From contig JAJZBV010000002.1 in the NCBI GenBank assembly GCA_021851785.1, positions 1-64,000 of the forward strand: a stretch of 64,000 nucleotides of DNA, read 5' to 3'. The notes below the pieces were generated by a model, which saw only the letters and a list, made by a program, of their open reading frames with translations, was not told the DNA's origin and ran no database searches. Positions 1 through 64,000 of this stretch are shown here, in pieces. The position numbers were made by a program, and so were the translations under genes. Each line of letters starts with the position of its first letter. Positions within the stretch are counted from its first letter, which is position 1. This DNA comes from Pseudomonadota bacterium (GTDB lineage: Bacteria > Pseudomonadota > Alphaproteobacteria > Acetobacterales > Acetobacteraceae).

Positions 1-1
1 C

Positions 2-2062
2 GCCGCGCCGGGGGCCAAGCCGGCGGCGCCCACCGAGACGCTGCGTCTGCGCGCCGCGCGCGGCGAGGAAGATGAGGAAGCGCGTCCGGCCCGCCGCCCC
101 GGCGGCGCCGCGCCGGCGCGCAAGCCGCAAGTGCCGGCGGTCAAGAAGACCGCCGAGGATCGCCGCCGCGGCAGCCGCATCGATGTCCAGGCGGCGCTCG
201 ATGGCGAGGATGAGCGGGTACGTTCGCTCGCCTCCATGCGCCGCCAACGCGACCGCGAGCGGCGCCAGGCGGAACTCGACCGGCTACGTTCGGACCAGGT
301 GAAAGTTGTGCGAGACGTGATATTGCCAGAAAATATTTCGGTGCAGGAATTGGCGAACCGGATGGCGGCGCGGGCGCCGGAGGTGATCAAGGCGCTGATG
401 AAGCTCGGGGTGATGGCGACCATCACCCAGACCATCGACGCCGATACCGCCGAGCTTGTGGTCCAGGAATTCGGCCACCGCGCCAAGCGGGTCTCCGAAT
501 CCGATGTCGAGATCGGCCTCGCCGGCGCCAGCGACGACGATGCGGCGCTGATCCGGCGCCCGCCGGTGGTTACCGTCATGGGCCATGTCGATCACGGCAA
601 GACCTCGCTCCTCGATGCCCTCCGCGCGACCGACGTCGCCGCCGGCGAGGCGGGCGGGATCACCCAGCATATCGGCGCCTATCAGGTGCGCCTTGGTTCC
701 GGCGACAAAATCACCTTCATCGATACGCCCGGCCATGAGGCGTTCACCGCGATGCGCGCGCGTGGCGCCGGTGTCACCGATATCGTCGTCCTGGTGGTCG
801 CCGCCGATGACGGGGTGATGCCGCAGACCATCGAGGCGATCCGTCACGCCAAGGCCGCCGGCGCGCCGATCATCGTCGCCATCAACAAGATGGACAAGCC
901 CGGCGCAAAACCAGATCGTGTTCGGAACGATCTCCTGAGCCACGACATCGTCGTCGAGTCGCTGGGCGGCGATACCCAGGAGGTCGAGGTCTCGGCGCTC
1001 AAGCGCACCGGCCTCGACAAAGTCGAGGAAGCGATTCTCCTGCAGGCGGAAATCCTCGATCTCCGCGCCAATCCCGAGCGCGCCGCCGAGGGCACCGTCA
1101 TCGAAAGCCGGCTCGATCGCGGGCGCGGTCCGGTCGCGACGGTCCTCATCCAAAAGGGCACCCTTCGCCAGGGTGACATCGTCGTCGCCGGCGCCGAATG
1201 GGGCCGGGTGCGGGCGATGCTCGATGATCGCGGCCAGCCGCTGCGCGAGGCGCTGCCGTCGGCGCCGGTCGAGATTCTCGGTCTCGCCGGCGTGCCGCTC
1301 GCCGGCGAGCCGCTGGTCGCGGTCGAGAACGAGGCGCGGGCGCGCGAGATTTCCGAATTCCGCCAGCGCAAGGCGCGCGAGAAGGTCAATGCCGGGGTCG
1401 CCGCCGGGCGCGGCACTCTCGACCAGATGCTGGCGCGCATCCAGGCCGGCGAGCAGAAAGAGGTCGCGGTCCTGATCAAGGCCGATGTCCAGGGTTCGGC
1501 GGAAGCGCTCGCGGTCACCGTCACCAAGCTCGGCACCGAGGAGGTCAAGGTTCGCGTCCTCCACGCCGGCGTCGGCCAGATCACCGAGAGCGATATTCAG
1601 CTCGCCAAGGCCTCGGAAGCGGTCGTCGTCGCGTTCAATGTCCGCGCCACCTCGCAGGCCCGCGAACTGGCGAGCCGCGAGGGCGTCGATATCCGCTATT
1701 ACAGCATCATCTACGAGGTCGCCGACGACGTCGAAAAACTGGTGCGCGGCAAGACGGCGCCGAAAGCGCGCGAGAAATTCTTGGGCTATGCCGAAATCCG
1801 CAAGGTGTTCGAGATCACCAAGGTCGGCAAGGTCGCCGGCTGCATGATCACCGAGGGCGTGGTCAAGCGTGGCGCCGGGGTGCGGCTGCTCCGCGACGGC
1901 GTGGTCATCCACCAGGGCGAGCTTTCGCAGCTCAAGCGCTTCAAGGATGATGTCCGCGAAGTCGCGCGCGGCTATGAATGCGGCCTCTCTTTCGCCGGGT
2001 TCAACGATCTGCGCGAGGGCGACATGGTCGAATGCTTCGAGACCGAGCTGGTCGCGGCATGA
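2..2062 (+). CDS. infB: Translation initiation factor IF-2 (5' end outside window)
   Basis: IF-2 is the GTPase that places initiator tRNA on the 30S subunit and drives subunit joining. The reading frame is open from base 2, so the N-terminus lies outside the window; the visible start is the charged, Arg/Ala-rich linker. Then come an IF2N-like module (bases ~310-500) and the G domain: GHVDHGKT at ~580, DTPGHEAF at ~722 and NKMDKP at ~886. Domains II, 3 and C2 follow. It overlaps rbfA by ATGA, giving the classic infB-rbfA-truB-rpsO-pnp order. The identity is secure; only the N-terminus is missing. Confidence 0.97.
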
Positions 2063-2433
2063 AGCCGACCGGACCCAGCCAGCGGCAATTGCGGGTCGCT
2101 GAGGAGATCCGCCACGTGCTCGCCGCGGTGTTCGCGCGCGGCGGGTTTCGCGACCCCGCTCTCGCCGCCGCCCGGATCACCGTCACCGAAGTGCGGATGA
2201 GCCCCGACCTGCGTCACGCGACGGTGTTCTTCGTGCGCCTCGGCCGCGCCGACGGCGCCGATCTGCTCCCCGCCCTCGCGCATGCCCAGCCCTTCCTGCG
2301 CGCCCAGGTCGCGCACGCCATGCGCCTGAAATTCGCGCCGAGCCTGCATTTCGAGGTCGATACCTCGCTCGACTACGCGGCGGAGATCAACACCCTCCTC
2401 CACTCTCCCGACGTCGTCCGCGATCTCGGCTGA
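2059..2433 (+). CDS. rbfA: Ribosome-binding factor A
   Basis: RbfA is a KH-fold 30S maturation factor needed for 16S 5'-end processing and cold adaptation. The 124-residue product starts [18 protein letters not shown] and contains the family signature [17 protein letters not shown] (residues ~39-55). The length is normal for alphaproteobacteria. I chose the ATG at 2059 because it overlaps the infB stop as ATGA; the frame is open further upstream but that part is antisense-like and not conserved in character. It is followed by truB after 19 bp carrying a purine-rich ribosome binding site. Confidence 0.95.
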
Positions 2434-2452
2434 CATCAGGGAGGGGAGGGGG

Positions 2453-3373
2453 ATGCGTAAACGGCGCGGGCGGGCGCTCGATGGCTGGCTGGTCGTGGAC
2501 AAGCCCGCCGGCATGACCAGCACCGATGTCGTCAACCGTGTCCGCCGCGCCTTCGGGGCGCAGAAGGCGGGGCATGGCGGCACGCTCGACCCGCTGGCGA
2601 CGGGGCTGCTGCCGGTCGCGTTCGGTGCCGCGACCAAGACCGTGCCGTATGTGATGGATGGCACCAAGCTCTATCGTTTCACGCTCCGCTTCGGCGAGGC
2701 GCGCGATACCGACGACGCCGACGGCGCGGTGACCGCGACCTCCGCGGCGCGGCCTGATGACGCCGCGATCCGGGCGGCGCTGCCGGCCTTTCGCGGCGCG
2801 ATCATGCAGGTGCCGCCGGTGTTTTCGGCGGTGAAGGTCGCGGGCGAGCGCGCCTATGACATGGCGCGCGCGGGGCGGGCGCCGGATTTGCCGCCGCGCC
2901 CGGCCCGCGTCGACCGCTTCGAGCTGATCGCCCGCCCCGATCCCGAGACGGCGGTGTTCGAGGTCGCCTCCGGCAAGGGCGTTTACATGCGGAGCCTCGC
3001 GCGCGACCTCGCGCTCGCCTGCGGCACCCTCGGCCATGTCGCGGCGCTCAGGCGGCTGCGGGTCGGGCCGTTCGACGAGACGATGGCGATTTCGCTGGAC
3101 AAGATCGTGGGAAGCGGCGATACGGAGCCCGCTTCTCCGGATCTCCTGCTTCCGGTCGCGACCGCGCTGGCCGACATCCCGGCGCTGGCCTTGACGGACG
3201 TGGAGACCAGCGGCCTTCAGCACGGCCAGGCGATCAGCCTGGTGACCCTGATGGGCCGCATTCCATCCCAGGCCGACCCGGAAGGCGGGTTGGTGCGAGC
3301 GATGGCGGGGAGGCGCGTGATCGGGCTCTGCCGGCTGGAGGATGGCTGGCTCTGCCCCGAGCGCCTGTTGTAA
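2453..3373 (+). CDS. truB: tRNA pseudouridine(55) synthase TruB
   Basis: TruB converts U55 of the tRNA T-loop to pseudouridine. The 306-residue protein has the N-terminal GWLVVDKPAGMTST motif and the catalytic segment GGTLDPLATGLLPV, whose Asp is the nucleophile (about residue 47). KGVYMRSLARDLA lies near residue 180. A C-terminal PUA-like extension (about 240-306) ends in RLEDGWLCPERLL. The ribosome binding site GGGAGGGG precedes the ATG. It lies between rbfA and rpsO as in many proteobacteria. Confidence 0.96.
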   Translation: MRKRRGRALDGWLVVDKPAGMTSTDVVNRVRRAFGAQKAGHGGTLDPLATGLLPVAFGAATKTVPYVMDGTKLYRFTLRFGEARDTDDADGAVTATSAARPDDAAIRAALPAFRGAIMQVPPVFSAVKVAGERAYDMARAGRAPDLPPRPARVDRFELIARPDPETAVFEVASGKGVYMRSLARDLALACGTLGHVAALRRLRVGPFDETMAISLDKIVGSGDTEPASPDLLLPVATALADIPALALTDVETSGLQHGQAISLVTLMGRIPSQADPEGGLVRAMAGRRVIGLCRLEDGWLCPERLL

Positions 3374-3397
3374 CCCCTCATCTGGAGAGAAATCCCG

Positions 3398-3667
3398 ATG
3401 TCGATCACACCCGAGCGCCGCACGGCGCTGGTTTCCGAATACGCGACCCATCCCGGCGATACCGGCAGCCCGGAAGTGCAAGTGGCGCTGCTCTCTGAAC
3501 GGATCGGCAACCTGACCGAGCATCTCAAGACCCATGCCAAGGATTTCCACAGCCGGCGCGGGTTGCTGATGCTGGTCGGCCAGCGCCGCGGCCTGCTCGA
3601 TTACCTCAAGCGCAAGAATGTGCAGCGCTACGAGGGCCTGATCAGCCGCCTCAATCTCCGCCGCTGA
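3398..3667 (+). CDS. rpsO: 30S ribosomal protein S15
   Basis: S15 is a primary 16S rRNA binding protein of the 30S platform. The 89-residue product has the canonical features: [19 protein letters not shown], then [15 protein letters not shown] and a C-terminal [20 protein letters not shown]. Its length matches the family exactly. A GGAGAGAAAT ribosome binding site precedes the ATG. In E. coli S15 autoregulates through its leader; only a 24-bp gap separates it from truB here, so co-transcription with truB is likely. Confidence 0.97.
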
Positions 3668-3742
3668 GGCCAGGGCGGCAGGGCGGCAAGAACGACATGG
3701 TGTTGCTGGTGGCCGCGCTTATATAGCGGTCATCGGCGCCGA

Positions 3743-3789
3743 CTCCGCGCCATGGGGGCGCGGAGCAATGGGCCGGGACGATCCCGGCC
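3743..3789 (+). promoter_or_regulatory. Tandem stem-loops in the rpsO-pnp intergenic leader
   Basis: Two perfect inverted repeats sit side by side in the 365-bp gap between rpsO and pnp. The first pairs CTCCGCGCC (3743-3751) with GGCGCGGAG (3757-3765). The second pairs GGCCGGGA (3771-3778) with TCCCGGCC (3782-3789). Neither is followed by a T-tract, so they are not clear terminators. In enterobacteria the pnp leader carries an RNase III-cleaved stem through which PNPase autoregulates. The position suggests the same role here, which is inference. No convincing ORF was seen in the gap. Confidence 0.5.
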
Positions 3790-4032
3790 GCCGCGATCGC
3801 GGTGGAACGTCGGCTGATTAATCCAGGCACCCCGCGTGCGAACCGGGATGCAGGTTCGAAGCGGCGCCTCCGGCCGCATGGTTCGTGGCTCTCCAGGGCA
3901 TCTGCCCAACCGGGCACCCGCCCCAAGAGAGCCCGCCCCGTGCGACCCGAGACGCCGGCCTGCATCGTAGGTTGGAATTTTCCGCCGGCAGCCTCACCGC
4001 GTCGCGCCTTGGTTCGAAGGACGACGAAGACG

Positions 4033-6189
<2,157 letters not shown>

Positions 6190-6237
6190 GCCGGCGCGGC
6201 GGGCGCGCCCCCCGGCTTGGGCGGCGCGCTTTTCCTT

Positions 6238-6259
6238 GCCCGGGACGAAAAACCCGGGC
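6238..6259 (+). terminator. Stem-loop after pnp, possible weak terminator or 3' stabiliser
   Basis: GCCCGGG (6238-6244) pairs perfectly with CCCGGGC (6253-6259) around an A-rich 8-nt loop, about 50 bp after the pnp stop. There is no T-run after the stem, so this is either a Rho-assisted end or a 3'-end stabilising hairpin. The next gene starts at 6314. Confidence 0.4.
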
Positions 6260-6313
6260 AGAACGCTGCGCAATCGGCGCGTGCGGCAAAGGGGATGGAG
6301 GGGCCGGGCGATC

Positions 6314-7726
6314 ATGAAGGCGATCAATGCGATAAGGATGGGCGGGGTCGAAGTGCTTCCCCTGGTCGAGGGCGGCAAAGGCATTTCGGTCTCTAACGGC
6401 AAAACCTCCGGCCATTGGGCGGCAGGCGGCGGCGTCGGCACGTTCAGCGCCGTCAACGCCGATGAGCACGACCCGAGCGGCGCGCCGATCCTCGAGGTCT
6501 ATCGCGGCCGCACCCGGCGCGAGCGGCATGAGGAGCTGGTCGGCTACGCGATTCGCGGCGGCATCCACCAGGCCCGCGAGGCGCATGAGCTGGCCGGCGG
6601 CGCCGGGCGGATCCACGCCAATATCCTCTGGGAGATGGCCAGCGCCGAGCGGGTCATCACTGGCGTTCTGGAGGGCGCGCGAGGGCTGATCCACGGCATC
6701 ACCTGCGGCGCCGGCATGCCCTATCGCCTGTCCGACATCGCCGCCCGATTCGGGGTCTATTACTACCCGATCGTCTCCTCCGCCCGCGCCTTCAATGCCC
6801 TCTGGCGGCGCGCCTACAACAAGGCGGCGGAGCTGCTCGGCGGCGTCGTCTATGAGGATCCGTGGCGCGCCGGTGGCCATAACGGGCTCTCCAACAGCGA
6901 GGATCCGAGCCGGCCGGAGGATCCCTATCCGCGGGTCGTGGCGCTGCGCAAGCTGATGCGGAGTTTCGGCCTCGGCGAGACGCCGATCATCATGGCCGGC
7001 GGCGTCTGGTGGCTCGATGAATGGCGGGACTGGATCGACAATCCCGAACTCGGCCCGATCGCCTTTCAGTTCGGCACCCGCCCGATGCTGACGCGCGAAA
7101 GCCCGATCAGCGAGGTCTGGAAAAAGAAGCTTCTGACGCTGGCGGAGGGGGACGTTTTTCTCAATCATTTCAGCCCCACCGGATTCTATTCCAGCGCCGT
7201 CAACAACGCCTTCATCCGCGAACTGCGCGAACGCAACGAACGCCAGGTCGCCTACACCACCGAGCCGGTCGGCGAGCATGTCGCGGAATACGGCGTCGGG
7301 CCGCGCCGGCGCAGCGTCTACCTGACCCCGCCCGATCTCGCCCGCGCCCATGAATGGGAGCGCGAAGGGTTCATCGAGGCGTTGCGCACGCCGGATAACA
7401 CGCTGATTTTCGTCACCCCCGAACAAACGCGCGAGATCACCGCCGATCAGATCGCCTGCATGGGGTGCTTGAGCCAGTGCCGGTTTTCCAACTGGAGCGA
7501 ACACGAGCCGGACCACAGCACCGGCAAAAAGGCCGATCCGCGCAGCTTCTGCATCCAGAAGACGCTGCAAGCCATCGCCCATCACCGCGACGATCCGAAC
7601 TCGGTCGAAACCAACCTGATGTTCAGCGGCCATAACGGTTTCCGCTTCGCGACCGACCCGTTCTATTCCAACGGCTTCATCCCGACGGTGAAGGAGCTGG
7701 TGGCGCGGATTCTGACCGGCCGCTGA
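6314..7726 (+). CDS. Nitronate monooxygenase-like flavin oxidoreductase
   Basis: This 470-residue protein resembles the NAD(P)H-dependent flavin oxidoreductases of the 2-nitropropane dioxygenase family. It has glycine-rich FMN-binding-type segments (HGITCGAGMPYRLSD at ~135-149; IIMAGGVWWLDEW at ~225-237; FQFGTRP). A C-terminal CMGCLSQCRFSNW plus a later RSFCIQK give four closely spaced cysteines (~386-416) that could bind metal or an Fe-S cluster. The start is the ATG at 6314; the long open frame upstream is a shadow of the pnp end. It stands alone between pnp and a convergent gene. The substrate is unknown. Confidence 0.75.
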   Translation: MKAINAIRMGGVEVLPLVEGGKGISVSNGKTSGHWAAGGGVGTFSAVNADEHDPSGAPILEVYRGRTRRERHEELVGYAIRGGIHQAREAHELAGGAGRIHANILWEMASAERVITGVLEGARGLIHGITCGAGMPYRLSDIAARFGVYYYPIVSSARAFNALWRRAYNKAAELLGGVVYEDPWRAGGHNGLSNSEDPSRPEDPYPRVVALRKLMRSFGLGETPIIMAGGVWWLDEWRDWIDNPELGPIAFQFGTRPMLTRESPISEVWKKKLLTLAEGDVFLNHFSPTGFYSSAVNNAFIRELRERNERQVAYTTEPVGEHVAEYGVGPRRRSVYLTPPDLARAHEWEREGFIEALRTPDNTLIFVTPEQTREITADQIACMGCLSQCRFSNWSEHEPDHSTGKKADPRSFCIQKTLQAIAHHRDDPNSVETNLMFSGHNGFRFATDPFYSNGFIPTVKELVARILTGR

Positions 7727-7799
7727 CGTCCGTTCGTAAACGCTACGCCGGCGGCCACCCGGCGGCGGTTTCGCCGGCCTTGATTGAGCCGGCCTTGAT

Positions 7800-8384
7800 T
7801 CAGCCGGGCAGAAAACGAAGCAGGGCGAAGCCGAAAATGATGCCGAGCGCCAACGCGCCGGTGACGAGGCCGAGGCGACGGTCGATGAAATCGCGCGCAT
7901 GATCGCCGAAATGGCGCAGAAGGGCCGCGACGGCAAAGAACCGTGCCCCCCGCGTCGCCAAACTCGCCGCCATGAACAGCGGAAAATCGAACCGCGCGGC
8001 GCCCGAGGCGATCGTCACCAGCTTGTAGGGGATCGGCGTCAGCCCCTTGATCAGGATGACCGCGAGACCCCATTGCGCATAAGCGGCACGAAACCGCGCG
8101 AAACCGGGCTCGAGATGATAAAGCGCGAGGATCGGCGTCGCGAGCTTGTCGAACAGGGCATAGCCGATGGCGTAACCGAGGGCGCCGCCGGCGACGCTGG
8201 CGAGTGTCGCGATCGCGGCGAGGCGAAAGGCGGCGCGTGGCCGCGCGATGATCATCGGGATCAGCAGGGCGTCGGGCGGGATCGGAAAAACGCTGGCCTC
8301 CGCGAAGGCGATCAGCGCCAGCCACCACGCGGCGCGTGGGGTTGCCGCGAGCGCCAGGATCCGGCGATAAAAGCGGCGCATCAT
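7800..8384 (-). CDS. YqaA/DedA-like integral membrane protein
   Basis: This 194-residue inner-membrane protein has several hydrophobic segments. It carries the YqaA-type signature FAEASVFPIPPDALLIPMI (residues ~27-45) and KGLTPIPYKLVTIASG (~115-130), which mark the VTT/SNARE-associated family linked to lipid scrambling or membrane homeostasis. Its start overlaps the stop of the upstream cbpM (ATGA), so it is probably the last gene of a cbpA-cbpM-yqaA operon read leftwards. The precise function is not known. Confidence 0.75.
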   Translation of the reverse strand: MMRRFYRRILALAATPRAAWWLALIAFAEASVFPIPPDALLIPMIIARPRAAFRLAAIATLASVAGGALGYAIGYALFDKLATPILALYHLEPGFARFRAAYAQWGLAVILIKGLTPIPYKLVTIASGAARFDFPLFMAASLATRGARFFAVAALLRHFGDHARDFIDRRLGLVTGALALGIIFGFALLRFLPG

Positions 8385-8725
8385 GCGGGAGGGCTCACCT
8401 CGTCCTCGCCCAGCATGGCCTCGCGGAGCGCCGCGCGCAGCTCCGGCGGCGCCGTCCGCGCCAGCGCGTGGCAGAGGCGGCGCAGGCGCCGGCGCGAATC
8501 GTATAATTGGTCGAGCAGGCCCAGCACCACCGGCAGCGCCTCTTCCTGAATCCGGTAGTCATGCCGCAAGGCGCGGATCAGATGCAGCCGGGCGATGTCG
8601 ATCTCATCGAACACCCAGCCCCCACCCCCTTCTCTCGGGCGCACCCAGCCTTGCGCGATCCAATGCTCGATCGTGACCCGGTCGAGACCGGCCTCGTTCG
8701 CGATCAGAATGTCGAGGGTGATCAT
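8381..8725 (-). CDS. cbpM: Chaperone modulator CbpM
   Basis: This 114-residue protein has a MerR-like N-terminal helix-turn-helix (LIANEAGLDRVTIEHWIAQG at ~8-27, WVFDEIDIARLHLI at ~41-54) and a C-terminal helical part. That matches CbpM, which binds the J domain of CbpA and inhibits it. The start codon overlaps the cbpA stop by ATGA, and the cbpA-cbpM pairing is typical. The identification rests on context plus the HTH pattern. Confidence 0.8.
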   Translation of the reverse strand: MITLDILIANEAGLDRVTIEHWIAQGWVRPREGGGGWVFDEIDIARLHLIRALRHDYRIQEEALPVVLGLLDQLYDSRRRLRRLCHALARTAPPELRAALREAMLGEDEVSPPA

Positions 8726-9657
8726 GCCGCGTCCTCCAGCCCCGCTCTCGGATCCCAGACCGGCGGGTTTTCGCGGCTCCGCAGAAACGCCGCGAGTGCC
8801 TCGTCCGGTGGCCCCAGCATCACAAGCAAGCTGACATAGGCGTCTCCCGCCTTCTGCCCGGCGGTGGCGGGCACGCCCTTGCCGCGGAGGCGAAGCTTGG
8901 TGCCGGTGTCCGAGCCGGGGGGAATGGTCAGCGTCACCCGGCCATCGAGGGTCGCAACCGGGACGCGCGCCCCGAGCATCGCCTCGCTGACGCTGACCGG
9001 GAGATCGAAATGGATATCGCGGCCGACGCGGCGAAACCGCTCGTGCGGCATGACGGTGACCTCGATGAGCGCATCCCCGGGCGGCTCGCCGGCGCCGCCC
9101 TTGCCACGCAGGCGGAGACTCTGGCCGCTTTCGAGGCCCGGCGGAATCCGCACATCGAGGCTTTCGCCGTCGGGCAGGGTGAGACGTTGGGTGCTGCCGC
9201 GCACCGCGTCCAGGAACGGGACGGTGAGGGCATAATGCCGGTCCGCGCCGCGCCGCCGGCCGCGCCCCTGGCCGCGCCCTTGGCCGCCTCCCTGGGCTTG
9301 CGCGCCGAACAACTCGGAGAGGATGTCGCCGAGATCGTCATCGCCCGCATCGTCGGCGCCGTGGCGATAGCGGGCGCCGGCGGCGCTTTCGGCGTGGGCG
9401 CGGTAGGGGCGAGCATCGGGCGGCGGCTGTTCATGGCCGGCGGCGTCGATTTCGCCGCGGTCGAAGCGAGCCCGCGCGGCGGGGTCGGCGAGCAGCGCAT
9501 GGGCGGCGTTGATGGCCTTGAAACGCGCCTCGGCGCCGGGGTCGTTGGGGTTCAGATCGGGATGCGAGGCTTTGGCGAGCTTGAGAAAGGCGGCACGGAT
9601 CTGCGGCTCCGTCGCGTCGCGCGGAACACCCAGGAGGTGATAGGGATCGTCAGCCAC
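8722..9657 (-). CDS. cbpA: DnaJ-like curved-DNA-binding co-chaperone CbpA
   Basis: This 311-residue class II J-domain protein starts with a J domain (DPYHLLGVPRDATEPQIR) carrying the HPD tripeptide in KASHPDLNP (~33-35), which stimulates DnaK. A Gly/Gln/Arg-rich linker (GGGQGRGQGRGRRRG, ~130-145) follows. Two C-terminal peptide-binding beta domains contain DVRIPPGLESGQSLRLRGKG and LTIPPGSDTGTKLRLRGKG. There is no zinc-finger repeat. The GTG start at 9657 has GGAGAG just upstream and begins directly at the J domain. It is divergent from the fasciclin gene. Confidence 0.9.
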   Translation of the reverse strand: MADDPYHLLGVPRDATEPQIRAAFLKLAKASHPDLNPNDPGAEARFKAINAAHALLADPAARARFDRGEIDAAGHEQPPPDARPYRAHAESAAGARYRHGADDAGDDDLGDILSELFGAQAQGGGQGRGQGRGRRRGADRHYALTVPFLDAVRGSTQRLTLPDGESLDVRIPPGLESGQSLRLRGKGGAGEPPGDALIEVTVMPHERFRRVGRDIHFDLPVSVSEAMLGARVPVATLDGRVTLTIPPGSDTGTKLRLRGKGVPATAGQKAGDAYVSLLVMLGPPDEALAAFLRSRENPPVWDPRAGLEDAA

Positions 9658-9827
9658 TGGCGCTCTCCATCGGCGGGCTCGGGCGCTCCTGATATAGCCG
9701 CAAATGGCGCCTCGCCCGAGGGGGTGGAAAAAAAATCGCCATCGCCTGCATCCGTCCACGCCGCTCGCCGGTATCGGAAACAGCGGCCGCCGATGGCCGC
9801 GAGGACACACACAGCAGGAGACGGCGC

Positions 9828-10409
9828 ATGAAACGGATGTTCACTCTTTCTTTGGCGGCGGGCATCGGGCTCGCGGCCCTTCAGACCCAGGTCTGGCAGA
9901 CCCAGGCCTGGGCGGCGCAGGACAGCCTGGTGATGGTCGGCGGACAGGCCATGTATCCCTCCAAGACGATCGTGATGAACGCCATCAATTCCGCCGATCA
10001 CACGACGCTGGTCGCGGCGGTGAAGGCGGCGGGGCTGGTCGATGCGCTGAACGGCAAGGGCCCGTTCACCGTCTTCGCCCCGACCGATGAAGCGTTCAAC
10101 GATCTGCCGCCGGGCACCGTCGCGACGCTGGTCAAGCCGGAGAACAAGGCGACACTGACCAAGATCCTCACCTATCACGTGGTGGCCGGCGATTACACCT
10201 CGACCGCGCTCCGCAAGCAGATCCTCGCCGGCAATGGCACGGCGACGCTGAAGACGCTCGAGGGCGGCACGCTCACCTTCATGATGAACGGCTCGCAGAA
10301 CATCGTCATGAAGGACGAGAAGGGCCGCGTCGCCGACATCACCATCTATGACGTCAAGCAGTCGAACGGCGTCATCCAGGTCGTCGACAAGGTGCTGATG
10401 CCGAACTGA
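9828..10409 (+). CDS. Secreted fasciclin-domain protein
   Basis: This 193-residue protein has a signal peptide (1-29, cleaved after AWA) and one FAS1 domain (~50-190), recognised by LNGKGPFTVFAPTDEAFNDL, LTYHVVAGDYTS and DVKQSNGVIQVVDKVLMP. FAS1 domains mediate adhesion or periplasmic/cell-surface binding. A good ribosome binding site (AGCAGGAG) precedes the ATG. It faces a tail-to-tail anti-sigma/ECF pair. In mycobacteria SigK/RskA control FAS1 proteins MPT70/83, so a regulatory link is plausible. A strong terminator follows. Confidence 0.9.
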   Translation: MKRMFTLSLAAGIGLAALQTQVWQTQAWAAQDSLVMVGGQAMYPSKTIVMNAINSADHTTLVAAVKAAGLVDALNGKGPFTVFAPTDEAFNDLPPGTVATLVKPENKATLTKILTYHVVAGDYTSTALRKQILAGNGTATLKTLEGGTLTFMMNGSQNIVMKDEKGRVADITIYDVKQSNGVIQVVDKVLMPN

Positions 10410-10436
10410 ATTTTCTCCCCAACTGGTCTCGCGACA

Positions 10437-10467
10437 CCCGGGAAGGCGCTGTCTTCCCGGGTTTTTT
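10437..10467 (+). terminator. Intrinsic terminator of the fasciclin gene
   Basis: CCCGGGAAG (10437-10445) pairs with CTTCCCGGG (10453-10461) across a 7-nt loop and is followed at once by six T residues. It lies 27 bp after the fasciclin stop. Two further TTTTCATGCCCGG direct repeats follow to about 10490. Confidence 0.9.
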
Positions 10468-10510
10468 CATGCCCGGTTTTTCATGCCCGGTTTTTTGCGG
10501 GGAAACTGGC

Positions 10511-11203
10511 TTATTCGACGGCGGTCAGAGTGCCGGCATAGAGCACCGGGCCGGTCGGCTGGCCGGTCGGCGAGCCGCCACGGGGTTCGAGGCTGATCAT
10601 GAGCTGGGTCGCCGGCCCGGCATCCGCCGCCCGCACCATGTGGGCGCCTCGCGCCGGCAACACGCCGAGCGAGCGCGGCCGCGTCCCGCCCGCCGGCAAT
10701 TCCCAGAGTTCGAGGCTGCGATCGGCGGCGACAGGGAGCGGTGCCGCGCTGGCGATGGCGATTTCGCCGTTCCCGTTCATCATCGCCATGAAGACCGGCC
10801 CCTGGCCGCTCGCCGGCGTCAGCGTCGCGACGGCGCGGGGGGTGGGAGCGGGCAGGGGGGGCGTGCGCCAGAGCAAGAGGCCGGCGAGGGCGGCGGCGAG
10901 GGCCAGGGCGCCGGCGGTCCCCGCTTGCCACAAGCGAAGCCGGCGGCGGATTTGCCCGGCGGCGAGATCGAGGCGCGGCGGCGGCAGTGACGCCGCGATG
11001 CGCTGCCAGAGTTCGGGCGGCGGCGCGGTCTCGGGGAGCAACGTCGCGAGCGGCGCGAGAATTTCCTCCCAGCCCCTGATCGCCGCCGCCAGCGCCGGTT
11101 CGCGCGCCGCCCGCGCGGCGACCGCGGCCGCGGTTGCGGCATCGAGGCAGCCGAGCACGTATTCGCCGGCGAGGAGATCGGGATCGTCGTCGATACCGCT
11201 CAT
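10511..11203 (-). CDS. Anti-sigma factor, RskA type
   Basis: This 230-residue membrane protein has a cytoplasmic anti-sigma domain (1-~90, LLAGEYVLGCLDAATAA) and one transmembrane helix (~93-112). The C-terminal periplasmic RskA domain contains GPVFMAMMNGNGEIAI, LELWELPAGG and QLMISLEPRGGSPTGQPTG. No HxxxCxxC zinc motif is present. I prefer the ATG at 11203 over one at 11215 because it forms an ATGA overlap with the sigma factor stop. It would hold the ECF factor at the membrane and release it on an envelope signal. Confidence 0.88.
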   Translation of the reverse strand: MSGIDDDPDLLAGEYVLGCLDAATAAAVAARAAREPALAAAIRGWEEILAPLATLLPETAPPPELWQRIAASLPPPRLDLAAGQIRRRLRLWQAGTAGALALAAALAGLLLWRTPPLPAPTPRAVATLTPASGQGPVFMAMMNGNGEIAIASAAPLPVAADRSLELWELPAGGTRPRSLGVLPARGAHMVRAADAGPATQLMISLEPRGGSPTGQPTGPVLYAGTLTAVE

Positions 11204-11793
11204 GGTTCGAGACATTTCTTCAGGGCTTGCAGCGCCCGCCGGATCCAGGATTTTATCGTCCCCAGCGGCTGTTTGGTCACCGCAGCCAGATCCTGGTGCG
11301 ACAGTCCATCCACGAAGGCGCTGAGAACCAGGCGCCGGCGATCCTCCTCCAAGGTTTCAAGACAACGATGCAAGGCCTTGCCTTCGCTGCTGGAAAGTAG
11401 GGCGGCGAGCGGGTCCGGCGCATCATCTGCGGCCTCGGGGATCTCGGCGCCGAGGGTTTCGCGGCCATGGCGGCGGATGAGATCGAGGGCGCGATAGCGC
11501 ACCAGGCTGAGCAGCCAGGCTTCGGCGTGCCCACGGGCGGCGTCGAACTGGCCGGCGTTCTGCCAGAGCTGGAGAAACGCCTCCTGCATGGCATCGGCGG
11601 CGAGCGCCGATTGCCGGGTGATGCGGAGGGCAACCGCGTAGAGCCGGTTCGCCCGGGTCTCGTAGATCCGGCGGAAGGCGGCGCGATCACCTTGCGCCGC
11701 GCGGCGGATCAGGGCGGCGAGGTCATCGCCGGCCTGATCGAAGGGCGGATATCCGGGCGCGGCTGGCGCCGCGTCGGCGCTGGCAAAGGGCAT
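11200..11793 (-). CDS. ECF-family RNA polymerase sigma factor (SigK-like)
   Basis: This 197-residue product has region 2 (GDRAAFRRIYETRANRLYAV, then DAMQEAFLQLWQNAGQFD, ~35-105) and region 4 (CLETLEEDRRRLVLSAFV then LGTIKSWIRRALQALKKC, ~145-195). Such factors direct polymerase to envelope-stress promoters. The ATG at 11793 places region 2 at the normal distance from the N-terminus; the frame stays open upstream but looks non-coding. It is coupled to the RskA-like gene. Likely targets are itself, the fasciclin gene and the divergent 12.0-13.3 kb genes (inference). Confidence 0.88.
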   Translation of the reverse strand: MPFASADAAPAAPGYPPFDQAGDDLAALIRRAAQGDRAAFRRIYETRANRLYAVALRITRQSALAADAMQEAFLQLWQNAGQFDAARGHAEAWLLSLVRYRALDLIRRHGRETLGAEIPEAADDAPDPLAALLSSSEGKALHRCLETLEEDRRRLVLSAFVDGLSHQDLAAVTKQPLGTIKSWIRRALQALKKCLEP

Positions 11794-12023
11794 GGTCAAC
11801 CCTAGCGGAAGGGCGCGCGCGACGGCAAGCGCGAGGAGCGGCCCCATTCCCGACGACAGCAAACTTACGTTACAATAAGACCATCCACCTATTGGCGGCG
11901 CCGTGTCATAATACAAATTCATCGTGGTCATGATCGACATACGCCACCGGGGCAGGAACCGATGCAGCCGGGGTGAGGAAATTTTTTGGCCGCTGGCTGG
12001 CGCCAGCCGGCGGGAAGAGAGGA

Positions 12024-12413
12024 ATGAGACGAATGCGCGGGTTCGCGAACGCGAAATTGGGCTTATGGCTCGGGCTCGGGCTGATGGTTGCGCAATCCCT
12101 GGCTGTTCCGGCGTGGGCCGCCGATCAGCCATCGGCCAGGCCCGCCTTGCCGCCCGGCTATGGCGAGGTGCAGGTGACGGTGCTGGGGGTCACGGCGCCG
12201 TTTTTCACCTTTGGCATCGTCAAGCGGTTTGAACAAATTCCTGGGGTCGAACATGCCTCGTTCAATCTCAAGCACGGAACCGCGGATCTTTTGCTGAAGC
12301 CAGGCGCCACCGTCACCGATGAGGATCTGCGCCGTGCGGTGCGCAACGCCTCGTATTCCATCGGGCCGATCCATTGGATTGCTCACCCATCCACCAAAGC
12401 CGCGGAAAATTGA
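12024..12413 (+). CDS. Periplasmic HMA-like small protein
   Basis: This 129-residue protein has a signal peptide (1-~32, ending VPAWA) and a single ferredoxin-like domain (~45-120) with the rhythm of heavy-metal-associated domains: VQVTVLGVTAPFFTFGIVKR, then IPGVEHASFNLKHGTADLLL and VTDEDLRRAVRNASYSI. The metal-binding CxxC is absent; APFF occupies the loop. It therefore may not bind soft metals. It is followed after 4 bp by a beta-barrel candidate, probably co-transcribed, and diverges from the ECF sigma gene. The start could also be ATG 12033 or 11973; 12024 has GGGAAGAGAGG upstream. Confidence 0.65.
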   Translation: MRRMRGFANAKLGLWLGLGLMVAQSLAVPAWAADQPSARPALPPGYGEVQVTVLGVTAPFFTFGIVKRFEQIPGVEHASFNLKHGTADLLLKPGATVTDEDLRRAVRNASYSIGPIHWIAHPSTKAAEN

Positions 12414-12417
12414 GACG

Positions 12418-13338
12418 ATGCGCCTGATTTTTCGTGAATTTCGTGCCGTGCCGAAGCTTTTTGCCTGCGCGCTGGGATTTTTGCTCGCGCTTTCTCTCGT
12501 CGCGCCGGCACGGGCGCAGATCACCTTTCCCTCCGCCGCGCCGATCTCGGCCGGCAATGTCATCGTCCGCACGCAGCCCACGGTCACCGAATATTCCGGT
12601 GGGTTACAGAGCTTCTATGACGAGAACGTCGTGCTCTACGGCGCCTCGCCCGACCTCGCCTTCATTCTCGAAAACAAATCGATCGTCTCGAATTCCGGCA
12701 ATATCGTGAGCAACGGCAAGGCCGCCGCTTTCACCGCGACCGGGTTTGGCGATACCGTGCTCGATACCCGCTATAATCTCTACGAAGTGGACGGCATCGG
12801 TTCGACCTTCCGCATCGCCCCTTATATCGGGATCGACATCCCAACCGGGATGGACAACGCCAACGCTATGGTGCCGCGGACACTCCAGCCCGCCTCCGGC
12901 GAATGGGGCACGCGTGAGGCCCTGACCTCGTCGTGGCAGACCCTGTTCTGGAACGCCCAGGCATTGATCGGCTATCAGAACTACGCCGGCTCCGACGGGT
13001 TTCAGACCGGCTCCTCGCTGCTCGCCGACGCTGCCTTTCATTATCTGATCTGGCCCTCCGATCTCGATCGGGAAGTGCCGGCGGAAGTGTTCGCCTCGTT
13101 CGAGACCAATTATTCGCTTTCCGCGGTCGACCGCATGAACGGCGCCGCGATCTCGGGCACCGGCGGCCAGTTCTGGACGGTCGACCCCGGCATTCTCTAT
13201 AGCGCGCCGACCTGGGGCGCGGCCCTCACCGCGCTTTTGCCGGTTCTGCAGCAATATCGCGGACCAGGGGCGGCACGTTACGATTATGGCTTCGAGATCA
13301 CGTTCCGCTACAGCTTTTTCACCTATCACCATTGGTGA
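12418..13338 (+). CDS. Putative outer-membrane beta-barrel protein
   Basis: This 306-residue protein has a signal peptide (1-33, ending APARA). The mature part alternates short beta-like stretches with aromatic girdle residues (GFGDTVLDTRYNLYEVDG, FRIAPYIGIDIPTGMDN, WNAQALIGYQNYAGSD). It ends in a terminal beta strand closing on Tyr/Phe/Trp (FEITFRYSFFTYHHW), as outer-membrane proteins do. It resembles porin-like 'phenol degradation MetA' transporters in style but I cannot assign a substrate. It starts 4 bp after the HMA-like gene. Confidence 0.6.
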   Translation: MRLIFREFRAVPKLFACALGFLLALSLVAPARAQITFPSAAPISAGNVIVRTQPTVTEYSGGLQSFYDENVVLYGASPDLAFILENKSIVSNSGNIVSNGKAAAFTATGFGDTVLDTRYNLYEVDGIGSTFRIAPYIGIDIPTGMDNANAMVPRTLQPASGEWGTREALTSSWQTLFWNAQALIGYQNYAGSDGFQTGSSLLADAAFHYLIWPSDLDREVPAEVFASFETNYSLSAVDRMNGAAISGTGGQFWTVDPGILYSAPTWGAALTALLPVLQQYRGPGAARYDYGFEITFRYSFFTYHHW

Positions 13339-13446
13339 GGGCGCGGCGCCAATCCCCTGATGACGCGGATGTGAGATGGCCTCGGCACGGCAAAACCGTC
13401 AATATGGCGGCGGTTCGCGCCGATTTCATCTCCGGGGGATTAACCG

Positions 13447-13818
13447 ATGCGTTTTCCGTTCTGGCCGCTGCTCTTGGGCGCCGTTTTGGTCGCCGGCTGC
13501 GTGAATTATGAGAAGGAGCGCGAGGCCTATCTCGCGACCATGGTCGGGCTTTCCGAGGCCGAGCTGATCCAGCGCATGGGCGTGCCGAAAAGCACCTATG
13601 AGGCCAACGGGCATAAATTCCTTGCCTATGAGCACCAGAGCGAGAGCTACATGTCCGAAGACGATTTCGGCGGCGGTTTCGGCATGATGGGCGGGCCGTT
13701 CGGCTTCGGCGAGCCCGATTTCGGCGGCGGCGAGGTCGATGTCAGCACCTGCCAGACGGTGTTCGACGTGGTGAAGGGCTATGTCCAGTCCTTCTCCCGC
13801 CACGGCGATGGGTGTTGA
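13447..13818 (+). CDS. Small lipoprotein, SmpA/OmlA-like fold
   Basis: This 123-residue predicted lipoprotein has an N-terminal helix and lipobox LVAGC (Cys18). A segment MVGLSEAELIQRMGVPKSTYEANGHKFLAY (~34-63) resembles the start of BamE/SmpA-like domains. A glycine/phenylalanine-rich stretch (GGGFGMMGGPFGFGEPDFGGG) and a CQTVFDVVKGYV tail follow. It would be anchored in the outer or inner membrane. Its function is unknown. It is convergent with thiE. Confidence 0.7.
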   Translation: MRFPFWPLLLGAVLVAGCVNYEKEREAYLATMVGLSEAELIQRMGVPKSTYEANGHKFLAYEHQSESYMSEDDFGGGFGMMGGPFGFGEPDFGGGEVDVSTCQTVFDVVKGYVQSFSRHGDGC

Positions 13819-13827
13819 GGGCCGGTT

Positions 13828-14469
13828 TCAGGACGCGGCATCGATCGCGGCGTTGAGCGCCCGCACGCCGGAAGCCGGACCCGTCGGGTGGCCCCAGACG
13901 GTGCCGATCACGGCGAGGAAATCGGCGCCGGCCCGCACCAGGGGGGCGCAGTTTTCGGCGCTGATGCCGCCGATCGCGACAGCGGGGAGTTCCATCAGTT
14001 CCGCCCACCAGGCGAGGATTTCCGGCGCCGCGCGGGCCGGCGCGTCCTTGGTCGCGGTCGGGAAAAACGCCCCGAAGGCGACGTAATCCGCCCCCGCCTC
14101 GCCCGCCGCCATCGCCCGGTCGCGGCTCGCATAACAGCTCGCGCCGAGCGTCAGATCCGGCCCCAGCAGGCGCCGCGCGGCGGCGACCGCCATGTCATCG
14201 GCGCCGACATGGGCGCCGTCACAGCCGCTGTCGCGCACCAGATCGGGGCGGTCATTGAGCAGGAAGGCGACGCCGCGGCTTTGTGCGACCGGACGAAGCA
14301 CGTCGATCGCGCGGCGCAGCGTGTTATCGTCGATATCCTTGAGCCGCAACTGCACCGCGGCGACATCGCCGGCGTCGAGGGCGGCGGCGAGGTCGTCGGC
14401 AAAGCGCGCGGGGTCGAGCGCCGGCGGGGTGATCAGATAGAGCCGGCAGCGCGCGTCCCCTTCCGTCAT
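13828..14469 (-). CDS. thiE: Thiamine-phosphate synthase
   Basis: ThiE joins HMP-PP and thiazole phosphate to thiamine monophosphate. The 213-residue TIM barrel begins CRLYLITPP. It has [11 protein letters not shown] (pyrophosphate-binding Arg/Lys), [45 protein letters not shown] and the phosphate-binding [14 protein letters not shown] near the C-terminus. It starts 5 bp after the class I aldolase stop, so the two are co-transcribed. I saw no TPP riboswitch because the upstream gene abuts it. A GTG at 14472 is an alternative start. Confidence 0.9.
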
Positions 14470-14474
14470 CACTC

Positions 14475-15395
14475 TCAGGCGCGCCCCTGATAGATTTCGA
14501 TGATTCTCCCGAGGAGCGCCAGCGCCTCGGCCTTCGGGCGCTGGAAACTGTTGCGCCCGATGATGCTGCCATGCGCGCCGCCATCACGGAGCCCGCGCAC
14601 CGTCTCCAGAAGCGATTCCGCCCCGGTGCTCTCGCCGCCCGAGAATACCACCAGCCGGCGGCCGTTGAACGCCGCCTGCATGACATGGGCGACACGCTCG
14701 GCCAGCGTCGCGCGGGGGATCCGCTCCTTCTCATAGACCTTGCGCGCGGCATCGAGGCTCAGATGCTCGGTCGGCGGCTTGACCTTGATGATGTGCGCGC
14801 CCATCAGCGCCGCCATGTGCGCGGCATAGGCGCAGATATCGAGCGCCGTCTCGCCGGCCTTATCCAGCGCCGGGCCGCGCGGATAGCTCCACACCACGAC
14901 CGCGAGGCCGGCCGATTTCGCCTCCTCGGCGAGTTCGCGCAGCTCCTCCATCTGCTCGAAGGCATATTCGCTGGCGGGATAGATGGTGAACCCGATCGCC
15001 GCGCAGCCGAGGCGGAGCGCGTCCGCGACCGAGCCGGTCACCGCCTGGTCCTTGCTGGTCGCCAAGCTGTTCGAGGAATTGAGCTTGAGGATGGTCGGGA
15101 TCGCGCCGGCGAAGCTCGCGGCGCCGGCCTCGATCATCCCGAGCGGGGCGGCATAGGCGTTGAGCCCGGCCTCGATCGCGAGCTGGAAATGGTAATGCGG
15201 GTCATAGGCCGGCGGATTGGCCGCGAAACTCCGCGCCGGGCCGTGCTCGAACCCCTGATCGACGGGGAGGATGACCATCTTGCCGGTGCCGCCGAGCTTC
15301 CCCTCCATCAGGATGCGGGCGAGATTGGCCTTGGTGCCGGGATTATCGCTCTCGTACCAATCGAGAATTTTCTTGACGCGCTGGGTGATCCGCAT
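14475..15395 (-). CDS. Fructose-bisphosphate aldolase, class I (DhnA/FbaB type)
   Basis: This is a Schiff-base aldolase cleaving fructose 1,6-bisphosphate. The 306-residue protein has [15 protein letters not shown] (~44-58), [28 protein letters not shown], and [13 protein letters not shown] with the likely Schiff-base Lys (~200). [10 protein letters not shown] and [16 protein letters not shown] supply the phosphate-binding loops. The ATG at 15395 gives family length; the open frame upstream is not conserved. A second, unrelated class II aldolase is in the cbb operon, so this one probably serves glycolysis/gluconeogenesis. Confidence 0.92.
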
Positions 15396-15478
15396 GCCGC
15401 TCCTGCTCCTCTCGGCTCTTCTCTGAATCTTCTCTGCTCTCATGCATCCGGCGCCCGGGGCGCGGGTTGCGCTGGTGG

Positions 15479-15928
15479 TTAGCGCATCGGGTGGGGGTCT
15501 GTCATCAGCCAGGCGGTGATCAGCGCCCGCGCCCGTGGTGAGGCGGGATCGGGCGGAAGCGCGAGGGCGGGGGGGCGCGCGGGGAAAAGTTCCGCCCCGC
15601 ATTCCGCCGCCGCCCGCGCGATCACCGCGCGCGCCGGCGCCTCGGGTGCCAGCACGAGTCGCGGCAGACCGGCGCGGAGCGCGGCCAGCGCCGCGCCCGG
15701 GCTGGCCGCGCAATCGATCAGGTCGATCGCCGCGGTCGCCGGGAAGGCGTGGGCGGCGGCGGCGATCAGCGCCCGCCACCACGGCGCGCCCATGCTGAGC
15801 GCGGCGCCGGGCGGCGAAAGCAGGGTGACGGCGAGGCCCGGCGCCAGCGCCGCCGCCGCTGCGTCGAGACCGGTGACGACGATGGCCGGCGGCAAAGCGC
15901 GAACGTGATCGCGGGTGATGCGAATCAT
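15479..15928 (-). CDS. Hypothetical Ala-rich protein
   Basis: This 149-residue protein has no family I recognise. It is rich in Ala/Pro, with a segment AAIDLIDCAASPGAALAALRAGLPRLVLAPEAPARAV (~64-100) suggestive of an alpha/beta Rossmann-like core. It has no signal peptide or transmembrane helix. It lies in the leftward direction upstream of the class I aldolase (83-bp gap) and diverges from the zapA gene pair. A real gene is likely because the ATG and stop fill the gap neatly. The function is unknown. Confidence 0.55.
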   Translation of the reverse strand: MIRITRDHVRALPPAIVVTGLDAAAAALAPGLAVTLLSPPGAALSMGAPWWRALIAAAAHAFPATAAIDLIDCAASPGAALAALRAGLPRLVLAPEAPARAVIARAAAECGAELFPARPPALALPPDPASPRARALITAWLMTDPHPMR

Positions 15929-15990
15929 TGCTTGACGATCAAGCCGTTCAGCGGTTGAAACTCAAGTGACCTTGTAACCCGGGGAAGGCG

Positions 15991-16221
15991 ATGGCCGAGT
16001 CTGATCCGAACGCGGAAGCCGTGCTGGCGCGGCTTGAGACAGCGCTGGCCCGCGTCGCGGCGTTGGCGGCGCAAAAATTCACGGCTGGCCCCGAGGCGGC
16101 GCCGCATGATCCATCCCCCGCCCCCCAAGCCCCCGCCCTCCAAGCGACGGCGGCACTCGCCGCGGGGCTCGACCAGGTGATCGCGCGGCTGCACGCCGCC
16201 CTCGCCGAAACCGGCGGCTGA
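15991..16221 (+). CDS. Small conserved-position protein upstream of zapA
   Basis: This 76-residue protein has an N-terminal helix (EAVLARLETALARVAALAAQ) that could form a coiled coil, a Pro/Ala linker and a C-terminal helix (AGLDQVIARLHAALAET). GGGGAAGG precedes the ATG. It lies 19 bp ahead of zapA. Small coiled-coil ORFs commonly precede zapA in alphaproteobacteria, so a divisome-related role is possible, but nothing in the sequence proves it. Confidence 0.6.
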   Translation: MAESDPNAEAVLARLETALARVAALAAQKFTAGPEAAPHDPSPAPQAPALQATAALAAGLDQVIARLHAALAETGG

Positions 16222-16240
16222 GCGGAAGGAGGAGAGCGAT

Positions 16241-16561
16241 TTGGCCCAGGTCACGCTGCGCATCAGCGGCTATGTCTACACCGTCGGCTGCGAGGACGGC
16301 CAGGAGGGGCATCTCCAGGCGATGGCCGACGAGGTCGAGCAGCGTATCACCCAGATCAAGGCGCTCGGCGGCCAGAGCGGCGAGGCGCGGCTTTTGCTGC
16401 TCGCCGCCTTGCTGATGGCCGATGAACTGCACGACCTCAAAACCGAGCTTGCGCAGGCCGGCGCGCCCGCCGCGCCGGCGCCCGATCCGGCGCTCGCCAA
16501 GCGCCTGGGGCGTTTGGCCGCGCGCGCCGAGGCGATTGCCGAAACCCTGGCCCGCCCCTAG
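16241..16561 (+). CDS. zapA: Cell division protein ZapA
   Basis: ZapA cross-links FtsZ filaments at the division site. The 106-residue protein begins VTLRISGYVYTVGCEDGQEGHL, the family N-terminus, followed by MADEVEQRITQIKALGG and a helix (LLLLAALLMADELHDLKTELAQ) forming the coiled coil. A C-terminal Ala-rich extension is present. The start is a TTG at 16241, preceded by a strong GGAAGGAGGAG. The following 6S RNA and cyclo-ligase make the standard synteny block. Confidence 0.9.
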   Translation: MAQVTLRISGYVYTVGCEDGQEGHLQAMADEVEQRITQIKALGGQSGEARLLLLAALLMADELHDLKTELAQAGAPAAPAPDPALAKRLGRLAARAEAIAETLARP

Positions 16562-16571
16562 AATGGCGGGT

Positions 16572-16727
16572 GCGGAGCTGCCCGGTGCGTCAGGCAACTC
16601 ATCCCCAGGGCCAGTAAGCAATCCTCCCGGGAACTGGCTCTGCCGGGATCGTGGTCTCGGTATCTGGTGCCCACCTGCACAAGCAGGCCTTGGGAGGATG
16701 ATACGCCAACGGCCAGGGTGGCTCCGC
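16572..16727 (+). ncRNA. ssrS: 6S RNA
   Basis: The 201-bp gap between zapA and the 5-formyl-THF cyclo-ligase gene is the conserved proteobacterial site of 6S RNA, which sequesters sigma70 polymerase. The gap folds accordingly. GCGGAGC (16572-16578) pairs with GCTCCGC (16721-16727) as a closing stem. GCGT (16587-16590) can pair with ACGC (16703-16706). ATCCTCCC (16621-16628) pairs with GGGAGGAT (16692-16699) around a purine-rich interior. A T-rich stretch (GCTTTTCCCGC) follows. The ends are estimated from the outer stem. Confidence 0.8.
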
Positions 16728-16762
16728 GCTTTTCCCGCTTTCGGCGCGGCCGTTGCCGGACG

Positions 16763-17338
16763 ATGAGCCAACCTCCTGACGCCGCGCTCCTTGCCGCCAA
16801 GCGCGCCGCCCGCGCGCTTGCCCTCGCGTGCCGGCAGGGCAGCGATCCCGGGCTCGGCGTCGCCCTTGCCGAGGCGGTGCTGCGCGACATTCCTCCGCCG
16901 GAAGGCGCGGTGATCGCCGGGTTCTGGCCGATCGGCGACGAGATCGATATCCGCCCGCTGTTGCTCGCGCTCGCCCAGCGTGGCCATCCGATCGTTTTGC
17001 CGGAGACGCCGCGCCGGGGCCTGCCGCTGATCTTCCGCCGCTGGCAGCCGGGGGCGGCGCTCATCGCCGGGCGCTTTGGCACCTTCCATCCGGACGGGCC
17101 GGCGCTGGCGCCGGAGGTGCTGTTCATCCCGCTGCTCGCCTTCGACCGCGCCGGGCGCCGCCTCGGCTACGGCGCCGGGTATTACGATCGCAGTCTCGCC
17201 ACCCTTCCCGGCGCGCGGCGGATCGGCTGCGCCTATGCCGCCCAGGAGATGGACAACGTCCCCGCCGGCCCTTACGACGCGGTTCTCGACGCCGTCGCGA
17301 CCGAACGCGGGGTGATTTTTTGCGGAAAAGCGGAATAG
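16763..17338 (+). CDS. 5-formyltetrahydrofolate cyclo-ligase
   Basis: This enzyme converts 5-formyl-THF to 5,10-methenyl-THF with ATP. The 191-residue protein has AAKRAARALALACR at the N-terminus, AGFWPIGDEIDIRPLL (~42-57), IVLPETPRRGLPL, and the ATP/substrate motif DRAGRRLGYGAGYYDRSL (~127-144). The start ATG at 16763 lies 35 bp after the 6S RNA outer stem. It is followed after 3 bp by the YmdB-type phosphodiesterase, the usual partner in alphaproteobacteria. Common names are ygfA or fthC. Confidence 0.92.
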   Translation: MSQPPDAALLAAKRAARALALACRQGSDPGLGVALAEAVLRDIPPPEGAVIAGFWPIGDEIDIRPLLLALAQRGHPIVLPETPRRGLPLIFRRWQPGAALIAGRFGTFHPDGPALAPEVLFIPLLAFDRAGRRLGYGAGYYDRSLATLPGARRIGCAYAAQEMDNVPAGPYDAVLDAVATERGVIFCGKAE

Positions 17339-17341
17339 GAC

Positions 17342-18157
17342 ATGCGTATTCTTTTTCTCGGCGATCTGGTCGGGCGCAGCGGGCGCGAGGCGGCGATCGC
17401 GGCGCTGCCGGCGCTGCGCCGGGCGCTCAGGCTCGATCTCGTGCTTCTCAATGCCGAGAACGCCTCGCACGGCTTCGGCCTCGCCCCGGAAATGGCCGAG
17501 GCCCTGTTCGCCGCCGGCGCCGATGTGCTGACGCTCGGCAACCATTCCTGGGACCGCAAGGAAATCATCCCCTACATCGCCCAAACCCCGCGCCTGATCC
17601 GCCCGCTCAATTATCCGCCAGGGACGCCCGGGGCGGGCGTCGCCGGCATCACCCTCGCCGATGGCCGGCGGGCGGTGGTCATGAACCTGATGGGGCGGCT
17701 GTTCATGGAATTGCTCGATTGTCCGTTTCGCGCGGCGGCGGAAATCATCGCCAAGCAGCCGCTCGCGGCCAGCGCGCAGGCGATCATCATCGATTTCCAC
17801 GCCGAGGCGACGAGCGAGAAAATGGCCTTCGCCCATGCTTTCGACGGCAAGGTCTCGCTCGTCGTCGGCACCCATACGCATTGCCCGACCGCCGACCACC
17901 AGATCCTCCCGGGCGGCACCGGCTATCAGAGCGATCTTGGCATGTGCGGCGATTACGACAGCGTCATCGGCATGAAAAAAGAGGCGGCGGTGGCGCGTTT
18001 CTGGCGCAAGGTGCCGGGCGAGAAGCTGCAACCGGCGGAAGGGGAGGCGACGCTGTGCGGCCTTTTCGTCGAGACCGACGACAAAACCGGCCTCGCCCGC
18101 ACGATCGCCCCGTTCCGCCAGGGCGGGCGGCTCCAGCCGGTGATGCCGGAGGGGTAA
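17342..18157 (+). CDS. YmdB-family metallophosphoesterase
   Basis: This 271-residue protein of the TIGR00282/YmdB family is a calcineurin-fold phosphodiesterase acting on cyclic nucleotides or 2',3'-cNMP. Metal-binding motifs are visible: MRILFLGDLVGRSGR (Asp8), LLNAENASHGFG (Asn/Glu), LTLGNHSWDRKEI (Asn-His), IIIDFHAEATSEK and VVGTHTHCPTADH. GDYDSVIGMKKE is the C-terminal family signature. It begins 3 bp after the cyclo-ligase. The dispersed repeat/terminator at 18161 follows. Confidence 0.9.
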   Translation: MRILFLGDLVGRSGREAAIAALPALRRALRLDLVLLNAENASHGFGLAPEMAEALFAAGADVLTLGNHSWDRKEIIPYIAQTPRLIRPLNYPPGTPGAGVAGITLADGRRAVVMNLMGRLFMELLDCPFRAAAEIIAKQPLAASAQAIIIDFHAEATSEKMAFAHAFDGKVSLVVGTHTHCPTADHQILPGGTGYQSDLGMCGDYDSVIGMKKEAAVARFWRKVPGEKLQPAEGEATLCGLFVETDDKTGLARTIAPFRQGGRLQPVMPEG

Positions 18158-18160
18158 GGA

Positions 18161-18310
18161 AGGAAAAATCTTCTTTTTCTGAAGAAAAAGAAGCAAAAAG
18201 ACTTTCTTCCCGTTTTCTCGGAGGGGCAATTTTCCTCGGAATGGCAGCGCCGCGGGCACTGCCCAACAGATGAAAATTTTTTTGGTTCTTTTTTTTAAAA
18301 AAGAACAATA
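18161..18310. repeat. Dispersed stem-loop repeat, copy 1 (bidirectional terminator region)
   Basis: An AT-rich island lies between two convergent genes. CTTCTTTTTC (18170-18179) pairs with GAAAAAGAAG (18184-18193). A core from 18185 to 18267 matches, in inverse orientation, 61433-61497. The shared words are AAGCAAAAAGACTTTCTTCC, CTCGGAG and GGGCACTGCCCAAC. This copy carries about 19 extra bases after CTCGGAG. A TTC..GAA A/T hairpin closes the element near 18285-18306. It likely terminates transcription from both sides. Confidence 0.75.
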
Positions 18311-18327
18311 CTTTCCTATGCCGCGCT

Positions 18328-19452
18328 TCAGCGCAAGCGCACCGTGGGCTCGACCGAGATGCCGAGCGGGAGCGGCAGTTTCGGGTCGAGCCCGCTGTCG
18401 ATGGTGATCTTCACCGGCACCCGCTGGACGATCTTGACGAAATTGCCGGTGGCGTTTTCCGGCGGGAAAGCGGTGAACTTGCTGCCCGACCCCTTCTGGA
18501 TGCTGTCGACATGGCCGGTGAGGGCGAGGCCGGGATAGGCATCGACGTGGATCACGACTTTTTGCCCCGGGCGCATGCGATCGAGCTGGGTTTCCTTCAA
18601 GTTCGCGGTGATCCAGATTTCCGGTGACACGATCGCGAGGATCTGCTGGCCGGGCTGGACGAAATTGCCAAGCTCGACATTGCGCTTGGTGATCCAGCCA
18701 TCCTGCGGCGCGACGACGCTGGTGAAGCCGAGATTGATTTCCGCCTGATCGAGCGCCGCTTGCGCCGCGTCCACCTGGGCGTCCCATTGTTTCACCTGCG
18801 CTTGTGCCGCGGCGATGTTCTGGGCGACGAGGTTGGCCTCGGCGAGCTGGGCCTCGGCCTGGCGCACCCCGGCATCGGCCTGCTCGGCGGCGGCGATGGC
18901 GGCGTCGAGCAGTTCGCGGGTGGTCGCCGCCGGCGGCAGCGCGCGCTGGCGGCGGAGATCGGATTGCGCCTTGGCCTGCATCGCCTGCGCCGAGGCGACC
19001 GCCGCTTGCGCCGCCGCCTGCCGTGCGGGATAGGCGGTTTTGGCGATTTCGAGCGCGATGCGGGCATTGTCGCGCTGGGCGTGCGCCAGTGCGAGCTGGC
19101 CGCGCGCCTGATCACGGGCGGCGCGGAACGGGCGCGGATCGATCGCGATCAGGAGATCGCCGCGATGCACGAACTGATTATCGTCGACCGCGAGGGTGAT
19201 CACGTTGCCGGACACTTGCGGCGCGATCGCGACCGCCCGCCCGTCGGTATAGGCATCATCGGTGCTTTCCAGATCGCGGGTGAGATACCAGTAATCGCCG
19301 CCGGCGGCGACGACACCGAGCACGATCAGCGCGAACAGCAAGCGTTTCCACGGCAGGCGCCGCCGGGACGGCGCGCGCAGCGGCGCGTTTCCCAACATAT
19401 CGGCCGACGCTGGGGCCGACGCCGGCTCTTCGCTGTCCTGATAGTCCGCCAT
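18328..19452 (-). CDS. HlyD/EmrA-type membrane fusion protein
   Basis: This 374-residue periplasmic adaptor has a cytoplasmic N-tail, one transmembrane helix (~37-58: RLLFALIVLGVVAAGGDYWYL), then TDDAYTDGRAVAIAPQVSGNV, the EmrA-family signature. Lipoyl half-motifs flank a long Ala/Gln-rich coiled-coil hairpin (~110-235), followed by a beta barrel (VVAPQDGWITKRNVELGNFV). It should pair with an MFS or ABC exporter and an outer-membrane channel, but neither is adjacent: downstream is the convergent repeat and upstream the ABC half-transporter end. A possible operator lies just upstream. Confidence 0.88.
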   Translation of the reverse strand: MADYQDSEEPASAPASADMLGNAPLRAPSRRRLPWKRLLFALIVLGVVAAGGDYWYLTRDLESTDDAYTDGRAVAIAPQVSGNVITLAVDDNQFVHRGDLLIAIDPRPFRAARDQARGQLALAHAQRDNARIALEIAKTAYPARQAAAQAAVASAQAMQAKAQSDLRRQRALPPAATTRELLDAAIAAAEQADAGVRQAEAQLAEANLVAQNIAAAQAQVKQWDAQVDAAQAALDQAEINLGFTSVVAPQDGWITKRNVELGNFVQPGQQILAIVSPEIWITANLKETQLDRMRPGQKVVIHVDAYPGLALTGHVDSIQKGSGSKFTAFPPENATGNFVKIVQRVPVKITIDSGLDPKLPLPLGISVEPTVRLR

Positions 19453-19506
19453 GCGTCAGCTCCTTGGGGGCGGGCGGGATGAGAACGATCTCGAGGGTCA
19501 AATAAA

Positions 19507-19521
19507 ACCGAACCGTTCGGT
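19507..19521. promoter_or_regulatory. Palindromic operator-like site upstream of the HlyD gene
   Basis: ACCGAACCGTTCGGT is a perfect 7-bp inverted repeat around one central base. It lies about 55 bp upstream of the HlyD start codon. Such sites are typical of TetR-family repressors controlling efflux genes, but no TetR gene is in the window, so the regulator would be encoded elsewhere. Confidence 0.5.
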
Positions 19522-19569
19522 CAGCAAGGCGTGCTTTCTCCCCGGCCGTTTTATCACCGCTCCGTGATC

Positions 19570-21300
19570 TTATTCCACGAATGCCTGGGTGCGCACCAGC
19601 CGGGCATAAAGCCCGTCTTCGGCGAGCAGCGCGCGATGCCCGCCCTGTTCGGTGGCGCGTCCCGCCTCCAAGACCACGACGAGATCGGCATCGCGCACCG
19701 TCGACAGGCGATGGGCGACGATGATGGTGGTGCGGCCGGCGCGGAGCCGGGTCAGCGCGGCTTGCACCAGGGCCTCGCTTTCGGCGTCGAGCGCGCTGGT
19801 CGCCTCGTCGAGCAGCAGGATGCGCGGGTCACGCAAAATCGCCCGGGCCAGCGCCACGCGCTGGCGCTGGCCGCCCGAAAGCCGCTGCCCGCCGGGGCCG
19901 ACGCGGGTTGCGAACCCCTCCGGCAGAGCGGTGATGAATTCCCCCGCCGCCGCCAGCGCCGCCGCCCGCACCGCCGCGTCGCTCGCTCCGGGCCGGCCCA
20001 TGCGGATATTGGCGGCGATGGTATCGTCGAACAAAAGCGCGTCCTGGCCGACATAGGCGATGGCGTCGCGCAGCGAGCCGAGGGTCACGCAGCGGATATC
20101 GGCGCCATCGATCAGAACCCGCCCGGCGCTGACATCCATGAGGCGCGGGATGAGCGCGAGCGCGGTCGATTTTCCCGCCCCTGACGGCCCGACCAGCGCC
20201 ACCGTTCGCCCTGGCTCGACGGCGAAGGAGAGCCCCGAGAGCCCGGCGCGGCCATCGGGATAGGAGAACCGGACCGCATCGAACACCACCCGTCCCCGGC
20301 CGGCCGGGAGCTTCGGCGCGCCCGGACGATCGACCACCGCGGGTGGCTCGTCGATGACCGCGAAGACGCGGGCGAGCCCGGCGAGACCCTCCTGCAACGC
20401 GGCGTTCATCGTCCCGAGCGCGCGGAGCGGGCGCGAGGCGATGAGCAGGGCGGCGACGAAGCCGGTGAAATTGCCGACGCTCGCCCCCCCCATCGCCGCC
20501 CGCCAGCCGGCGAACCCGATCACCGCCGCGACCGCGACGCCGCCCAACACCTCGAGCACCGGATCGATCCGCGAGCGCGCCCGCGCCATGCCGAACAGCG
20601 CCTGATAAAGCCGCGCGAACGCGGTCTCGGCGCGCGCCGTCTCGGCCTCCTCGAGGCGATAGGCGCGCACCGTCCGCGCCTGGGCGAAACTCTCGTGCAA
20701 CAGCGCCGCGGTCTCGCCCATCCGCTCCTGCATGCCGCCCGAGGCCCGCCGCACCCGCCGCCCGACGCGATCGATCGGCAGCGCCGCCAGCGGGTAAAGC
20801 GCCGCCGCGATCAGGCTCAGCACCCAGTCGAGATACAGCATCGAGCCGACCAGCCCGACCACCGTCAGCACATCGGCGATGCCATTCACCGCTCGTGTCA
20901 TCGCCTCGCGAATCACCGCCGCGTCGGTGGTGAAGCGGGCGGCGAGCTGCGCCGGCGCCTCGCGCTCCAGCCGCGCGAGATCGGCGCGCACCAGGTGGCG
21001 GAACATCTGTCCCTGTAGGCCCTTGATCGTTTGCAGCACGACGTTCTGGACCGCTACGTTCTGGAAATACTGCGCGAGCGCCTTGAGCGTGGTGATCGCG
21101 AGCACGAGCGCCGGCACCTGATAGAGAATCCGAGCGTCTTTCGCGGCAAAAAGCGAAAACGCATGCTCGATCACCACCGGATAGAGCGCGGTTGCCCCGG
21201 ACATCGCCAGGGTCGCGAGGATGACGAGGCCAACCCGCCCCCATTGCCGGCGGATCTGCTCGCGCCAGAGGCGGCGAAGAAGCGCGAGCGTGCCGGTCAT
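19570..21300 (-). CDS. ABC transporter, fused membrane/ATPase half-transporter (MsbA-like)
   Basis: This 576-residue exporter half has six transmembrane helices in residues ~15-310. The C-terminal ATPase has Walker [11 protein letters not shown]-loop [11 protein letters not shown], signature [14 protein letters not shown], Walker [14 protein letters not shown] and switch His in IVAHRLSTV. It belongs to the lipid A/multidrug exporter class that acts as a homodimer. The ATG at 21300 overlaps the CCA-enzyme stop (ATGA). This makes it the last gene of the DUF1285-Nudix-CCA-ABC operon. The substrate is not deducible; lipid export is plausible. Confidence 0.88.
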
Positions 21301-22448
21301 GATGCGGCATTCTCCTTGACGAGGCCGGCGAGGACGGCGCGGCACGCCTCGGCGCCGGGGCAGCCGGCGGCAAGCCAATGGGCCCGGGTCTCGGCGAGCA
21401 GGCGGCCGATTTTCGGCCCTGGCGGCACACCGAGCGCCAGCACGTCGCGCCCGGCGAGGGGAAAGACCGGGACCGGCAGCGTCCGGATCCGGGCGGCGAG
21501 GTCGGATTGGCCGGCGAGCAGGGCGCGGCCGGCGAGGATCTCGGGCGCGGTGTCAGCGAGCGCGCGGGCGAGATCGGCGGGGTCGGGCGGCGGCGCCCGA
21601 TAGGCGACGAGGCGGGCGCGCTCGGCGCGCGAGAGATGCAGCCGGTCGGCCAGACGTTCGGGATCGCCGCGGAGAATGGCGGCGAGACGGAGCAGCGGGT
21701 CGGGCGGCGAAGGCAGCCTCACCCCGGCATCGGCGCCTTCCGGCAGCACCGCGGCGAGCACGCCGAGTTCGGCCATCAGCGTGAGGGCGGGCGCCGGATC
21801 GGGGGCCGCGAGCAGGCGCTTGAGTTCGCCCCAGACCCGTTCCGGGGAAAGCTGGGCGAGGCCGGGAATGGCGGCCCGGAGGCTCGCCGTGGTCGCCGCG
21901 TCCGGCGCTGTCCGGCCATAGCGCGCCTGGAAGCGGAAAAAGCGGAGCAGGCGAAGATAATCCTCGGCGAGGCGGCGCGCCGGATCGCCGACGAAGCGCA
22001 CCCGCCCGGCGGCGAGATCGTCGAGCCCGCCGCCATAGTCGAACACCGCGCCGTCCGGTGTCAGCGAGAGCGCGTTGAAGGTGAAATCGCGCCGCCGCGC
22101 GTCCTCCTCCCAGGCGTCGGTGAAGGCGACGCGGGCATGGCGGCCATCGGTTTCGACGTCACGCCGGAGGGTCGTGATCTCGACATGACGGGGACCGGCG
22201 AGCGTGCTCACCGTGCCGTGGGCGAGCCCGGTCGGGATGGCGCGAAGCCCGGCCCGCGTCAGCGCCGCCATCACCTCGGCCGGCGGCAGCGGCGTCGCGA
22301 GGTCGATATCGCCGACCTCGATGCCGAGAATGGCATCGCGCACCGCGCCGCCCACCACCCGCGCCGCCGGCAAGGCGGCGAACACCCGCGCGAGTTCCGG
22401 CTCGGTGAGGAAAGCCGGCGGCGGGAGATGGCGGGCAGGGGCGGTCAT
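21297..22448 (-). CDS. cca: CCA tRNA nucleotidyltransferase
   Basis: This class II nucleotidyltransferase adds or repairs the tRNA 3'-CCA. The 383-residue protein has the head motif ARVVGGAVRDAILGIEVGDIDLAT (~30-53, catalytic DxD), TGLAHGTVST, ARRRDFTFNALSLTPDG and the basic RNA-binding segment RRLAEDYLRLLRFFRFQARYG (~160-180). ATG 22448 puts the head at the usual place. It lies 10 bp after the Nudix gene and overlaps the ABC exporter. A poly(A) polymerase activity cannot be excluded from sequence alone. Confidence 0.9.
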   Translation of the reverse strand: MTAPARHLPPPAFLTEPELARVFAALPAARVVGGAVRDAILGIEVGDIDLATPLPPAEVMAALTRAGLRAIPTGLAHGTVSTLAGPRHVEITTLRRDVETDGRHARVAFTDAWEEDARRRDFTFNALSLTPDGAVFDYGGGLDDLAAGRVRFVGDPARRLAEDYLRLLRFFRFQARYGRTAPDAATTASLRAAIPGLAQLSPERVWGELKRLLAAPDPAPALTLMAELGVLAAVLPEGADAGVRLPSPPDPLLRLAAILRGDPERLADRLHLSRAERARLVAYRAPPPDPADLARALADTAPEILAGRALLAGQSDLAARIRTLPVPVFPLAGRDVLALGVPPGPKIGRLLAETRAHWLAAGCPGAEACRAVLAGLVKENAAS

Positions 22449-22458
22449 GCGCCAGGGG

Positions 22459-23058
22459 TCATACACCGGAGGTGCCACGGAGCGCTTCGGCCAATTGGAC
22501 CAGGATGGCCGCCGTCGCGCCCCAGATGAGATGTTCGGCGTGGGGAAAGACCCAGAATTCGCGCATTTGGCCACGCCACGGGGCGCGCTCGCGGGTCGGC
22601 GCGACGGGGTCGAGCACGGTCGCGAGCGGGAGGGTGAAGATTTCTTCCACCTCCGCCGGCGCCGGGTGGAACGCCATCTCGGGCGGGATCAGGCCGAGCA
22701 CCGGGGTGATGCAGAACCCGGTGCCGGTGACGTGATCGCAAAGCCGCCCGGTCAGCTCGACCCGGGCGGGATCGAGGGCGATCTCCTCCTCCGCCTCGCG
22801 CAGCGCCGCGGCCTCGGCGGAGAGATCGGTGGGGTCGATGCGGCCGCCGGGGAAACTCACCTGGCCGGCGTGGCGGGCGAGTGTCGCGGTGCGTTTGGTC
22901 AGGAGAACCGCCGGCGCCGGCCCCAGGATCAGCGGCACCAGGACGGCGGCGGCGATCGGCGGCGCGCCGAGCGGCAAGACCTCGCGCGCCGGCCCGCCCC
23001 GGAGCCTACCCAGGAGATCGAGCGCGGCGAGGCGGGCGCGCAGATCCTGCTCGGTCAC
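22459..23058 (-). CDS. Nudix hydrolase, CoA-pyrophosphatase (NudL) type
   Basis: This 199-residue Nudix enzyme has a UPF0035-like lead VLLTKRTATLARHAGQVSFP followed by the Nudix box GGRIDPTDLSAEAAALREAE then EEIAL (~73-97). The arrangement with SFPGGR matches CoA-diphosphate hydrolases (NudL/CoAse). The start is a GTG at 23058, 16 bp after the DUF1285 stop; no ATG fits better. It is part of a leftward operon ahead of the CCA-adding enzyme. Confidence 0.82.
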   Translation of the reverse strand: MTEQDLRARLAALDLLGRLRGGPAREVLPLGAPPIAAAVLVPLILGPAPAVLLTKRTATLARHAGQVSFPGGRIDPTDLSAEAAALREAEEEIALDPARVELTGRLCDHVTGTGFCITPVLGLIPPEMAFHPAPAEVEEIFTLPLATVLDPVAPTRERAPWRGQMREFWVFPHAEHLIWGATAAILVQLAEALRGTSGV

Positions 23059-23074
23059 GGGGATCGCGGCTTCG

Positions 23075-23695
23075 TCAGATGCCGTCGCCGGTGCTGGCTT
23101 CGCCGAGGGCGAAAAACTGCCCGCGGCTCCAGACGCCCAACATCTGCCGCCCGCGCACCACCTGCGGCTCCGCCAGCGCCGCCAGCTCGTAATAGACGGC
23201 ACGCGAGATGCGGGCCTCGATCGGAAACCGCCCGGCGCCGTCGCGGAGCTTGATATAGGGCGTGGGGGCGCAAGTGATGAGGTCATATGAGATACGAATC
23301 GGATGCTCGGATCCTGCGGTGACGATCTGATCGATGTTCGTGCGGAACGAAAGCACCTGCTCACCGCCATGGCCGCGCCAGTCGAGTTCGACGGCGACGA
23401 ACGGCGCGTCCTCGACCTCGATACGGCCGCGCTCGGCCGGGGTTTCGAGCCAGAAACCGCCATCGGCCGCGCGCTGCAATACCGAGGCGAAGAGACAGAC
23501 CAGCTCCTTGCGCCCGATCGGGCTCCCGCGGTAGAGCCAGGTGCCGTCACGGCGGATGACGAAGGGCAGATCACCGCATTCCACCGGCACCCGCTGCGGG
23601 CGCGACGGCGGCTGCGCCCTCAGCGCCGCCGCGACCGTCCCGGCATTCGGCGGCGACGCCGCATCCTTCATACCGATTGCCCCGATTCTGTTCAT
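23075..23695 (-). CDS. DUF1285-domain protein
   Basis: This 206-residue protein matches the pattern of DUF1285 proteins common in alphaproteobacteria: FVIRRDGTWLYRGSPIGRKELVCLFASVL (~45-73), GFWLETPAERGRIEVEDAPFVAVEL and PIRISYDLITCAPTPYIKLRDG. It is soluble, with no signal peptide. It heads the operon DUF1285-Nudix-CCA enzyme-ABC exporter, an order seen in related genomes. The biochemical function is unknown. MKDA at 23671 is an alternative start. Confidence 0.75.
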   Translation of the reverse strand: MNRIGAIGMKDAASPPNAGTVAAALRAQPPSRPQRVPVECGDLPFVIRRDGTWLYRGSPIGRKELVCLFASVLQRAADGGFWLETPAERGRIEVEDAPFVAVELDWRGHGGEQVLSFRTNIDQIVTAGSEHPIRISYDLITCAPTPYIKLRDGAGRFPIEARISRAVYYELAALAEPQVVRGRQMLGVWSRGQFFALGEASTGDGI

Positions 23696-23897
23696 TGCCT
23701 CAACCCTCTCGCCGCCCCCTCTCGCCGGTTCTTGCGCGCCTCAAGCGTCCGCGACCTCGGGGGCTCGCCATGGTCAACCCGCGTCCCACATATAGGGACG
23801 CTTGCCGGGGCGAGGAAAGAGCGCGCATAGAGATTTCTCCTCCCCCCGTTCGTCCCTGGCACGCCATCGCGTGGCATCGAACGAAGGGAAAAACGGC

Positions 23898-24929
23898 ATG
23901 ACGGGCGGCAGAGAGGCGATGGCGGCAATCGAGACCGATACCACCCTGGCGACCACCGCGGCGCTGGCCGAGATCGAGGCGCTCGCGCCGCGCCTTGCCA
24001 CCATCCGCGCCGAGATCGGCCGCGCGATCTTCGGCCAGGACGCGGTCGTCGCGCAGACGCTGATCACCTTGCTCGCCGGCGGACATGTCCTCCTCGTCGG
24101 TGTGCCGGGGCTCGGCAAGACGCTGCTCGTCGAGACGCTGGGGACGGTGCTCGGCCTCGCCGCGCGGCGGGTGCAATTCACCCCCGATCTGATGCCGGCG
24201 GATATTTTGGGCAGTGAAGTGCTGGACGAAGGCGCGGACGGGCGGCGCAGCTTCCGCTTCCTGCCGGGGCCGGTGTTCTGCCAGCTCCTGATGGCCGATG
24301 AGATCAACCGCGCGAGCCCCCGCACCCAATCGGCGCTCTTGCAGGCGATGCAGGAGGGGAAGGTCGCGATCGGCGGCGTCGAGCACCCGCTGCCGCGCCC
24401 GTTCCATGTTCTGGCGACGCAAAACCCGATCGAGCAGGAGGGCACCTACCCGCTGCCGGAGGCGCAGCTCGATCGCTTCCTGATGGAGATCGACATCGGC
24501 TATCCCGATCTCGCCGCTGAGCGCGCCATGCTGCTCGCGACGACCTCGGATCGCAGCCTCGCGCTCCGCGCGGTCACCGACGGCGAGGCCCTCCGCGCCG
24601 CCCAGCGCCTGGTGCGGCGGCTGCCGGTGGGCGAAAGCGTGGTCACCGCGATCCTCGCCCTGGTGCGCGGCGCGCGCCCGGAAAGCGCTGTCGAGCCACG
24701 CATCGGAAGCCTCGTCGCCTGGGGGCCGGGGCCGCGCGCGGCGCAGGCGCTGATGCTCGCGGTGCGCGCCCGCGCCCTGCTCGATGGCCGGATCGCGCCG
24801 TCTCTCGACGATGTCGTGGCGCTGGCGGCACCGGTGCTCCGCCATCGCATGGCGCTCACCTTCGCCGCGCGTGCCGAAGGGGTCACGCTCGAAGCCGTGA
24901 TCGGACAATTGCTGGAACGCCTGGGATGA
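23898..24929 (+). CDS. MoxR-family AAA+ ATPase
   Basis: This 343-residue chaperone-like ATPase has Walker A VGVPGLGKTLLVE (~70-82), Walker B QLLMADEINRASPRTQ (~130-145), sensor 1 HVLATQNPIEQEGTYPLPEAQLDRF and the C-terminal lid. MoxR proteins assemble or activate partner complexes with VWA proteins. The ATG at 23898 follows GAAGGGAA; an in-frame ATG lies at 23919. The stop overlaps the DUF58 start (ATGA). It opens a four-gene coupled operon and diverges from DUF1285 across ~200 bp that must hold both promoters. Confidence 0.92.
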   Translation: MTGGREAMAAIETDTTLATTAALAEIEALAPRLATIRAEIGRAIFGQDAVVAQTLITLLAGGHVLLVGVPGLGKTLLVETLGTVLGLAARRVQFTPDLMPADILGSEVLDEGADGRRSFRFLPGPVFCQLLMADEINRASPRTQSALLQAMQEGKVAIGGVEHPLPRPFHVLATQNPIEQEGTYPLPEAQLDRFLMEIDIGYPDLAAERAMLLATTSDRSLALRAVTDGEALRAAQRLVRRLPVGESVVTAILALVRGARPESAVEPRIGSLVAWGPGPRAAQALMLAVRARALLDGRIAPSLDDVVALAAPVLRHRMALTFAARAEGVTLEAVIGQLLERLG

Positions 24930-25780
24930 AGGCAGCGACGCGCCGGGCGGAAGCGCTCGCGGCGCGGCTGCCGCCCTTGCTGCTCGCCGCCGAGCGGGTC
25001 GCGGCCACGGTTGCCGCCGGCCTCCATGGCCGCCGCCGGGTCGGGGAGGGCGAGAGTTTCTGGCAGTTCCGCCCGTTCGCCACCGGCGATGCCACGGCGC
25101 GCATCGATTGGCGGCAATCGGCGAAGTCGCACCGCACGTTCGTGCGCGAGGCGGAATGGGAAGCGGCGCAGACCTGCTTTCTCTGGCGCGACGCCTCGCC
25201 CTCGATGCGCTGGCACTCGACGCTCGCGCCGGTGGAAAAAGCGGCGCGAGCGGAACTGCTGTTGCTCGCGCTCGCGGCGCTGTTGCTGCGCGGCGGGGAG
25301 CGGGTGCGGCTGATCGACGCGGCGATCCCGTTTTCCTCCGGCACGGCGGCGCTCGCGGGCCTCGCCGAGGCGCTGGAACACGCGCCGGAAGGGGCCGCGC
25401 TGCCGCGCGCGCGCGAGATCCCGCGTTTTGCCCAGGTCGTGCTCATCAGCGATTTTCTGATGCCGGTCGCGGAGGTTCGCGCCCTGCTCGCCCGCTTCGC
25501 GGCGCTGCCGGCACGCGGCATGCTGCTGCAAATCCTCGACCCCGCCGAGCGCGATCTCCCCTATGACGGGCGGGTGCGGTTCTTGGGCCTGGAAGGCGAG
25601 GGGGAAGCGGTGATCCCCCGCGTCGAGGGGGTGCGGGACGCCTATCGGGCGCGGCTCGCGGCGCAGACCGCGTCGATCGCCGATTGCGCCCGCGACGCCG
25701 GCTTCGGCTTTGCCGTCCACAGCACCGACCGGCCGCCGGAGACGGCGCTGCTGGCCCTCTACATGGCGCTTTCGGCATGA
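24926..25780 (+). CDS. DUF58-domain protein
   Basis: This 284-residue protein has the DUF58 hallmark: GRRRVGEGESFWQFRPFATGD (~32-52) followed by ARIDWRQSAKSHRTFVREAEWE (~53-74), then a VWA-like fold starting FLWRDASPSMRWHST with a MIDAS-like DxSxS. It partners with MoxR in the standard MoxR-DUF58 module. Both ends overlap neighbours by ATGA. The likely role is a scaffold or target of the ATPase at the membrane; the substrate process is unknown. Confidence 0.88.
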   Translation: MKAATRRAEALAARLPPLLLAAERVAATVAAGLHGRRRVGEGESFWQFRPFATGDATARIDWRQSAKSHRTFVREAEWEAAQTCFLWRDASPSMRWHSTLAPVEKAARAELLLLALAALLLRGGERVRLIDAAIPFSSGTAALAGLAEALEHAPEGAALPRAREIPRFAQVVLISDFLMPVAEVRALLARFAALPARGMLLQILDPAERDLPYDGRVRFLGLEGEGEAVIPRVEGVRDAYRARLAAQTASIADCARDAGFGFAVHSTDRPPETALLALYMALSA

Positions 25781-28443
25781 GTTTCGACACCCCCTGGCTG
25801 CTCTCCGCCCTGGCCCTGTTGCCGGTGCTCTGGTGGCTGCTGCGGGTGACGCCGCCTTCGCCGCGCCGCCAGGCGTTCCCGGCGCTCCGGCTGCTCCTCG
25901 GCCTGACCCCCGCCGAGGAAAGTGCCGTGCGCACCCCGCTTTGGCTGCTCGCCCTTCGCCTGCTTGCCGCTGGCCTCGTCATTCTCGGGCTCGCCGGGCC
26001 GATCAGCGGCGCTGGCGGCGCCTTGCCGGGCAGCGGGACGCTGATCCTGGTGATCGACAATTCCTGGGCCGCCGCCGCCGATTGGACGGCGCGCATGGCC
26101 GCCGCCGAGGGGGTACTGGACCGCGCCGCGCAGGCCGGACGCAATGTCGCCGTGCTCGCCACGGCGCCGCTCCCGGATGGCACGGCACCGCGTCTGTCGC
26201 CCGCGATGCCGGTCGTCGATGCGCGGGCGCGCCTCGCCGCGATCACCCCCGAACCCTGGCCGCCGGCGCGCGCTGCGGCGGCGGCGGCGCTCGGCGCGCA
26301 GCATTGGCCGCAAGCCGGCGTCGCCTACCTCCCCGACGGGCTCGCCGCGCCGGATGACCGCGGCTTTGCCGCCGCCCTCGCCGCGGCCGGCCCGGTTCTG
26401 GTCTTGCAGGGCGCCGGGCCGCCGCCCCGGCTCCTGCTGCCGCCCGCGGTCGCCGGCGAATCCCTGGTCGCGCGGCTGGCGCAGCTTCCGGCTCCAGGGC
26501 CAACCCCGCCCGCCGTCATTCTCGCCGAAACCGGCGATGGCCGGGCGCTGGCGCGGGCCGTGATCACGCTCGGGGCGAATGCCGCGGGCGGCGAGCAGGC
26601 CATTCGTCTGCCGCCGGAGATTCGCAATCAGCTTGCCCGCCTGGTGCTCGCAGGACCAGCCTCGGCGGGCGGCGTGGTGCTGCTCGATGAACGCTGGCGC
26701 CGCCGCCCGGTGGGGCTGGCGGCGGCGGATGCGATCGGCGCCGAGGCGCCGCTGATCGGCGATCTCTATTATCTGCGCCGGGCGCTTGTCCCTTACGCCG
26801 AACTCCGCGAGGGTAATCTCACCGATCTGCTGGCGCGGCCGCTCTCGGTGCTCATCCTCGCCGACCGGCCGATCGCCGACGAGGCGGAGGCGGCTTCGGT
26901 TGCCCGCTTCGTCGAAAGTGGTGGCGTCCTGGTTCGCTTCGCCGGCCCGCTGCTCGCCGAACATCCCGATGCGTTTCTCCCGGTGCGGCTGATCGCCGGT
27001 GACCGCGCCATGGGCGGGGCGATGTCCTGGGGGAAGCCCGCGCATCTCGCGCCGTTTCCGTCCGCCTCGCCCTTCGCTGGTCTTTCGGTGCCGGGCGAGG
27101 TGACGGTCGCCCGCCAGGTGCTGGCCGAGCCGACGGCGGCGCTCGCCAGTCAGATCTGGGCGGCGCTCAGCGATGGCACGCCGCTGGTCACCGCGGCGGC
27201 GCGCGGGGCGGGGTGGGTGGTGCTGTTCCATGTCACCGCCAATGCCGATTGGTCCAATCTGCCGCTTTCCGGCCTCTTCATCGACATGCTGCGGCGGATC
27301 GTGCGGCTTTCCGCCGGCATCGCGGCGCCGCTCGACGCCGCCCCGCTCGCCCCGGCCGAAACCCTCGACGGGTTCGGCGTGCTCGGTCCGCCGCCCGCCG
27401 CCGCGCGCCCGCTCGCCGCCGGTGCTTTCGCGACGACGCCGCCTTCGCCGGCTTTCCCGCCGGGGTTTTATGGGCCGGAAAATGACCGGGTCGCGCGCAA
27501 TCTCGCCAACGGCCTGCCGCCGCTCGCCCAAGCCGCCGCCATCGCCGGCGCTTCAGTCGCGGATTACGCAGCACTCGGCCGGACGCGCGCCTTCGGCCCG
27601 CCGCTGCTCGCCGCGGCGCTGGCCCTCCTCGCGCTCGATCTTCTGCTCTCGCTGGTGCTGCGCGGGGTTTTACGGCCGCGATGGGTCGTGCTCGCCCTTC
27701 TGCTCGCGCTCCCGCCGGCGGCGCGGGCGGAGATGCCGGCGGGCGACAATCCGGCGCTGCAAACCCGGCTCGCCTATGTCGTGACCGGCGATGACGAGGT
27801 TGACCGGGTGTCGCGAAGCGGCCTCGCCGGGCTTTCTGATTACGTCAACGAACACACTGCGGCGAGCCTCGCGGCGCCGGTCGCGGTGACGCCGGGAAGT
27901 GACGATCTGAGTTTCTATCCGCTGCTCTATTGGCCGATCACCACGGCGGCGGCGCCGGCTTCGGGCCAGGTTGCGGCGCTCAACGATTACATGAGCCATG
28001 GCGGCATCATCCTGATCGATACCCGCGACGCCGATGCCGGGGCCGAGTTCAACCCCGGCGGTGCTGCGATGCTGCGCCGGCTCGGGGCTGAGCTTGCCAT
28101 TCCGCCGCTCGCCCCGCTCACCGTCGATCACGTGCTGGCGCGGACTTTTTTTCTGCTCCGCGATTTTCCCGGGCGTTACGATGGCGCGACGGTCTGGGTG
28201 CAGCGCGATCAGGACCGCAGCAATGACAGCGTGAGCCCGGTGATCATCGGCGCCAATGACTGGGCGGCGGCCTGGGCGACCGATGCCGACGGCCATCACC
28301 CCTACGCCGTCATCCCCGGCGGCGATCGCCAGCGCCTGCTCGCCTATCGTTTCGGGGTCAATCTGGTGATGTATGCGCTGACCGGGAATTATAAGGGCGA
28401 TCAGGTGCATGTCCCGGCGATTCTGGAGCGGCTCGGGCAATGA
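25777..28443 (+). CDS. BatA/DUF4159-domain membrane protein
   Basis: This 888-residue protein starts with two transmembrane helices typical of BatA N-termini (LLSALALLPVLWWLLRVTPP; LLALRLLAAGLVILGLAGP). A long VWA/GATase-like periplasmic region follows (LILVIDNSWAAAADW at ~88). A third helix pair sits near 605-650. The C-terminal DUF4159 domain starts about 665 (LQTRLAYVVTGDDEVDRVSRSG; HGGIILIDTRDADAG). It is coupled to both neighbours by ATGA. MoxR-DUF58-DUF4159 operons are widespread in alphaproteobacteria with poorly known function. Confidence 0.85.
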   Translation: MSFDTPWLLSALALLPVLWWLLRVTPPSPRRQAFPALRLLLGLTPAEESAVRTPLWLLALRLLAAGLVILGLAGPISGAGGALPGSGTLILVIDNSWAAAADWTARMAAAEGVLDRAAQAGRNVAVLATAPLPDGTAPRLSPAMPVVDARARLAAITPEPWPPARAAAAAALGAQHWPQAGVAYLPDGLAAPDDRGFAAALAAAGPVLVLQGAGPPPRLLLPPAVAGESLVARLAQLPAPGPTPPAVILAETGDGRALARAVITLGANAAGGEQAIRLPPEIRNQLARLVLAGPASAGGVVLLDERWRRRPVGLAAADAIGAEAPLIGDLYYLRRALVPYAELREGNLTDLLARPLSVLILADRPIADEAEAASVARFVESGGVLVRFAGPLLAEHPDAFLPVRLIAGDRAMGGAMSWGKPAHLAPFPSASPFAGLSVPGEVTVARQVLAEPTAALASQIWAALSDGTPLVTAAARGAGWVVLFHVTANADWSNLPLSGLFIDMLRRIVRLSAGIAAPLDAAPLAPAETLDGFGVLGPPPAAARPLAAGAFATTPPSPAFPPGFYGPENDRVARNLANGLPPLAQAAAIAGASVADYAALGRTRAFGPPLLAAALALLALDLLLSLVLRGVLRPRWVVLALLLALPPAARAEMPAGDNPALQTRLAYVVTGDDEVDRVSRSGLAGLSDYVNEHTAASLAAPVAVTPGSDDLSFYPLLYWPITTAAAPASGQVAALNDYMSHGGIILIDTRDADAGAEFNPGGAAMLRRLGAELAIPPLAPLTVDHVLARTFFLLRDFPGRYDGATVWVQRDQDRSNDSVSPVIIGANDWAAAWATDADGHHPYAVIPGGDRQRLLAYRFGVNLVMYALTGNYKGDQVHVPAILERLGQ

Positions 28444-30521
28444 CCGCGATGAACACGCTCGCCGCACTCCGCTTCGCGCCGCTGGTGCCGCTCTGGCTGC
28501 TCGGCGTGCTGGCGCTCGCGGCGCTTGCCGCCCTCGCCCCGGCGCTGTGGCGGCGGGCGCGGGGGGTGGGGTGGCGCCTCGCCGCGTTTCTCGTGCTGCT
28601 GCTGTGGCTCGCAGGTCCCCGCCTGGTCCAGGAAACCCGCCAGGGCCTGAGCGACATCGCTTTGCTGGTGATCGACCACAGCGCCTCGATGACTATCGGC
28701 AACCGCGCCGCACTCGCCGAGGCGGCGCGGGCGCGGCTCGTGGACGCGGCCGGAAAATTCCCCGATCTCGAACTTCGCAGCGTCATCGTCCCCGATACCG
28801 GGCATGACGGGACGCGGCTTTTCGCCGCCACCGAGCACGCGCTCGCCGATATTCCCGAGAGCCGCCGCGCCGGCATCATCGCGATCACCGATGGCGAGGT
28901 CCATGACATCCCGGCCAAACCGGATTGGGGAGGGGCGCCGCTCCAGGTTCTGATCCCGGCCAAGGGCGAGGAGACCGATCGCAGCCTCCGCGTCATCGAG
29001 GCGCCGGGGTATGGGATCGTCGGCCATGCGGTCGGTTTGCGGGTCGAGATCGACGATCTCGGGGTTGCCCACCCGGCGCGCGAGGCGACGCTGACGCTGC
29101 GCCGCGACGGCGATCCGCCGCGGGTTCTGGAGGCACCGATCGGCCGCCCCTATGACATCGAAATTCCGATCACCCGCGCGGGCCCGACGGTGATCGATCT
29201 CCAGGCCGAGCCCTTGCCGGGGGCGGTGACGGCGCTGAATGCCCGCGCCGTCGTGACCATCAACGGCGTGCGCGACCGGCTGCGCGTGCTTTTGGTCTCC
29301 GGCGAGCCGCATCCCGGCGAGCGCACCTGGCGGCGGCTTTTGAAAGCCGATCCGGCGGTCGATCTGGTGCATTTCACCATCCTCCGCCCGCCCGAGAAGG
29401 ACGATCTGACGCCGCTCAACGAACTCGCCCTGATCGCGTTTCCGGTGCGCGAATTGTTCCAGGTCAAGATCAGCCAGTTCGATCTGATTATTCTCGACCG
29501 CTTCCAGAGCCGTGGCATTCTGCCGATGATTTATCTCCACAACATCGCCGATTACGTCCGCCGGGGCGGCGCGCTCCTGATGAGTGTCGGGCCGGAATTC
29601 GTCGGCCCCGGCAGCCTGGCCGCGACCCCGCTCGCCGATATCCTGCCGGCCGAGCCGGGGGAGGGGGATGCGGCGGTGGTCGAAGGCGCGTTCCGCCCGC
29701 AGGTGACGGCGCTCGGCGAGCGTCATCCGGTGACCGCCGATCTCCCCGGCTTCCTCGCCGGCGCGCCGCCGTCCTGGGGGCCCTGGTATCGCCATATCGC
29801 GGTCGGTGACGTGCATGGCCAGGAGGTGATGCGGACGCCGGACGGCCAGCCGCTGCTGCTCCTCGATCATGTCGGCAAGGGCCGTGTCGCGCTGCTGCTC
29901 TCCGATCAGATCTGGCTGTGGTCGCGTGGGCACCAGGGCGGCGGGCCGCAGGCGGAGTTGCTGAAGCGGATCGCGCATTGGCTGATGAAGGAGCCCGAGC
30001 TTGAGGAAAACGCGCTCACCGCCCGCATCGGGGAGGGCCGTCTCAGCATCGAAAGCCGCACCCTCGCGGCCCAATCGCCGGGCGCGGCGAGGGTGACCGA
30101 CCCCGAGGGCAAAACCTCGGAGATCGCGCTTGCCGAGGCCGGGCCGGGGCGGGCGCAGGCGACGCTGCCGGCGAGCGAGCCTGGCGTCTGGCGGGTCGAT
30201 GAGGGCGGGCGCACCGCTTTCGCCGCAGCCAGCGGGGGCGACCCGCTGGAAATGGCCGATCTCCGCGCGACGGCGACCAAGCTTGCGCCGTTGGCCGCGG
30301 CGAGCGGCGGCGGCATCCACTGGCTCGACCCCGACGGCGCGCCGGCGCTCCGCCGCACCGAACCCGACGCCCGCCAGACCGGGGCGCATTGGCTTGGTCT
30401 GCGCCGCAATCACGATCACATCGTCACCGGCATCGCGGCGCTGCCGCTCTTGCCGAGCTTCGTCGCATTGGCGATCATTCTCGGGCTCATGCTCATCGCC
30501 TGGCGGGAGGAGGGCCGGTGA
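28440..30521 (+). CDS. Large VWA/glutamine-amidotransferase-like membrane protein of the MoxR operon
   Basis: This 693-residue protein has two N-terminal transmembrane helices (~13-65), a VWA-like segment with a MIDAS-type motif (LLVIDHSASMTIGN, ~77-90), and a mid region (LRVLLVSGEPHPGERTWRRLL, ~281-301). A class I amidotransferase-like fold (YVRRGGALLMSVGPEFVG) follows, and a final helix lies at ~670-690. It overlaps the DUF4159 gene by ATGA and is the last gene of the coupled module. Its role is presumably envelope integrity or complex assembly, which is inference. Confidence 0.8.
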   Translation: MTAMNTLAALRFAPLVPLWLLGVLALAALAALAPALWRRARGVGWRLAAFLVLLLWLAGPRLVQETRQGLSDIALLVIDHSASMTIGNRAALAEAARARLVDAAGKFPDLELRSVIVPDTGHDGTRLFAATEHALADIPESRRAGIIAITDGEVHDIPAKPDWGGAPLQVLIPAKGEETDRSLRVIEAPGYGIVGHAVGLRVEIDDLGVAHPAREATLTLRRDGDPPRVLEAPIGRPYDIEIPITRAGPTVIDLQAEPLPGAVTALNARAVVTINGVRDRLRVLLVSGEPHPGERTWRRLLKADPAVDLVHFTILRPPEKDDLTPLNELALIAFPVRELFQVKISQFDLIILDRFQSRGILPMIYLHNIADYVRRGGALLMSVGPEFVGPGSLAATPLADILPAEPGEGDAAVVEGAFRPQVTALGERHPVTADLPGFLAGAPPSWGPWYRHIAVGDVHGQEVMRTPDGQPLLLLDHVGKGRVALLLSDQIWLWSRGHQGGGPQAELLKRIAHWLMKEPELEENALTARIGEGRLSIESRTLAAQSPGAARVTDPEGKTSEIALAEAGPGRAQATLPASEPGVWRVDEGGRTAFAAASGGDPLEMADLRATATKLAPLAAASGGGIHWLDPDGAPALRRTEPDARQTGAHWLGLRRNHDHIVTGIAALPLLPSFVALAIILGLMLIAWREEGR

Positions 30522-30701
30522 GCGGCGCGCGCGATCGCCATCGAGAGCGGGGAGGGTTGTGTCTTCCAGAACGTCGATTCCCCTGAACGCGGCACGTCAC
30601 CCGGCGCCTCGCCGCCATGGCCGGCGCTGCTCGCGCTGATCGGTTTCGTCGGGCTCTGTCTGCTGGTTGGCGGCGCCTCCGGCGCGGTCACCGAGATTTC
30701 G

Positions 30702-31091
30702 GTGCATGACTGGTACCCCTCGCTCACCCGCCCGCCCGGCACGCCCGCCAACCGGGTTTTCCCGCTGGTCTGGTCGGCGCTCTATGTGCTGATGGGCGTT
30801 GCCGCGTGGCGGATCTGGCGCGAGCCGCGCGTTCTTGCCCACCGGCGGGCGCGGGCGCTCAGCCTCTGGGGCTGGCAATTGCTGTGCAACGCGCTCTGGA
30901 CGCCGGCGTTTTTCGGGCTCGAAAGCCCGCTCGCCGGGCTCGCCGTGATGGCCGCGCTGATGGTCATGATTGCCGTCACCGTCATCGCTTTTTCACGTAT
31001 CGATCGGCTTGCCACGGGGCTGATGCTGCCTTATGCGGGCTGGGTGCTTTATGCCGCGTATCTCAACGCCGGGTTTTGGTGGCTGAACTGA
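30702..31091 (+). CDS. tspO: TspO/MBR-family protein with missing or shifted N-terminus
   Basis: TspO is a five-helix membrane tryptophan-rich sensory protein binding porphyrins. The conserved core is present: WYPSLTRPPGTPANRVFPLVWSALY split over ~4-28, LSLWGWQLLCNALWTPAFFG (~53-72) and YAGWVLYAAYLNAGFWWLN at the end. The 129-residue ORF starts at a GTG. The expected first helix (LLALIGFVGLCLLVGGASG, bases ~630-686) is in the same frame, yet between 30522 and 30702 that frame has no ATG, GTG or TTG. Either a non-standard CTG start (30627/30636), a frameshift or a sequencing error is involved. Confidence 0.75.
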   Translation: MHDWYPSLTRPPGTPANRVFPLVWSALYVLMGVAAWRIWREPRVLAHRRARALSLWGWQLLCNALWTPAFFGLESPLAGLAVMAALMVMIAVTVIAFSRIDRLATGLMLPYAGWVLYAAYLNAGFWWLN

Positions 31092-31108
31092 AGGAACGGG
31101 AGGGTTCG

Positions 31109-31807
31109 ATGCGCGCCATGGCCATTCGCCGATCGCGATCCCGCAAGTTCACCATGCGGGCGACGTTGACCTCGGGGCTGCTGCTCGCCGCCGCTCTCGC
31201 CCCGGCCGGGGCGCTGGCGCAGGTGGCGACGCCTGGCCTTGGCGGCGCCCCGGGGGCTGGCCCCGGCGGCGCGCCAGGCGGCGGCGCGCCGGCCGGCTCC
31301 AATGCCAGCGACAAGGAAGCGCCGGTCTTGGCGCCCGCCTTGCCCGGCGCGGTATCGACCACCGACGCCGTCGCGCCGGCGAGCAAGCCGGCCTCGGAAA
31401 TGTCGCCCAATGACGCGCTGTTCGATGCCATCGAGCGCGGCGATCTGGCGGGGGTGCGCGATGCCCTCTCGCGCGGGGCGCAATTGAACGCGCATGACGT
31501 GCTTGGCGAGACGCCGCTCGAACTCGCGGTCGATCTCGGCTGGCACGCGATCGCGTTCACCCTGCTTTCGATGCGCGGCGCGGCGAGCGGGGATGACGGC
31601 GCGCAAGGCGGGGTTGCGGATGTTTCGGTGCTGAGCCGCGCCGAGACCAGGGCGGCGGCGATCACGCGGCTGCCGGAGGCGGCGCCGCGTGGCGGGGCGC
31701 GTTTTGCGCTGAGCGACGCCGGCGCTATCCAAACCGCCGCCGAGGACGCCTTCGCCGGCACGCCCAACCCGGCTTCGGGCTTTCTCGGCTTTGCCGTGCC
31801 GCGTTGA
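31109..31807 (+). CDS. Secreted ankyrin-repeat-like protein
   Basis: This 232-residue protein has a signal peptide (~1-37, ending GALA). A Gly/Pro/Ala-rich low-complexity segment (~43-70) follows. An ankyrin-like unit at ~100-145 reads NDALFDAIERGDLAGVRDAL then LNAHDVLGETPLELAVDLGW. The C-terminal third is unassigned. GGAACGGGAGGG precedes the ATG. It follows tspO by 17 bp and precedes another secreted protein, suggesting an envelope-protein operon. The function is unknown. Confidence 0.7.
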   Translation: MRAMAIRRSRSRKFTMRATLTSGLLLAAALAPAGALAQVATPGLGGAPGAGPGGAPGGGAPAGSNASDKEAPVLAPALPGAVSTTDAVAPASKPASEMSPNDALFDAIERGDLAGVRDALSRGAQLNAHDVLGETPLELAVDLGWHAIAFTLLSMRGAASGDDGAQGGVADVSVLSRAETRAAAITRLPEAAPRGGARFALSDAGAIQTAAEDAFAGTPNPASGFLGFAVPR

Positions 31808-31850
31808 CTTGTGCCGATGTGACGGGTGTTTTCTTGGAGGAGAGGGGTTG

Positions 31851-32420
31851 ATGACGAACGGAAAGCACGGCCCGGCGCGGCGATGGCTGGCGGCGGGGTT
31901 GGCCGCGGTTCTGTTCGCGCCTGGGCTCGCCGCCGCCGCCGAACCGTGCGCGCGACCGGCGGACAAGGGCGCGTTCGATGTCGCGGCGCTGAAGAGCCGG
32001 CTGATGATCACCGCGCTGACCTGCAACGCGCATGACCAATACAATGATTTCGTCAGCCACTATCGCGTCGCCCTCGATCAGCAGGACAAGATCCTCGACG
32101 CCTATTTCGCCCGTGCCTATGGCCGCGCGGCGCGCAAGCATCACGACGATTACACGACGCTGCTCGCCAATACCCTCTCCGAGCAGGGGCTGAAGCAGGG
32201 GACGGGGTTCTGCGACCAAAATCTCGGCGCTTTCTCACAGGTGATGGCGCTTCACGACGGCGCGGCGCTTCCCGATTTCGCGGCGGCGCAAGCGATCGTG
32301 CAGCCGGTTTCGCTCACCCTCTGCCCGGCCGCGCCACCGACGAAAGCCAAGGCGAAGACAAAATCCCAAGCCCAAAAATCCCAAACCCAGAAATCCCAAG
32401 CCCAGAAATCATCATCGTAG
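31851..32420 (+). CDS. Secreted protein with C-terminal Lys-Ser-Gln repeats
   Basis: This 189-residue protein has a signal peptide (~1-30, GLAAAA) and an alpha-helical domain with spaced cysteines (EPCARPAD; ITALTCNAHDQYNDFV; GTGFCDQNLGAFSQVM; VSLTLCPAAPP) that may form two disulfides. A basic tail follows (KAKAKTKSQAQKSQTQKSQA). The strong ribosome binding site GGAGGAGAGG precedes the ATG. I do not recognise a named family. The tail is built from a 15-bp DNA repeat (separate entry). Confidence 0.65.
   Translation: MTNGKHGPARRWLAAGLAAVLFAPGLAAAAEPCARPADKGAFDVAALKSRLMITALTCNAHDQYNDFVSHYRVALDQQDKILDAYFARAYGRAARKHHDDYTTLLANTLSEQGLKQGTGFCDQNLGAFSQVMALHDGAALPDFAAAQAIVQPVSLTLCPAAPPTKAKAKTKSQAQKSQTQKSQAQKSSS
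32361..32405 (+). repeat. Three 15-bp tandem repeats encoding KSQAQ-like units
   Basis: Units at 32361-32375, 32376-32390 and 32391-32405 differ at two positions from AAATCCCAAGCCCAG. They encode KSQAQ-KSQTQ-KSQAQ at the C-terminus of the secreted protein. The copy number could vary by slippage. Confidence 0.85.
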
Positions 32421-32450
32421 CCGTCGCGACCCGAAAGAAAGGGCGCCGCG

Positions 32451-34841
32451 TCAGGGTGTCGCCCGGTTGCGGATCGCCGCGAGCACGCTCTCGGGGGTGA
32501 TGGGCAGAGCCGCGACCCGCGCGCCGAGCGGCGCCAGCGCGTCGTTCACGGCATTCAGCACCGCCGCCGCCGCGCCCGCGGTTCCCGCCTCGCCCGCGCC
32601 CTTGGCGCCGATGGCGGATTCGGCGGTTGGCGAACAAAGATGGGCGATCTCGATATCCGGCATCCCGGCCGCCATCGGCACCAGATAATCGGCGAGATTG
32701 GCGTTCTGGAGCTGGCCCTCGGCGTCGTAGCGGCAATGTTCGAGGAGGGCCGCCCCGAGCCCCTGGACCACGCCGCCGCGAATCTGCTCATCGACGAGGC
32801 GGGGATTGATCACCCGCCCGCAATCCTCGACCACGAAATGCCGGAGCAGCGTGACCGCGCCGGTCTCGCGGTCGAGTTCGAGATAAGCGGCCTGCACACC
32901 GTTGGTGAAGGCAAAGGGGTAGTCGCGCGGCACGTAATGGCGGGTTGCGATCAATTCCGGATGCAGGCCCGCGGGGAGGGTGTCTGGGCGGAAATAGACG
33001 ACCCGCGCGAGTTCGGAAAGGTCCAGACGGACGCGGCCGGTTTCACGATCGACGATGATATTTTTGGCAATATCCAGGCTTTCCGGCGCGGCCTGCAAGA
33101 TGGCGCCGGCGACGGCGAGGATCTGCGCCCGCAAGGATGCCGCGGCGCGCCAGGCGGCCTCGCCGGCGATGCCCGCCCCGCGTGATGCCCAGGTGCCGCC
33201 GCCATAGGGAGTGGTATCGGTATCGCCGAGCGCAACGCGCACCCGCGCCATCGTCACGCCGAGCGCGCTCGCCGCGATCTGCGCGATCATCGTCGCACTA
33301 CCCTGGCCCTGCTCGGTGACGCTGCTCTGGACGGTGACGTTGCCGCTGGCATCGAGCCGGACGACGGCGCCGTCCTGCGAGGAGATCCGCGCCCCGCCGA
33401 CGCCATAGAACGCGGCGCCGGGATTGGTGATCTCGACGAAGCTCGCAAAGCCGATGCCGCGCAGAATTCCCCGCCCGCGGAGCCGCGCCTGTTCGGCGCG
33501 CAACACCGGGTAATCCATCATCGCCGCGATCTTGTCATGCGCCGCCTGATGCGAGAGCAATTCGAAACGCAAACCGGTTGCCGAGGTGCAGGGATAGGCG
33601 TCATCGGCGATGAGATTGCGCCGACGCATCTCCAAAGGATCGAGCCCGAGCGCCGCCGCGGCGCGGTCGACCAGCGATTCCGTCACCGTGGTCGCGATCG
33701 GGTGGCCGACGGCGCGGTATTGGCTCATCGGTGTCTTGGTCTGGAACACGACCCGGGCGCGGGCGCGGTAATGGGCGAAATCATAGGGCGCGCCGACGAG
33801 ATTGACGACCTGATTGGCTTCCACCGCGCTGGTGCGGGGATAGACGGAATAGGGGCCGATGCCGGTGAGATCGTCGATCTCGAAGGCGGTGATGCGGCCG
33901 TCTTGGGTGACGCCGATCCGGGCGGTGACGCGATGGTCGCGGGCATGGATGTCGGCGGCGAAACTCTCCAGCCGGTCGGCGACGAACTTCACCGGCCGGG
34001 CGAGCAGGCGGGCGAGGGTGACGGTCGTCATCTCGTCGGGATAGGCATGGACCTTGATCCCGAAGGAGCCGCCGACGTCATGGCAGATCACGCGCACCTG
34101 GGACTCGGCCAGACCGAGCTGGGTCGCGTAGATGTTTTGCAGCATGTGCGGCGCTTGCGTGCCCTGATGCACCGTGAGCCGCTCCGCCCCCGGATCCCAT
34201 TCGGCGAGCACCGCGCGCGGCTCGAGCGTAACCCCGGTATGGCGGCCAAAGGACAATGTCTCGGTGATGACGTGATCGGCGCCGGCAAACGCGGCATCGA
34301 CCGCGCCGGCCTCGAGCCGCCGTTCGAAGGCGAGATTGTCGCCGAGTTCGGGATGCAGAACCAAGGCGCCGGGGGCGAGGGTCGCTTCGGGATCGGTGAG
34401 GGCGGGCAGCGGCTCATAATCGACCACGACCAGCTCGGCGGCGTCCTCGGCCAGCGCCCGGCTTTCGGCGACGATGGCGGCGACGGCTTCGCCCTGCCAG
34501 CAGGCGCGCGCGATCGCGAGCGGGTATTGCGGCGCCGATTTCAGCCCCTTGAGATGGCTGAGCACGCCCACCCAGGGACGGACATGCGGGACGAGATCGG
34601 CGCCGGTAAAGACCGCGACCACCCCCGGCAGGGCGCGTGCCGGCGCGGTGTCGATGGCGAGGAGGCGGGCATGGGCGTGGGGCGAGCGCAGAAAGACGAC
34701 ATGGAGCATGCGCGGCAGGGCGAGATCCGAGACGAAGCGCCCGCCGCCGCGCGCCAGCCGCGCCGCATCCGGCCGCGGCACGGCGCGGCCGATATAGGAG
34801 TTCGGCCGATCGAGCGGCGAAAGCCCATTTGTCTCCGTCAT
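32451..34841 (-). CDS. Molybdenum hydroxylase large subunit (xanthine/aldehyde oxidase type)
   Basis: This 796-residue molybdopterin-cytosine-dinucleotide binding subunit begins IGRAVPRPDAARLARGGGRF. It has MLHVVFLRSPHAHARLLAID, the Mo-site loop DVGGSFGIKVHAYPDEM (~265), PMSQYRAVGHPIATTVTESL (~370) and QGQGSATMIAQIAA. The catalytic Glu lies in GAKGAGEAGTAGA near the C-terminus. The CO-dehydrogenase loop AYRCSFR is absent, so it is not CoxL proper. The usual FAD and 2Fe-2S subunits are not adjacent. ATG 34841 gives the family N-terminus. Confidence 0.85.
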   Translation of the reverse strand: MTETNGLSPLDRPNSYIGRAVPRPDAARLARGGGRFVSDLALPRMLHVVFLRSPHAHARLLAIDTAPARALPGVVAVFTGADLVPHVRPWVGVLSHLKGLKSAPQYPLAIARACWQGEAVAAIVAESRALAEDAAELVVVDYEPLPALTDPEATLAPGALVLHPELGDNLAFERRLEAGAVDAAFAGADHVITETLSFGRHTGVTLEPRAVLAEWDPGAERLTVHQGTQAPHMLQNIYATQLGLAESQVRVICHDVGGSFGIKVHAYPDEMTTVTLARLLARPVKFVADRLESFAADIHARDHRVTARIGVTQDGRITAFEIDDLTGIGPYSVYPRTSAVEANQVVNLVGAPYDFAHYRARARVVFQTKTPMSQYRAVGHPIATTVTESLVDRAAAALGLDPLEMRRRNLIADDAYPCTSATGLRFELLSHQAAHDKIAAMMDYPVLRAEQARLRGRGILRGIGFASFVEITNPGAAFYGVGGARISSQDGAVVRLDASGNVTVQSSVTEQGQGSATMIAQIAASALGVTMARVRVALGDTDTTPYGGGTWASRGAGIAGEAAWRAAASLRAQILAVAGAILQAAPESLDIAKNIIVDRETGRVRLDLSELARVVYFRPDTLPAGLHPELIATRHYVPRDYPFAFTNGVQAAYLELDRETGAVTLLRHFVVEDCGRVINPRLVDEQIRGGVVQGLGAALLEHCRYDAEGQLQNANLADYLVPMAAGMPDIEIAHLCSPTAESAIGAKGAGEAGTAGAAAAVLNAVNDALAPLGARVAALPITPESVLAAIRNRATP

Positions 34842-34969
34842 CCGCGGCTCCTCCAGGATCGGGACATTCCCCAGGGTAAGCGGTAAGGCCAACCGGCGAT
34901 GTCCGTCAAATCCAGCTTGGCTGGCGAGAAAATCAGCGGCGCGCGGTTCGCCGTATCTTCTCGCCCGGC

Positions 34970-34999
34970 TTGCCGGTCGCGCGCGCGGTATGGTATGGA
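34970..34999 (+). promoter_or_regulatory. Possible sigma70 promoter of tRNA-Gln
   Basis: TTGCCG (34970-34975) and TATGGA (34994-34999) are separated by 18 bp and end 29 bp before the mature tRNA 5' end. The match is moderate; no alternative was clearly better in the 187-bp gap. Confidence 0.35.
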
Positions 35000-35028
35000 G
35001 CGCCGTCCAGCGGCCCGAGGGCCGGCCT

Positions 35029-35102
35029 TGGGGGATAGTTTAGCGGTAGAACTCCCGGCTCTGACCCGGGCAGCCTTGGTTCGAATCCAGGTCCCCCAGC
35101 CA
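35029..35102 (+). tRNA. tRNA-Gln (anticodon CUG)
   Basis: A full cloverleaf can be drawn. The acceptor stem TGGGGGA pairs with TCCCCCA. The D arm contains AGCGGTAGA. The anticodon stem CCCGG/CCGGG holds loop CTCTGAC (anticodon CTG). The T arm CTTGG/CCAGG holds TTCGAAT. The discriminator is G and CCA is encoded at 35100-35102. The weak U1-A72 pair and G73 are glutamine identity elements. The cognate codon is CAG. It stands alone between the molybdenum hydroxylase and dctA genes. Confidence 0.95.
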
Positions 35103-35162
35103 GACCCCCACCACGCCACCGGGATCATTGATTTTCCGGTGTCATCGCTGGCCCGCGCGCGG

Positions 35163-36449
35163 TCATCTCACGATGCCTCTGGCCCGGGCGCGGTCGAAAT
35201 CCTTCTCCCAGAGCGCGACGATGATCGTTGCGAGACTGTTCCCGATCACGTTGATCACGGCCCGCGGCGGATTGACGAACCGGTCGACGCCGAGGAGTAG
35301 GACGATGCCGGCCAGCGGGATCGTGTTCATCGTCGCGAGTGTCGCGGCGAGGGTGACGAAGCCGGCGCCGGCGACGCCGGCGGAGCCTTTCGAGGTGAGC
35401 ATCAGCACGAGAAGGATCACCCCCTCCTGCCCGAGGGTCAGCGGCGTTCCGGTCGCCTGGGCGATGAACAGCGCGGCGAGCGAAAGATAGATCGCGGTGC
35501 CATCGGCGTTGAACGTGATGCCGGCGGGCACGACGAGACCGACCACGCTGCGCGGGCAGCCGATCGCCTCGAGCTTTTCCATCACCTGGGGCAGCACGGA
35601 TTCGGAGGCCGAGGTGCTGAACACGATCAGCAATTCCTCGCGCAGGTAGGAGAGCAGCGCAAAAAGCCTGATCCCGGCGAGGCGCGCGACGATCCCGAGC
35701 ACGACGACGATGAACAGCGCCGAAGTGGCATAGACGCAGACGACGAATTCGCCGAGTGCCGCGACTCCGCCCAAGCCGTATTTGCCAATCGTGAAGGCCA
35801 TGCCGCCGAACGCCGCGAGCGGGGCGAGGTACATGACGATCCGCACGATGCCGAACAGCGCGCCCGCGACCTGGTCGAGGAGATCGACCAAGCCCCGCAG
35901 CTTCTCGCCCATCTGGGCCAGGGCGACGCCGAACAATACGGCAAACAGGATCACCTGCAGCATGTCGTTCCTGGCGAAGGCCATGGTGATGCTGGTCGGG
36001 ATCAGGTTGAGGAGGAAGCCCTGCACGGTCATCTGGGTCGCGGCTTGGGCATAATCGGCCACCAGATTGGCATCGAGCGAGTGGGGATCGACGTGCATCC
36101 CGACCCCTGGCCGCACGAGCACGGCGGCGAGCGCCCCCATGGCCAGTGAAATCGTCGAAAGCACCTCGAAATAGACGATCGCCTTGATGCCCACCCGGCC
36201 GACCTCGCGCAGGTTGCCCATCCGCGCGATGCCGACGACGACGGTCGCGAAGATCACCGGCGCCAGCAGCATGCGGATCAACTTGACGAATCCGCCGGCG
36301 AGGAACGCGGTTTCGGCGGCGGCATGAGGCCAGACGATGCCGACGACCGCGCCGAGAACCGCACCGATCAGCACCTGGAACCAAAGCGGCCCGAGCGTGA
36401 ATTTCGGCGTCGTGATGCCGCCGGGCGCCGGCGCCGGGCGCTCAGGCAC
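35163..36449 (-). CDS. dctA: C4-dicarboxylate transporter DctA (DAACS family)
   Basis: This 428-residue secondary transporter takes up dicarboxylates with protons or sodium. Its motifs are LWFQVLIGAVLGAVVGIVWP, FVKLIRMLLAPVIFATVVVG, STSASESVLPQVMEKLEAIG (the serine-rich hairpin), GITFNADGTAIYLSLAALFI (with Asn/Asp cation site) and LTSKGSAGVAGAGFVTLAAT. It overlaps the end of tarD by 8 bp and would import tartrate or a related C4 acid, which is inferred from context. Confidence 0.9.
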   Translation of the reverse strand: MPERPAPAPGGITTPKFTLGPLWFQVLIGAVLGAVVGIVWPHAAAETAFLAGGFVKLIRMLLAPVIFATVVVGIARMGNLREVGRVGIKAIVYFEVLSTISLAMGALAAVLVRPGVGMHVDPHSLDANLVADYAQAATQMTVQGFLLNLIPTSITMAFARNDMLQVILFAVLFGVALAQMGEKLRGLVDLLDQVAGALFGIVRIVMYLAPLAAFGGMAFTIGKYGLGGVAALGEFVVCVYATSALFIVVVLGIVARLAGIRLFALLSYLREELLIVFSTSASESVLPQVMEKLEAIGCPRSVVGLVVPAGITFNADGTAIYLSLAALFIAQATGTPLTLGQEGVILLVLMLTSKGSAGVAGAGFVTLAATLATMNTIPLAGIVLLLGVDRFVNPPRAVINVIGNSLATIIVALWEKDFDRARARGIVR

Positions 36450-37605
36450 TGAGTTCGGCCATTATCGTGTGGAGATCACTCTTGCCTTCGAAGCCGATGC
36501 CCGGAAGCGGCGGCAGGGTGACATGACCGCCCTCCACCCGCACATCGTCGGGGAAGCCGCCGAACGGCTGGAACAGGTCGGGGTAGGATTCGTTGCCGCC
36601 CAGTCCGAGCCCAGCCGCGATCGCGAGCGACATCTGGTGGCCGCCATGCGGAATGCAGCGCGACGCCGACCAGCCATGGCGATCCAGCATTTCCAGCGTG
36701 CGGAGATATTCGACCAGGCCGTAGCTGAGAGCGCAGTCGAACTGGAGCCAGTCGATATCCTTGCGCATCCCGCCGTAACGGATGAGGTTCTGGGCGTCGG
36801 CGGTGGAGAACAGGTTTTCCCCGGTCGCCATCGGCTTCGCGTAGTGCCGCGCCAGCTCGGCTTGCAGCTCGTAATCGAGCGGGTCGCCCGCCTCCTCGTA
36901 CCAGAACAGATCATAGGCCGAGAGCGCCCTGGCATAGGCGATCGCGGTCTTCGTATCGAAGCGGCCATTGGCATCGACGGCGAGCTTGCAGCCGGTGGGC
37001 AGCATGCCGAGCACCGCCTCGATGCGGCCGAGATCGTCGGCCAGAGGGACGCCGCCGATCTTCATTTTCACCACCGTATAGCCGCGGTCGAGATAGGACC
37101 GCATTTCATCCCTCAGCATGCGGTTATCCTTGCCGGGGTAATAATAGCCGCCGGCCGCGTAGACGAAAACTTTCGGGTTGGCGACGCGGCCATGTGTCTC
37201 GGCGAGCAGCGCGAAGAGCGGCTTGCCGGCGATCTTCGCGGTGGCGTCCCACACCGCCATGTCGATCGTGCCGATCGCGACCGATCGTTCGCCATGGCCG
37301 CCGGGCTTTTCGTTCTGGAACATCGTCGCCCAGATCCGGTGCGGATCGAGATTGTCGCCGGCCGCGTTCAGGAGCGAACCGCGCTCGGCCGCCATCACCC
37401 GCGGGATGAAGCGCTCCCGCATCAGGGCGCCCTGGCCGTAGCGTCCGTTGGAATTGAACCCGTAGCCGACCACCGGCTTGCCATCACGGATCACATCCGT
37501 GATGACAGCGACCAGGCTCAGCGTCATCTTGCTGAAGTCGATATAGGCATTGGCAATGGGCGAGGCGATGGCAAGGGTCCGTTCGCGGATTTCAACGATG
37601 CGCAT
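36442..37605 (-). CDS. tarD: D(-)-tartrate dehydratase, enolase superfamily
   Basis: TarD dehydrates D-tartrate to oxaloacetate. The 387-residue protein closely resembles the Bradyrhizobium enzyme throughout (YIDFSKMTLSLVAVITDV, GYGFNSNGRYGQG, EKPGGHGERSVAIGTIDMA). Catalytic residues fall two positions below those I recall for it: Lys100, the KMK pair with Lys182, metal ligands Asp211, Glu237 and Glu263, and His320 in RCIPHGGHQMS. It is followed by dctA and diverges from a LysR gene, making a compact tartrate-use locus. Confidence 0.9.
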   Translation of the reverse strand: MRIVEIRERTLAIASPIANAYIDFSKMTLSLVAVITDVIRDGKPVVGYGFNSNGRYGQGALMRERFIPRVMAAERGSLLNAAGDNLDPHRIWATMFQNEKPGGHGERSVAIGTIDMAVWDATAKIAGKPLFALLAETHGRVANPKVFVYAAGGYYYPGKDNRMLRDEMRSYLDRGYTVVKMKIGGVPLADDLGRIEAVLGMLPTGCKLAVDANGRFDTKTAIAYARALSAYDLFWYEEAGDPLDYELQAELARHYAKPMATGENLFSTADAQNLIRYGGMRKDIDWLQFDCALSYGLVEYLRTLEMLDRHGWSASRCIPHGGHQMSLAIAAGLGLGGNESYPDLFQPFGGFPDDVRVEGGHVTLPPLPGIGFEGKSDLHTIMAELSA

Positions 37606-37619
37606 GATTTTCCTCCGGA

Positions 37620-37635
37620 ATATCGTCGTGGATAT
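37620..37635. promoter_or_regulatory. LysR-type operator between tarD and its divergent regulator
   Basis: ATATC (37620-37624) and GATAT (37631-37635) form a perfect inverted repeat with a 6-bp spacer in the 96-bp gap between tarD and the LysR gene. That is the expected form and place of a LysR-family binding site controlling both directions. Confidence 0.55.
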
Positions 37636-37701
37636 GCCACCTCCGCCCCCCTCCCGGCCAATGCCGATTTGTCATGGGTCGAGGCACGAACGGCATCGGC
37701 C

Positions 37702-38625
37702 ATGGAACTGATCTGGCTCGAGGATTATCTCGAACTCTGCCGGGCCGGAAATTTCTCGCGCGCGGCCGAGGCGCGGCATTTGACGCAGCCGGCCTTCAGC
37801 CGGCGTATCAGGGCGCTCGAGGACTGGGCGGGTGTCACGCTGTTCGATCGCTCCACCCAGCCGATCGCGCTGACCGCGGCGGGGCGGGAATTCCAGCCGC
37901 TGGCGAACGCGCTGCTTCGGCAGATCGAGGAGGCAAGGGCCCGTCTTCGTGAGGTGGCCCTGGCGGAGATGGCGACGATCCGGTTTGCCGCCACCCACGC
38001 CTTGTCGCTGATCTTTTTCTCCGGTTGGCTGAAACGGCTGGAGGCGGACGGTCTGCCTGGCTCTGTCCATCTGTCCTCCGATACCCTCGCCGCGGTCGAG
38101 CCGCTCCTGCGCGAGGGCCGGGTGCAGTTCCTGCTCTGCCATGCGCATGACGAAATTCTGTTCCGGCTGCCGGAGGCCGAATTCGCTTCAGTCATCGTGG
38201 CGGAGGATCGGCTGCTTCCTTGCGCTCATCCGGCGCTGATCCAGGAGATCGCGGCGAGAAGCGGTGAAATCGGACCCGATGAGATCATCGATCGCGCGCC
38301 CCTTCTCGCCTATAGTTCGGGCTCCGGCCTCGGCCGCATCCTGCGCGGCGTGATCGGCGGCCGGGTGCCGCGCCTGCTCGCGGCGCCGGCGCTGACGGCG
38401 GATCTGGCGGGCTCGCTGCGCGCCGTCTGTCTCGACGGCGGCGGCATCGCGTGGTTGCCGGAAACACTGATCGCGCAGGATCTGCGATGCGGGCGGCTGA
38501 TCACCATTGCGGACACGAGATGGGCGGTTCCGGTCAGCGTCAGGCTATTTCGCCGGCGCACCCCTCTGCCCCCGAAAGCGGAGGAACTCTGGCGTCTCGC
38601 CCGGCGAACGGCACGGGATGCGTGA
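37702..38625 (+). CDS. LysR-family regulator, probably of tartrate use
   Basis: This 307-residue regulator has an N-terminal winged HTH (MELIWLEDYLELCRAGNFSR then AAEARHLTQPAFSRRIRALE, ~1-60) and a substrate-binding effector domain (~90-300). It is divergent from tarD with a 96-bp gap containing a LysR-like palindrome, so tarD-dctA is the probable target and tartrate or a related acid the probable co-inducer. The ATG at 37702 gives the normal N-terminus; the very long open frame upstream is antisense to tarD. Confidence 0.88.
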   Translation: MELIWLEDYLELCRAGNFSRAAEARHLTQPAFSRRIRALEDWAGVTLFDRSTQPIALTAAGREFQPLANALLRQIEEARARLREVALAEMATIRFAATHALSLIFFSGWLKRLEADGLPGSVHLSSDTLAAVEPLLREGRVQFLLCHAHDEILFRLPEAEFASVIVAEDRLLPCAHPALIQEIAARSGEIGPDEIIDRAPLLAYSSGSGLGRILRGVIGGRVPRLLAAPALTADLAGSLRAVCLDGGGIAWLPETLIAQDLRCGRLITIADTRWAVPVSVRLFRRRTPLPPKAEELWRLARRTARDA

Positions 38626-38916
38626 TCCGGCCACGGCCTGGGGTTTGGCGAAAGCTGGGCCTGGTCTTCAAAGGCGCGAGCGCCCGCCGCAACGCAAAGT
38701 CGACGGTTGCCAGAGCCTCGGAGAACCGCCCGCCTCGATGCCTCTTGATCTCGCCGCCTGACCCAGCCATCATGCCCAAACCGGAGACGCCACAAAGGTA
38801 ATTTCCACATCATCCGCGACGCGACCTTGGGTGCTGCCGGAATTGCTTTCGAATCCGGATCACCAAGCCAAATGATTGAAATAAAAAACTTTTTGCCGTT
38901 TAGAAGGCCTTCCGCC
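38626..38916. other. Gap without recognisable gene
   Basis: I see no convincing coding sequence here. Short open frames lack family resemblance. Bases ~38865-38905 are unusually AT-rich (GAAATAAAAAACTTTTTGCC) against GC-rich surroundings, and they abut the decayed badH tail. It may be a recombination scar. Confidence 0.4.
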
Positions 38917-39083
38917 GGCAACCCCGAGACGCTGGACGAGGCGTGCCGCCGCGCCATCCCCATGGGCCGCATCGGCGAGCCCGAGGATCTGCCCGGCGCG
39001 ATCCTGTTCTTTGCCAGCGACGCCGCCGCTTTCATCACCGGACAGGCCGCGGCGTGTCCGGCGGCCTCACCATGGCCGGCTGA
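38917..39083 (+). pseudogene. badH: Frameshifted C-terminal remnant of badH (SDR dehydrogenase)
   Basis: Frame 1 encodes NPETLDEACRRAIPMGRIGE then PEDLPGAILFFASDAAAFITGQ, the C-terminal part of a short-chain dehydrogenase. After GQ (39045) the frame is lost. Eight bases later, in frame 0, VSGGLTMAG-stop (39054-39083) completes the typical SDR ending. Nine bases would be expected, so one base is missing. The N-terminal ~200 residues, including the NAD-binding motif, are absent. The tail resembles 2-hydroxycyclohexanecarboxyl-CoA dehydrogenase BadH, and an intact badI follows 15 bp later. Confidence 0.75.
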
Positions 39084-39098
39084 TCAGGGAGAAAAACG

Positions 39099-39881
39099 AT
39101 GCCATACGAAGACATTCTGTTCACGGCGGCCGACGGCGTCGCGACCATCGCGATCAACCGTCCGAAGGTGATGAATGCCTTTCGCGGCCGCACCTGCGAC
39201 GAGCTGATCCATGCGTTCAACCGCGCCGGCTGGGACAAGGCGATCGGCGCCATCGTGCTGACCGGCACCGGCGACAAGGCGTTCTGCACCGGCGGCGACC
39301 AATCCGCGCATGCCGGCAATTATGATGGGCGCGGCATGATCGGCTTGCCGGTCGAGGAGTTGCAATCGATCATTCGCGAGGTGCCGAAGCCGGTCATCGC
39401 CCGCGTGCAGGGCTACGCGATCGGCGGCGGCAACGTGCTGGCGACGCTCTGCGACCTGACCATCGCGTCCGAGCGGGCGCAGTTCGGCCAGGTCGGCCCC
39501 AAGATGGGCTCGGTCGATCCCGGCTTCGGCACGGCCTATCTGGCGCGCGCCGTCGGCGAGAAGAAGGCGCGCGAGATCTGGTATCTCTGCCGCCGCTACA
39601 GCGCCGCCGAGGCGCTGGCCATGGGCCTCGTCAACACCGTCGTGCCGCATGACCAGCTCGACGCCGAGGTGGCGCGCTGGTGCGCCGAGATCCTGGAGCG
39701 CAGCCCGACCGCGATCGCCATCGCCAAGCGCAGCTTCAACGCCGACACCGACAATATCCGCGGCATCAGCGGCATGGGGATGCAGGCGCTGGCCATGTAT
39801 TACGCGAGCGAGGAATCACAGGAAGGGGTGCGGGCCTTCAACGAGAAGCGCAAGCCCGATTTCCGCAAATACCAAAAATAG
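39099..39881 (+). CDS. badI: 2-ketocyclohexanecarboxyl-CoA hydrolase
   Basis: BadI opens the ring of 2-ketocyclohexanecarboxyl-CoA to pimelyl-CoA. The 260-residue crotonase-fold protein resembles Rhodopseudomonas BadI all along: INRPKVMNAFRGRTCDELI, DKAFCTGGDQSAHAGNYDGR, RVQGYAIGGGNVLATLCDLT, GQVGPKMGSVDPGFGTAYLA, EKRKPDFRKYQK. GAGAAAAACG precedes the ATG. Its metabolic partner badH is a broken remnant just upstream and other bad/ali genes are absent, so it may be an orphan or repurposed. Confidence 0.9.
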   Translation: MPYEDILFTAADGVATIAINRPKVMNAFRGRTCDELIHAFNRAGWDKAIGAIVLTGTGDKAFCTGGDQSAHAGNYDGRGMIGLPVEELQSIIREVPKPVIARVQGYAIGGGNVLATLCDLTIASERAQFGQVGPKMGSVDPGFGTAYLARAVGEKKAREIWYLCRRYSAAEALAMGLVNTVVPHDQLDAEVARWCAEILERSPTAIAIAKRSFNADTDNIRGISGMGMQALAMYYASEESQEGVRAFNEKRKPDFRKYQK

Positions 39882-39998
39882 CGGCCGCCATGGCCGGCTA
39901 TCTGAATCGCCTGCTCGACGTCTCGAAGGGGCCGGAATGGGCCGCGTGGTGCAGCGGCGGGACAACCGACCGCACTTATCGCGTGGCAAGTCTGATCG

Positions 39999-40667
39999 TC
40001 ATCTCGGCCCGTTCCCGCCCCATCGCGCGACCGGGGCGCGCCAGCCGCGATAGATGGCCATCAGGCGCAGGAACACGCAGATCCCCCCGCCCAGCAGCAT
40101 CGGCGCCAGCGGCGTGATCGCGAACGCATGGCCGAGTGAGACCGTGGCCCCGGCAGCGAGCGCCGCCAGGGCATAAAGATCGCCACGCAGCACGAACGGC
40201 ACGTCGCCCGCCAGCACGTCGCGCGTCATCCCGCCGCCGATGCCGGTGATCATGCCGAGCAGCGCCGCCATCACCGGATTGATGCCGTATTCGATCGCCT
40301 TCTCCGTGCCGGTGACGGCGAAGAGCGAGAGACCCACCGCGTCGAACAGCAGAATTGGCCGCTGCAACGCAACGATGCGGGGATACCACCGGAAGATGAT
40401 CAGGCCGCCGGCAACGGAGATCAGGAAATAGGTGATATCGGTGATGGCGACCGGCGGCACGGCGCCGATCAGCACGTCGCGCGCCATGCCGCCGACCACC
40501 GCGACGACGAAAGCGAGAAACAGAACCCCGAACAGATCGAATCGTTTCTGCACGCCGACCAGCGCGCCGCTGGCCGCGAACACCAGGGTTCCGACCCAGT
40601 CCAGCACGTCGGTCAGGGTGTGCAGAACCGGGCTGGAGAGCAAGCCCGTCGAGAGGGTGGCGATCAT
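39999..40667 (-). CDS. Trimeric intracellular cation (TRIC) channel-family protein
   Basis: This 222-residue membrane protein of the UPF0126/TRIC family has two copies of the three-helix unit. FAASGALVGVQKRFDLFGVL then VVGGMARDVLIGAVPPVAI form the first half. FAVTGTEKAIEYGINPVMAA then GIGGGMTRDVLAGDVPFVL form the second. The repeated GG(G)MxRDVLxGxVP motif lines the pore in this family. It overlaps the amidohydrolase stop by ATGA. Its role is probably K+ or amino-acid-linked conductance. Confidence 0.88.
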   Translation of the reverse strand: MIATLSTGLLSSPVLHTLTDVLDWVGTLVFAASGALVGVQKRFDLFGVLFLAFVVAVVGGMARDVLIGAVPPVAITDITYFLISVAGGLIIFRWYPRIVALQRPILLFDAVGLSLFAVTGTEKAIEYGINPVMAALLGMITGIGGGMTRDVLAGDVPFVLRGDLYALAALAAGATVSLGHAFAITPLAPMLLGGGICVFLRLMAIYRGWRAPVARWGGNGPR

Positions 40668-41929
40668 GCCGGTTGCAGCCAGGCGCCGGCGGCGGCAAGC
40701 ATCGTCGCAACTCCGGTGCGCAAGGTCGGATCGATCACCGGCGCGAAATTCGGGGCGTGATTGGCCGGCAATTCATCGAGTTTTCCCGCCGCTTGGGCCT
40801 TGCGATAGGTCTCGGGGTCGATGCCGCCGACCACCCAGAACACCGACGGGATGCCCCAGGCGGTGCCGAACAGCCCGAAATCCTCGCTGGCCGTCGCCGG
40901 CCCGACCTCGCCGACACGCGCATCGCCGAACCGCCGTTCCAGCGCCTCGACAACCTTCCGCGTCGCTGACGCATCGTTGCGGGTGAGCGGGAACTCGCTC
41001 AGCACCGAGAACGCGGGCGGCTTCGGCGCGCCGGACGCCTCGGCTTCCGCCTCCAGGATGCGCTTGATCGCGCCCAAGACGCGGGTGCGGACCTCGTCCT
41101 TGAAGGTGCGGACATTGAGCCGCAGCAATGCGCGGTCGGGAATGATGTTCTCATTCGTGCCTGCCTGCATCGTGCCGACCGTGACCACGGCGGAATCGGT
41201 CATCGCCACCTCGCGCGCGACCACGGTTTGCAGGCGCATGACCGAAGCGGCCGCCATCACCACCGGATCGACGCTCTTCTGCGGCATCGAGCCGTGCGCG
41301 CCGCGGCCGAACAGCGTCACCTCCCAGCTATCGCCGGCCGAGAGCATGGCGCCGGCGTGCCAGCCGACCTGACCCGCCGCGAGCGGCATCACATGCTGGC
41401 CAAGGCAGATATCCGGCTTCGGGAAGCGCTTCACCATGCCGTCCTTGATCATCGCCCGCGCGCCCTGACCGGTTTCCTCGCCAGGCTGGAACACCGCCAT
41501 CACGGTGCCCCGCCAGGCATCACGATTCTCCGCCAGGATCCGCGTCGCCCCCATCAGCCAAACGACGTGCATATCGTGGCCGCAGGCATGTGCGATCGAA
41601 GTGCTCTGGCCGAAGCGGTCGGTACCGGTACGGTCGCTGGCATAGGCGAGGCCGGTGCTCTCCTTGATCGGCAGCGCGTCCATGTCGGCGCGCAGCAATA
41701 CGGTCGGCCCGTCGCCATTTTTCAGCAACCCGACCACGCCGGTGCCGCCGACACCTTCAGTCACCGCGTAGCCATGCCGGCGCAGCCATCCCGCCGCTAT
41801 CCCGGAAGTGCGGTGCTCCTGCATCGAGAGTTCGGGGTTGGCATGCAGATCGCGATAGAGGCCTTCCAGTTCGGCGAGCAGGGTGGGTGACGGATCGGGC
41901 AGAGCGTGAAGAGCCTGGTCCTCGGGCAT
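40664..41929 (-). CDS. M20-family amidohydrolase (hippurate hydrolase-like)
   Basis: This 421-residue metallo-peptidase begins LYRDLHANPELSMQEHRTSG. It has LLRADMDALPIKESTGLAYAS (metal Asp), IAHACGHDMHVVWLMGAT (metal His), FQPGEETGQGARAMIKDGMV (catalytic and metal Glu), GQHVMPLAAGQVGW and a C-terminal GPATASEDFGLFG with the last metal Glu. The family cleaves N-acyl or amidated amino acids such as hippurate. It is coupled to the TRIC gene downstream. A small ORF lies 12 bp upstream. Confidence 0.9.
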   Translation of the reverse strand: MPEDQALHALPDPSPTLLAELEGLYRDLHANPELSMQEHRTSGIAAGWLRRHGYAVTEGVGGTGVVGLLKNGDGPTVLLRADMDALPIKESTGLAYASDRTGTDRFGQSTSIAHACGHDMHVVWLMGATRILAENRDAWRGTVMAVFQPGEETGQGARAMIKDGMVKRFPKPDICLGQHVMPLAAGQVGWHAGAMLSAGDSWEVTLFGRGAHGSMPQKSVDPVVMAAASVMRLQTVVAREVAMTDSAVVTVGTMQAGTNENIIPDRALLRLNVRTFKDEVRTRVLGAIKRILEAEAEASGAPKPPAFSVLSEFPLTRNDASATRKVVEALERRFGDARVGEVGPATASEDFGLFGTAWGIPSVFWVVGGIDPETYRKAQAAGKLDELPANHAPNFAPVIDPTLRTGVATMLAAAGAWLQPA

Positions 41930-41941
41930 GACGGTGTGCTC

Positions 41942-42157
41942 CTATGCCACAGTGTCCATCGGGATTCGGTGGGGCGCCACGGCCTCGCAGCGAAGAGTGG
42001 AGGCCGGCCGTCCGGTCCATGCCAGCAGGTCACTGGCGATCCGAAGGGCGGCCTCGGCGGGCAGCGCCTCCGGATGCTCGATCATGGCCAGGAGGTGAAG
42101 AACCCGGGCACGGTCCGCATTGGACCGAGAGGCGCCGGGGGCGCAGTACTGGCACAT
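41942..42157 (-). CDS. Possible small protein with N-terminal CxxC
   Basis: This 71-residue ORF (MCQYCAPGASRSNADRARVL...) fills the gap between the PQQ-type dehydrogenase and the amidohydrolase, on the same strand as both. It ends 12 bp before the amidohydrolase ATG. A CxxC sits at residues 2-5, followed by helical sequence (ALPAEAALRIASDLLAW). AAAGGA lies ~11 bases upstream of the ATG, a loose ribosome binding site. I recognise no family. It is either a real small gene or chance. Confidence 0.4.
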   Translation of the reverse strand: MCQYCAPGASRSNADRARVLHLLAMIEHPEALPAEAALRIASDLLAWTGRPASTLRCEAVAPHRIPMDTVA

Positions 42158-42181
42158 GGGCTCATGGTCCTTTCACGTCAC

Positions 42182-43534
42182 CTACCCCCCGCCCGCCCAG
42201 CGCACGCGCCAGATCGCGCCGTTGGCGTCCTCGCTGATCAGCACCGCGCCTTCCTTGGTGACGGTGACGCCGACCGGGCGGCCGCAGACATGATCGTCAT
42301 CGAGCGCGAAGCCGGTGAGGAAATCCTGATAGGCGCCGGTCGGGGCGCCGTCGTGGAACAACAGCCGCACCAGCTTGTAGCCGGTGCGCAGCGTGCGGTT
42401 CCACGAGCCGTGGAGGGTGACAAAGGCATCGCCGTGGTATTCGGCGGGAAAATTCCCCGAAAGGTAGAAAGCGACGCCGAGCGGGGCGGAGTGGGGCTGG
42501 AATAATACGTCCGGCACCGTGACATGGCCGGCGAGATCGGGGCGGCGGCCGGCAAGGCGGGGGTCTTGATGATCGCCGATATAAAACCACGGCCAGCCGT
42601 AAAACCCGCCGGGCTTGAGGTGGGTTGCATAATCGGGCGGCAGATCGTCGCCCAGCATGTCGCGCTCATTGACGACGCACCAGAGATCGCCCCCTTGGGG
42701 GGCGCCGCTTCCGGGGCTGATCGCGAGGCCCGAACAGTTGCGGAGCCCCGTGGCATAGGCGTGGGCATGGCGGCCATCGGGATCGAAAACCCGCACCTGC
42801 GCGCGCCCCGTCTCGGCCCCCCAGGCGCCGCCCCAGGGGGTGGCCTCGCCTTCGGCGGCGGCAAACGCGGCGAGGCCGCCGGGCGGGGTTGGCGGCATGT
42901 CCTCGCCGAGATTGGAGGCCGAGCCGATCGCGACATAGAGATGCCGGCCATCGGGGGCGGCGGCGAGATCGCGCGTCCAGTGCCCGCCTTGCGGCAGATC
43001 GGCGATGATCACCTCCGCCGGCCCCGCCGCTCGCCGCGCGCCGGGGTGGTAGGGAAAGCGCAACACGCGCCCGCTCTCGCCGACATAGACGAAAGCGGGC
43101 GCGGGACCGGGCGGGAAAAACGCGATGCCGTAGGGCTGATCGAGACCTTCGGCGAACACGCTCGGCGCGCCGCCGGTGGTCGCGAAATCCGGCGGGAAGA
43201 CGAGAATCCGCCCGGCGCCACTTTCGGCGAGGAAGATCGCGCCGTCCGGCGCGGTGCGGAGGGTGCGCGGCTCCAAAAACCCGGTCGCGACGCGATCGAC
43301 GGCGAAACCCGGCGGCACGCGCGGCGAGAATCCGGGCGGGCAGGGGACGACGCGGGCGCCGTTGCTGGCAACCGTCTGCGTCCCCGGCGCAGGAAGGTCG
43401 GCCTCGGTGATGTGGCGGGTGAGGCCGGGGCGATCATCCCGCCAGCCGCCATAGGCGGCGCTCCCGTCGCGCGCGTCGCCGGCATGCGCGGGCACCGCGC
43501 CGAGCGCCAGTAGGCCGATGATCGCAAGGCGCAT
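42182..43534 (-). CDS. PQQ-dependent sugar (sorbosone-type) dehydrogenase, secreted
   Basis: This 450-residue periplasmic protein has a short signal peptide (1-18, VPAHA) and a six-bladed beta-propeller of the glucose/sorbosone dehydrogenase family: GFLEPRTLRTAPDGAIFLAE (~92-111), GLDQPYGIAFFP, GGHWTRDLAAAPDGRHLYVA, ATGLRNCSGLAISPGS, VNERDMLGDDLPPDY, GGFYGWPWFYIGDHQDP and VGVTVTKEGAVLISEDANG. Such enzymes oxidise sugars with PQQ and feed electrons to the respiratory chain. The exact substrate is unknown. It ends beside the amidohydrolase and its start is near the cbbR stop. Confidence 0.85.
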   Translation of the reverse strand: MRLAIIGLLALGAVPAHAGDARDGSAAYGGWRDDRPGLTRHITEADLPAPGTQTVASNGARVVPCPPGFSPRVPPGFAVDRVATGFLEPRTLRTAPDGAIFLAESGAGRILVFPPDFATTGGAPSVFAEGLDQPYGIAFFPPGPAPAFVYVGESGRVLRFPYHPGARRAAGPAEVIIADLPQGGHWTRDLAAAPDGRHLYVAIGSASNLGEDMPPTPPGGLAAFAAAEGEATPWGGAWGAETGRAQVRVFDPDGRHAHAYATGLRNCSGLAISPGSGAPQGGDLWCVVNERDMLGDDLPPDYATHLKPGGFYGWPWFYIGDHQDPRLAGRRPDLAGHVTVPDVLFQPHSAPLGVAFYLSGNFPAEYHGDAFVTLHGSWNRTLRTGYKLVRLLFHDGAPTGAYQDFLTGFALDDDHVCGRPVGVTVTKEGAVLISEDANGAIWRVRWAGGG

Positions 43535-43545
43535 GGCCACCTCCC

Positions 43546-44505
43546 TCAGCCGCCGGGTATCCCGCCCGGCAGATCGATCCTGGGCAGAAACGTGCCGCCA
43601 TCCCGCACCAGATGTTCCCACAAGGCGCGCGACGCCGGCAAGAGCCGCTTCTCCCGCCGCCGGACGAGATACCATTGCCGCAAGATCGGCAAACCGACGA
43701 CATCGAGAATGGCGATCCGCCGGTCCGCCCATTCGGCGGCGATGGTGTGGGCGGAGATCAGCGCGATGCCCATCCCGGCGATCACCGCCTGCTTGATCGT
43801 CTCGTTGCTGCCGAACTCCATGCCGCCGGCGGGGTCGAGCCCGGCGCTCTCGAACACGCGTTGCACCAAGGCGCGCGTCCCCGAGCCCGGCTCGCGGAGC
43901 AGAAACGGCTGATCGAGGAGGGCTGCCGGCGGGATCGCCGCGCGTCCGGCGAGCGGATGATCGGGGGCGGCGATGATGACATGCGGGTGGGGGCCGATCG
44001 CTACTTCGGTGACCTCGAAATGCTCCGGCGGGCGGCCCATGATGGCGAGATCGATATCGAAGCGTTCGAGCGCCGCCACCGTCTCGCCGCGATTGCCGAC
44101 CAGGAGACGAAGATCGATCTCGGGATGGGCACGCTTGAACGCGGCGAGGGCGCTCGGCGCGAAATATTTCGCGGTGCTGATCACCCCGATCGCGACATGG
44201 CCGCGCTGCATGCCGGCGAGTGCTGCGATGGCATCGAGACAATCACCGATTTCGGTTTCGATGCGGGCGATGGCGGCCAGGATCTCGCGCCCGGCCTCGG
44301 TCGGGATCGCCACGCCGTTGCTGCGCTCCAGTAGCGGCAGGCCGAAACTGTCCTCGATCTCGCGGAGTTGATGCAAAATCGCCGGCGGGGTCACGCCGAT
44401 GGCGGCGGCGGCCCCCGTGATGGTGCCGTGCTCGACGATGGCGGCGAAGCCGCGCATCTGCTTCAGGGTCAGGCGGCGGCGGGCCTGATTCAAAAAATTT
44501 TTCAT
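43546..44505 (-). CDS. cbbR: LysR-family regulator of the Calvin cycle operon
   Basis: This 319-residue regulator has the CbbR N-terminus LTLKQMRGFAAIVEHGTITG with an HTH (AAAAIGVTPPAILHQLREIE) and an effector domain typical of CbbR (GVISTAKYFAPSALAAFKRAHP at ~105; FLLREPGSGTRALVQRVF at ~195; GSNETIKQAVIAGMGIALIS). It is divergent from cbbF, the canonical position. CbbR activates cbb operons in response to metabolites such as RuBP. ATG 44505 is preferred; an ATG 42 bases upstream is possible. Confidence 0.92.
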   Translation of the reverse strand: MKNFLNQARRRLTLKQMRGFAAIVEHGTITGAAAAIGVTPPAILHQLREIEDSFGLPLLERSNGVAIPTEAGREILAAIARIETEIGDCLDAIAALAGMQRGHVAIGVISTAKYFAPSALAAFKRAHPEIDLRLLVGNRGETVAALERFDIDLAIMGRPPEHFEVTEVAIGPHPHVIIAAPDHPLAGRAAIPPAALLDQPFLLREPGSGTRALVQRVFESAGLDPAGGMEFGSNETIKQAVIAGMGIALISAHTIAAEWADRRIAILDVVGLPILRQWYLVRRREKRLLPASRALWEHLVRDGGTFLPRIDLPGGIPGG

Positions 44506-44508
44506 CCA

Positions 44509-44535
44509 ATGAAAGTTAATTAAAATCGCTTTCAT
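44509..44535. promoter_or_regulatory. CbbR operator candidate in the cbbR-cbbF gap
   Basis: ATGAAAG (44509-44515) and CTTTCAT (44529-44535) form a perfect inverted repeat with a 13-bp AT-rich spacer, directly upstream of the cbbR start and within the 131-bp cbbR-cbbF gap. It has the size and place of a LysR-type regulatory site acting on both genes. Confidence 0.65.
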
Positions 44536-44636
44536 CGACAAGAGCAACTATTCATGTCTCCCAAGAGAATGCGCGCGAACGATCATTGCGCCGCCGGCCG
44601 GATCACGGAAATTATGGTCCAGTGGAGGAGGAAGCG

Positions 44637-45695
44637 ATGAAACAGACTCTGGAAGACCATCTCACGCATTGGGCGGCGCGTGATCCGGCGCGCGAGGCGG
44701 TCGCGGCCACCGTTCTGGCCTGCGCCGAGGCCGGGCGGAAGCTCGCCGAGCTTTGCGCCCTCGGCCCGCTCGCCGGCGATCTCGCCGCTGGCCTCGAGGC
44801 CAATCCCGGCGGGGACGCGCAAAAGGAACTCGACCGCCGTGCCCATGACATCTTCGTCGCCGCCCTGCGCCATGCGCCGGTCGCGGTGCTCGGCTCGGAA
44901 GAGGCCGTGGCACCGATCGTTGTGCGCGCGGACGGGTGCCTTGCCATCGCCATAGACCCGCTCGACGGGTCTTCCAACATCGCCGTCAATGCTCCGATCG
45001 GCAGCATCTTCTCGATCCTGCCGGTCGATCCCGCCCTCCCGCCGGCGCGGCAATTGCTGCGCCCGGGCAGCGCGCAGCTCGCCGCCGGATTTCTGATCTA
45101 CGGGCCGGAGACGGTGCTGGTGCTGAGCGTCGGCAACGGCACCCACATCTTCACCCTGCACCGGCCGAGCGGGGTGTTCCTGCTGACGCGCGCCGCTCTC
45201 CGCCTGCCGCGCGGGACCAGCGAATACGCGATCAACGCTTCCAATTACCGTCATTGGGAGGCGCCGATCCGGGCCTATGTCGATGATTGCCTGGCCGGGA
45301 CGGAGGGGCCGCGGCGGGTGGATTTCAACATGCGCTGGATGGCCTCGGTGGTCGCCGAAGCCTATCGTATTCTGCTCCGGGGCGGCATCTATCTCTATCC
45401 CGGCGATGCTCGTCCCGGCTATCGGGAAGGCCGCCTCCGTCTCGTCTACGAGGCCGCGCCGCTGGCATTTCTCATCACCGAGGCAGGGGGCGCGGCAAGC
45501 GACGGGGTTTGCCCTATCCTCGCGCGGACGCCGACCACATTGCATCAGCGCACACCGCTGATTTTCGGCGCAGACGACAAGGTTGCCCGCGTTCTCGCTT
45601 ATTACGCCGGCGAACTCGCGATCGCCGAGCGTTCGCCGCTGTTCGGCCGGCGCGGTCTCTTTCGCACCGATCGGGAGCTTGCGCCATGTCGCTGA
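44637..45695 (+). CDS. cbbF: Fructose-1,6-bisphosphatase, class I
   Basis: This enzyme hydrolyses FBP (and possibly sedoheptulose bisphosphate) in the Calvin cycle. The 352-residue protein has GGDAQKELDRRAHDIFVAAL, VLGSEEAVAPIV, the metal site LAIAIDPLDGSSNIAVNAPI (~102-121), FLIYGPETVLVLSVG and GGIYLYPGDARPGYREGRLR (~247-266). AGTGGAGGAGGAAG precedes the ATG. It is the first gene of the cbb operon and overlaps cbbP by 10 bp. Confidence 0.95.
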   Translation: MKQTLEDHLTHWAARDPAREAVAATVLACAEAGRKLAELCALGPLAGDLAAGLEANPGGDAQKELDRRAHDIFVAALRHAPVAVLGSEEAVAPIVVRADGCLAIAIDPLDGSSNIAVNAPIGSIFSILPVDPALPPARQLLRPGSAQLAAGFLIYGPETVLVLSVGNGTHIFTLHRPSGVFLLTRAALRLPRGTSEYAINASNYRHWEAPIRAYVDDCLAGTEGPRRVDFNMRWMASVVAEAYRILLRGGIYLYPGDARPGYREGRLRLVYEAAPLAFLITEAGGAASDGVCPILARTPTTLHQRTPLIFGADDKVARVLAYYAGELAIAERSPLFGRRGLFRTDRELAPCR

Positions 45696-46561
45696 GCCAT
45701 CCGATCATCTCCGTCACCGGCTCGTCGGGCGCCGGCACGACGACGGTCAAGCATACCTTCGAGCAGATCTTCCGCCGCGAAAAGATAGAAGCGGCCTATA
45801 TCGAGGGCGATTCCTTCCATCGCTACGACCGCGCCGGGATGAAGACCAGGATGGCCGAGGAAACCGCGCGCGGCAACCACCATTTCAGCCATTTCGGGCC
45901 GGACTCCAATCTTTTTTCCGAGCTCGAAACACTGTTCTCGCGCTACGGCGAAAGCGGGACCGGGCGCTATCGCCACTATGTCCACGACGCGATCGAGGCC
46001 GAGCACCACGGCGCCGCTCCCGGCACTTTCACCGAATGGCGGGATTTGCCGGAGGGCAGCGATCTTCTGTTCTATGAGGGGCTGCACGGCGCGGTGATCA
46101 GCGATCAGGTCAATGTCGCGCGCCATGCCGATCTCAAGATCGGGGTCGTGCCGGTGCTCAATCTCGAATGGATCCAGAAAATCCATCGCGATCGTGCCAC
46201 CCGCGGCTATTCGACGGACGCGGTGATGGACACCATCCTGCGCCGGATGCCGGATTACGTGCATTACATCATTCCCCAATTCGCCGTCACCGACATCAAT
46301 TTCCAGCGTGTGCCGACGGTCGACACCTCGAACCCGTTTATCGCCCGCTGGATCCCGACCGCCGACGAATCACTCGTGGTCATCCGCTTCGCCAATCCGC
46401 GCGGTATCGATTTTCCTTATCTCGTCTCGATGATTCACGACAGCTTCATGTCGCGCGCCAATTCCATCGTCATCCCCGGCGGCAAGCTCGATCTCGCGAT
46501 GCAACTCATCCTGACGCCGCTCATCCTGCAACTGATGGAACGCCGCCGCCGCGCGCGTTGA
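45686..46561 (+). CDS. cbbP: Phosphoribulokinase (bacterial class I)
   Basis: This enzyme phosphorylates ribulose 5-phosphate to RuBP, the CO2 acceptor. The 291-residue length matches the octameric proteobacterial type. P-loop: [20 protein letters not shown] (~9-28). Further motifs are [55 protein letters not shown] (Walker B region with catalytic Asp near residue 42) and [18 protein letters not shown]. Bacterial PRK of this class is typically activated by NADH. Confidence 0.95.
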
Positions 46562-46572
46562 GGAAACCGCAA

Positions 46573-48594
46573 GTGAACCATTCCACGAAAGCCAAGCCCG
46601 GCGCGACAACCGACCGCGATCTCGCCAACGCCATTCGCGCGCTCGCGATGGATGCCGTCGAGCGCGCGCAATCGGGCCATCCCGGCATGCCGATGGGCAT
46701 GGCCGATGTCGCGACGGTGCTCTGGACGCGGTTCCTGAAATTCGACCCCGAGGCGCCGAGCTGGCCGGATCGCGACCGCTTCGTGCTCTCGGCGGGGCAT
46801 GGCTCGATGCTGCTCTACGCTTTGCTTTATCTGACCGGATTTCCCGGGACGACGCGGGAAGAACTGATGCGTTTTCGGAAGCTCGGCGCGAAAACCCCGG
46901 GTCATCCCGAATATGGCCACACCGAGGGCGTGGAGACGACGACCGGCCCGCTCGGCCAGGGCCTCGGCAACGCCGTCGGCATGGCGCTCGCGGAAGCGCT
47001 GGCGGCTTCGCGCTGGGGGCGGAAACTCGTCGATCACTGGACCTATGTGGTCGCCGGCGATGGCTGTCTGATGGAAGGGATTTCGCATGAGGCGGCCTCG
47101 CTCGCCGGTCATCTCGGCCTCGGGCGGCTGATCGTGCTCTATGACGACAACCATATCTCCATCGACGGGCCGACCTCGCTCGCGATGTCGGATGACACGC
47201 TGCTCCGCTTCACCGCTTATGGCTGGCAGGCGCAGGCGGTGGACGGGCATGATCCGGAAGCGGTCGCGCAGGCGATCGAGGCGGCACGGCGCGATCCGCG
47301 CCCCTCGCTCATCGCCTGCCGCACGGTGATCGGCTTCGGCGCGCCGGGGAAGCAGGGCACCGCCGGCGCCCACGGCGCGCCCCTCGGCGCGGACGAGATC
47401 GCCCGCGCCCGCGCGGCCCTGCTTTGGGACGCGCCGCCTTTTGAAATCCCGAGCGACATTCTCGACACCTGGCGTGCCGCCGGCAGACGCTCGCGCCCGC
47501 TGCGGCGAGTGTGGGAGAAAAATCTGGCCGATTCCGCGGTCGAATGTCGCGCATTCTTTGCGCGCGCTGAAAGCCTCGCTCTGCCCGAGACGCTGGCGCC
47601 GGCTTTGGCCGCCTATCGCCGATCACTGATCGAAAAGAGGCCGAACATCGCGACCCGCAAGGCGAGCGAGGCGGTGCTCGATGTCATCGCCGCCGAACTG
47701 CCCGAACTCGTCGGCGGCTCGGCCGATCTCACGCACTCCAACAACACACTCGCGCGCGGCATGGCGACGGTCCGGTCCGGCGATTTTTCCGGGCGTTACG
47801 TCCATTACGGGGTTCGCGAACACGCCATGGCGGCGGCGATGAACGGTATCGCCCTTCATCGCGGTTTTATTCCTTATGGCGGCACCTTTCTCGCTTTTTC
47901 CGATTACGCCCGCGGCGCGATCAGGCTCTCGGCGCTGATGGGATTGCGGGTGATCCACGTGATGACGCATGACAGTATCGGCCTCGGCGAGGACGGGCCG
48001 ACGCATCAGCCGATCGAGCATCTCGCCGCCTTGCGCGCCATCCCCGATCTGCTGGTCTTTCGTCCCGCCGATGCGATCGAGACCGCGGAATGCTGGGAGG
48101 CGGCATTGGCGGAGCGGGCGCGCCCCTCGCTGCTCGCGCTCTCGCGCCAGGCGCTGCCGATGCTGCGTGATGACGAAACCGCCGAGCCGCTCGCCGCGCG
48201 CGGCGCCTATATCCTCGCGGAGGCGGGGGGCGCGCGGCGGCTGACCCTGATCGCCTCGGGCTCGGAGGTCGCGATCGCCATCGCGGCGCGGGCGATATTG
48301 GAAAAAAGCGGTGTGCCGACGGCGGTGGTTTCCATCCCCTGCTTCACCTTGTTCGATGAACAGAGCGCCGCCTATCGCGCTCATGTGCTCGGCCGGGCGC
48401 CGCGTTTGGCGGTCGAGGCGGCGTCGCCCTTCGGCTGGGCGCGCTATGTCGGGAGCGAGGCGAATGTGATCGGCATGCGCGGCTTCGGCGCCTCCGCCCC
48501 GGCCGGCGAGCTTTACGCGCATTTCGGCCTGACCGCCGAGGCGATCGCCGCGCGCGGGCGGGCGATGCTCGCCTTCGGCGATGGCGGGCCCTGA
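46573..48594 (+). CDS. cbbT: Transketolase
   Basis: This TPP enzyme interconverts C3/C4/C5/C6/C7 sugars in the Calvin and pentose phosphate cycles. The 673-residue protein has [33 protein letters not shown], the TPP motif [20 protein letters not shown] then NHISIDGPT (~155-200), and in the second half [32 protein letters not shown] and [20 protein letters not shown]. The start is a GTG at 46573 with GAGGAA upstream; the frame is open further up as a shadow of cbbP. Confidence 0.95.
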
Positions 48595-48637
48595 TCGGGA
48601 TCTCCTTCCCCCTCGTTGTCATCTGAAAGAAAAGTCC

Positions 48638-49720
48638 ATGTCGCTCATCACCCTTCGTCAATTGCTCGACCACGCCGCGGACCATCGTTATGGCGTGCCG
48701 GCCTTCAACATCAACAATATGGAGCAATTGCTCGCGATCATGAATGCCGCGCGCAAGACCGCGGCACCGGTGATCATCCAGGCGAGCCGGGGCGCCCGTA
48801 CTTACGCCGGGGACACGATGCTGCGGCACATGGTGCAGGCGGCGGTCGAGACCTATCCTGAAATTCCGCTCTGTCTGCATCAGGATCATGGCGAGCGCGT
48901 CGCGACCTGCCTGTCCGCGATCCAGAATGGGTTTACTTCGGTGATGATGGATGGCTCGCTCCACGCCGACGGCAAAACGCCGTCCGATTACGAGTACAAC
49001 GTCGCGGTCACGTCCGAGGTCGTGCGGCTTGCGCACGGTGTCGGCGTCTCGGTCGAGGGGGAACTCGGCTGTCTTGGTTCGCTGGAGAGCGGCCATGGCG
49101 AGGCCGAGGATGGGCACGGTGCCGAGGGCGCGCTCGATCGCGCGCAATTGCTGACCGATCCCGATCAGGCCTTCGATTTTGTCACCAGAACCGGGGTGGA
49201 CGCGCTCGCCGTCGCAATCGGCACCAGCCACGGCGCCTATAAATTCAACCGCGCGCCAAGCGGCGATATTCTGGCGATGGATGTCGTCAAGGCGATCCAC
49301 GCGCGCCTGCCGAACACCCATCTGGTCATGCATGGATCATCTTCGGTGCCGCAGGAATTGCAGGAGATTTTCAACCGCTTCGGCGGCGCGATGCCGCAGA
49401 CCTGGGGAGTTCCGGTGGCGGAGATCGAGGAGGGGATTCGCTTCGGTGTCCGCAAGATCAATATCGATACCGATTGTCGACTGGCGATGGCCGGGCAGTT
49501 TCGGAGAGTGGCGATGGAACGCGGCGAGGAATTCGATCCGCGGGCCTTCCTGAAGCCGGCGATGGCGGCGCTCGAGGCGCTTTGCGTCACCCGTTTCGAG
49601 GCCTTCGGCGCCGCCGGCATGGCGCCGAAGATCGTGCCGGTCACGCTTTCGGCGATGGCGCAGCGTTACGCCAGCGAGACCATGCGGCACGTAACCGACC
49701 CTACCGCGCAAGCGGCCTGA
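48638..49720 (+). CDS. cbbA: Fructose-bisphosphate aldolase, class II
   Basis: This zinc-dependent aldolase makes FBP and sedoheptulose bisphosphate in the Calvin cycle. The 360-residue protein has [14 protein letters not shown] (~19-32), zinc ligands in [12 protein letters not shown] and [45 protein letters not shown] and [13 protein letters not shown]. It is the CbbA/CbbFbaA clade lying between transketolase and RuBisCO. The class I aldolase at 14.5 kb is unrelated in sequence. Confidence 0.95.
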
Positions 49721-49735
49721 CAACAGTTTCGGTAA

Positions 49736-51202
<1,467 letters not shown>

Positions 51203-51225
51203 GAATTGCCGCGCGAAAGGAGAAA

Positions 51226-51648
51226 ATGATGCATATCACCCAGGGGACGTTCAGTTTCCTTCCCGCTCTCAGCGACGAGCAGATCACCGCTCAGGCGAAA
51301 TATTGCCTTGAGAAAGGCTGGTCCCTCAACATCGAATTCACCGACGATCCCCATCCCCGCAATACCTATTGGGAGATGTGGGGGACACCGATGTTCGATC
51401 TCAAGGATCCCGCCGGGCTGATGTATGAACTGGCCGAGTGCCGGAAGGTTCATGCCGGGCGCGCCTATATTCGGGTTTCGGCGTTCGATGCGACGCCGGG
51501 CTGGGAATCGCTGCGGCTCTCTTTCATCACCGATCGGCCGGCCGAGGAGCCGGGCTTCATGTTGGAGCGCCAAGAGCGCGGTGGCCGCATGATCGCCTAT
51601 ACCACGCGCGCCTATGCCGCCGATCGCCCGGCGGGCGCGCGTTACTGA
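51226..51648 (+). CDS. cbbS: RuBisCO small subunit, red-type
   Basis: The 140-residue small subunit starts [20 protein letters not shown] and has [37 protein letters not shown] and [19 protein letters not shown]. It ends in the extended C-terminal hairpin of red-type subunits ([20 protein letters not shown]). AAAGGAG precedes adjacent ATGs at 51226 and 51229. It lies 23 bp after cbbL and is followed by a terminator-like hairpin before cbbX. Confidence 0.97.
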
Positions 51649-51666
51649 CCCTTCCACCCCCCGACT

Positions 51667-51697
51667 GCCGGTCCCCCGCGAGGGGGGCCGGCGATTT
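51667..51697 (+). terminator. Terminator/attenuator between cbbS and cbbX
   Basis: GCCGGTCCCCC (51667-51677) pairs with GGGGGGCCGGC (51682-51692), with one G-T pair and a 4-nt loop, followed by GATTTTT. It lies 18 bp after cbbS. It would lower transcription into cbbX-rpe-pgk, giving more RuBisCO than activase. Confidence 0.75.
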
Positions 51698-51715
51698 TTC
51701 GGAGCGTGACCCGGC

Positions 51716-52618
51716 ATGGATGCCAACCCCGACACCAAAATCGACCTCGACGCCGCCTATCTTCGCTCGGGGGTTGCCGAGATTCTCGACGAACTCGATC
51801 GCGAATTGGTCGGCTTGCGGCCGGTCAAGCTGCGAATTCGTGAGATCGCGGCACGGCTTTTGATAGACCGATTGCGGCGCGAATTCGGCGCGGGCGGGCA
51901 GGCGCCGACGCTCCATATGTCGTTCACCGGCAATCCCGGCACCGGCAAGACCACCGTCGCTTTGCGCATGGCGGATATCCTGCACCGGCTCGGCTATATC
52001 CGCACCAATCAGCTCGTCTCTGTCACGCGCGATGATCTCGTTGGCCAGTATATCGGCCATACCGCGCCGAAGACCAAGGAAATCCTGAAAAAGGCGATGG
52101 GCGGCGTGTTGTTCATCGACGAGGCCTATTACCTCTATCGTCCCGAAAACGAACGTGATTACGGGCAGGAATCGATCGAGATCCTGCTTCAAGTGATGGA
52201 GCAGCGGCGCGATGATCTGGTCGTCATTCTCGCCGGCTACGCCGACCGGATGGACCGGTTTTTCACCGCCAATCCCGGATTTCGCTCGCGCGTCGCCCAC
52301 CACATCGATTTTCCCGATTACGGTGACGAAGAACTGTTCGCGATCGCGGAGAAAATGCTGGCAAGCCAGCATGACCGCTTCGATGACGGCGCGGCGGCGG
52401 CGTTTCGCGACTATATCGCGGCGCGGCGCCGCCAGCCGCATTTCGCCAATGCCCGCTCGATCCGCAACGCCCTCGATCGCGCCCGGCTCCGCCAGGCCGT
52501 GCGCCTGTTCGAGGGGCGGGGGCGGCCGATGCCGGTCAGCGATTTGATCACCCTCGTCGCCGATGACATTCTGCGGAGCCGAGTCTTCGACCACGCCCGC
52601 GCAGAGGAACAGCCATGA
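51716..52618 (+). CDS. cbbX: Red-type RuBisCO activase CbbX
   Basis: This AAA+ hexamer remodels inhibited red-type RuBisCO by threading the large-subunit C-tail. The 300-residue protein has Walker [21 protein letters not shown] (~71-90), [20 protein letters not shown] (pore-loop region), Walker [36 protein letters not shown] and arginine-finger [17 protein letters not shown]. It is separated from cbbS by a hairpin and overlaps rpe by ATGA. Confidence 0.97.
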
Positions 52619-53274
52619 CCAAGCCGCCGCTGATCGCGCCCTCGCTGCTCGCCGCCGATTTCACCCGCCTCGGAGACGAGGTGCGGGCGATCGACGCGGC
52701 GGGGGCGGACTGGCTCCATCTCGACATCATGGATGGGCATTTCGTGCCCAATATCAGCTTCGGCCCGGATATCATCCGCGCGATCCGCCCGCTCAGCGGC
52801 AAATGCTTCGAAACCCATCTGATGATCGATCCGGTCGATCCCTATCTCGACGCCTTCGCCAAGGCCGGGGCCGATCGCATCATCGTCCATGCCGAGGCCG
52901 GGGTGCATCTCGAGCGCACGCTCGCCGCGATCGGCGGGCTCGGCTTGGCTGCCGGGGTCGCGCTCAACCCGGCGACACCGGAAAGCGCCGTGACCTATGT
53001 GCTCGACCGCATCGATTTGGTTTTGGTGATGAGCGTCAATCCCGGCTTCGGCGGCCAGGCCTTCCTGCCGGCGGTCTTGGAGAAAATCCGCAGGCTGCGC
53101 GCCCTCATCGGGGCGCGGCCGATCCATATCGAGGTCGATGGCGGGATCACCGCCGAGACCGCGCCGGCCGCCCTCGCCGCCGGCGCCGATGTCCTGGTCG
53201 CCGGCTCGGCGGTGTTCCGCGCGCCGCCCTATGAGCGGGCGATCGCGGCGCTGCGCGGGGTGGGGGCGCAATGA
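52615..53274 (+). CDS. rpe: Ribulose-phosphate 3-epimerase
   Basis: This enzyme interconverts xylulose 5-phosphate and ribulose 5-phosphate (cbbE role). The 219-residue TIM barrel has [37 protein letters not shown] (metal Asp/His, ~34-53), [51 protein letters not shown] and [12 protein letters not shown]. It overlaps cbbX by ATGA, so translation is coupled. Confidence 0.95.
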
Positions 53275-53352
53275 ACGCCGGGGCTTGCGTTTTGGCTGCC
53301 CGCCCTGTCATCTCTCGCCGCCCGTGAAGGCGGGTGACAGCGGGAGGACGTG

Positions 53353-54432
53353 ATGAAGAACTGGATTCTGGGTCTCGCGACAGGGTTTTTGCTGCTCGCC
53401 GGGGTGGCGGCGCCGAGCGCGTTCGCGGATCAGGTGGGCGGCCAAATGGGCGGCCAAATGGGCGGGCGGATCGAGATGTCCGAGCGCATGGTGCCGGCGC
53501 CGCAAAAGGGTTTGCGGATTTATGTTCGCAACAAGCACCTCGCCGGGATGTCGGCGTTCGGGCCGGCGCGGACCCTGGTTTTCGTCCATGGCGCGACCTA
53601 TCCGGCCAGCACCGCGTTCGATCTTCCGCTCGGCGGGTTTTCCTGGATGGATGACCTCGCCCGCCATGGCTACGACGTCTATCTCCTCGATCTCCCTGGC
53701 TATGGCCGTTCCACCCGCCCGCCGGAGATGGACGCGCCGGCCTCGGCCAATCCGCCGCTCGAGGCCACCGATCAGGCGGTCGCGGCACTCGGCGCCGTTG
53801 TCGATGACGTGCGCGAGCGGCGTGGGTTGCAGAGCCTCGACGTCATGGGCTGGTCATGGGGGACGGCGATCGCCGCTGGTTTCGCCGCCGCCAACCCGGC
53901 CAAGGTGCATCGCCTCGTGCTCTACGCCCCGCTCTGGGTGATCGAAGGGCCGATCGCGCTCAAGATCGATCCCGACCATCTCGGCGCCTATCGCCAGGTG
54001 ACGCGGGCGGATGCCGAGAAGCGCTGGCTCTCCGGCGTGACGCCCGCGCAGCAGGCGGGGCTGATTCCGCCGGGCTGGTTCGCGCAATGGGCGGATGCGA
54101 CGTTCGCGACCGACCCCAAGGGCGCGGCGCAAAACCCACCGGTGCTGCGCGCGCCGAACGGCGTCATGCTCGACATCGTCCGCTATTGGCAGAAAGGGCA
54201 CCCGACCTGGGATCCGGCCAAGCTCACCATGCCGGTTCTGATGGTGCAGGCGGAATGGGACCACGACACCCCGCCCTATATGTCCCATGCTTTGTTCCCG
54301 CTGATCACCCATGCGCCGTGGAAGGAATACGTGATGCTGGGCGAAGGCACGCACACCATCGTCATGGAAAAGAACCGCTTGCAGCTTTTCCATGTCGTGC
54401 GGGATTTTCTCGACATGCCGGCGCCCCGCTGA
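53353..54432 (+). CDS. Secreted alpha/beta hydrolase inside the cbb operon
   Basis: This 359-residue protein has a signal peptide (1-24, ending SAFA), a short repeat GGQMGGQMGG, then an alpha/beta hydrolase fold. RTLVFVHGATYPAS is the oxyanion strand, DVYLLDLPGYGRSTRPPEMD follows, and the nucleophile is in VMGWSWGTAIAAGF (~170). The acid is probably in QAEWDHDTPPY and the His in LGEGTHTIVMEK. It lies between rpe and pgk on the same strand with 78- and 15-bp gaps. It has no known Calvin-cycle role. A GTG at 53350 is an alternative start. Confidence 0.85.
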   Translation: MKNWILGLATGFLLLAGVAAPSAFADQVGGQMGGQMGGRIEMSERMVPAPQKGLRIYVRNKHLAGMSAFGPARTLVFVHGATYPASTAFDLPLGGFSWMDDLARHGYDVYLLDLPGYGRSTRPPEMDAPASANPPLEATDQAVAALGAVVDDVRERRGLQSLDVMGWSWGTAIAAGFAAANPAKVHRLVLYAPLWVIEGPIALKIDPDHLGAYRQVTRADAEKRWLSGVTPAQQAGLIPPGWFAQWADATFATDPKGAAQNPPVLRAPNGVMLDIVRYWQKGHPTWDPAKLTMPVLMVQAEWDHDTPPYMSHALFPLITHAPWKEYVMLGEGTHTIVMEKNRLQLFHVVRDFLDMPAPR

Positions 54433-54447
54433 GGAGTTTTTCGTACG

Positions 54448-55635
54448 ATGTCCTTTCGCACCCTCGATGGTCTGGCGCTGGCGGGGAAGCGGGTGCTGCT
54501 CCGCGCCGATCTCAACGTGCCGCTGCATGACGGGCGCATCACCGACCGCACCCGGCTCGAGCGCCTGACGCCGACCATCCGCGAACTGGCGGGAAAGGGC
54601 GGGCGGGTCATCGTCTGCTCGCATTTCGGCCGGCCCAAGGGCAAGCCGGATCCCGCCTTCTCGCTCGCGCCGGTCGCGGCGGCGCTCGGGGAGGTGCTCG
54701 GCCGCCCGGTCGCCTTCGCCGCCGATTGCATCGGGCCCGTCGCGCAGGCGGCGGTGGCGGCACTGGCGCCGGGCGAGGTCTTGATCTTGGAAAACACCCG
54801 CTTTCACGCGGGCGAGGAGGCGAATGATCCGGAATTCGCCCGGGCGCTCGCCGACCTCGCCGATTTTTACGTGAACGACGCGTTTTCCGCCGCCCACCGC
54901 GCCCATGCCAGCACCGAGGCCGTCGCCCATCTTCTCCCCGCCTATGCCGGACGGCTGATGCAGCGCGAATTGGAGGCGCTTGCCGCGGCGCTCGACCATC
55001 CGGCGCGCCCGCTCGCCGCCCTCGTCGGCGGCGCCAAGGTCTCGACCAAGCTCGATCTGCTCGGCAATCTGATCGAGCGGGTCGATGCGCTGGTGATCGC
55101 CGGCGCCATGGCCAATACGTTTCTTGCCGCCAACGGCATCGGTATCGGCGCCTCGCTCGAAGAGCCGGGGATGCACGAGACCGCGCGGCGGATCGAGGCC
55201 GAGGCCAAGGCGGCGGGCTGCGAGATCATCCTCCCGGTCGATGCCGTGACCGCAACCGAATTCCGCGCCAACCCGCCGACCCGCGTGGTGGCGATCGAAG
55301 CGGTCGCGCCTGGCACCCTCATTCTCGATCTCGGCCCGGCGAGTGTCGCGCGTCTTGCGGAAAAACTCGCCGGCTGGAAGACGCTGGTGTGGAACGGCCC
55401 GCTCGGCGCCTTCGAGACGCCGCCTTTCGATGCCGGCACCACAGCACTCGCCCGCGCGGTCGCCGCGCGCACCGTGGCGGGCGCGCTCCGCAGTGTCGCC
55501 GGCGGCGGCGATACCGTCTCGGCGCTGCATCACGCCGGGGTTGCCGAGCGGTTTTCCTATGTCTCCACCGCCGGCGGCGCCTTTCTCGAATGGCTGGAGG
55601 GCAAGACTTTGCCCGGCGTCGCGGCACTGGGCTGA
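54448..55635 (+). CDS. pgk: Phosphoglycerate kinase
   Basis: This enzyme phosphorylates 3-phosphoglycerate in the reductive direction of the Calvin cycle and works in glycolysis. The 395-residue protein has [89 protein letters not shown] and the nucleotide loop [35 protein letters not shown] lies near the end. It follows the secreted hydrolase by 15 bp and is the last enzyme gene of the cluster. Confidence 0.95.
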
Positions 55636-55644
55636 TGCCGAGGC

Positions 55645-55685
55645 GCTGACCGGCGGGTGCTGACCGGCGGGCGCTGACCGGCGGG
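55645..55685. repeat. Three 13-bp direct repeats after pgk
   Basis: GCTGACCGGCGGG occurs exactly at 55645-55657, 55659-55671 and 55673-55685, each pair separated by one base (period 14). It lies in the 115-bp gap between pgk and the chemoreceptor gene. It may be slippage-prone spacer DNA or a multi-site binding element. Confidence 0.8.
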
Positions 55686-55750
55686 GGCGGGTTACGATTG
55701 CTTTACCTTATGCCGGTAAGAGGGGGCCAGTCTTCTGAGATGAGGTCCGG

Positions 55751-57454
55751 ATGTCCTTTTCCCTCGCGCGGCTGGCCCAGCCACGGCTCTCCCTTCGCCT
55801 GCTCGCGATCGTCGCCGCCTCGCTGGTGTCGCTCGCGATCATCGCCGGCCTCGCGATGGTCGAACAGTATCATGAGATGCTGGACGCCAAGATCGCCAAG
55901 CTCCGCGCGGTAACGGAGGAGGCGCTGTCGGTCGCGACGGTCCTGGAAAAGAAGGTCGAGGCCGGGCAGTTGACGCGCGAGGAGGCGATCAAGCAATTCC
56001 GTGACACCGTCCGCCCGCTACGCTTCGATGGCGGCACCGGCTACATCTTCTCCTATGACATGAATGGCCTGACGCTGATTCTGGGGCCGACGCCGGAGCG
56101 CGAGGGGACCAATCTGTTCGAGGTTCGCGATGCCGAGGGTTTTCCCTTCGTGCAGGAGGAAATCCGCGTCGCCAAAGACGGCGGCGGCACGCTCGCCTAT
56201 CATTATCCCAAGCCGGGGAGCAAAACCGCGCAGCCGAAGATCAGCTATGTCGCGCCGTTCACGCCGTGGAATCTCTATGCCGGCGCCGGGCTCTATACCG
56301 ATGATCTGCGGGCGGCGCTGTGGTCGAAATTTCTTCGCTTCGGTGGCATTATCCTGGCCTTGTTCGCCGCCTCCAGCGTGATCGCCTGGCTGGTCGCGCG
56401 CAGCATCACCCGGCCGCTTTCGCGCTTGCAGCAGCGCATGGGCGAACTCGCCAAGGGCGATCTCGGCGCCGAAATCCCGGGCCATGAGCGCGGCGATGAG
56501 ATTGGCGAGATGGCCCGCGCCGTGGAAGTGTTCCGCCAGAACGCGATCGAGCGGGCGGAACTCCGCGCCGAGCAGGAGCAGCAGGCCAAACGCGCTTCCG
56601 AGGAGCGGCGTCTGGCGCGGCTCGAACTCGCCGACGGATTCGAGCGGAACGCCGGCACGATCGTCGCCGCCGTCGCCGGCGCCGCGACGACGATGCAGAA
56701 CACCGCCCGCGGCATGACCGGCATCGCCGAGGATGCCTCGGCGCAAACCGCGAAAGTCGCCCATGCCGCGGGCGAGGCGAGCCGGAATGTCCAGACCGTC
56801 GCCGCCGCGACCGAGGAATTGAGCGCCTCGATCGGCGAGATCAACCAGCTCGTCAGCCGCTCGGCGGAAACCGCGGCGCGCGGCGTCGCCGAAGCGCGGC
56901 GCACCGACGAGACGGTCAAGAGCCTCGCCGAAAGCGCGCAGAAGATCGGCGATGTCATCATGCTGATCCAGACCATCGCGGCGCAGACCAATCTCCTCGC
57001 GCTCAATGCGACGATCGAGGCGGCGCGCGCCGGCGATGCCGGCAAGGGCTTCGCCGTCGTCGCCTCGGAGGTCAAGAATCTGGCCAACCAAACAGCACGC
57101 GCGACGGAGGAGATCGCCGGCCAGATCGCCACCATCCAAGGGGCGACCAACCAGGCGGTCAGCGCCATCGGCGCGATCGGGGAGATGATCGGGCAGATGA
57201 ACGAGGCGACCACCAGCATCGCCGCCGCGATCGAGGAGCAAGGGGCGGCCACGCGCGAGATCGCCGGCAATGTCGGCCAGGCGGCGCACGGCACCGAAAT
57301 CGTCTCGACCACCATCACCAGCGTTGCCCGCACCTCCTCGGATGCCGGCAACGCCGCCGGCGAGGTTCTGCAAGCGGCCGGCGAACTCTCGACGGAATCG
57401 GCGAAACTCCGCCAGGAAATCGATAATTTTCTGGCAACTTTGCGCGCCGCCTGA
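55751..57454 (+). CDS. Methyl-accepting chemotaxis protein with single Cache domain
   Basis: This 567-residue chemoreceptor has TM1 (~17-38, [20 protein letters not shown]) and a periplasmic single-Cache domain (~45-185: [40 protein letters not shown]). TM2 follows (~197-217). A HAMP domain contains [20 protein letters not shown] and [19 protein letters not shown]. The signalling hairpin has the invariant tip [20 protein letters not shown] then [20 protein letters not shown] (~415-450). It would signal via CheA/CheW encoded elsewhere. The ligand is unknown; Cache domains often bind small organic acids. Confidence 0.92.
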
Positions 57455-57596
57455 GCGCAGCACCACCCGGCGCGAAGGCGCCGCCGAGGCGGCATGGATC
57501 CCGCCGCGATGTTGGGCCACAGCCCCGCCCCGAGAGAGGCGCGGGCGCTTGCCATGCGCGCGGGGGCAAAAATCCTGGGGATTGCCGCCATTAAAA

Positions 57597-57614
57597 GAAA
57601 CGTTATAATGTTTC
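57597..57614. promoter_or_regulatory. Zur box upstream of znuA
   Basis: GAAACGTTATAATGTTTC is an 18-bp near-perfect palindrome containing the GTTATAAT core of zinc-uptake-regulator boxes. It ends 34 bp before the znuA ATG and TATAAT itself may serve as the -10. It predicts repression of the znuACB operon by zinc-loaded Zur. Confidence 0.85.
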
Positions 57615-57648
57615 CTGTCGGTCCCTCACGCTCCAGGAAACCTCGCCC

Positions 57649-58533
57649 ATGCGGCTCTTTCGCCTGCGTCCCCTCGGTCTTGTCGCCGGTGCTTTTCTCG
57701 TCTCGCTACTGGCGTCCGCCGCCGAGGCGGCCCCGATCGGGGTGGTGGCTGCGGAGAATTTTTATGGCGATGTCGCGCGCCAGATCGGCGGCGGCGGCGT
57801 CTCGGTCACCAGCATTCTCGAAAACCCGAACCAGGATCCGCATCTTTTCGAAGCCAGCCCATCGGTCGCGCGGGCGGTCGCGGCCGCGAGAATCGTCGTC
57901 TACAGCGGCATCGATTATGATCCGTGGATGGAAAAGCTGATCGCCGCGTCACCGGGAGAGCGGAGCGTCATCGTCGTCGCCGCGCTGATCGGGCGCAAGA
58001 GTGGCGACAACCCGCATATCTGGTACGATCCCGCCACCATGCGTATCTTTGCCGCGCGTTTCGCCGCCGCCGTCGGCGCCGCCGATCCTGCCCACAAGGC
58101 CGATTTCGCCGCCAATCTGGCACGTTTTGACGCCTCGCTCGCCCCGCTCGAGGCCAAGATCGCGGCGTTGCGCGCCCGTCTCGCGGGCACGCCGGTGACG
58201 GCGACCGAGCCGGTGTTCGGCGAGATGTTCGCCCGCCTCGGCATGGTGGTCCGCGACATGCCCTTCCAGATGGCGGTGATGAACGATACCGAGCCGGCGG
58301 CGAAGGATGTCGCCGCGTTCGAAAACGACCTCCGCCAGCATCGCGTGCGCCTGCTGGTCTATAATGCCCAGGCCAGCGATCCGGTGGCCGAGAAGATGGA
58401 GAAGATCGCGCGCCAATCCGGTGTCCCCGTCGTCGGCGCGAGCGAGACCGAGCCGCCGGGCAAGGATTATCAGCATTGGGTGGCGGCGGAACTCGACGCC
58501 GTCGATCACGCTCTGCCGGCCGCAAGTCATTGA
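57649..58533 (+). CDS. znuA: Zinc ABC transporter substrate-binding protein
   Basis: This 294-residue periplasmic binding protein of cluster A-I has a signal peptide (1-~28, SAAEA). It has ENPNQDPHLFEASPSVARAV with the first metal His (~64), VVYSGIDYDPWMEKL, NPHIWYDPATMRIFA with the second His, and TATEPVFGEMFARLG. There is no His-rich loop, unlike E. coli ZnuA. The Zur box upstream supports zinc as substrate. Its stop overlaps the TTG start of znuC. Confidence 0.9.
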   Translation: MRLFRLRPLGLVAGAFLVSLLASAAEAAPIGVVAAENFYGDVARQIGGGGVSVTSILENPNQDPHLFEASPSVARAVAAARIVVYSGIDYDPWMEKLIAASPGERSVIVVAALIGRKSGDNPHIWYDPATMRIFAARFAAAVGAADPAHKADFAANLARFDASLAPLEAKIAALRARLAGTPVTATEPVFGEMFARLGMVVRDMPFQMAVMNDTEPAAKDVAAFENDLRQHRVRLLVYNAQASDPVAEKMEKIARQSGVPVVGASETEPPGKDYQHWVAAELDAVDHALPAASH

Positions 58534-59354
58534 CAATTCTGGCCTTCACTAACGTGACCCTGGCGCTCGGCGGGCGGGAGGTTTTGCGCGGCATCGATCT
58601 CGCGATCGCGGCGGGGGAGTTCATCGGCCTTCTCGGCCCGAACGGCGCCGGGAAGACGACGCTGCTCCGCGCCGCGCTCGGCCTCCTTCCGCCGCGGAAG
58701 GGCGAGATCCGCGTGTTCGGCGCGCCGGCGCGGCGGGGGAATCCGGCGATCGGCACCATCCCGCAAAGCCGCGCTTTCCCCGGCGCGATGCGGCTTTCGG
58801 GCTATGATCTGGTCGCCGGCGTGGTGCGCGGCCATCGCCTCGGCTTGCCCATCCTCGGTCGCGACGGGCGGCTTGAGGTCGCGCGGGCGCTGGAGCGGGT
58901 CGGGGCGAGCGAATTGGCGCGCCGTCCGCTCGGCGAACTCTCCGGCGGCGAGCGCCAGCGCCTGCTGCTCGCCCAGGCGCTGATCGGCCGGCCGCGTTTG
59001 CTGCTCCTCGACGAGCCGCTGGTCAATCTCGACCCGCGGCATCAGCGGGAGATCGTCGCCCTGGTGCGCGACGTCCAGCGTGATTTCGGCCTGACGGTGA
59101 TTTTCGCCACCCACGAGATCAACCCGCTGCTCGGCGCGCTCGATCGGGTGCTCTATCTCGGCGGCGGCGCGGCGGCGCTCGGGACGGTCGAGGCGGTGAT
59201 CACCGGCCCGGTGCTGTCCCGCCTTTACGGCGCGCCGATCGAGGTGGTGCGGCTCGGCGGGCGGATTTTCGTCTTCTCCGGCGCGGCCAACCTCGAAGCC
59301 GAGGCGCATCTTCATGAAGACGGGGTATCCCACGCCCATGCGCCCCATGCTTGA
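58530..59354 (+). CDS. znuC: Zinc ABC transporter ATP-binding protein
   Basis: This 274-residue ATPase has Walker A GLLGPNGAGKTTLLRAAL (~34-51), Q-loop GTIPQSRAF, signature GELSGGERQRLLLAQA and Walker B PRLLLLDEPLVNLDPRHQRE, then IFATHEINPLLGALD. The C-terminus is His-rich (AEAHLHEDGVSHAHAPHA), plausibly a cytosolic zinc-sensing tail. The start is a TTG at 58530 overlapping the znuA stop as TTGA; no ATG fits upstream of Walker A. It overlaps znuB. Confidence 0.9.
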   Translation: MTILAFTNVTLALGGREVLRGIDLAIAAGEFIGLLGPNGAGKTTLLRAALGLLPPRKGEIRVFGAPARRGNPAIGTIPQSRAFPGAMRLSGYDLVAGVVRGHRLGLPILGRDGRLEVARALERVGASELARRPLGELSGGERQRLLLAQALIGRPRLLLLDEPLVNLDPRHQREIVALVRDVQRDFGLTVIFATHEINPLLGALDRVLYLGGGAAALGTVEAVITGPVLSRLYGAPIEVVRLGGRIFVFSGAANLEAEAHLHEDGVSHAHAPHA

Positions 59355-60156
59355 CTACGATTTCATGCGGAACGCCTTCGCCGCCGCCGGCATCGTCGCC
59401 GTCACGGCGGGGATCACCGGGTATTTCCTGGTGCTGCGCGGGCAGAGTTTTGCCGGCCACGCCCTTTCCCATGTCGGCTTCACCGGAGCGACCGGAGCGG
59501 CGCTGTTCGGCGCGGCACCGCTCGCCGGGCTGATCGTCGCGACGCTGCTGGCCGGGCTCGGGATGGGGGCGCTCGGCGTCGACCGCGCGAGCCGCGATGT
59601 CGCGATCGGCATGGTGCTCGCGTTCGCGCTCGGGCTCGGGATGCTGTTTCTGCATTTCTTCACCTCATACGCGACCGTCGCGACCGCGCTTCTGTTCGGC
59701 AATGTGCTGGCGGTGGAGCGGGGGACGATCGCGTTGCTCGCCGCTCTTGGCGGCGGTGCGCTCGCCGCGCTCGCGGTGATCTCGCGCCCGCTGCTGTTCG
59801 CGAGCCTGCAGCCCGAACTCGCCGAGGCCAAGGGGGTTTCGCTCCGGCTCCACGCGGTGCTGTTTCTCGCCATCATCGCCGTGGCCACGGCGCTGGCGGC
59901 GGAGGTGGTCGGCGTGTTGCTGGTGTTCACCTTGCTGGTCGGGCCGGCGGCGGCGGCGATGCCTGCGACGCGCCATGTCGCGACCGGGGTTGCGCTGGCC
60001 GCAACGCTGGCCCTCGCCGAAGCCTGGGGCGGCCTCGCCCTTGCTTATTACACCGATTGGCCGGCAAGTTTCGCGATCACCCTGCTCAGCGCGGGCGCCT
60101 ACGCGCTCGCCCATCTCGGCCCCGAGGCTCTGGCGCGGCTTCGCGGGCGGCGCTAA
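59338..60156 (+). CDS. znuB: Zinc ABC transporter permease
   Basis: This ~272-residue permease of the ZnuB/ABC-3 family has eight or so hydrophobic segments. Motifs are MLDYDFMRNAFAAAGIVAVT, YFLVLRGQSFAGHALSHVGF (~30-49, the family signature), AIGMVLAFALGLGMLFLHFF and VVGVLLVFTLLVGPAAAAMP. ATGs at 59314, 59338 and 59347 are possible; I chose 59338. All overlap the znuC 3' end, implying coupled translation within znuACB. Confidence 0.9.
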   Translation: MRPMLDYDFMRNAFAAAGIVAVTAGITGYFLVLRGQSFAGHALSHVGFTGATGAALFGAAPLAGLIVATLLAGLGMGALGVDRASRDVAIGMVLAFALGLGMLFLHFFTSYATVATALLFGNVLAVERGTIALLAALGGGALAALAVISRPLLFASLQPELAEAKGVSLRLHAVLFLAIIAVATALAAEVVGVLLVFTLLVGPAAAAMPATRHVATGVALAATLALAEAWGGLALAYYTDWPASFAITLLSAGAYALAHLGPEALARLRGRR

Positions 60157-60211
60157 TAAAGGGCAAAGCGGCTGTCGTTTCGCCCGGCCCGAGAGGGCGG
60201 GGAGGGGGCGA

Positions 60212-61396
60212 GTGGCCGCGCGAAACGGGTGGGAAGCCGCCGTGACGACATTCCAGCAACGCCGTCTCGGCGTCATGGCGGCCGGCTTCGGCACCTTCAT
60301 CAATCTTTACACCACCCAGGCGATTCTTGCGGTTCTCGCCGGCGCCTATGGTGTGCCGCTCGCCGAAACCGGCCTCACCGTCACCGCGCCGCTCGCCGCC
60401 GTCGCGATCGTTGCCCCCTTCGTCGGCTCGATTTCGGATCGGCTGGGGCGCAAGCGGCTGATCGTCGGCGCCGGCTTTCTCCTCGCGCTGCCGACGCTCG
60501 CCATCGCGTTCGCGCCGAGTTTTGCCACCCTGATCGCGTTTCGTTTCGCGCAAGGGCTGCTGCTGCCGTTCATCTTCGCGGTGACGATCGCCTATATCGG
60601 CGATGAGGCGACGGATGCGGAGAATATCAGCCTCGCCGGCAATTATTCCATCGGCACCATTCTCGGCGGGTTCTGTGGCCGGCTCGTCGCCGGCTACACC
60701 GCGGCGCTGATCGGCTGGCGGGCCGGGTTCATCGTCCTCGCCGCGCTCACCGCCACGGCGGCGCTGATCGTCGCGCTGTTCCTCCCATCCGAGCGGCGTT
60801 TCCGCCCGCAGCGCGGCTTCCGCGCCGCCCTCGACGGATTTGCCGCCCATCTCGTCAACCGGCGCCTGATCGCGACCTATGCCGCCGGCTTCGCGGTGTT
60901 GTTCTCGATCGTCGCGACCTTCACCTTCGTCAATTTCCTGCTGGCGGCGCCGCCTTATCGGCTCGGTCCGGCGCAGCTCAGCAACGTGTTCGCGACCTAT
61001 CTGGTATCACTCATCTCGACGCCGCTGGCGACGCGGCTCGCTATCCGCTTCGGCCGGCGCGTGACCCTGGCACTTGCGGCGTTGGTCGGGATCGCCGGGC
61101 TGCTGCTGACGCTCGCGGCACCACTCGGCTGGATCGTCGCCGGGCTCTCGCTCGGGGTGGGTGGGATGTTCATCGAACAGGTGATGGCGCTCGGCTTCAT
61201 CGGTGCGGTGGCGGCGCGGGCGAAATCCACCGCCGTCGGGCTCTATGTCACGTTCTATTATATTGGCGGCAGCCTCGGCGGCCTGTTGCCGGCGGGGATC
61301 TGGCACGCCGCCGGCTGGCCGGGCTGTGTCGCCCTCGTGGTCATCGTCCAGCTCATCATGCTGGCGATCGCGCTGCCGTTCTGGCGCCCGCTCTGA
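60212..61396 (+). CDS. MFS transporter (YnfM-like)
   Basis: This ~394-residue major facilitator has 12 predicted helices. N-terminal FGTFINLYTTQAILAVLAGA and VGSISDRLGRKRLIVGAGFL (motif A, ~75-95) are followed by FAQGLLLPFIFAVTIAYIGD and AGNYSIGTILGGFCGRLVAG. C-terminal FYYIGGSLGGLLPAGIWHAA resembles YnfM/drug-type exporters. GTG 60212 has GGAGGGGG six bases upstream; GTG 60242 is an alternative. It follows znuB by ~55 bp and could be in its operon. The substrate is unknown. Confidence 0.82.
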   Translation: MAARNGWEAAVTTFQQRRLGVMAAGFGTFINLYTTQAILAVLAGAYGVPLAETGLTVTAPLAAVAIVAPFVGSISDRLGRKRLIVGAGFLLALPTLAIAFAPSFATLIAFRFAQGLLLPFIFAVTIAYIGDEATDAENISLAGNYSIGTILGGFCGRLVAGYTAALIGWRAGFIVLAALTATAALIVALFLPSERRFRPQRGFRAALDGFAAHLVNRRLIATYAAGFAVLFSIVATFTFVNFLLAAPPYRLGPAQLSNVFATYLVSLISTPLATRLAIRFGRRVTLALAALVGIAGLLLTLAAPLGWIVAGLSLGVGGMFIEQVMALGFIGAVAARAKSTAVGLYVTFYYIGGSLGGLLPAGIWHAAGWPGCVALVVIVQLIMLAIALPFWRPL

Positions 61397-61432
61397 AGAG
61401 AAAGTCGTTCTTTTTCAAAAGGATTTTTTCCC

Positions 61433-61497
61433 GTTGGGCAGTGCCTGCGGCACTGCCGCTCCGAGAAGCCGGGAAGAAAGTCTTTTTGCTTCTTTTT
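61433..61497. repeat. Dispersed stem-loop repeat, copy 2
   Basis: This 65-bp segment is the inverse complement of the core at 18185-18267. It includes GGCAGTGCC/GGCACTGCC, a perfect 9-bp stem with a 3-nt loop, and the words CCGAGAAGCCGGGAAGAAAG and TCTTTTTGCTTCTTTTT. It lies, like copy 1, between two convergent genes (the MFS transporter and a small lipoprotein). Confidence 0.75.
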
Positions 61498-61526
61498 CGG
61501 AAGTCAAAAGAAGCTTTTTTTATTTT
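61488..61526 (+). terminator. Intrinsic terminator of the MFS transporter gene
   Basis: GCTTCTTTT (61488-61496) pairs with AAAAGAAGC (61506-61514), followed by TTTTTTTATTTT. The stem partly overlaps the dispersed repeat copy 2. On the opposite strand the A/T flanks may also end the leftward lipoprotein transcript. Confidence 0.8.
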
Positions 61527-61529
61527 CTC

Positions 61530-61649
61530 TCAGTACCCCATGTGCTGCTGCATGGTTTCATTGTCCGGCACCACCGGCTGGTTCCGGTTGGCGCAGCCGA
61601 GGGTCAGGCCGAGGGACGCCAGCATCAGCGTCCAGAGAATCAGTTTCAT
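61530..61649 (-). CDS. Micro-lipoprotein 1 (39 aa)
   Basis: This short ORF encodes MKLILWTLMLASLGLTLGCA followed by NRNQPVVPDNETMQQHMGY and a stop. It is a typical lipoprotein: Lys after Met, hydrophobic helix, lipobox LTLGC (Cys19), then a 20-residue polar tail. A GGGAGAGCAAGG ribosome binding site precedes the ATG. It shares the Met-Gly-Tyr ending with the next gene upstream. It is the third of three small lipoprotein genes read leftwards after nrdA. The function is unknown. Confidence 0.65.
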   Translation of the reverse strand: MKLILWTLMLASLGLTLGCANRNQPVVPDNETMQQHMGY

Positions 61650-61688
61650 CCTTGCTCTCCCGTTGTTGCGCGCCAAGAATCGCCGACG

Positions 61689-61814
61689 TCAATACCCCAT
61701 GCGCGGCATCTGGCCGGGCACCGGCTGCTGCTGGTCCTGGGATTGCGGCGCCGGTTGCTGGCAGGCAGCCAGACCGATCATCACCACCAGCGCGGCCCAA
61801 GGCATTGATTTCAC
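61689..61814 (-). CDS. Micro-lipoprotein 2 (41 aa)
   Basis: This short ORF encodes MKSMPWAALVVMIGLAACQQ, a Gln/Pro-rich stretch PAPQSQDQQQPVPGQ and the end MPRMGY. The lipobox is GLAAC (Cys18). The start is GTG 61814 (ATG 61805 is possible). The mature peptide would be only ~24 residues. The Met-Gly-Tyr end matches micro-lipoprotein 1, suggesting they are paralogues. It lies between the other two small lipoprotein genes with gaps of 39 and 16 bp. Confidence 0.65.
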   Translation of the reverse strand: MKSMPWAALVVMIGLAACQQPAPQSQDQQQPVPGQMPRMGY

Positions 61815-61830
61815 AAAAAACCCCCATGCA

Positions 61831-61971
61831 CTACATTCCGTGTAGCGGCGGCAACGCCCCAGGCACCGCCGGCGCCTCCGAAGGAGATGGCGGCGCGGTC
61901 TGATGGCGGCAAGAGGCGAAGACGGTAAGTCCGGCGATCAAAACTACGCGAAGGAAAAGGCTGACCGTCAT
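61831..61971 (-). CDS. Micro-lipoprotein 3 (46 aa)
   Basis: This short ORF encodes MTVSLFLRVVLIAGLTVFAS, then CRHQTAPPSPSEAPAVPGAL and PPLHGM. The lipobox is VFASC (Cys21) and a Pro/Ala-rich tail follows. A good ribosome binding site (GGGAGGG, 7 bases before the ATG) supports translation. It starts 50 bp after the nrdA stop on the same strand and is the first of three tandem micro-lipoproteins, so it may be co-transcribed with nrdA. The function is unknown. Confidence 0.65.
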   Translation of the reverse strand: MTVSLFLRVVLIAGLTVFASCRHQTAPPSPSEAPAVPGALPPLHGM

Positions 61972-62021
61972 GGCGACCCTCCCGGTTTTGCCTCCCGCGC
62001 CGGGTAAAAAAACGCTCTATC

Positions 62022-63845
62022 TCATTGGCAGGCGAGGCATTCCTCATAATCGGCGACCCGCGCGGCCGGCGGCGCGGGCTGGAGTTCCTCCGGGCGCACC
62101 GCTTTCTCGCTGACATTGTCGGCGCGCTGGATGGAAAGCGAGCGGCAATAATAGAGCGATTTCAGGCCGCGCTTCCAGGCCAGCATATGGATCTGGTGCA
62201 GATCGCGCTTATGGACATTGGCGGGGAGGAAGATATTGACCGACTGGCTCTGACAGACGAACGGCGTGCGGTCGGCGGCGTGCTCGACCACCCAGCGCTG
62301 ATCGAGTTCGAACGCGGTTTTGTACACCGCCTTTTCGTGCTCGGTAAGAAAATCGAGGTGCTGCACGCTGCCTTTGTTCAGCGTGATCGAGGACCACACG
62401 GCATCGTTGTCATGCCCCTTTTCCGCGAGCAAGGCCTGGAGATGGCGGTTGCGCACGATGAAGCTGCCGGAGAGAGTCTTCTGGAGAAAGACATTGGCGG
62501 CGATCGGCTCGATCCCGGGGCTCGCATTGCCGGCGATGATCGAGATCGAGGCGGTCGGCGCGATCGCGATCTTGTTCGAGAAACGCTCGGAAAAACCATA
62601 CTCGGCGGCGTCGGGGCAGGGGCCGCGTTCCTCGGCGAGGAGGCGCGAGGCGGCGTCCGCCTGGGCGCGGATATGCTGGAACATGCGCTTGTTCCAGACC
62701 TTGGCGATGACGCTCTCGAAGGGCACGTGTTGCGATTGCAGGAAGGAATGGAAACCCATCACCCCGAGCCCGACCGAGCGCTCGCGCAGCGCCGCATATT
62801 TCGCCCGCGCCATGCTCTCCGGGGCGCGATCGATGAAATCCTGCAAGACATTGTCGAGGAAACGCATCAGATCCTCGATGAAGAGGGGATGGTCCTTCCA
62901 CGCGAGCCAGTGTTCGAGATTGACCGACGACAGGCAGCAGACGGCGGTGCGCTGGCGCCCGTGCTGGTCGATCCCGGTCGGCAGGGTGATCTCCGAGCAG
63001 AGATTGGAGGTTTTGACCTCGAGCCCGGCGAGTTTCTGATGCTCGGGGCGGAGCCGGTTCACCTGGTCGGAGAAGATCAGGTAAGGCTCGCCGGTTTCGA
63101 CGCGGGCGGTGAGGATCCTGATCCAGAGCGCGCGGGCGGAGATGCCGCGCACCACCGCGCCGTCTTTCGGCGAGACCAGCGGCCAGGGCTCATCCGCCTC
63201 GACCGCGCGCATGAAGGCGTCCGAGACCAGGATGCCATGATGGAGATTGAGCGCCTTGCGATTGGGATCGCCGCCGGTCGGGCGGCGGATTTCGACGAAC
63301 TCCTCGATCTCGGGATGCGAGACCGGCAGATAGACCGCCGCCGAGCCGCGCCGGAGGCTGCCCTGCGAGATCGCCAGCGTCAGGCTGTCCATCACCCGGA
63401 TGAACGGGATCACCCCCGAGGTTTTGCCGTTCTGCCCGACTTTCTCGCCGATCGAGCGCAGATTCCCCCAATAGCTCCCGATCCCGCCGCCCTTGGAGGC
63501 GAGCCAGACGTTTTCGTTCCAGAGATCGACGATGCCGTCCAGACTGTCGGACGCCTCGTTCAGAAAGCAGGAAATCGGCAGGCCGCGCGCGGTGCCGCCA
63601 TTGGAGAGCACCGGGGTCGCCGGCATGAACCAGAGCCGGCTCATATAGTCATAGAGCCGCTGCGCGTGCCCCGAATCATCACCGTAATAGCTCGCGACGC
63701 GGGCGAAGAGATCCTGATAGCCCTCGCCGGGCAGCAGATAGCGGTCATCGAGGGTGGCGCGGCCGAAATCGGTGAGCAGCGCATCGCGGGCGCGATCGAC
63801 ATGGATTTGCTGGCGCCCGGGCAATTGGATATCGGTATCGAGCAC
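62022..63845 (-). CDS. nrdA: Class I ribonucleotide reductase alpha subunit
   Basis: This subunit reduces NDPs to dNDPs. The 607-residue protein lacks the N-terminal ATP-cone and begins near the catalytic domain. Active-site residues are visible: redox Cys in GLPISCFLNEASDSLD, the thiyl triad in KTSNLCSEITLPTG (N-x-C-x-E), the partner Cys in TAVCCLSSVNLEH, the tyrosine dyad in LKSLYYCRSLS for radical transfer from NrdB, and the C-terminal CxxC in EECLACQ for thioredoxin or glutaredoxin. No nrdB is next to it in the window; downstream are three micro-lipoproteins. Confidence 0.93.
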   Translation of the reverse strand: MLDTDIQLPGRQQIHVDRARDALLTDFGRATLDDRYLLPGEGYQDLFARVASYYGDDSGHAQRLYDYMSRLWFMPATPVLSNGGTARGLPISCFLNEASDSLDGIVDLWNENVWLASKGGGIGSYWGNLRSIGEKVGQNGKTSGVIPFIRVMDSLTLAISQGSLRRGSAAVYLPVSHPEIEEFVEIRRPTGGDPNRKALNLHHGILVSDAFMRAVEADEPWPLVSPKDGAVVRGISARALWIRILTARVETGEPYLIFSDQVNRLRPEHQKLAGLEVKTSNLCSEITLPTGIDQHGRQRTAVCCLSSVNLEHWLAWKDHPLFIEDLMRFLDNVLQDFIDRAPESMARAKYAALRERSVGLGVMGFHSFLQSQHVPFESVIAKVWNKRMFQHIRAQADAASRLLAEERGPCPDAAEYGFSERFSNKIAIAPTASISIIAGNASPGIEPIAANVFLQKTLSGSFIVRNRHLQALLAEKGHDNDAVWSSITLNKGSVQHLDFLTEHEKAVYKTAFELDQRWVVEHAADRTPFVCQSQSVNIFLPANVHKRDLHQIHMLAWKRGLKSLYYCRSLSIQRADNVSEKAVRPEELQPAPPAARVADYEECLACQ

Positions 63846-63910
63846 GGCTTTTCCCTCTTGCGATTCTACCCGCTGAGCGCCCTATCCTGCCGTAAAATCC
63901 CCCCGCGTCA

Positions 63911-63942
63911 ATCTATATCTTGAGTTGTTAATCGCGATTAAC
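63911..63942. promoter_or_regulatory. nrdA upstream region: NrdR-like box and palindrome
   Basis: About 70-100 bp upstream of nrdA, CTATATCTTGAGT (63913-63925) resembles an alphaproteobacterial NrdR box. Next to it GTTAATCGCGATTAAC (63927-63942) is a perfect 16-bp palindrome. It includes TTAA-N6-TTAA, close to but not equal to the CtrA spacing of seven. Both assignments are tentative. Confidence 0.4.
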
Positions 63943-63953
63943 CACTACCCCTG

Positions 63954-63981
63954 GGAAATCGCGCCGATGCGCGCGATTTCC
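63954..63981. repeat. 11-bp perfect inverted repeat at the right edge
   Basis: GGAAATCGCGC (63954-63964) pairs with GCGCGATTTCC (63971-63981) around CGATGC. No T-run follows on either strand. It may be a leader stem-loop or operator of a gene starting beyond the window. Confidence 0.6.
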
Positions 63982-64000
63982 ACCGGAGAGCGCGCGGATG

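Follow-up and report, generated by a model that had tools for sequence, protein, structure and literature searches.

A conserved Shine-Dalgarno-linked element at a putative non-canonical start of tspO in the family Acetobacteraceae

Conserved non-canonical start codons have, to our knowledge, rarely been documented in bacteria. The closest described case is sigR of Streptomyces, where a strong Shine-Dalgarno (SD) sequence precedes a start codon that is GTC in 32 and GTT in 2 of 34 species (PMC5472188). The GTC start was demonstrated by mutation, is repressed by IF3, and was the first to be documented to the knowledge of its authors (PMC5472188). The same paper recounts that infC starts with AUU in E. 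coli and with ATC in Streptomyces. The optimal distance from GGAGG to the start codon in E. coli is ~5–6 nt (converted from PMC9841429), and a GUG at short spacing is a poor initiator there (PMC9841429). The window, meaning the whole 64,000-nt stretch of DNA analyzed here (contig JAJZBV010000002.1, positions 1–64,000), contains a tspO gene whose frame offers no ATG, GTG, or TTG where a start is expected. We compared this gene with its relatives and estimate a probability of about 0.5 that translation of tspO in this family begins at a conserved non-canonical start, most likely GTC at 30561–30563.

The tspO frame and its missing start

All features are on the forward strand. In the open reading frames of the window, a TGA at 30519–30521 lies directly upstream of the tspO frame (frame 0), which is open from 30522 to 31091. 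The full frame matches the TspO/MBR profile PF03073 with an E value of 1.7e-45 (154.8 bits against a cut-off of 24), and protein residues 42–187 align to profile positions 1–145 of 145. Window sequence and translation agree with the initial annotation that no in-frame ATG, GTG, or TTG occurs between the upstream stop and the predicted first transmembrane segment (TM1; LLALIGFVGLCLLVGGASG, 30627–30683), which is encoded upstream of GTG 30702, the first such codon in the frame. TM1 was placed from the translation and from the profile coverage of the long and short forms. The form starting at GTG 30702 would be without TM1 and the start of the domain, because its match covers profile positions 21–145 only. 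Conservation of this short form had been named as a refuting condition, but the codon homologous to GTG 30702 is CTG in one relative from the genus (L002) and ATC in another (L007). Two GTGs proposed as starts in other frames, at 30518 (overlapping the stop) and at 30559 (after GGAGGG), are both present and out of frame. If GTC is the start, the predicted tspO coding sequence spans 30561–31091 including the stop and encodes 176 aa.

The upstream gene (28440–30521, 693 aa) has a match to PF07090 below the cut-off (20.4 bits against 27) and is, at its end, in the same frame as tspO. In the window, the UGA of this gene is in frame with tspO, and readthrough of it was considered. It does not hold up as a general mechanism: at other loci the stop is TAA or TAG, or the upstream frame is a different one.

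A conserved element across the family

TspO matches at an E value of 0.001 were found in 120 of 200 family genomes and 188 of 395 order genomes, and further loci were fetched by place. Two duplicates were dropped from 101 collected loci, leaving 99 distinct family loci. The set represents part of the matches, weaker and contig-edge ones being left out (e.g., G031, G079, G315, G349, G352, G407, G411, and G431). Body codon usage and the scan for upstream starts in frames 0 and 2 were counted on 88 loci that include two (L048 and L070) later dropped as false calls, which gives 86. Genera were counted by hand from locus labels, and the loci are related, so they are not independent trials. A search of plasmids returned 134 records, all below 60% identity and uninformative on the start.

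In the window, an SD core (GGAGG, 30551–30555) is followed by an element (TGTGTCTTCC, 30558–30567; family pattern YGTGYYTTCC) that contains the out-of-frame GTG (30559–30561), an in-frame GTC (30561–30563), and an in-frame TTC (30564–30566). This arrangement of SD tract, 0–3 nt, out-of-frame GTG, two pyrimidines, and in-frame TTC, TTT, or TTG is found, as such or in a near variant, at the N-terminus of the frame in 86 of the 99 family loci, from 38 genera. A run of at least four SD bases is present in all 86, and GTG in 81; the exceptions are CTG in L050 and L053 and GTA in L058, L079, and L114. L079 and L114, from one genus, have another GTG two bases upstream that overlaps the SD. The triplet at the GTC position is GTC in 63 loci, GTT in 4, ATC in 1, ATT in 1, GCC in 12, GCT in 2, GAT in 2, and ACT in 1. 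Its third base is a pyrimidine in every locus, and it is never GTG or ATG (0/86). The codon that follows is TTC in 81, TTT in 4, and TTG in 1.

The site in each locus was picked by likeness to the element and SD, so these counts are conditioned on that choice, and four scan controls were therefore run. The N-terminal region was scanned in frame 0 for GTGTCTTCC, a preceding pyrimidine, and a nearby SD, with a maximum score of 9.5. Controls were the TspO body (n = 99), the two other frames (n = 198), mononucleotide shuffles (n = 99), and TspO loci outside the family (n = 39). Scores of at least 9 were reached by 56 of 99 family loci and by none of the controls (0/99, 0/198, 0/99, and 0/39, respectively). 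At a score of at least 8 the counts were 74 of 99 versus 0, 2, 4, and 0, and at a score of at least 7 they were 83 of 99 versus 15, 18, 16, and 5. Judged by these scans, the element occurs more often than chance would produce.

Canonical starts are frequently missing where the element is present. No in-frame ATG, GTG, or TTG occurs within 25 codons upstream in 59 of the 86 element-bearing loci, or back to the upstream stop in 54. Comparison with relatives, which the initial annotation had recommended, further identified 29 loci from 15 genera that have none between the upstream stop and TM1, and 28 of these 29 carry the GTG. The gap between stop and TTC is five codons or fewer in ten loci, and in L085 it is just CGT GTC. 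An ordinary start is possible in 32 of the 86, which do have some in-frame canonical codon upstream of the element (27 of them within 25 codons). A sequencing error, one of the explanations first offered, is excluded in practice, the feature being common to many separate genomes; on this comparison, the missing start is neither a sequence error nor a single broken gene.

Within the genus, tspO was found in all six genomes. Five loci from four other genomes (L002, L003, L004, L005, and L007) likewise have no in-frame start. In L006 and L014, which are one gene, TTGs do occur in frame upstream, yet the SD and element are kept. Two tspO copies, each bearing the element, occur in one genome bin (G004), reflecting either duplication or a mixed bin; L004 is 89% and L007 80% identical to the window. 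Two genus genomes also encode a second TspO, a distant one (L008 and L009; 35% identity) with an ordinary in-frame ATG.

Thirteen family loci are without the element. Eleven have an in-frame ATG, one (L105) has a GTG, and L065 is ambiguous, with an ATG between and a TTG further up. An MxxxAFQK group (L047, L055, L062, and L101) has a normal ATG start four codons upstream, and the base before Phe is free (GCT, GCG, GCC, and GCA). On a quick tree of the 99 proteins, the presence or absence of the element must change five times, and well-supported branches force two of these changes. Outside the family, a canonical in-frame codon lies upstream of TM1 in 38 of 39 TspO loci; L016, at a contig end, is unreadable. 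One family locus (L086) groups weakly with the TspO of other families in a careful tree (81/74); it still bears the element and has an in-frame GTG three codons before TTC.

Codon constraint and Shine-Dalgarno spacing

For 23 disjoint pairs of equal-length loci, we counted the differences at each frame-0 codon position (1/2/3), with coordinates relative to TTC. Upstream of the SD (−36 to −15) they number 85/82/77, with no periodicity. Counts are 10/15/18 from −15 to −6, 12/3/3 from −6 to 0, 0/0/1 in the TTC codon itself, and 27/16/64 in the nine codons 3' of it. The codon-position bias starts right after TTC, so frame 0 is translated from there. tspO is thus already in frame at this point, and its start most likely falls within 30559–30566. 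None of the 23 pairs differs at 30559, 30560, 30564, or 30565, one differs at −3, and three differ at each of −2 and −1; positions −6 and −7 each vary in 11 of the 23 pairs. By this pairwise measure, the out-of-frame GTG is conserved as a unit. The triplet preceding TTC is one for Val in 67 loci and one for Ala in 14, and all 81 have a pyrimidine as third base, although in the protein bodies of 88 loci GTG accounts for 522 of the 1153 Val codons and GCG for 943 of the 2089 Ala codons. This indicates a constraint on the nucleotides beyond the protein alone.

These results narrow the explanations first proposed. A CTG start is not supported, as the first in-frame CTG (30627) sits at TM1 and frame-0 codon constraint begins ~60 nt upstream, beside the SD; the broader suggestion of a non-canonical start survives, centered on the flagged GTG 30559. 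Initiation at an ordinary downstream codon (CTG 30627, GTG 30702, or another internal start) would give a shorter protein and draws on GTG 30702 being the first canonical start of the frame and on the ATG, GTG, or TTG found between element and TM1 in 25 of the 54 loci that have no upstream start. It is very unlikely, given that GTG 30702 is unconserved and would cost TM1, that codon constraint acts on the stretch before CTG 30627, and that 29 of 86 loci have no canonical codon at all before TM1. As for a frameshift, the onset of codon constraint excludes a shift further into the gene, and a register change at the initiation codon itself survives.

Entry from the start at 30518 (frame 2), with a prfB-like +1 shift into tspO either at the YUU-C of the element or at CCC-UGA (30581–30586), is extremely improbable. 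Six of seven genus loci have an ATG or GTG in frame 2 that overlaps the upstream stop, and in those six the frame stays open as far as a TGA located 20 nt beyond where TTC begins. The CCC-UGA version was attractive within the genus and fell with L014 and the wider family: conservation of frame 0 is evident before CCC-UGA is reached, and this holds in L014 too, where that UGA is absent. As a general mechanism, frame-2 entry is contradicted by 18 of 88 loci in which neither frame 2 nor frame 0 offers a start; within the element of L050 and L053, a stop interrupts frame 2. In the genus, the short frame-2 ORF (30518–30586) overlaps the upstream stop, ends at a conserved TGA, and would encode MSG...CLPERRFP or similar (22 codons here). 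Its first codon is GTG in the window and ATG in L002, L003, L004, L005, and L007, and it may couple tspO to the upstream gene.

The distance from GGAGG to TTC is 5, 6, 7, and 8 nt in 10, 21, 25, and 30 of the 86 element-bearing loci, respectively, which leaves 0–3 nt to GTG and 2–5 nt to GTC. A crude control set, 38 first-ATG ORFs no shorter than 200 aa taken from the window, L010, L011, and L014, includes 30 spaced at 5–10 nt. Compared with the E. coli optimum, the spacing in tspO would thus bring GTC or TTC close to the P site, and not GTG. Hairpins between the SD and the pyrimidine tract fold in many loci, are often weak, and are often missing from longer folds.

The initiating triplet and its described counterparts

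In the favored reading, the strong SD would bring the ribosome to YGTGYYTTCC, and initiation at this element would set the tspO frame, though the frame offers no ATG, GTG, or TTG. The initiator tRNA would probably occupy the in-frame GTC, whose G is shared with the out-of-frame GTG, and the product would be fMet-Phe-Gln-Asn..., with TTC encoding Phe 2. Pointing to GTC are the loci free of upstream starts, the onset of constraint, the sigR precedent, and a third base that is always a pyrimidine here and free in the MxxxAFQK group. Against it, 17 of 86 loci have GCC, GCT, GAT, or ACT instead, with no middle T, and 11 of those 17 lack any in-frame canonical start in the 25 codons upstream; GTC is therefore not the start everywhere. 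Its 2–5 nt from GGAGG is also shorter than in most control ORFs, and a plain GTC start leaves the conservation of the out-of-frame GTG (81/86) unexplained.

The TTC, at 5–8 nt, agrees better with the control spacing, and the in-frame UUC (30564–30566), a near-cognate of UUG, could itself be the initiator, giving Met-Gln-Asn. The position is TTC, TTT, or TTG in 86 of 86 loci, its only TTG (L058), a canonical start, coincides with loss of the GTG, and its third base differs in 1 of 23 pairs versus 30 of 146 Phe/Phe codons in the protein body. Phe also stands at the same place in L047, L055, L062, and L101, where the upstream ATG start means that it must be internal. A UUC start again does not explain the conserved GTG, and precedent for one was not found in the literature examined. 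We regard it as quite unlikely.

That GTG would be explained if fMet-tRNA paired with the out-of-frame GUG at 30559, too near the SD, and GUGYY acted as a five-base start signal. Strain would then shift the message by two bases and bring UUC 30564 into place as the second codon (Met-Phe-Gln); in a variant, the next codon would overlap by one base (Met-Val-Phe-Gln). No canonical start codon other than GTG is kept (it is present in 81 of 86 loci and in 28 of the 29 with no in-frame start before TM1), 18 of the 88 scanned loci have no canonical upstream start in frame 0 or frame 2, and the 0–3 nt between SD and GTG is a short spacing. Devaraj and Fredrick (2010), going by the title, reportedly linked short SD spacing to weakened P-site pairing and +1 shifting. 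However, GTA replaces GTG in L079, L114, and L058 and CTG does so in L050 and L053, short-spaced GUG initiates poorly in E. coli, and proof of a two-base shift at initiation was not found in the literature examined. A CUG start combined with a variant initiator tRNA gave an apparent +2 toeprint that cryo-EM did not bear out (PMC11497404). Such a register change is a tentative alternative that we consider unlikely.

Under the favored GTC start, the weak start is probably kept on purpose. We infer that it would hold TspO low, to some benefit, and place it under control by initiation fidelity (IF3), as for sigR and infC; any part that the GTG plays is likewise an inference. If so, TspO output may be kept low or regulated via initiation fidelity, and start-calling limited to ATG, GTG, and TTG would misplace the tspO start in these genomes. 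The candidate start spans 38 genera of one family, and its retained out-of-frame GTG offers a direct way to test whether the position of the SD, and not the start codon, can set the frame of a bacterial ribosome.

We also looked for such starts beyond tspO. A genome-wide class was not shown: a looser pattern gave 36 matches in six genus genomes versus 18 in a reversed control, and a stricter pattern gave 18 matches, spread over 17 of 60 family genomes, versus 9 control matches; judged by position, 6 of the 18 fall at tspO. No second initiator tRNA (non-CAU, with a 1:72 mismatch) was seen among 42 distinct tRNAs of the window's own genome, whose ends were judged by eye and whose anticodon stems were compared with a pattern too loose to be decisive. 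C1 stands against A72 in only one tRNA-Met(CAT), with about five tRNAs that have no clean CCA end left unjudged. By title, none of the papers found on TspO start codons, frameshifts, translation initiation, and Acetobacteraceae addresses this start (subscription journals and supplements were outside the search), and TspO is unnamed in the main text of the 2013 GeneTack paper.

Among described systems, tspO resembles sigR in having a largely conserved in-frame GTC or GTT with no ATG, GTG, or TTG to serve, a strong purine SD just upstream, and a GTG near the SD that misleads annotation (PMC5472188). It differs in that GTC or GTT occupies the position in 67 of 86 loci and GCC, GCT, GAT, or ACT in 17, the distance from GGAGG to GTC is 2–5 nt versus 8 in sigR (our count from the quoted codons), the GTG is out of frame and conserved, and the start is proposed from sequence, whereas that of sigR was proved by experiment. 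infC, as told in the same paper, has a conserved non-canonical start under initiation-factor control, as tspO would, but it is another gene with another triplet, the near-cognate AUU or AUC, and serves autoregulation of IF3 itself. The +1 programmed frameshift of prfB likewise has an SD a few bases from the decoding site, and in tspO YUU-C follows; tspO differs in having no upstream frame common to all loci and no stop codon at the shift site, and its register change would fall at the first codon. Ambiguous AUGUG and GUGUG starts also have overlapping triplets two bases apart, with SD position deciding which is used (PMC9841429). Both triplets are canonical in those starts, whereas the in-frame triplet of tspO is GTC.

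Follow-up and report, generated by a model that had tools for sequence, protein, structure and literature searches.

The entericidins EcnA and EcnB are tandem lipoproteins of about 40-48 amino acids, and the lysis lipoproteins of colicin systems are also small and carry a lipobox. According to the rule established for enteric bacteria, a lipoprotein without an aspartate after its cysteine is sent to the outer membrane. The C-termini of outer-membrane proteins are in turn recognised by DegS. LptM (YifL), a small lipoprotein of the outer membrane, contacts LptDE through a short peptide (PMC10567701). Here, we describe three tandem open reading frames, named A, B, and C, that follow nrdA in a stretch of 64,000 nucleotides (the window) from a member of the Acetobacteraceae. 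Annotation readily overlooks genes of about 40 codons, and C, a genus-core microprotein that is under purifying selection and lacks recognisable relatives outside the genus, offers a tractable lineage-specific case with an invariant short tip. The array as a whole is a case of duplication, fusion, and decay of neighboring genes among close relatives.

Three Small Lipoprotein Reading Frames Behind nrdA

The upstream neighbor of the array, which lies outside the small-lipoprotein family, is nrdA, the gene for the 607-residue alpha subunit of ribonucleoside-diphosphate reductase (minus strand, 62022..63845; NF006577, 1028.9 bits, over cut-off; PF02867/PF00317). Starting 50 nt past its stop at 62022, three tandem reading frames are found on the same strand, each with the basic and hydrophobic signal and the lipobox that the original prediction had described. 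Frame A (61831..61971, 46 codons, ATG start) has the lipobox FAS-C21 and a tail ending in PGALPPLHGM; B (61689..61814, 41 codons, GTG start) has LAA-C18 and ends in PGQMPRMGY; C (61530..61649, 39 codons, ATG start) has TLG-C19 and ends in ETMQQHMGY. The last four residues are thus LHGM in A, RMGY in B, and HMGY in C, so that the end MGY is shared by B and C and HGM is found in A, as claimed. All three products have the sequence features of bacterial lipoproteins, i.e., a basic n-region, a hydrophobic h-region, a PS51257-type lipobox, and a cysteine near residue 15-35. The lipobox cysteine of FASC, LAAC, and TLGC is kept in the orthologues of A, B, and C, the TLGC of C being less than the most typical form. 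When both strands of the 64 kb were filtered strictly for frames of 30-70 aa with a basic start, a hydrophobic core, and a PS51257-type lipobox, A, B, and C were the only reading frames that passed. First-order shuffles of the intergenic stretch (n = 3000) gave no hit in 2990 cases and one hit in 10, and never two or three.

A ribosome binding site or suitable spacing had been proposed for each frame, and this holds best for A and C. Upstream of A, the likely site is GGGAGG (minus strand, 61978..61983), 6 nt before the ATG, and the same motif precedes A in two related genomes, G001 and G002. For C, GGGAG and AAGG are found before the ATG (minus strand, 61650..61661), with a similar purine-rich stretch in the relatives. 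The Shine-Dalgarno sequence of B is weak in the window genome (GGGGG-TTTTTT-GTG), with the stronger GAGGAGG before the same GTG in G001 and G002.

An MFS transporter gene lies past C in convergent orientation and ends at 61396. The stretch between the two genes (61400-61520) contains an inverted repeat (GCAGTGCCGCAGGCACTGCC), which is flanked by T- and A-rich sequence; G003 and G004 have a similar sequence in this position, and a second copy with 2 mismatches is located at 18244-18263. Possibly, this element is a dispersed repeat and also serves as a terminator in both directions; the scan for intrinsic terminators after C gave no match on the minus strand. No Rfam family matched in 61300-64000. 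Further away, the plus strand carries a set of genes that, from a reading of their translations, resemble a metal ABC transporter (binding protein, ATPase, and permease; 57649-60156).

Distribution Within and Beyond the Genus

Six genomes of the genus, mostly draft assemblies, were compared (G000, that of the window, to G005), and a profile of the peptides gave strong full-length matches in every one of them. C is present in exactly one copy per genome, its end ETMQQHMG is invariant, and a DNA pattern for the tip MQQHMG likewise occurs exactly once in each of the six. Orthologues of A and of B were found in G001 and G002, so that each is conserved in three genomes including that of the window. 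The order A-B-C after nrdA is the same in G001 as in the window. In G002, A and B stand behind nrdA and C lies on another contig; G003 has C together with a decayed A/B fusion, in which the usual start codon is not visible and adjacent TAA and TAG codons occur inside; G005 has C and a single A/B-type gene with the end PGEMPRINGM. A and B are absent from G004, where C is found ~1.3 kb past nrdA. The sequence that replaces A and B there (L085) includes an opposite-strand reading frame that by eye resembles a PEP-CTERM-type secreted protein.

The C gene of G002 (MKALVWSFLLISLGLTLGCASQSNQPVVQDNETMQQHMGLW; L115, 1501-1617) is diverged and convergent with mlaF, and its product ends in MGLW rather than MGY, with ETMQQHMG intact. 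It also adjoins a gene of the old-yellow-enzyme type. Since this mlaF is 87-92% identical to the mlaF of the other five genomes, the contig fits the genus. The silent-site divergence of this C is far above that of the other copies, so that this copy may have been transferred or may have separated long ago; G002 is an 86%-complete draft. On the far side of mlaF, C was missing from the 427 nt readable in G000 and likewise from G001 and G003; the contig of G004 ends there and G005 was left out of this comparison.

The array is therefore unstable, with A and B lost or fused and decayed, the array interrupted, or C placed beside mlaF (one genome). C is retained despite altered surroundings, whether ~1.3 kb of other sequence precedes it (G004) or mlaF is its neighbor (G002). 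Because C occurs once in each of the six genomes, and A and B are lost, fused, or decayed, C is a genus-core gene and A and B are labile. The persistence of C away from nrdA also led us to set aside a functional link of the array to nrdA. The association is positional and probably incidental, and the nrdA transcript may run into A. An operon link with nrdB was rejected as well, as the only nrdB-type gene found (PF00268) lies ~134 kb from nrdA on the same contig.

Profile searches of 397 genomes of the family and 385 of the class gave strong matches in this genus only; because only part of the first-look candidates of each genome was scored, very distant relatives could be missed. Eight weak matches from the family and class were inspected and dismissed, being larger lipoproteins with just the signal in common or frames whose tail does not match. 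A scan for lipobox-containing frames of 25-75 aa behind nrdA (85 loci with an nrdA end, other genera included) found such peptides in members of the genus only. Conservation of the array after nrdA across Acetobacteraceae was found by neither the scan nor the family-wide profiles, and inside the genus C occurs away from nrdA too. The search of viral contigs found no relatives, and the plasmid search no convincing one. Judged from these surveys, A, B, and C are restricted to a single genus of Acetobacteraceae.

Selection and Kinship

Pairwise dN/dS is 0.05-0.38 for C (pairs with finite dS), 0.08-0.37 for B, and 0.50-0.58 for A. A deficit of replacements, relative to randomly redistributing the same substitutions, was found for C in nine of ten pairs (the exception is G000/G001), for B in the one pair tested (p 0.006), and for A in the two pairs that include G000 (p 0.03-0.04), not in G001/G002; the pairs are mutually non-independent. 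In C, 21 of the 39 third codon positions vary, compared with 12 first and 7 second positions, and within ETMQQHMGY only third positions vary (five nrdA-linked copies). Unconserved frames with a dN/dS near one, named beforehand as grounds for abandoning the prediction, are not what B and C display, and A is the weaker case. It is well supported by these substitution patterns that B and C are protein-coding genes under purifying selection and not chance reading frames, and A is probably protein-coding. Within the genus, the idea of tandem micro-lipoproteins is therefore backed by conserved frame, motif, and selection.

In most comparisons, the tails of A, of B, and of the single A/B-type gene of G005 are more alike than shuffled sequences (p 0.0006-0.003), with A2/B0 as the exception (p 0.17). 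On this likeness, the A and B tails are paralogous and go back to one A/B-type ancestral gene. The C tail compared with the A/B tails gave p 0.08-1.0 against shuffles, 0.08 being the best value. As the C tail fails this test, a common descent of C with A and B is suggested only by the layout and the MGY end.

Possible Function and Alternative Explanations

The three products are probably outer-membrane lipoproteins. They would be exported by the Sec system, lipidated at the cysteine, and then cleaved, which is predicted to leave mature peptides of 21-26 residues. Since no aspartate follows the cysteine, the enteric rule would place them in the outer membrane, a rule that may not hold in this group. 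The variable Pro/Gln-rich middle would serve as a spacer or linker, and the conserved C-terminal stretch (ETMQQHMGY in C; PGxMPRMGY or PGxMPPLHGM in B and A) as a tip for docking to a partner in the periplasm or outer membrane, which it would tether or cap. A variable spacer with an invariant tip suggests the tip as the functional part, and from this location of conservation we infer, as the simplest view, that it is a peptide by which the lipoproteins dock to a partner in the envelope. The same tip could equally bind metal or act as a protease or PDZ signal. Taken together, we assign a probability of roughly 0.5 to the reading that these are genus-restricted lipoprotein genes with a conserved tip that docks on such a partner. 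More tentatively, they may be genus-born tethered ligands in which, past the signal, only the C-terminal Met/His-Gly-Tyr tip is strongly conserved; this tip would regulate a single envelope machine, and the duplicated members would differ in specificity.

Size, tandem layout, and lipobox recall EcnA/EcnB and the colicin lysis lipoproteins, and gain, loss, and decay among close relatives, as seen for A and B, are common for toxic modules. It is nevertheless unlikely that A, B, and C are toxic lipoproteins of this kind, working as a toxin-antidote pair or triggering lysis in the envelope. The entericidin-like character considered in the original prediction finds no counterpart in the entericidin model (PF08085), which matches none of the three, and the PF08085 matches over cut-off in G002 and G005 are on other contigs, away from the array. 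Moreover, C belongs to the core of the genus in single copy, its end does not vary, and its persistence without intact A and B (G003 and G004) implies that C is not one member of an obligate pair. Chance frames in the 3' region of nrdA, never translated, would be short and genus-only, and A is indeed poorly constrained; however, the selection on C and B is a strong argument against this explanation, which, with the shuffle result and the presence of C in every genome of the genus, becomes highly improbable.

Both remaining explanations concern the tip. The MxxHM of C, the MxxM of B, and the MPPLHGM of A in G001 and G002 would suit the binding of copper or another soft metal by a membrane-tethered periplasmic buffer in a metal-rich acidic habitat. 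We consider this improbable, as the first methionine is lost in A of the window genome (PGALPPLHGM), the conserved residues include G, Y, E, T, and Q, which are needless for metal binding, and the metal transporter-like genes of the window are on the strand opposite to the array. The peptides retain an aromatic or hydrophobic residue at their free C-terminus, and with the recognition of outer-membrane protein ends by DegS in mind, GY or GM could be a ligand of a periplasmic PDZ protease (DegS/DegP type) that reports or dampens envelope stress. However, the different end of C in G002 and the lack of a linked stress gene make such a role very unlikely. The docking of a conserved tip on an envelope partner is the reading we prefer.

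Comparison With Known Systems

None of the three products has a match above cut-off in Pfam or NCBIfam; DUF6491 was rejected for B, as the match is below cut-off (13.7 bits vs. 27.5) and mostly in the signal. EcnA and EcnB (PF08085) are similar in length and in the tandem arrangement of their genes, but A, B, and C do not match the family model and have a conserved C-terminal tip instead. The colicin lysis, or bacteriocin release, lipoproteins are similar in size and lipobox, whereas A, B, and C have no adjacent bacteriocin gene in the stretch read and no plasmid homologue. LptM_cons (PF13627) has no match over cut-off to A, B, or C, or anywhere in the genus. As a small outer-membrane lipoprotein that acts by short-peptide contacts with its partner, LptM/YifL is still the nearest working analogy (PMC10567701), with the difference that PF13627 covers the lipobox and the first part of the mature protein, whereas the conserved stretch of A, B, and C is at the C-terminal end.
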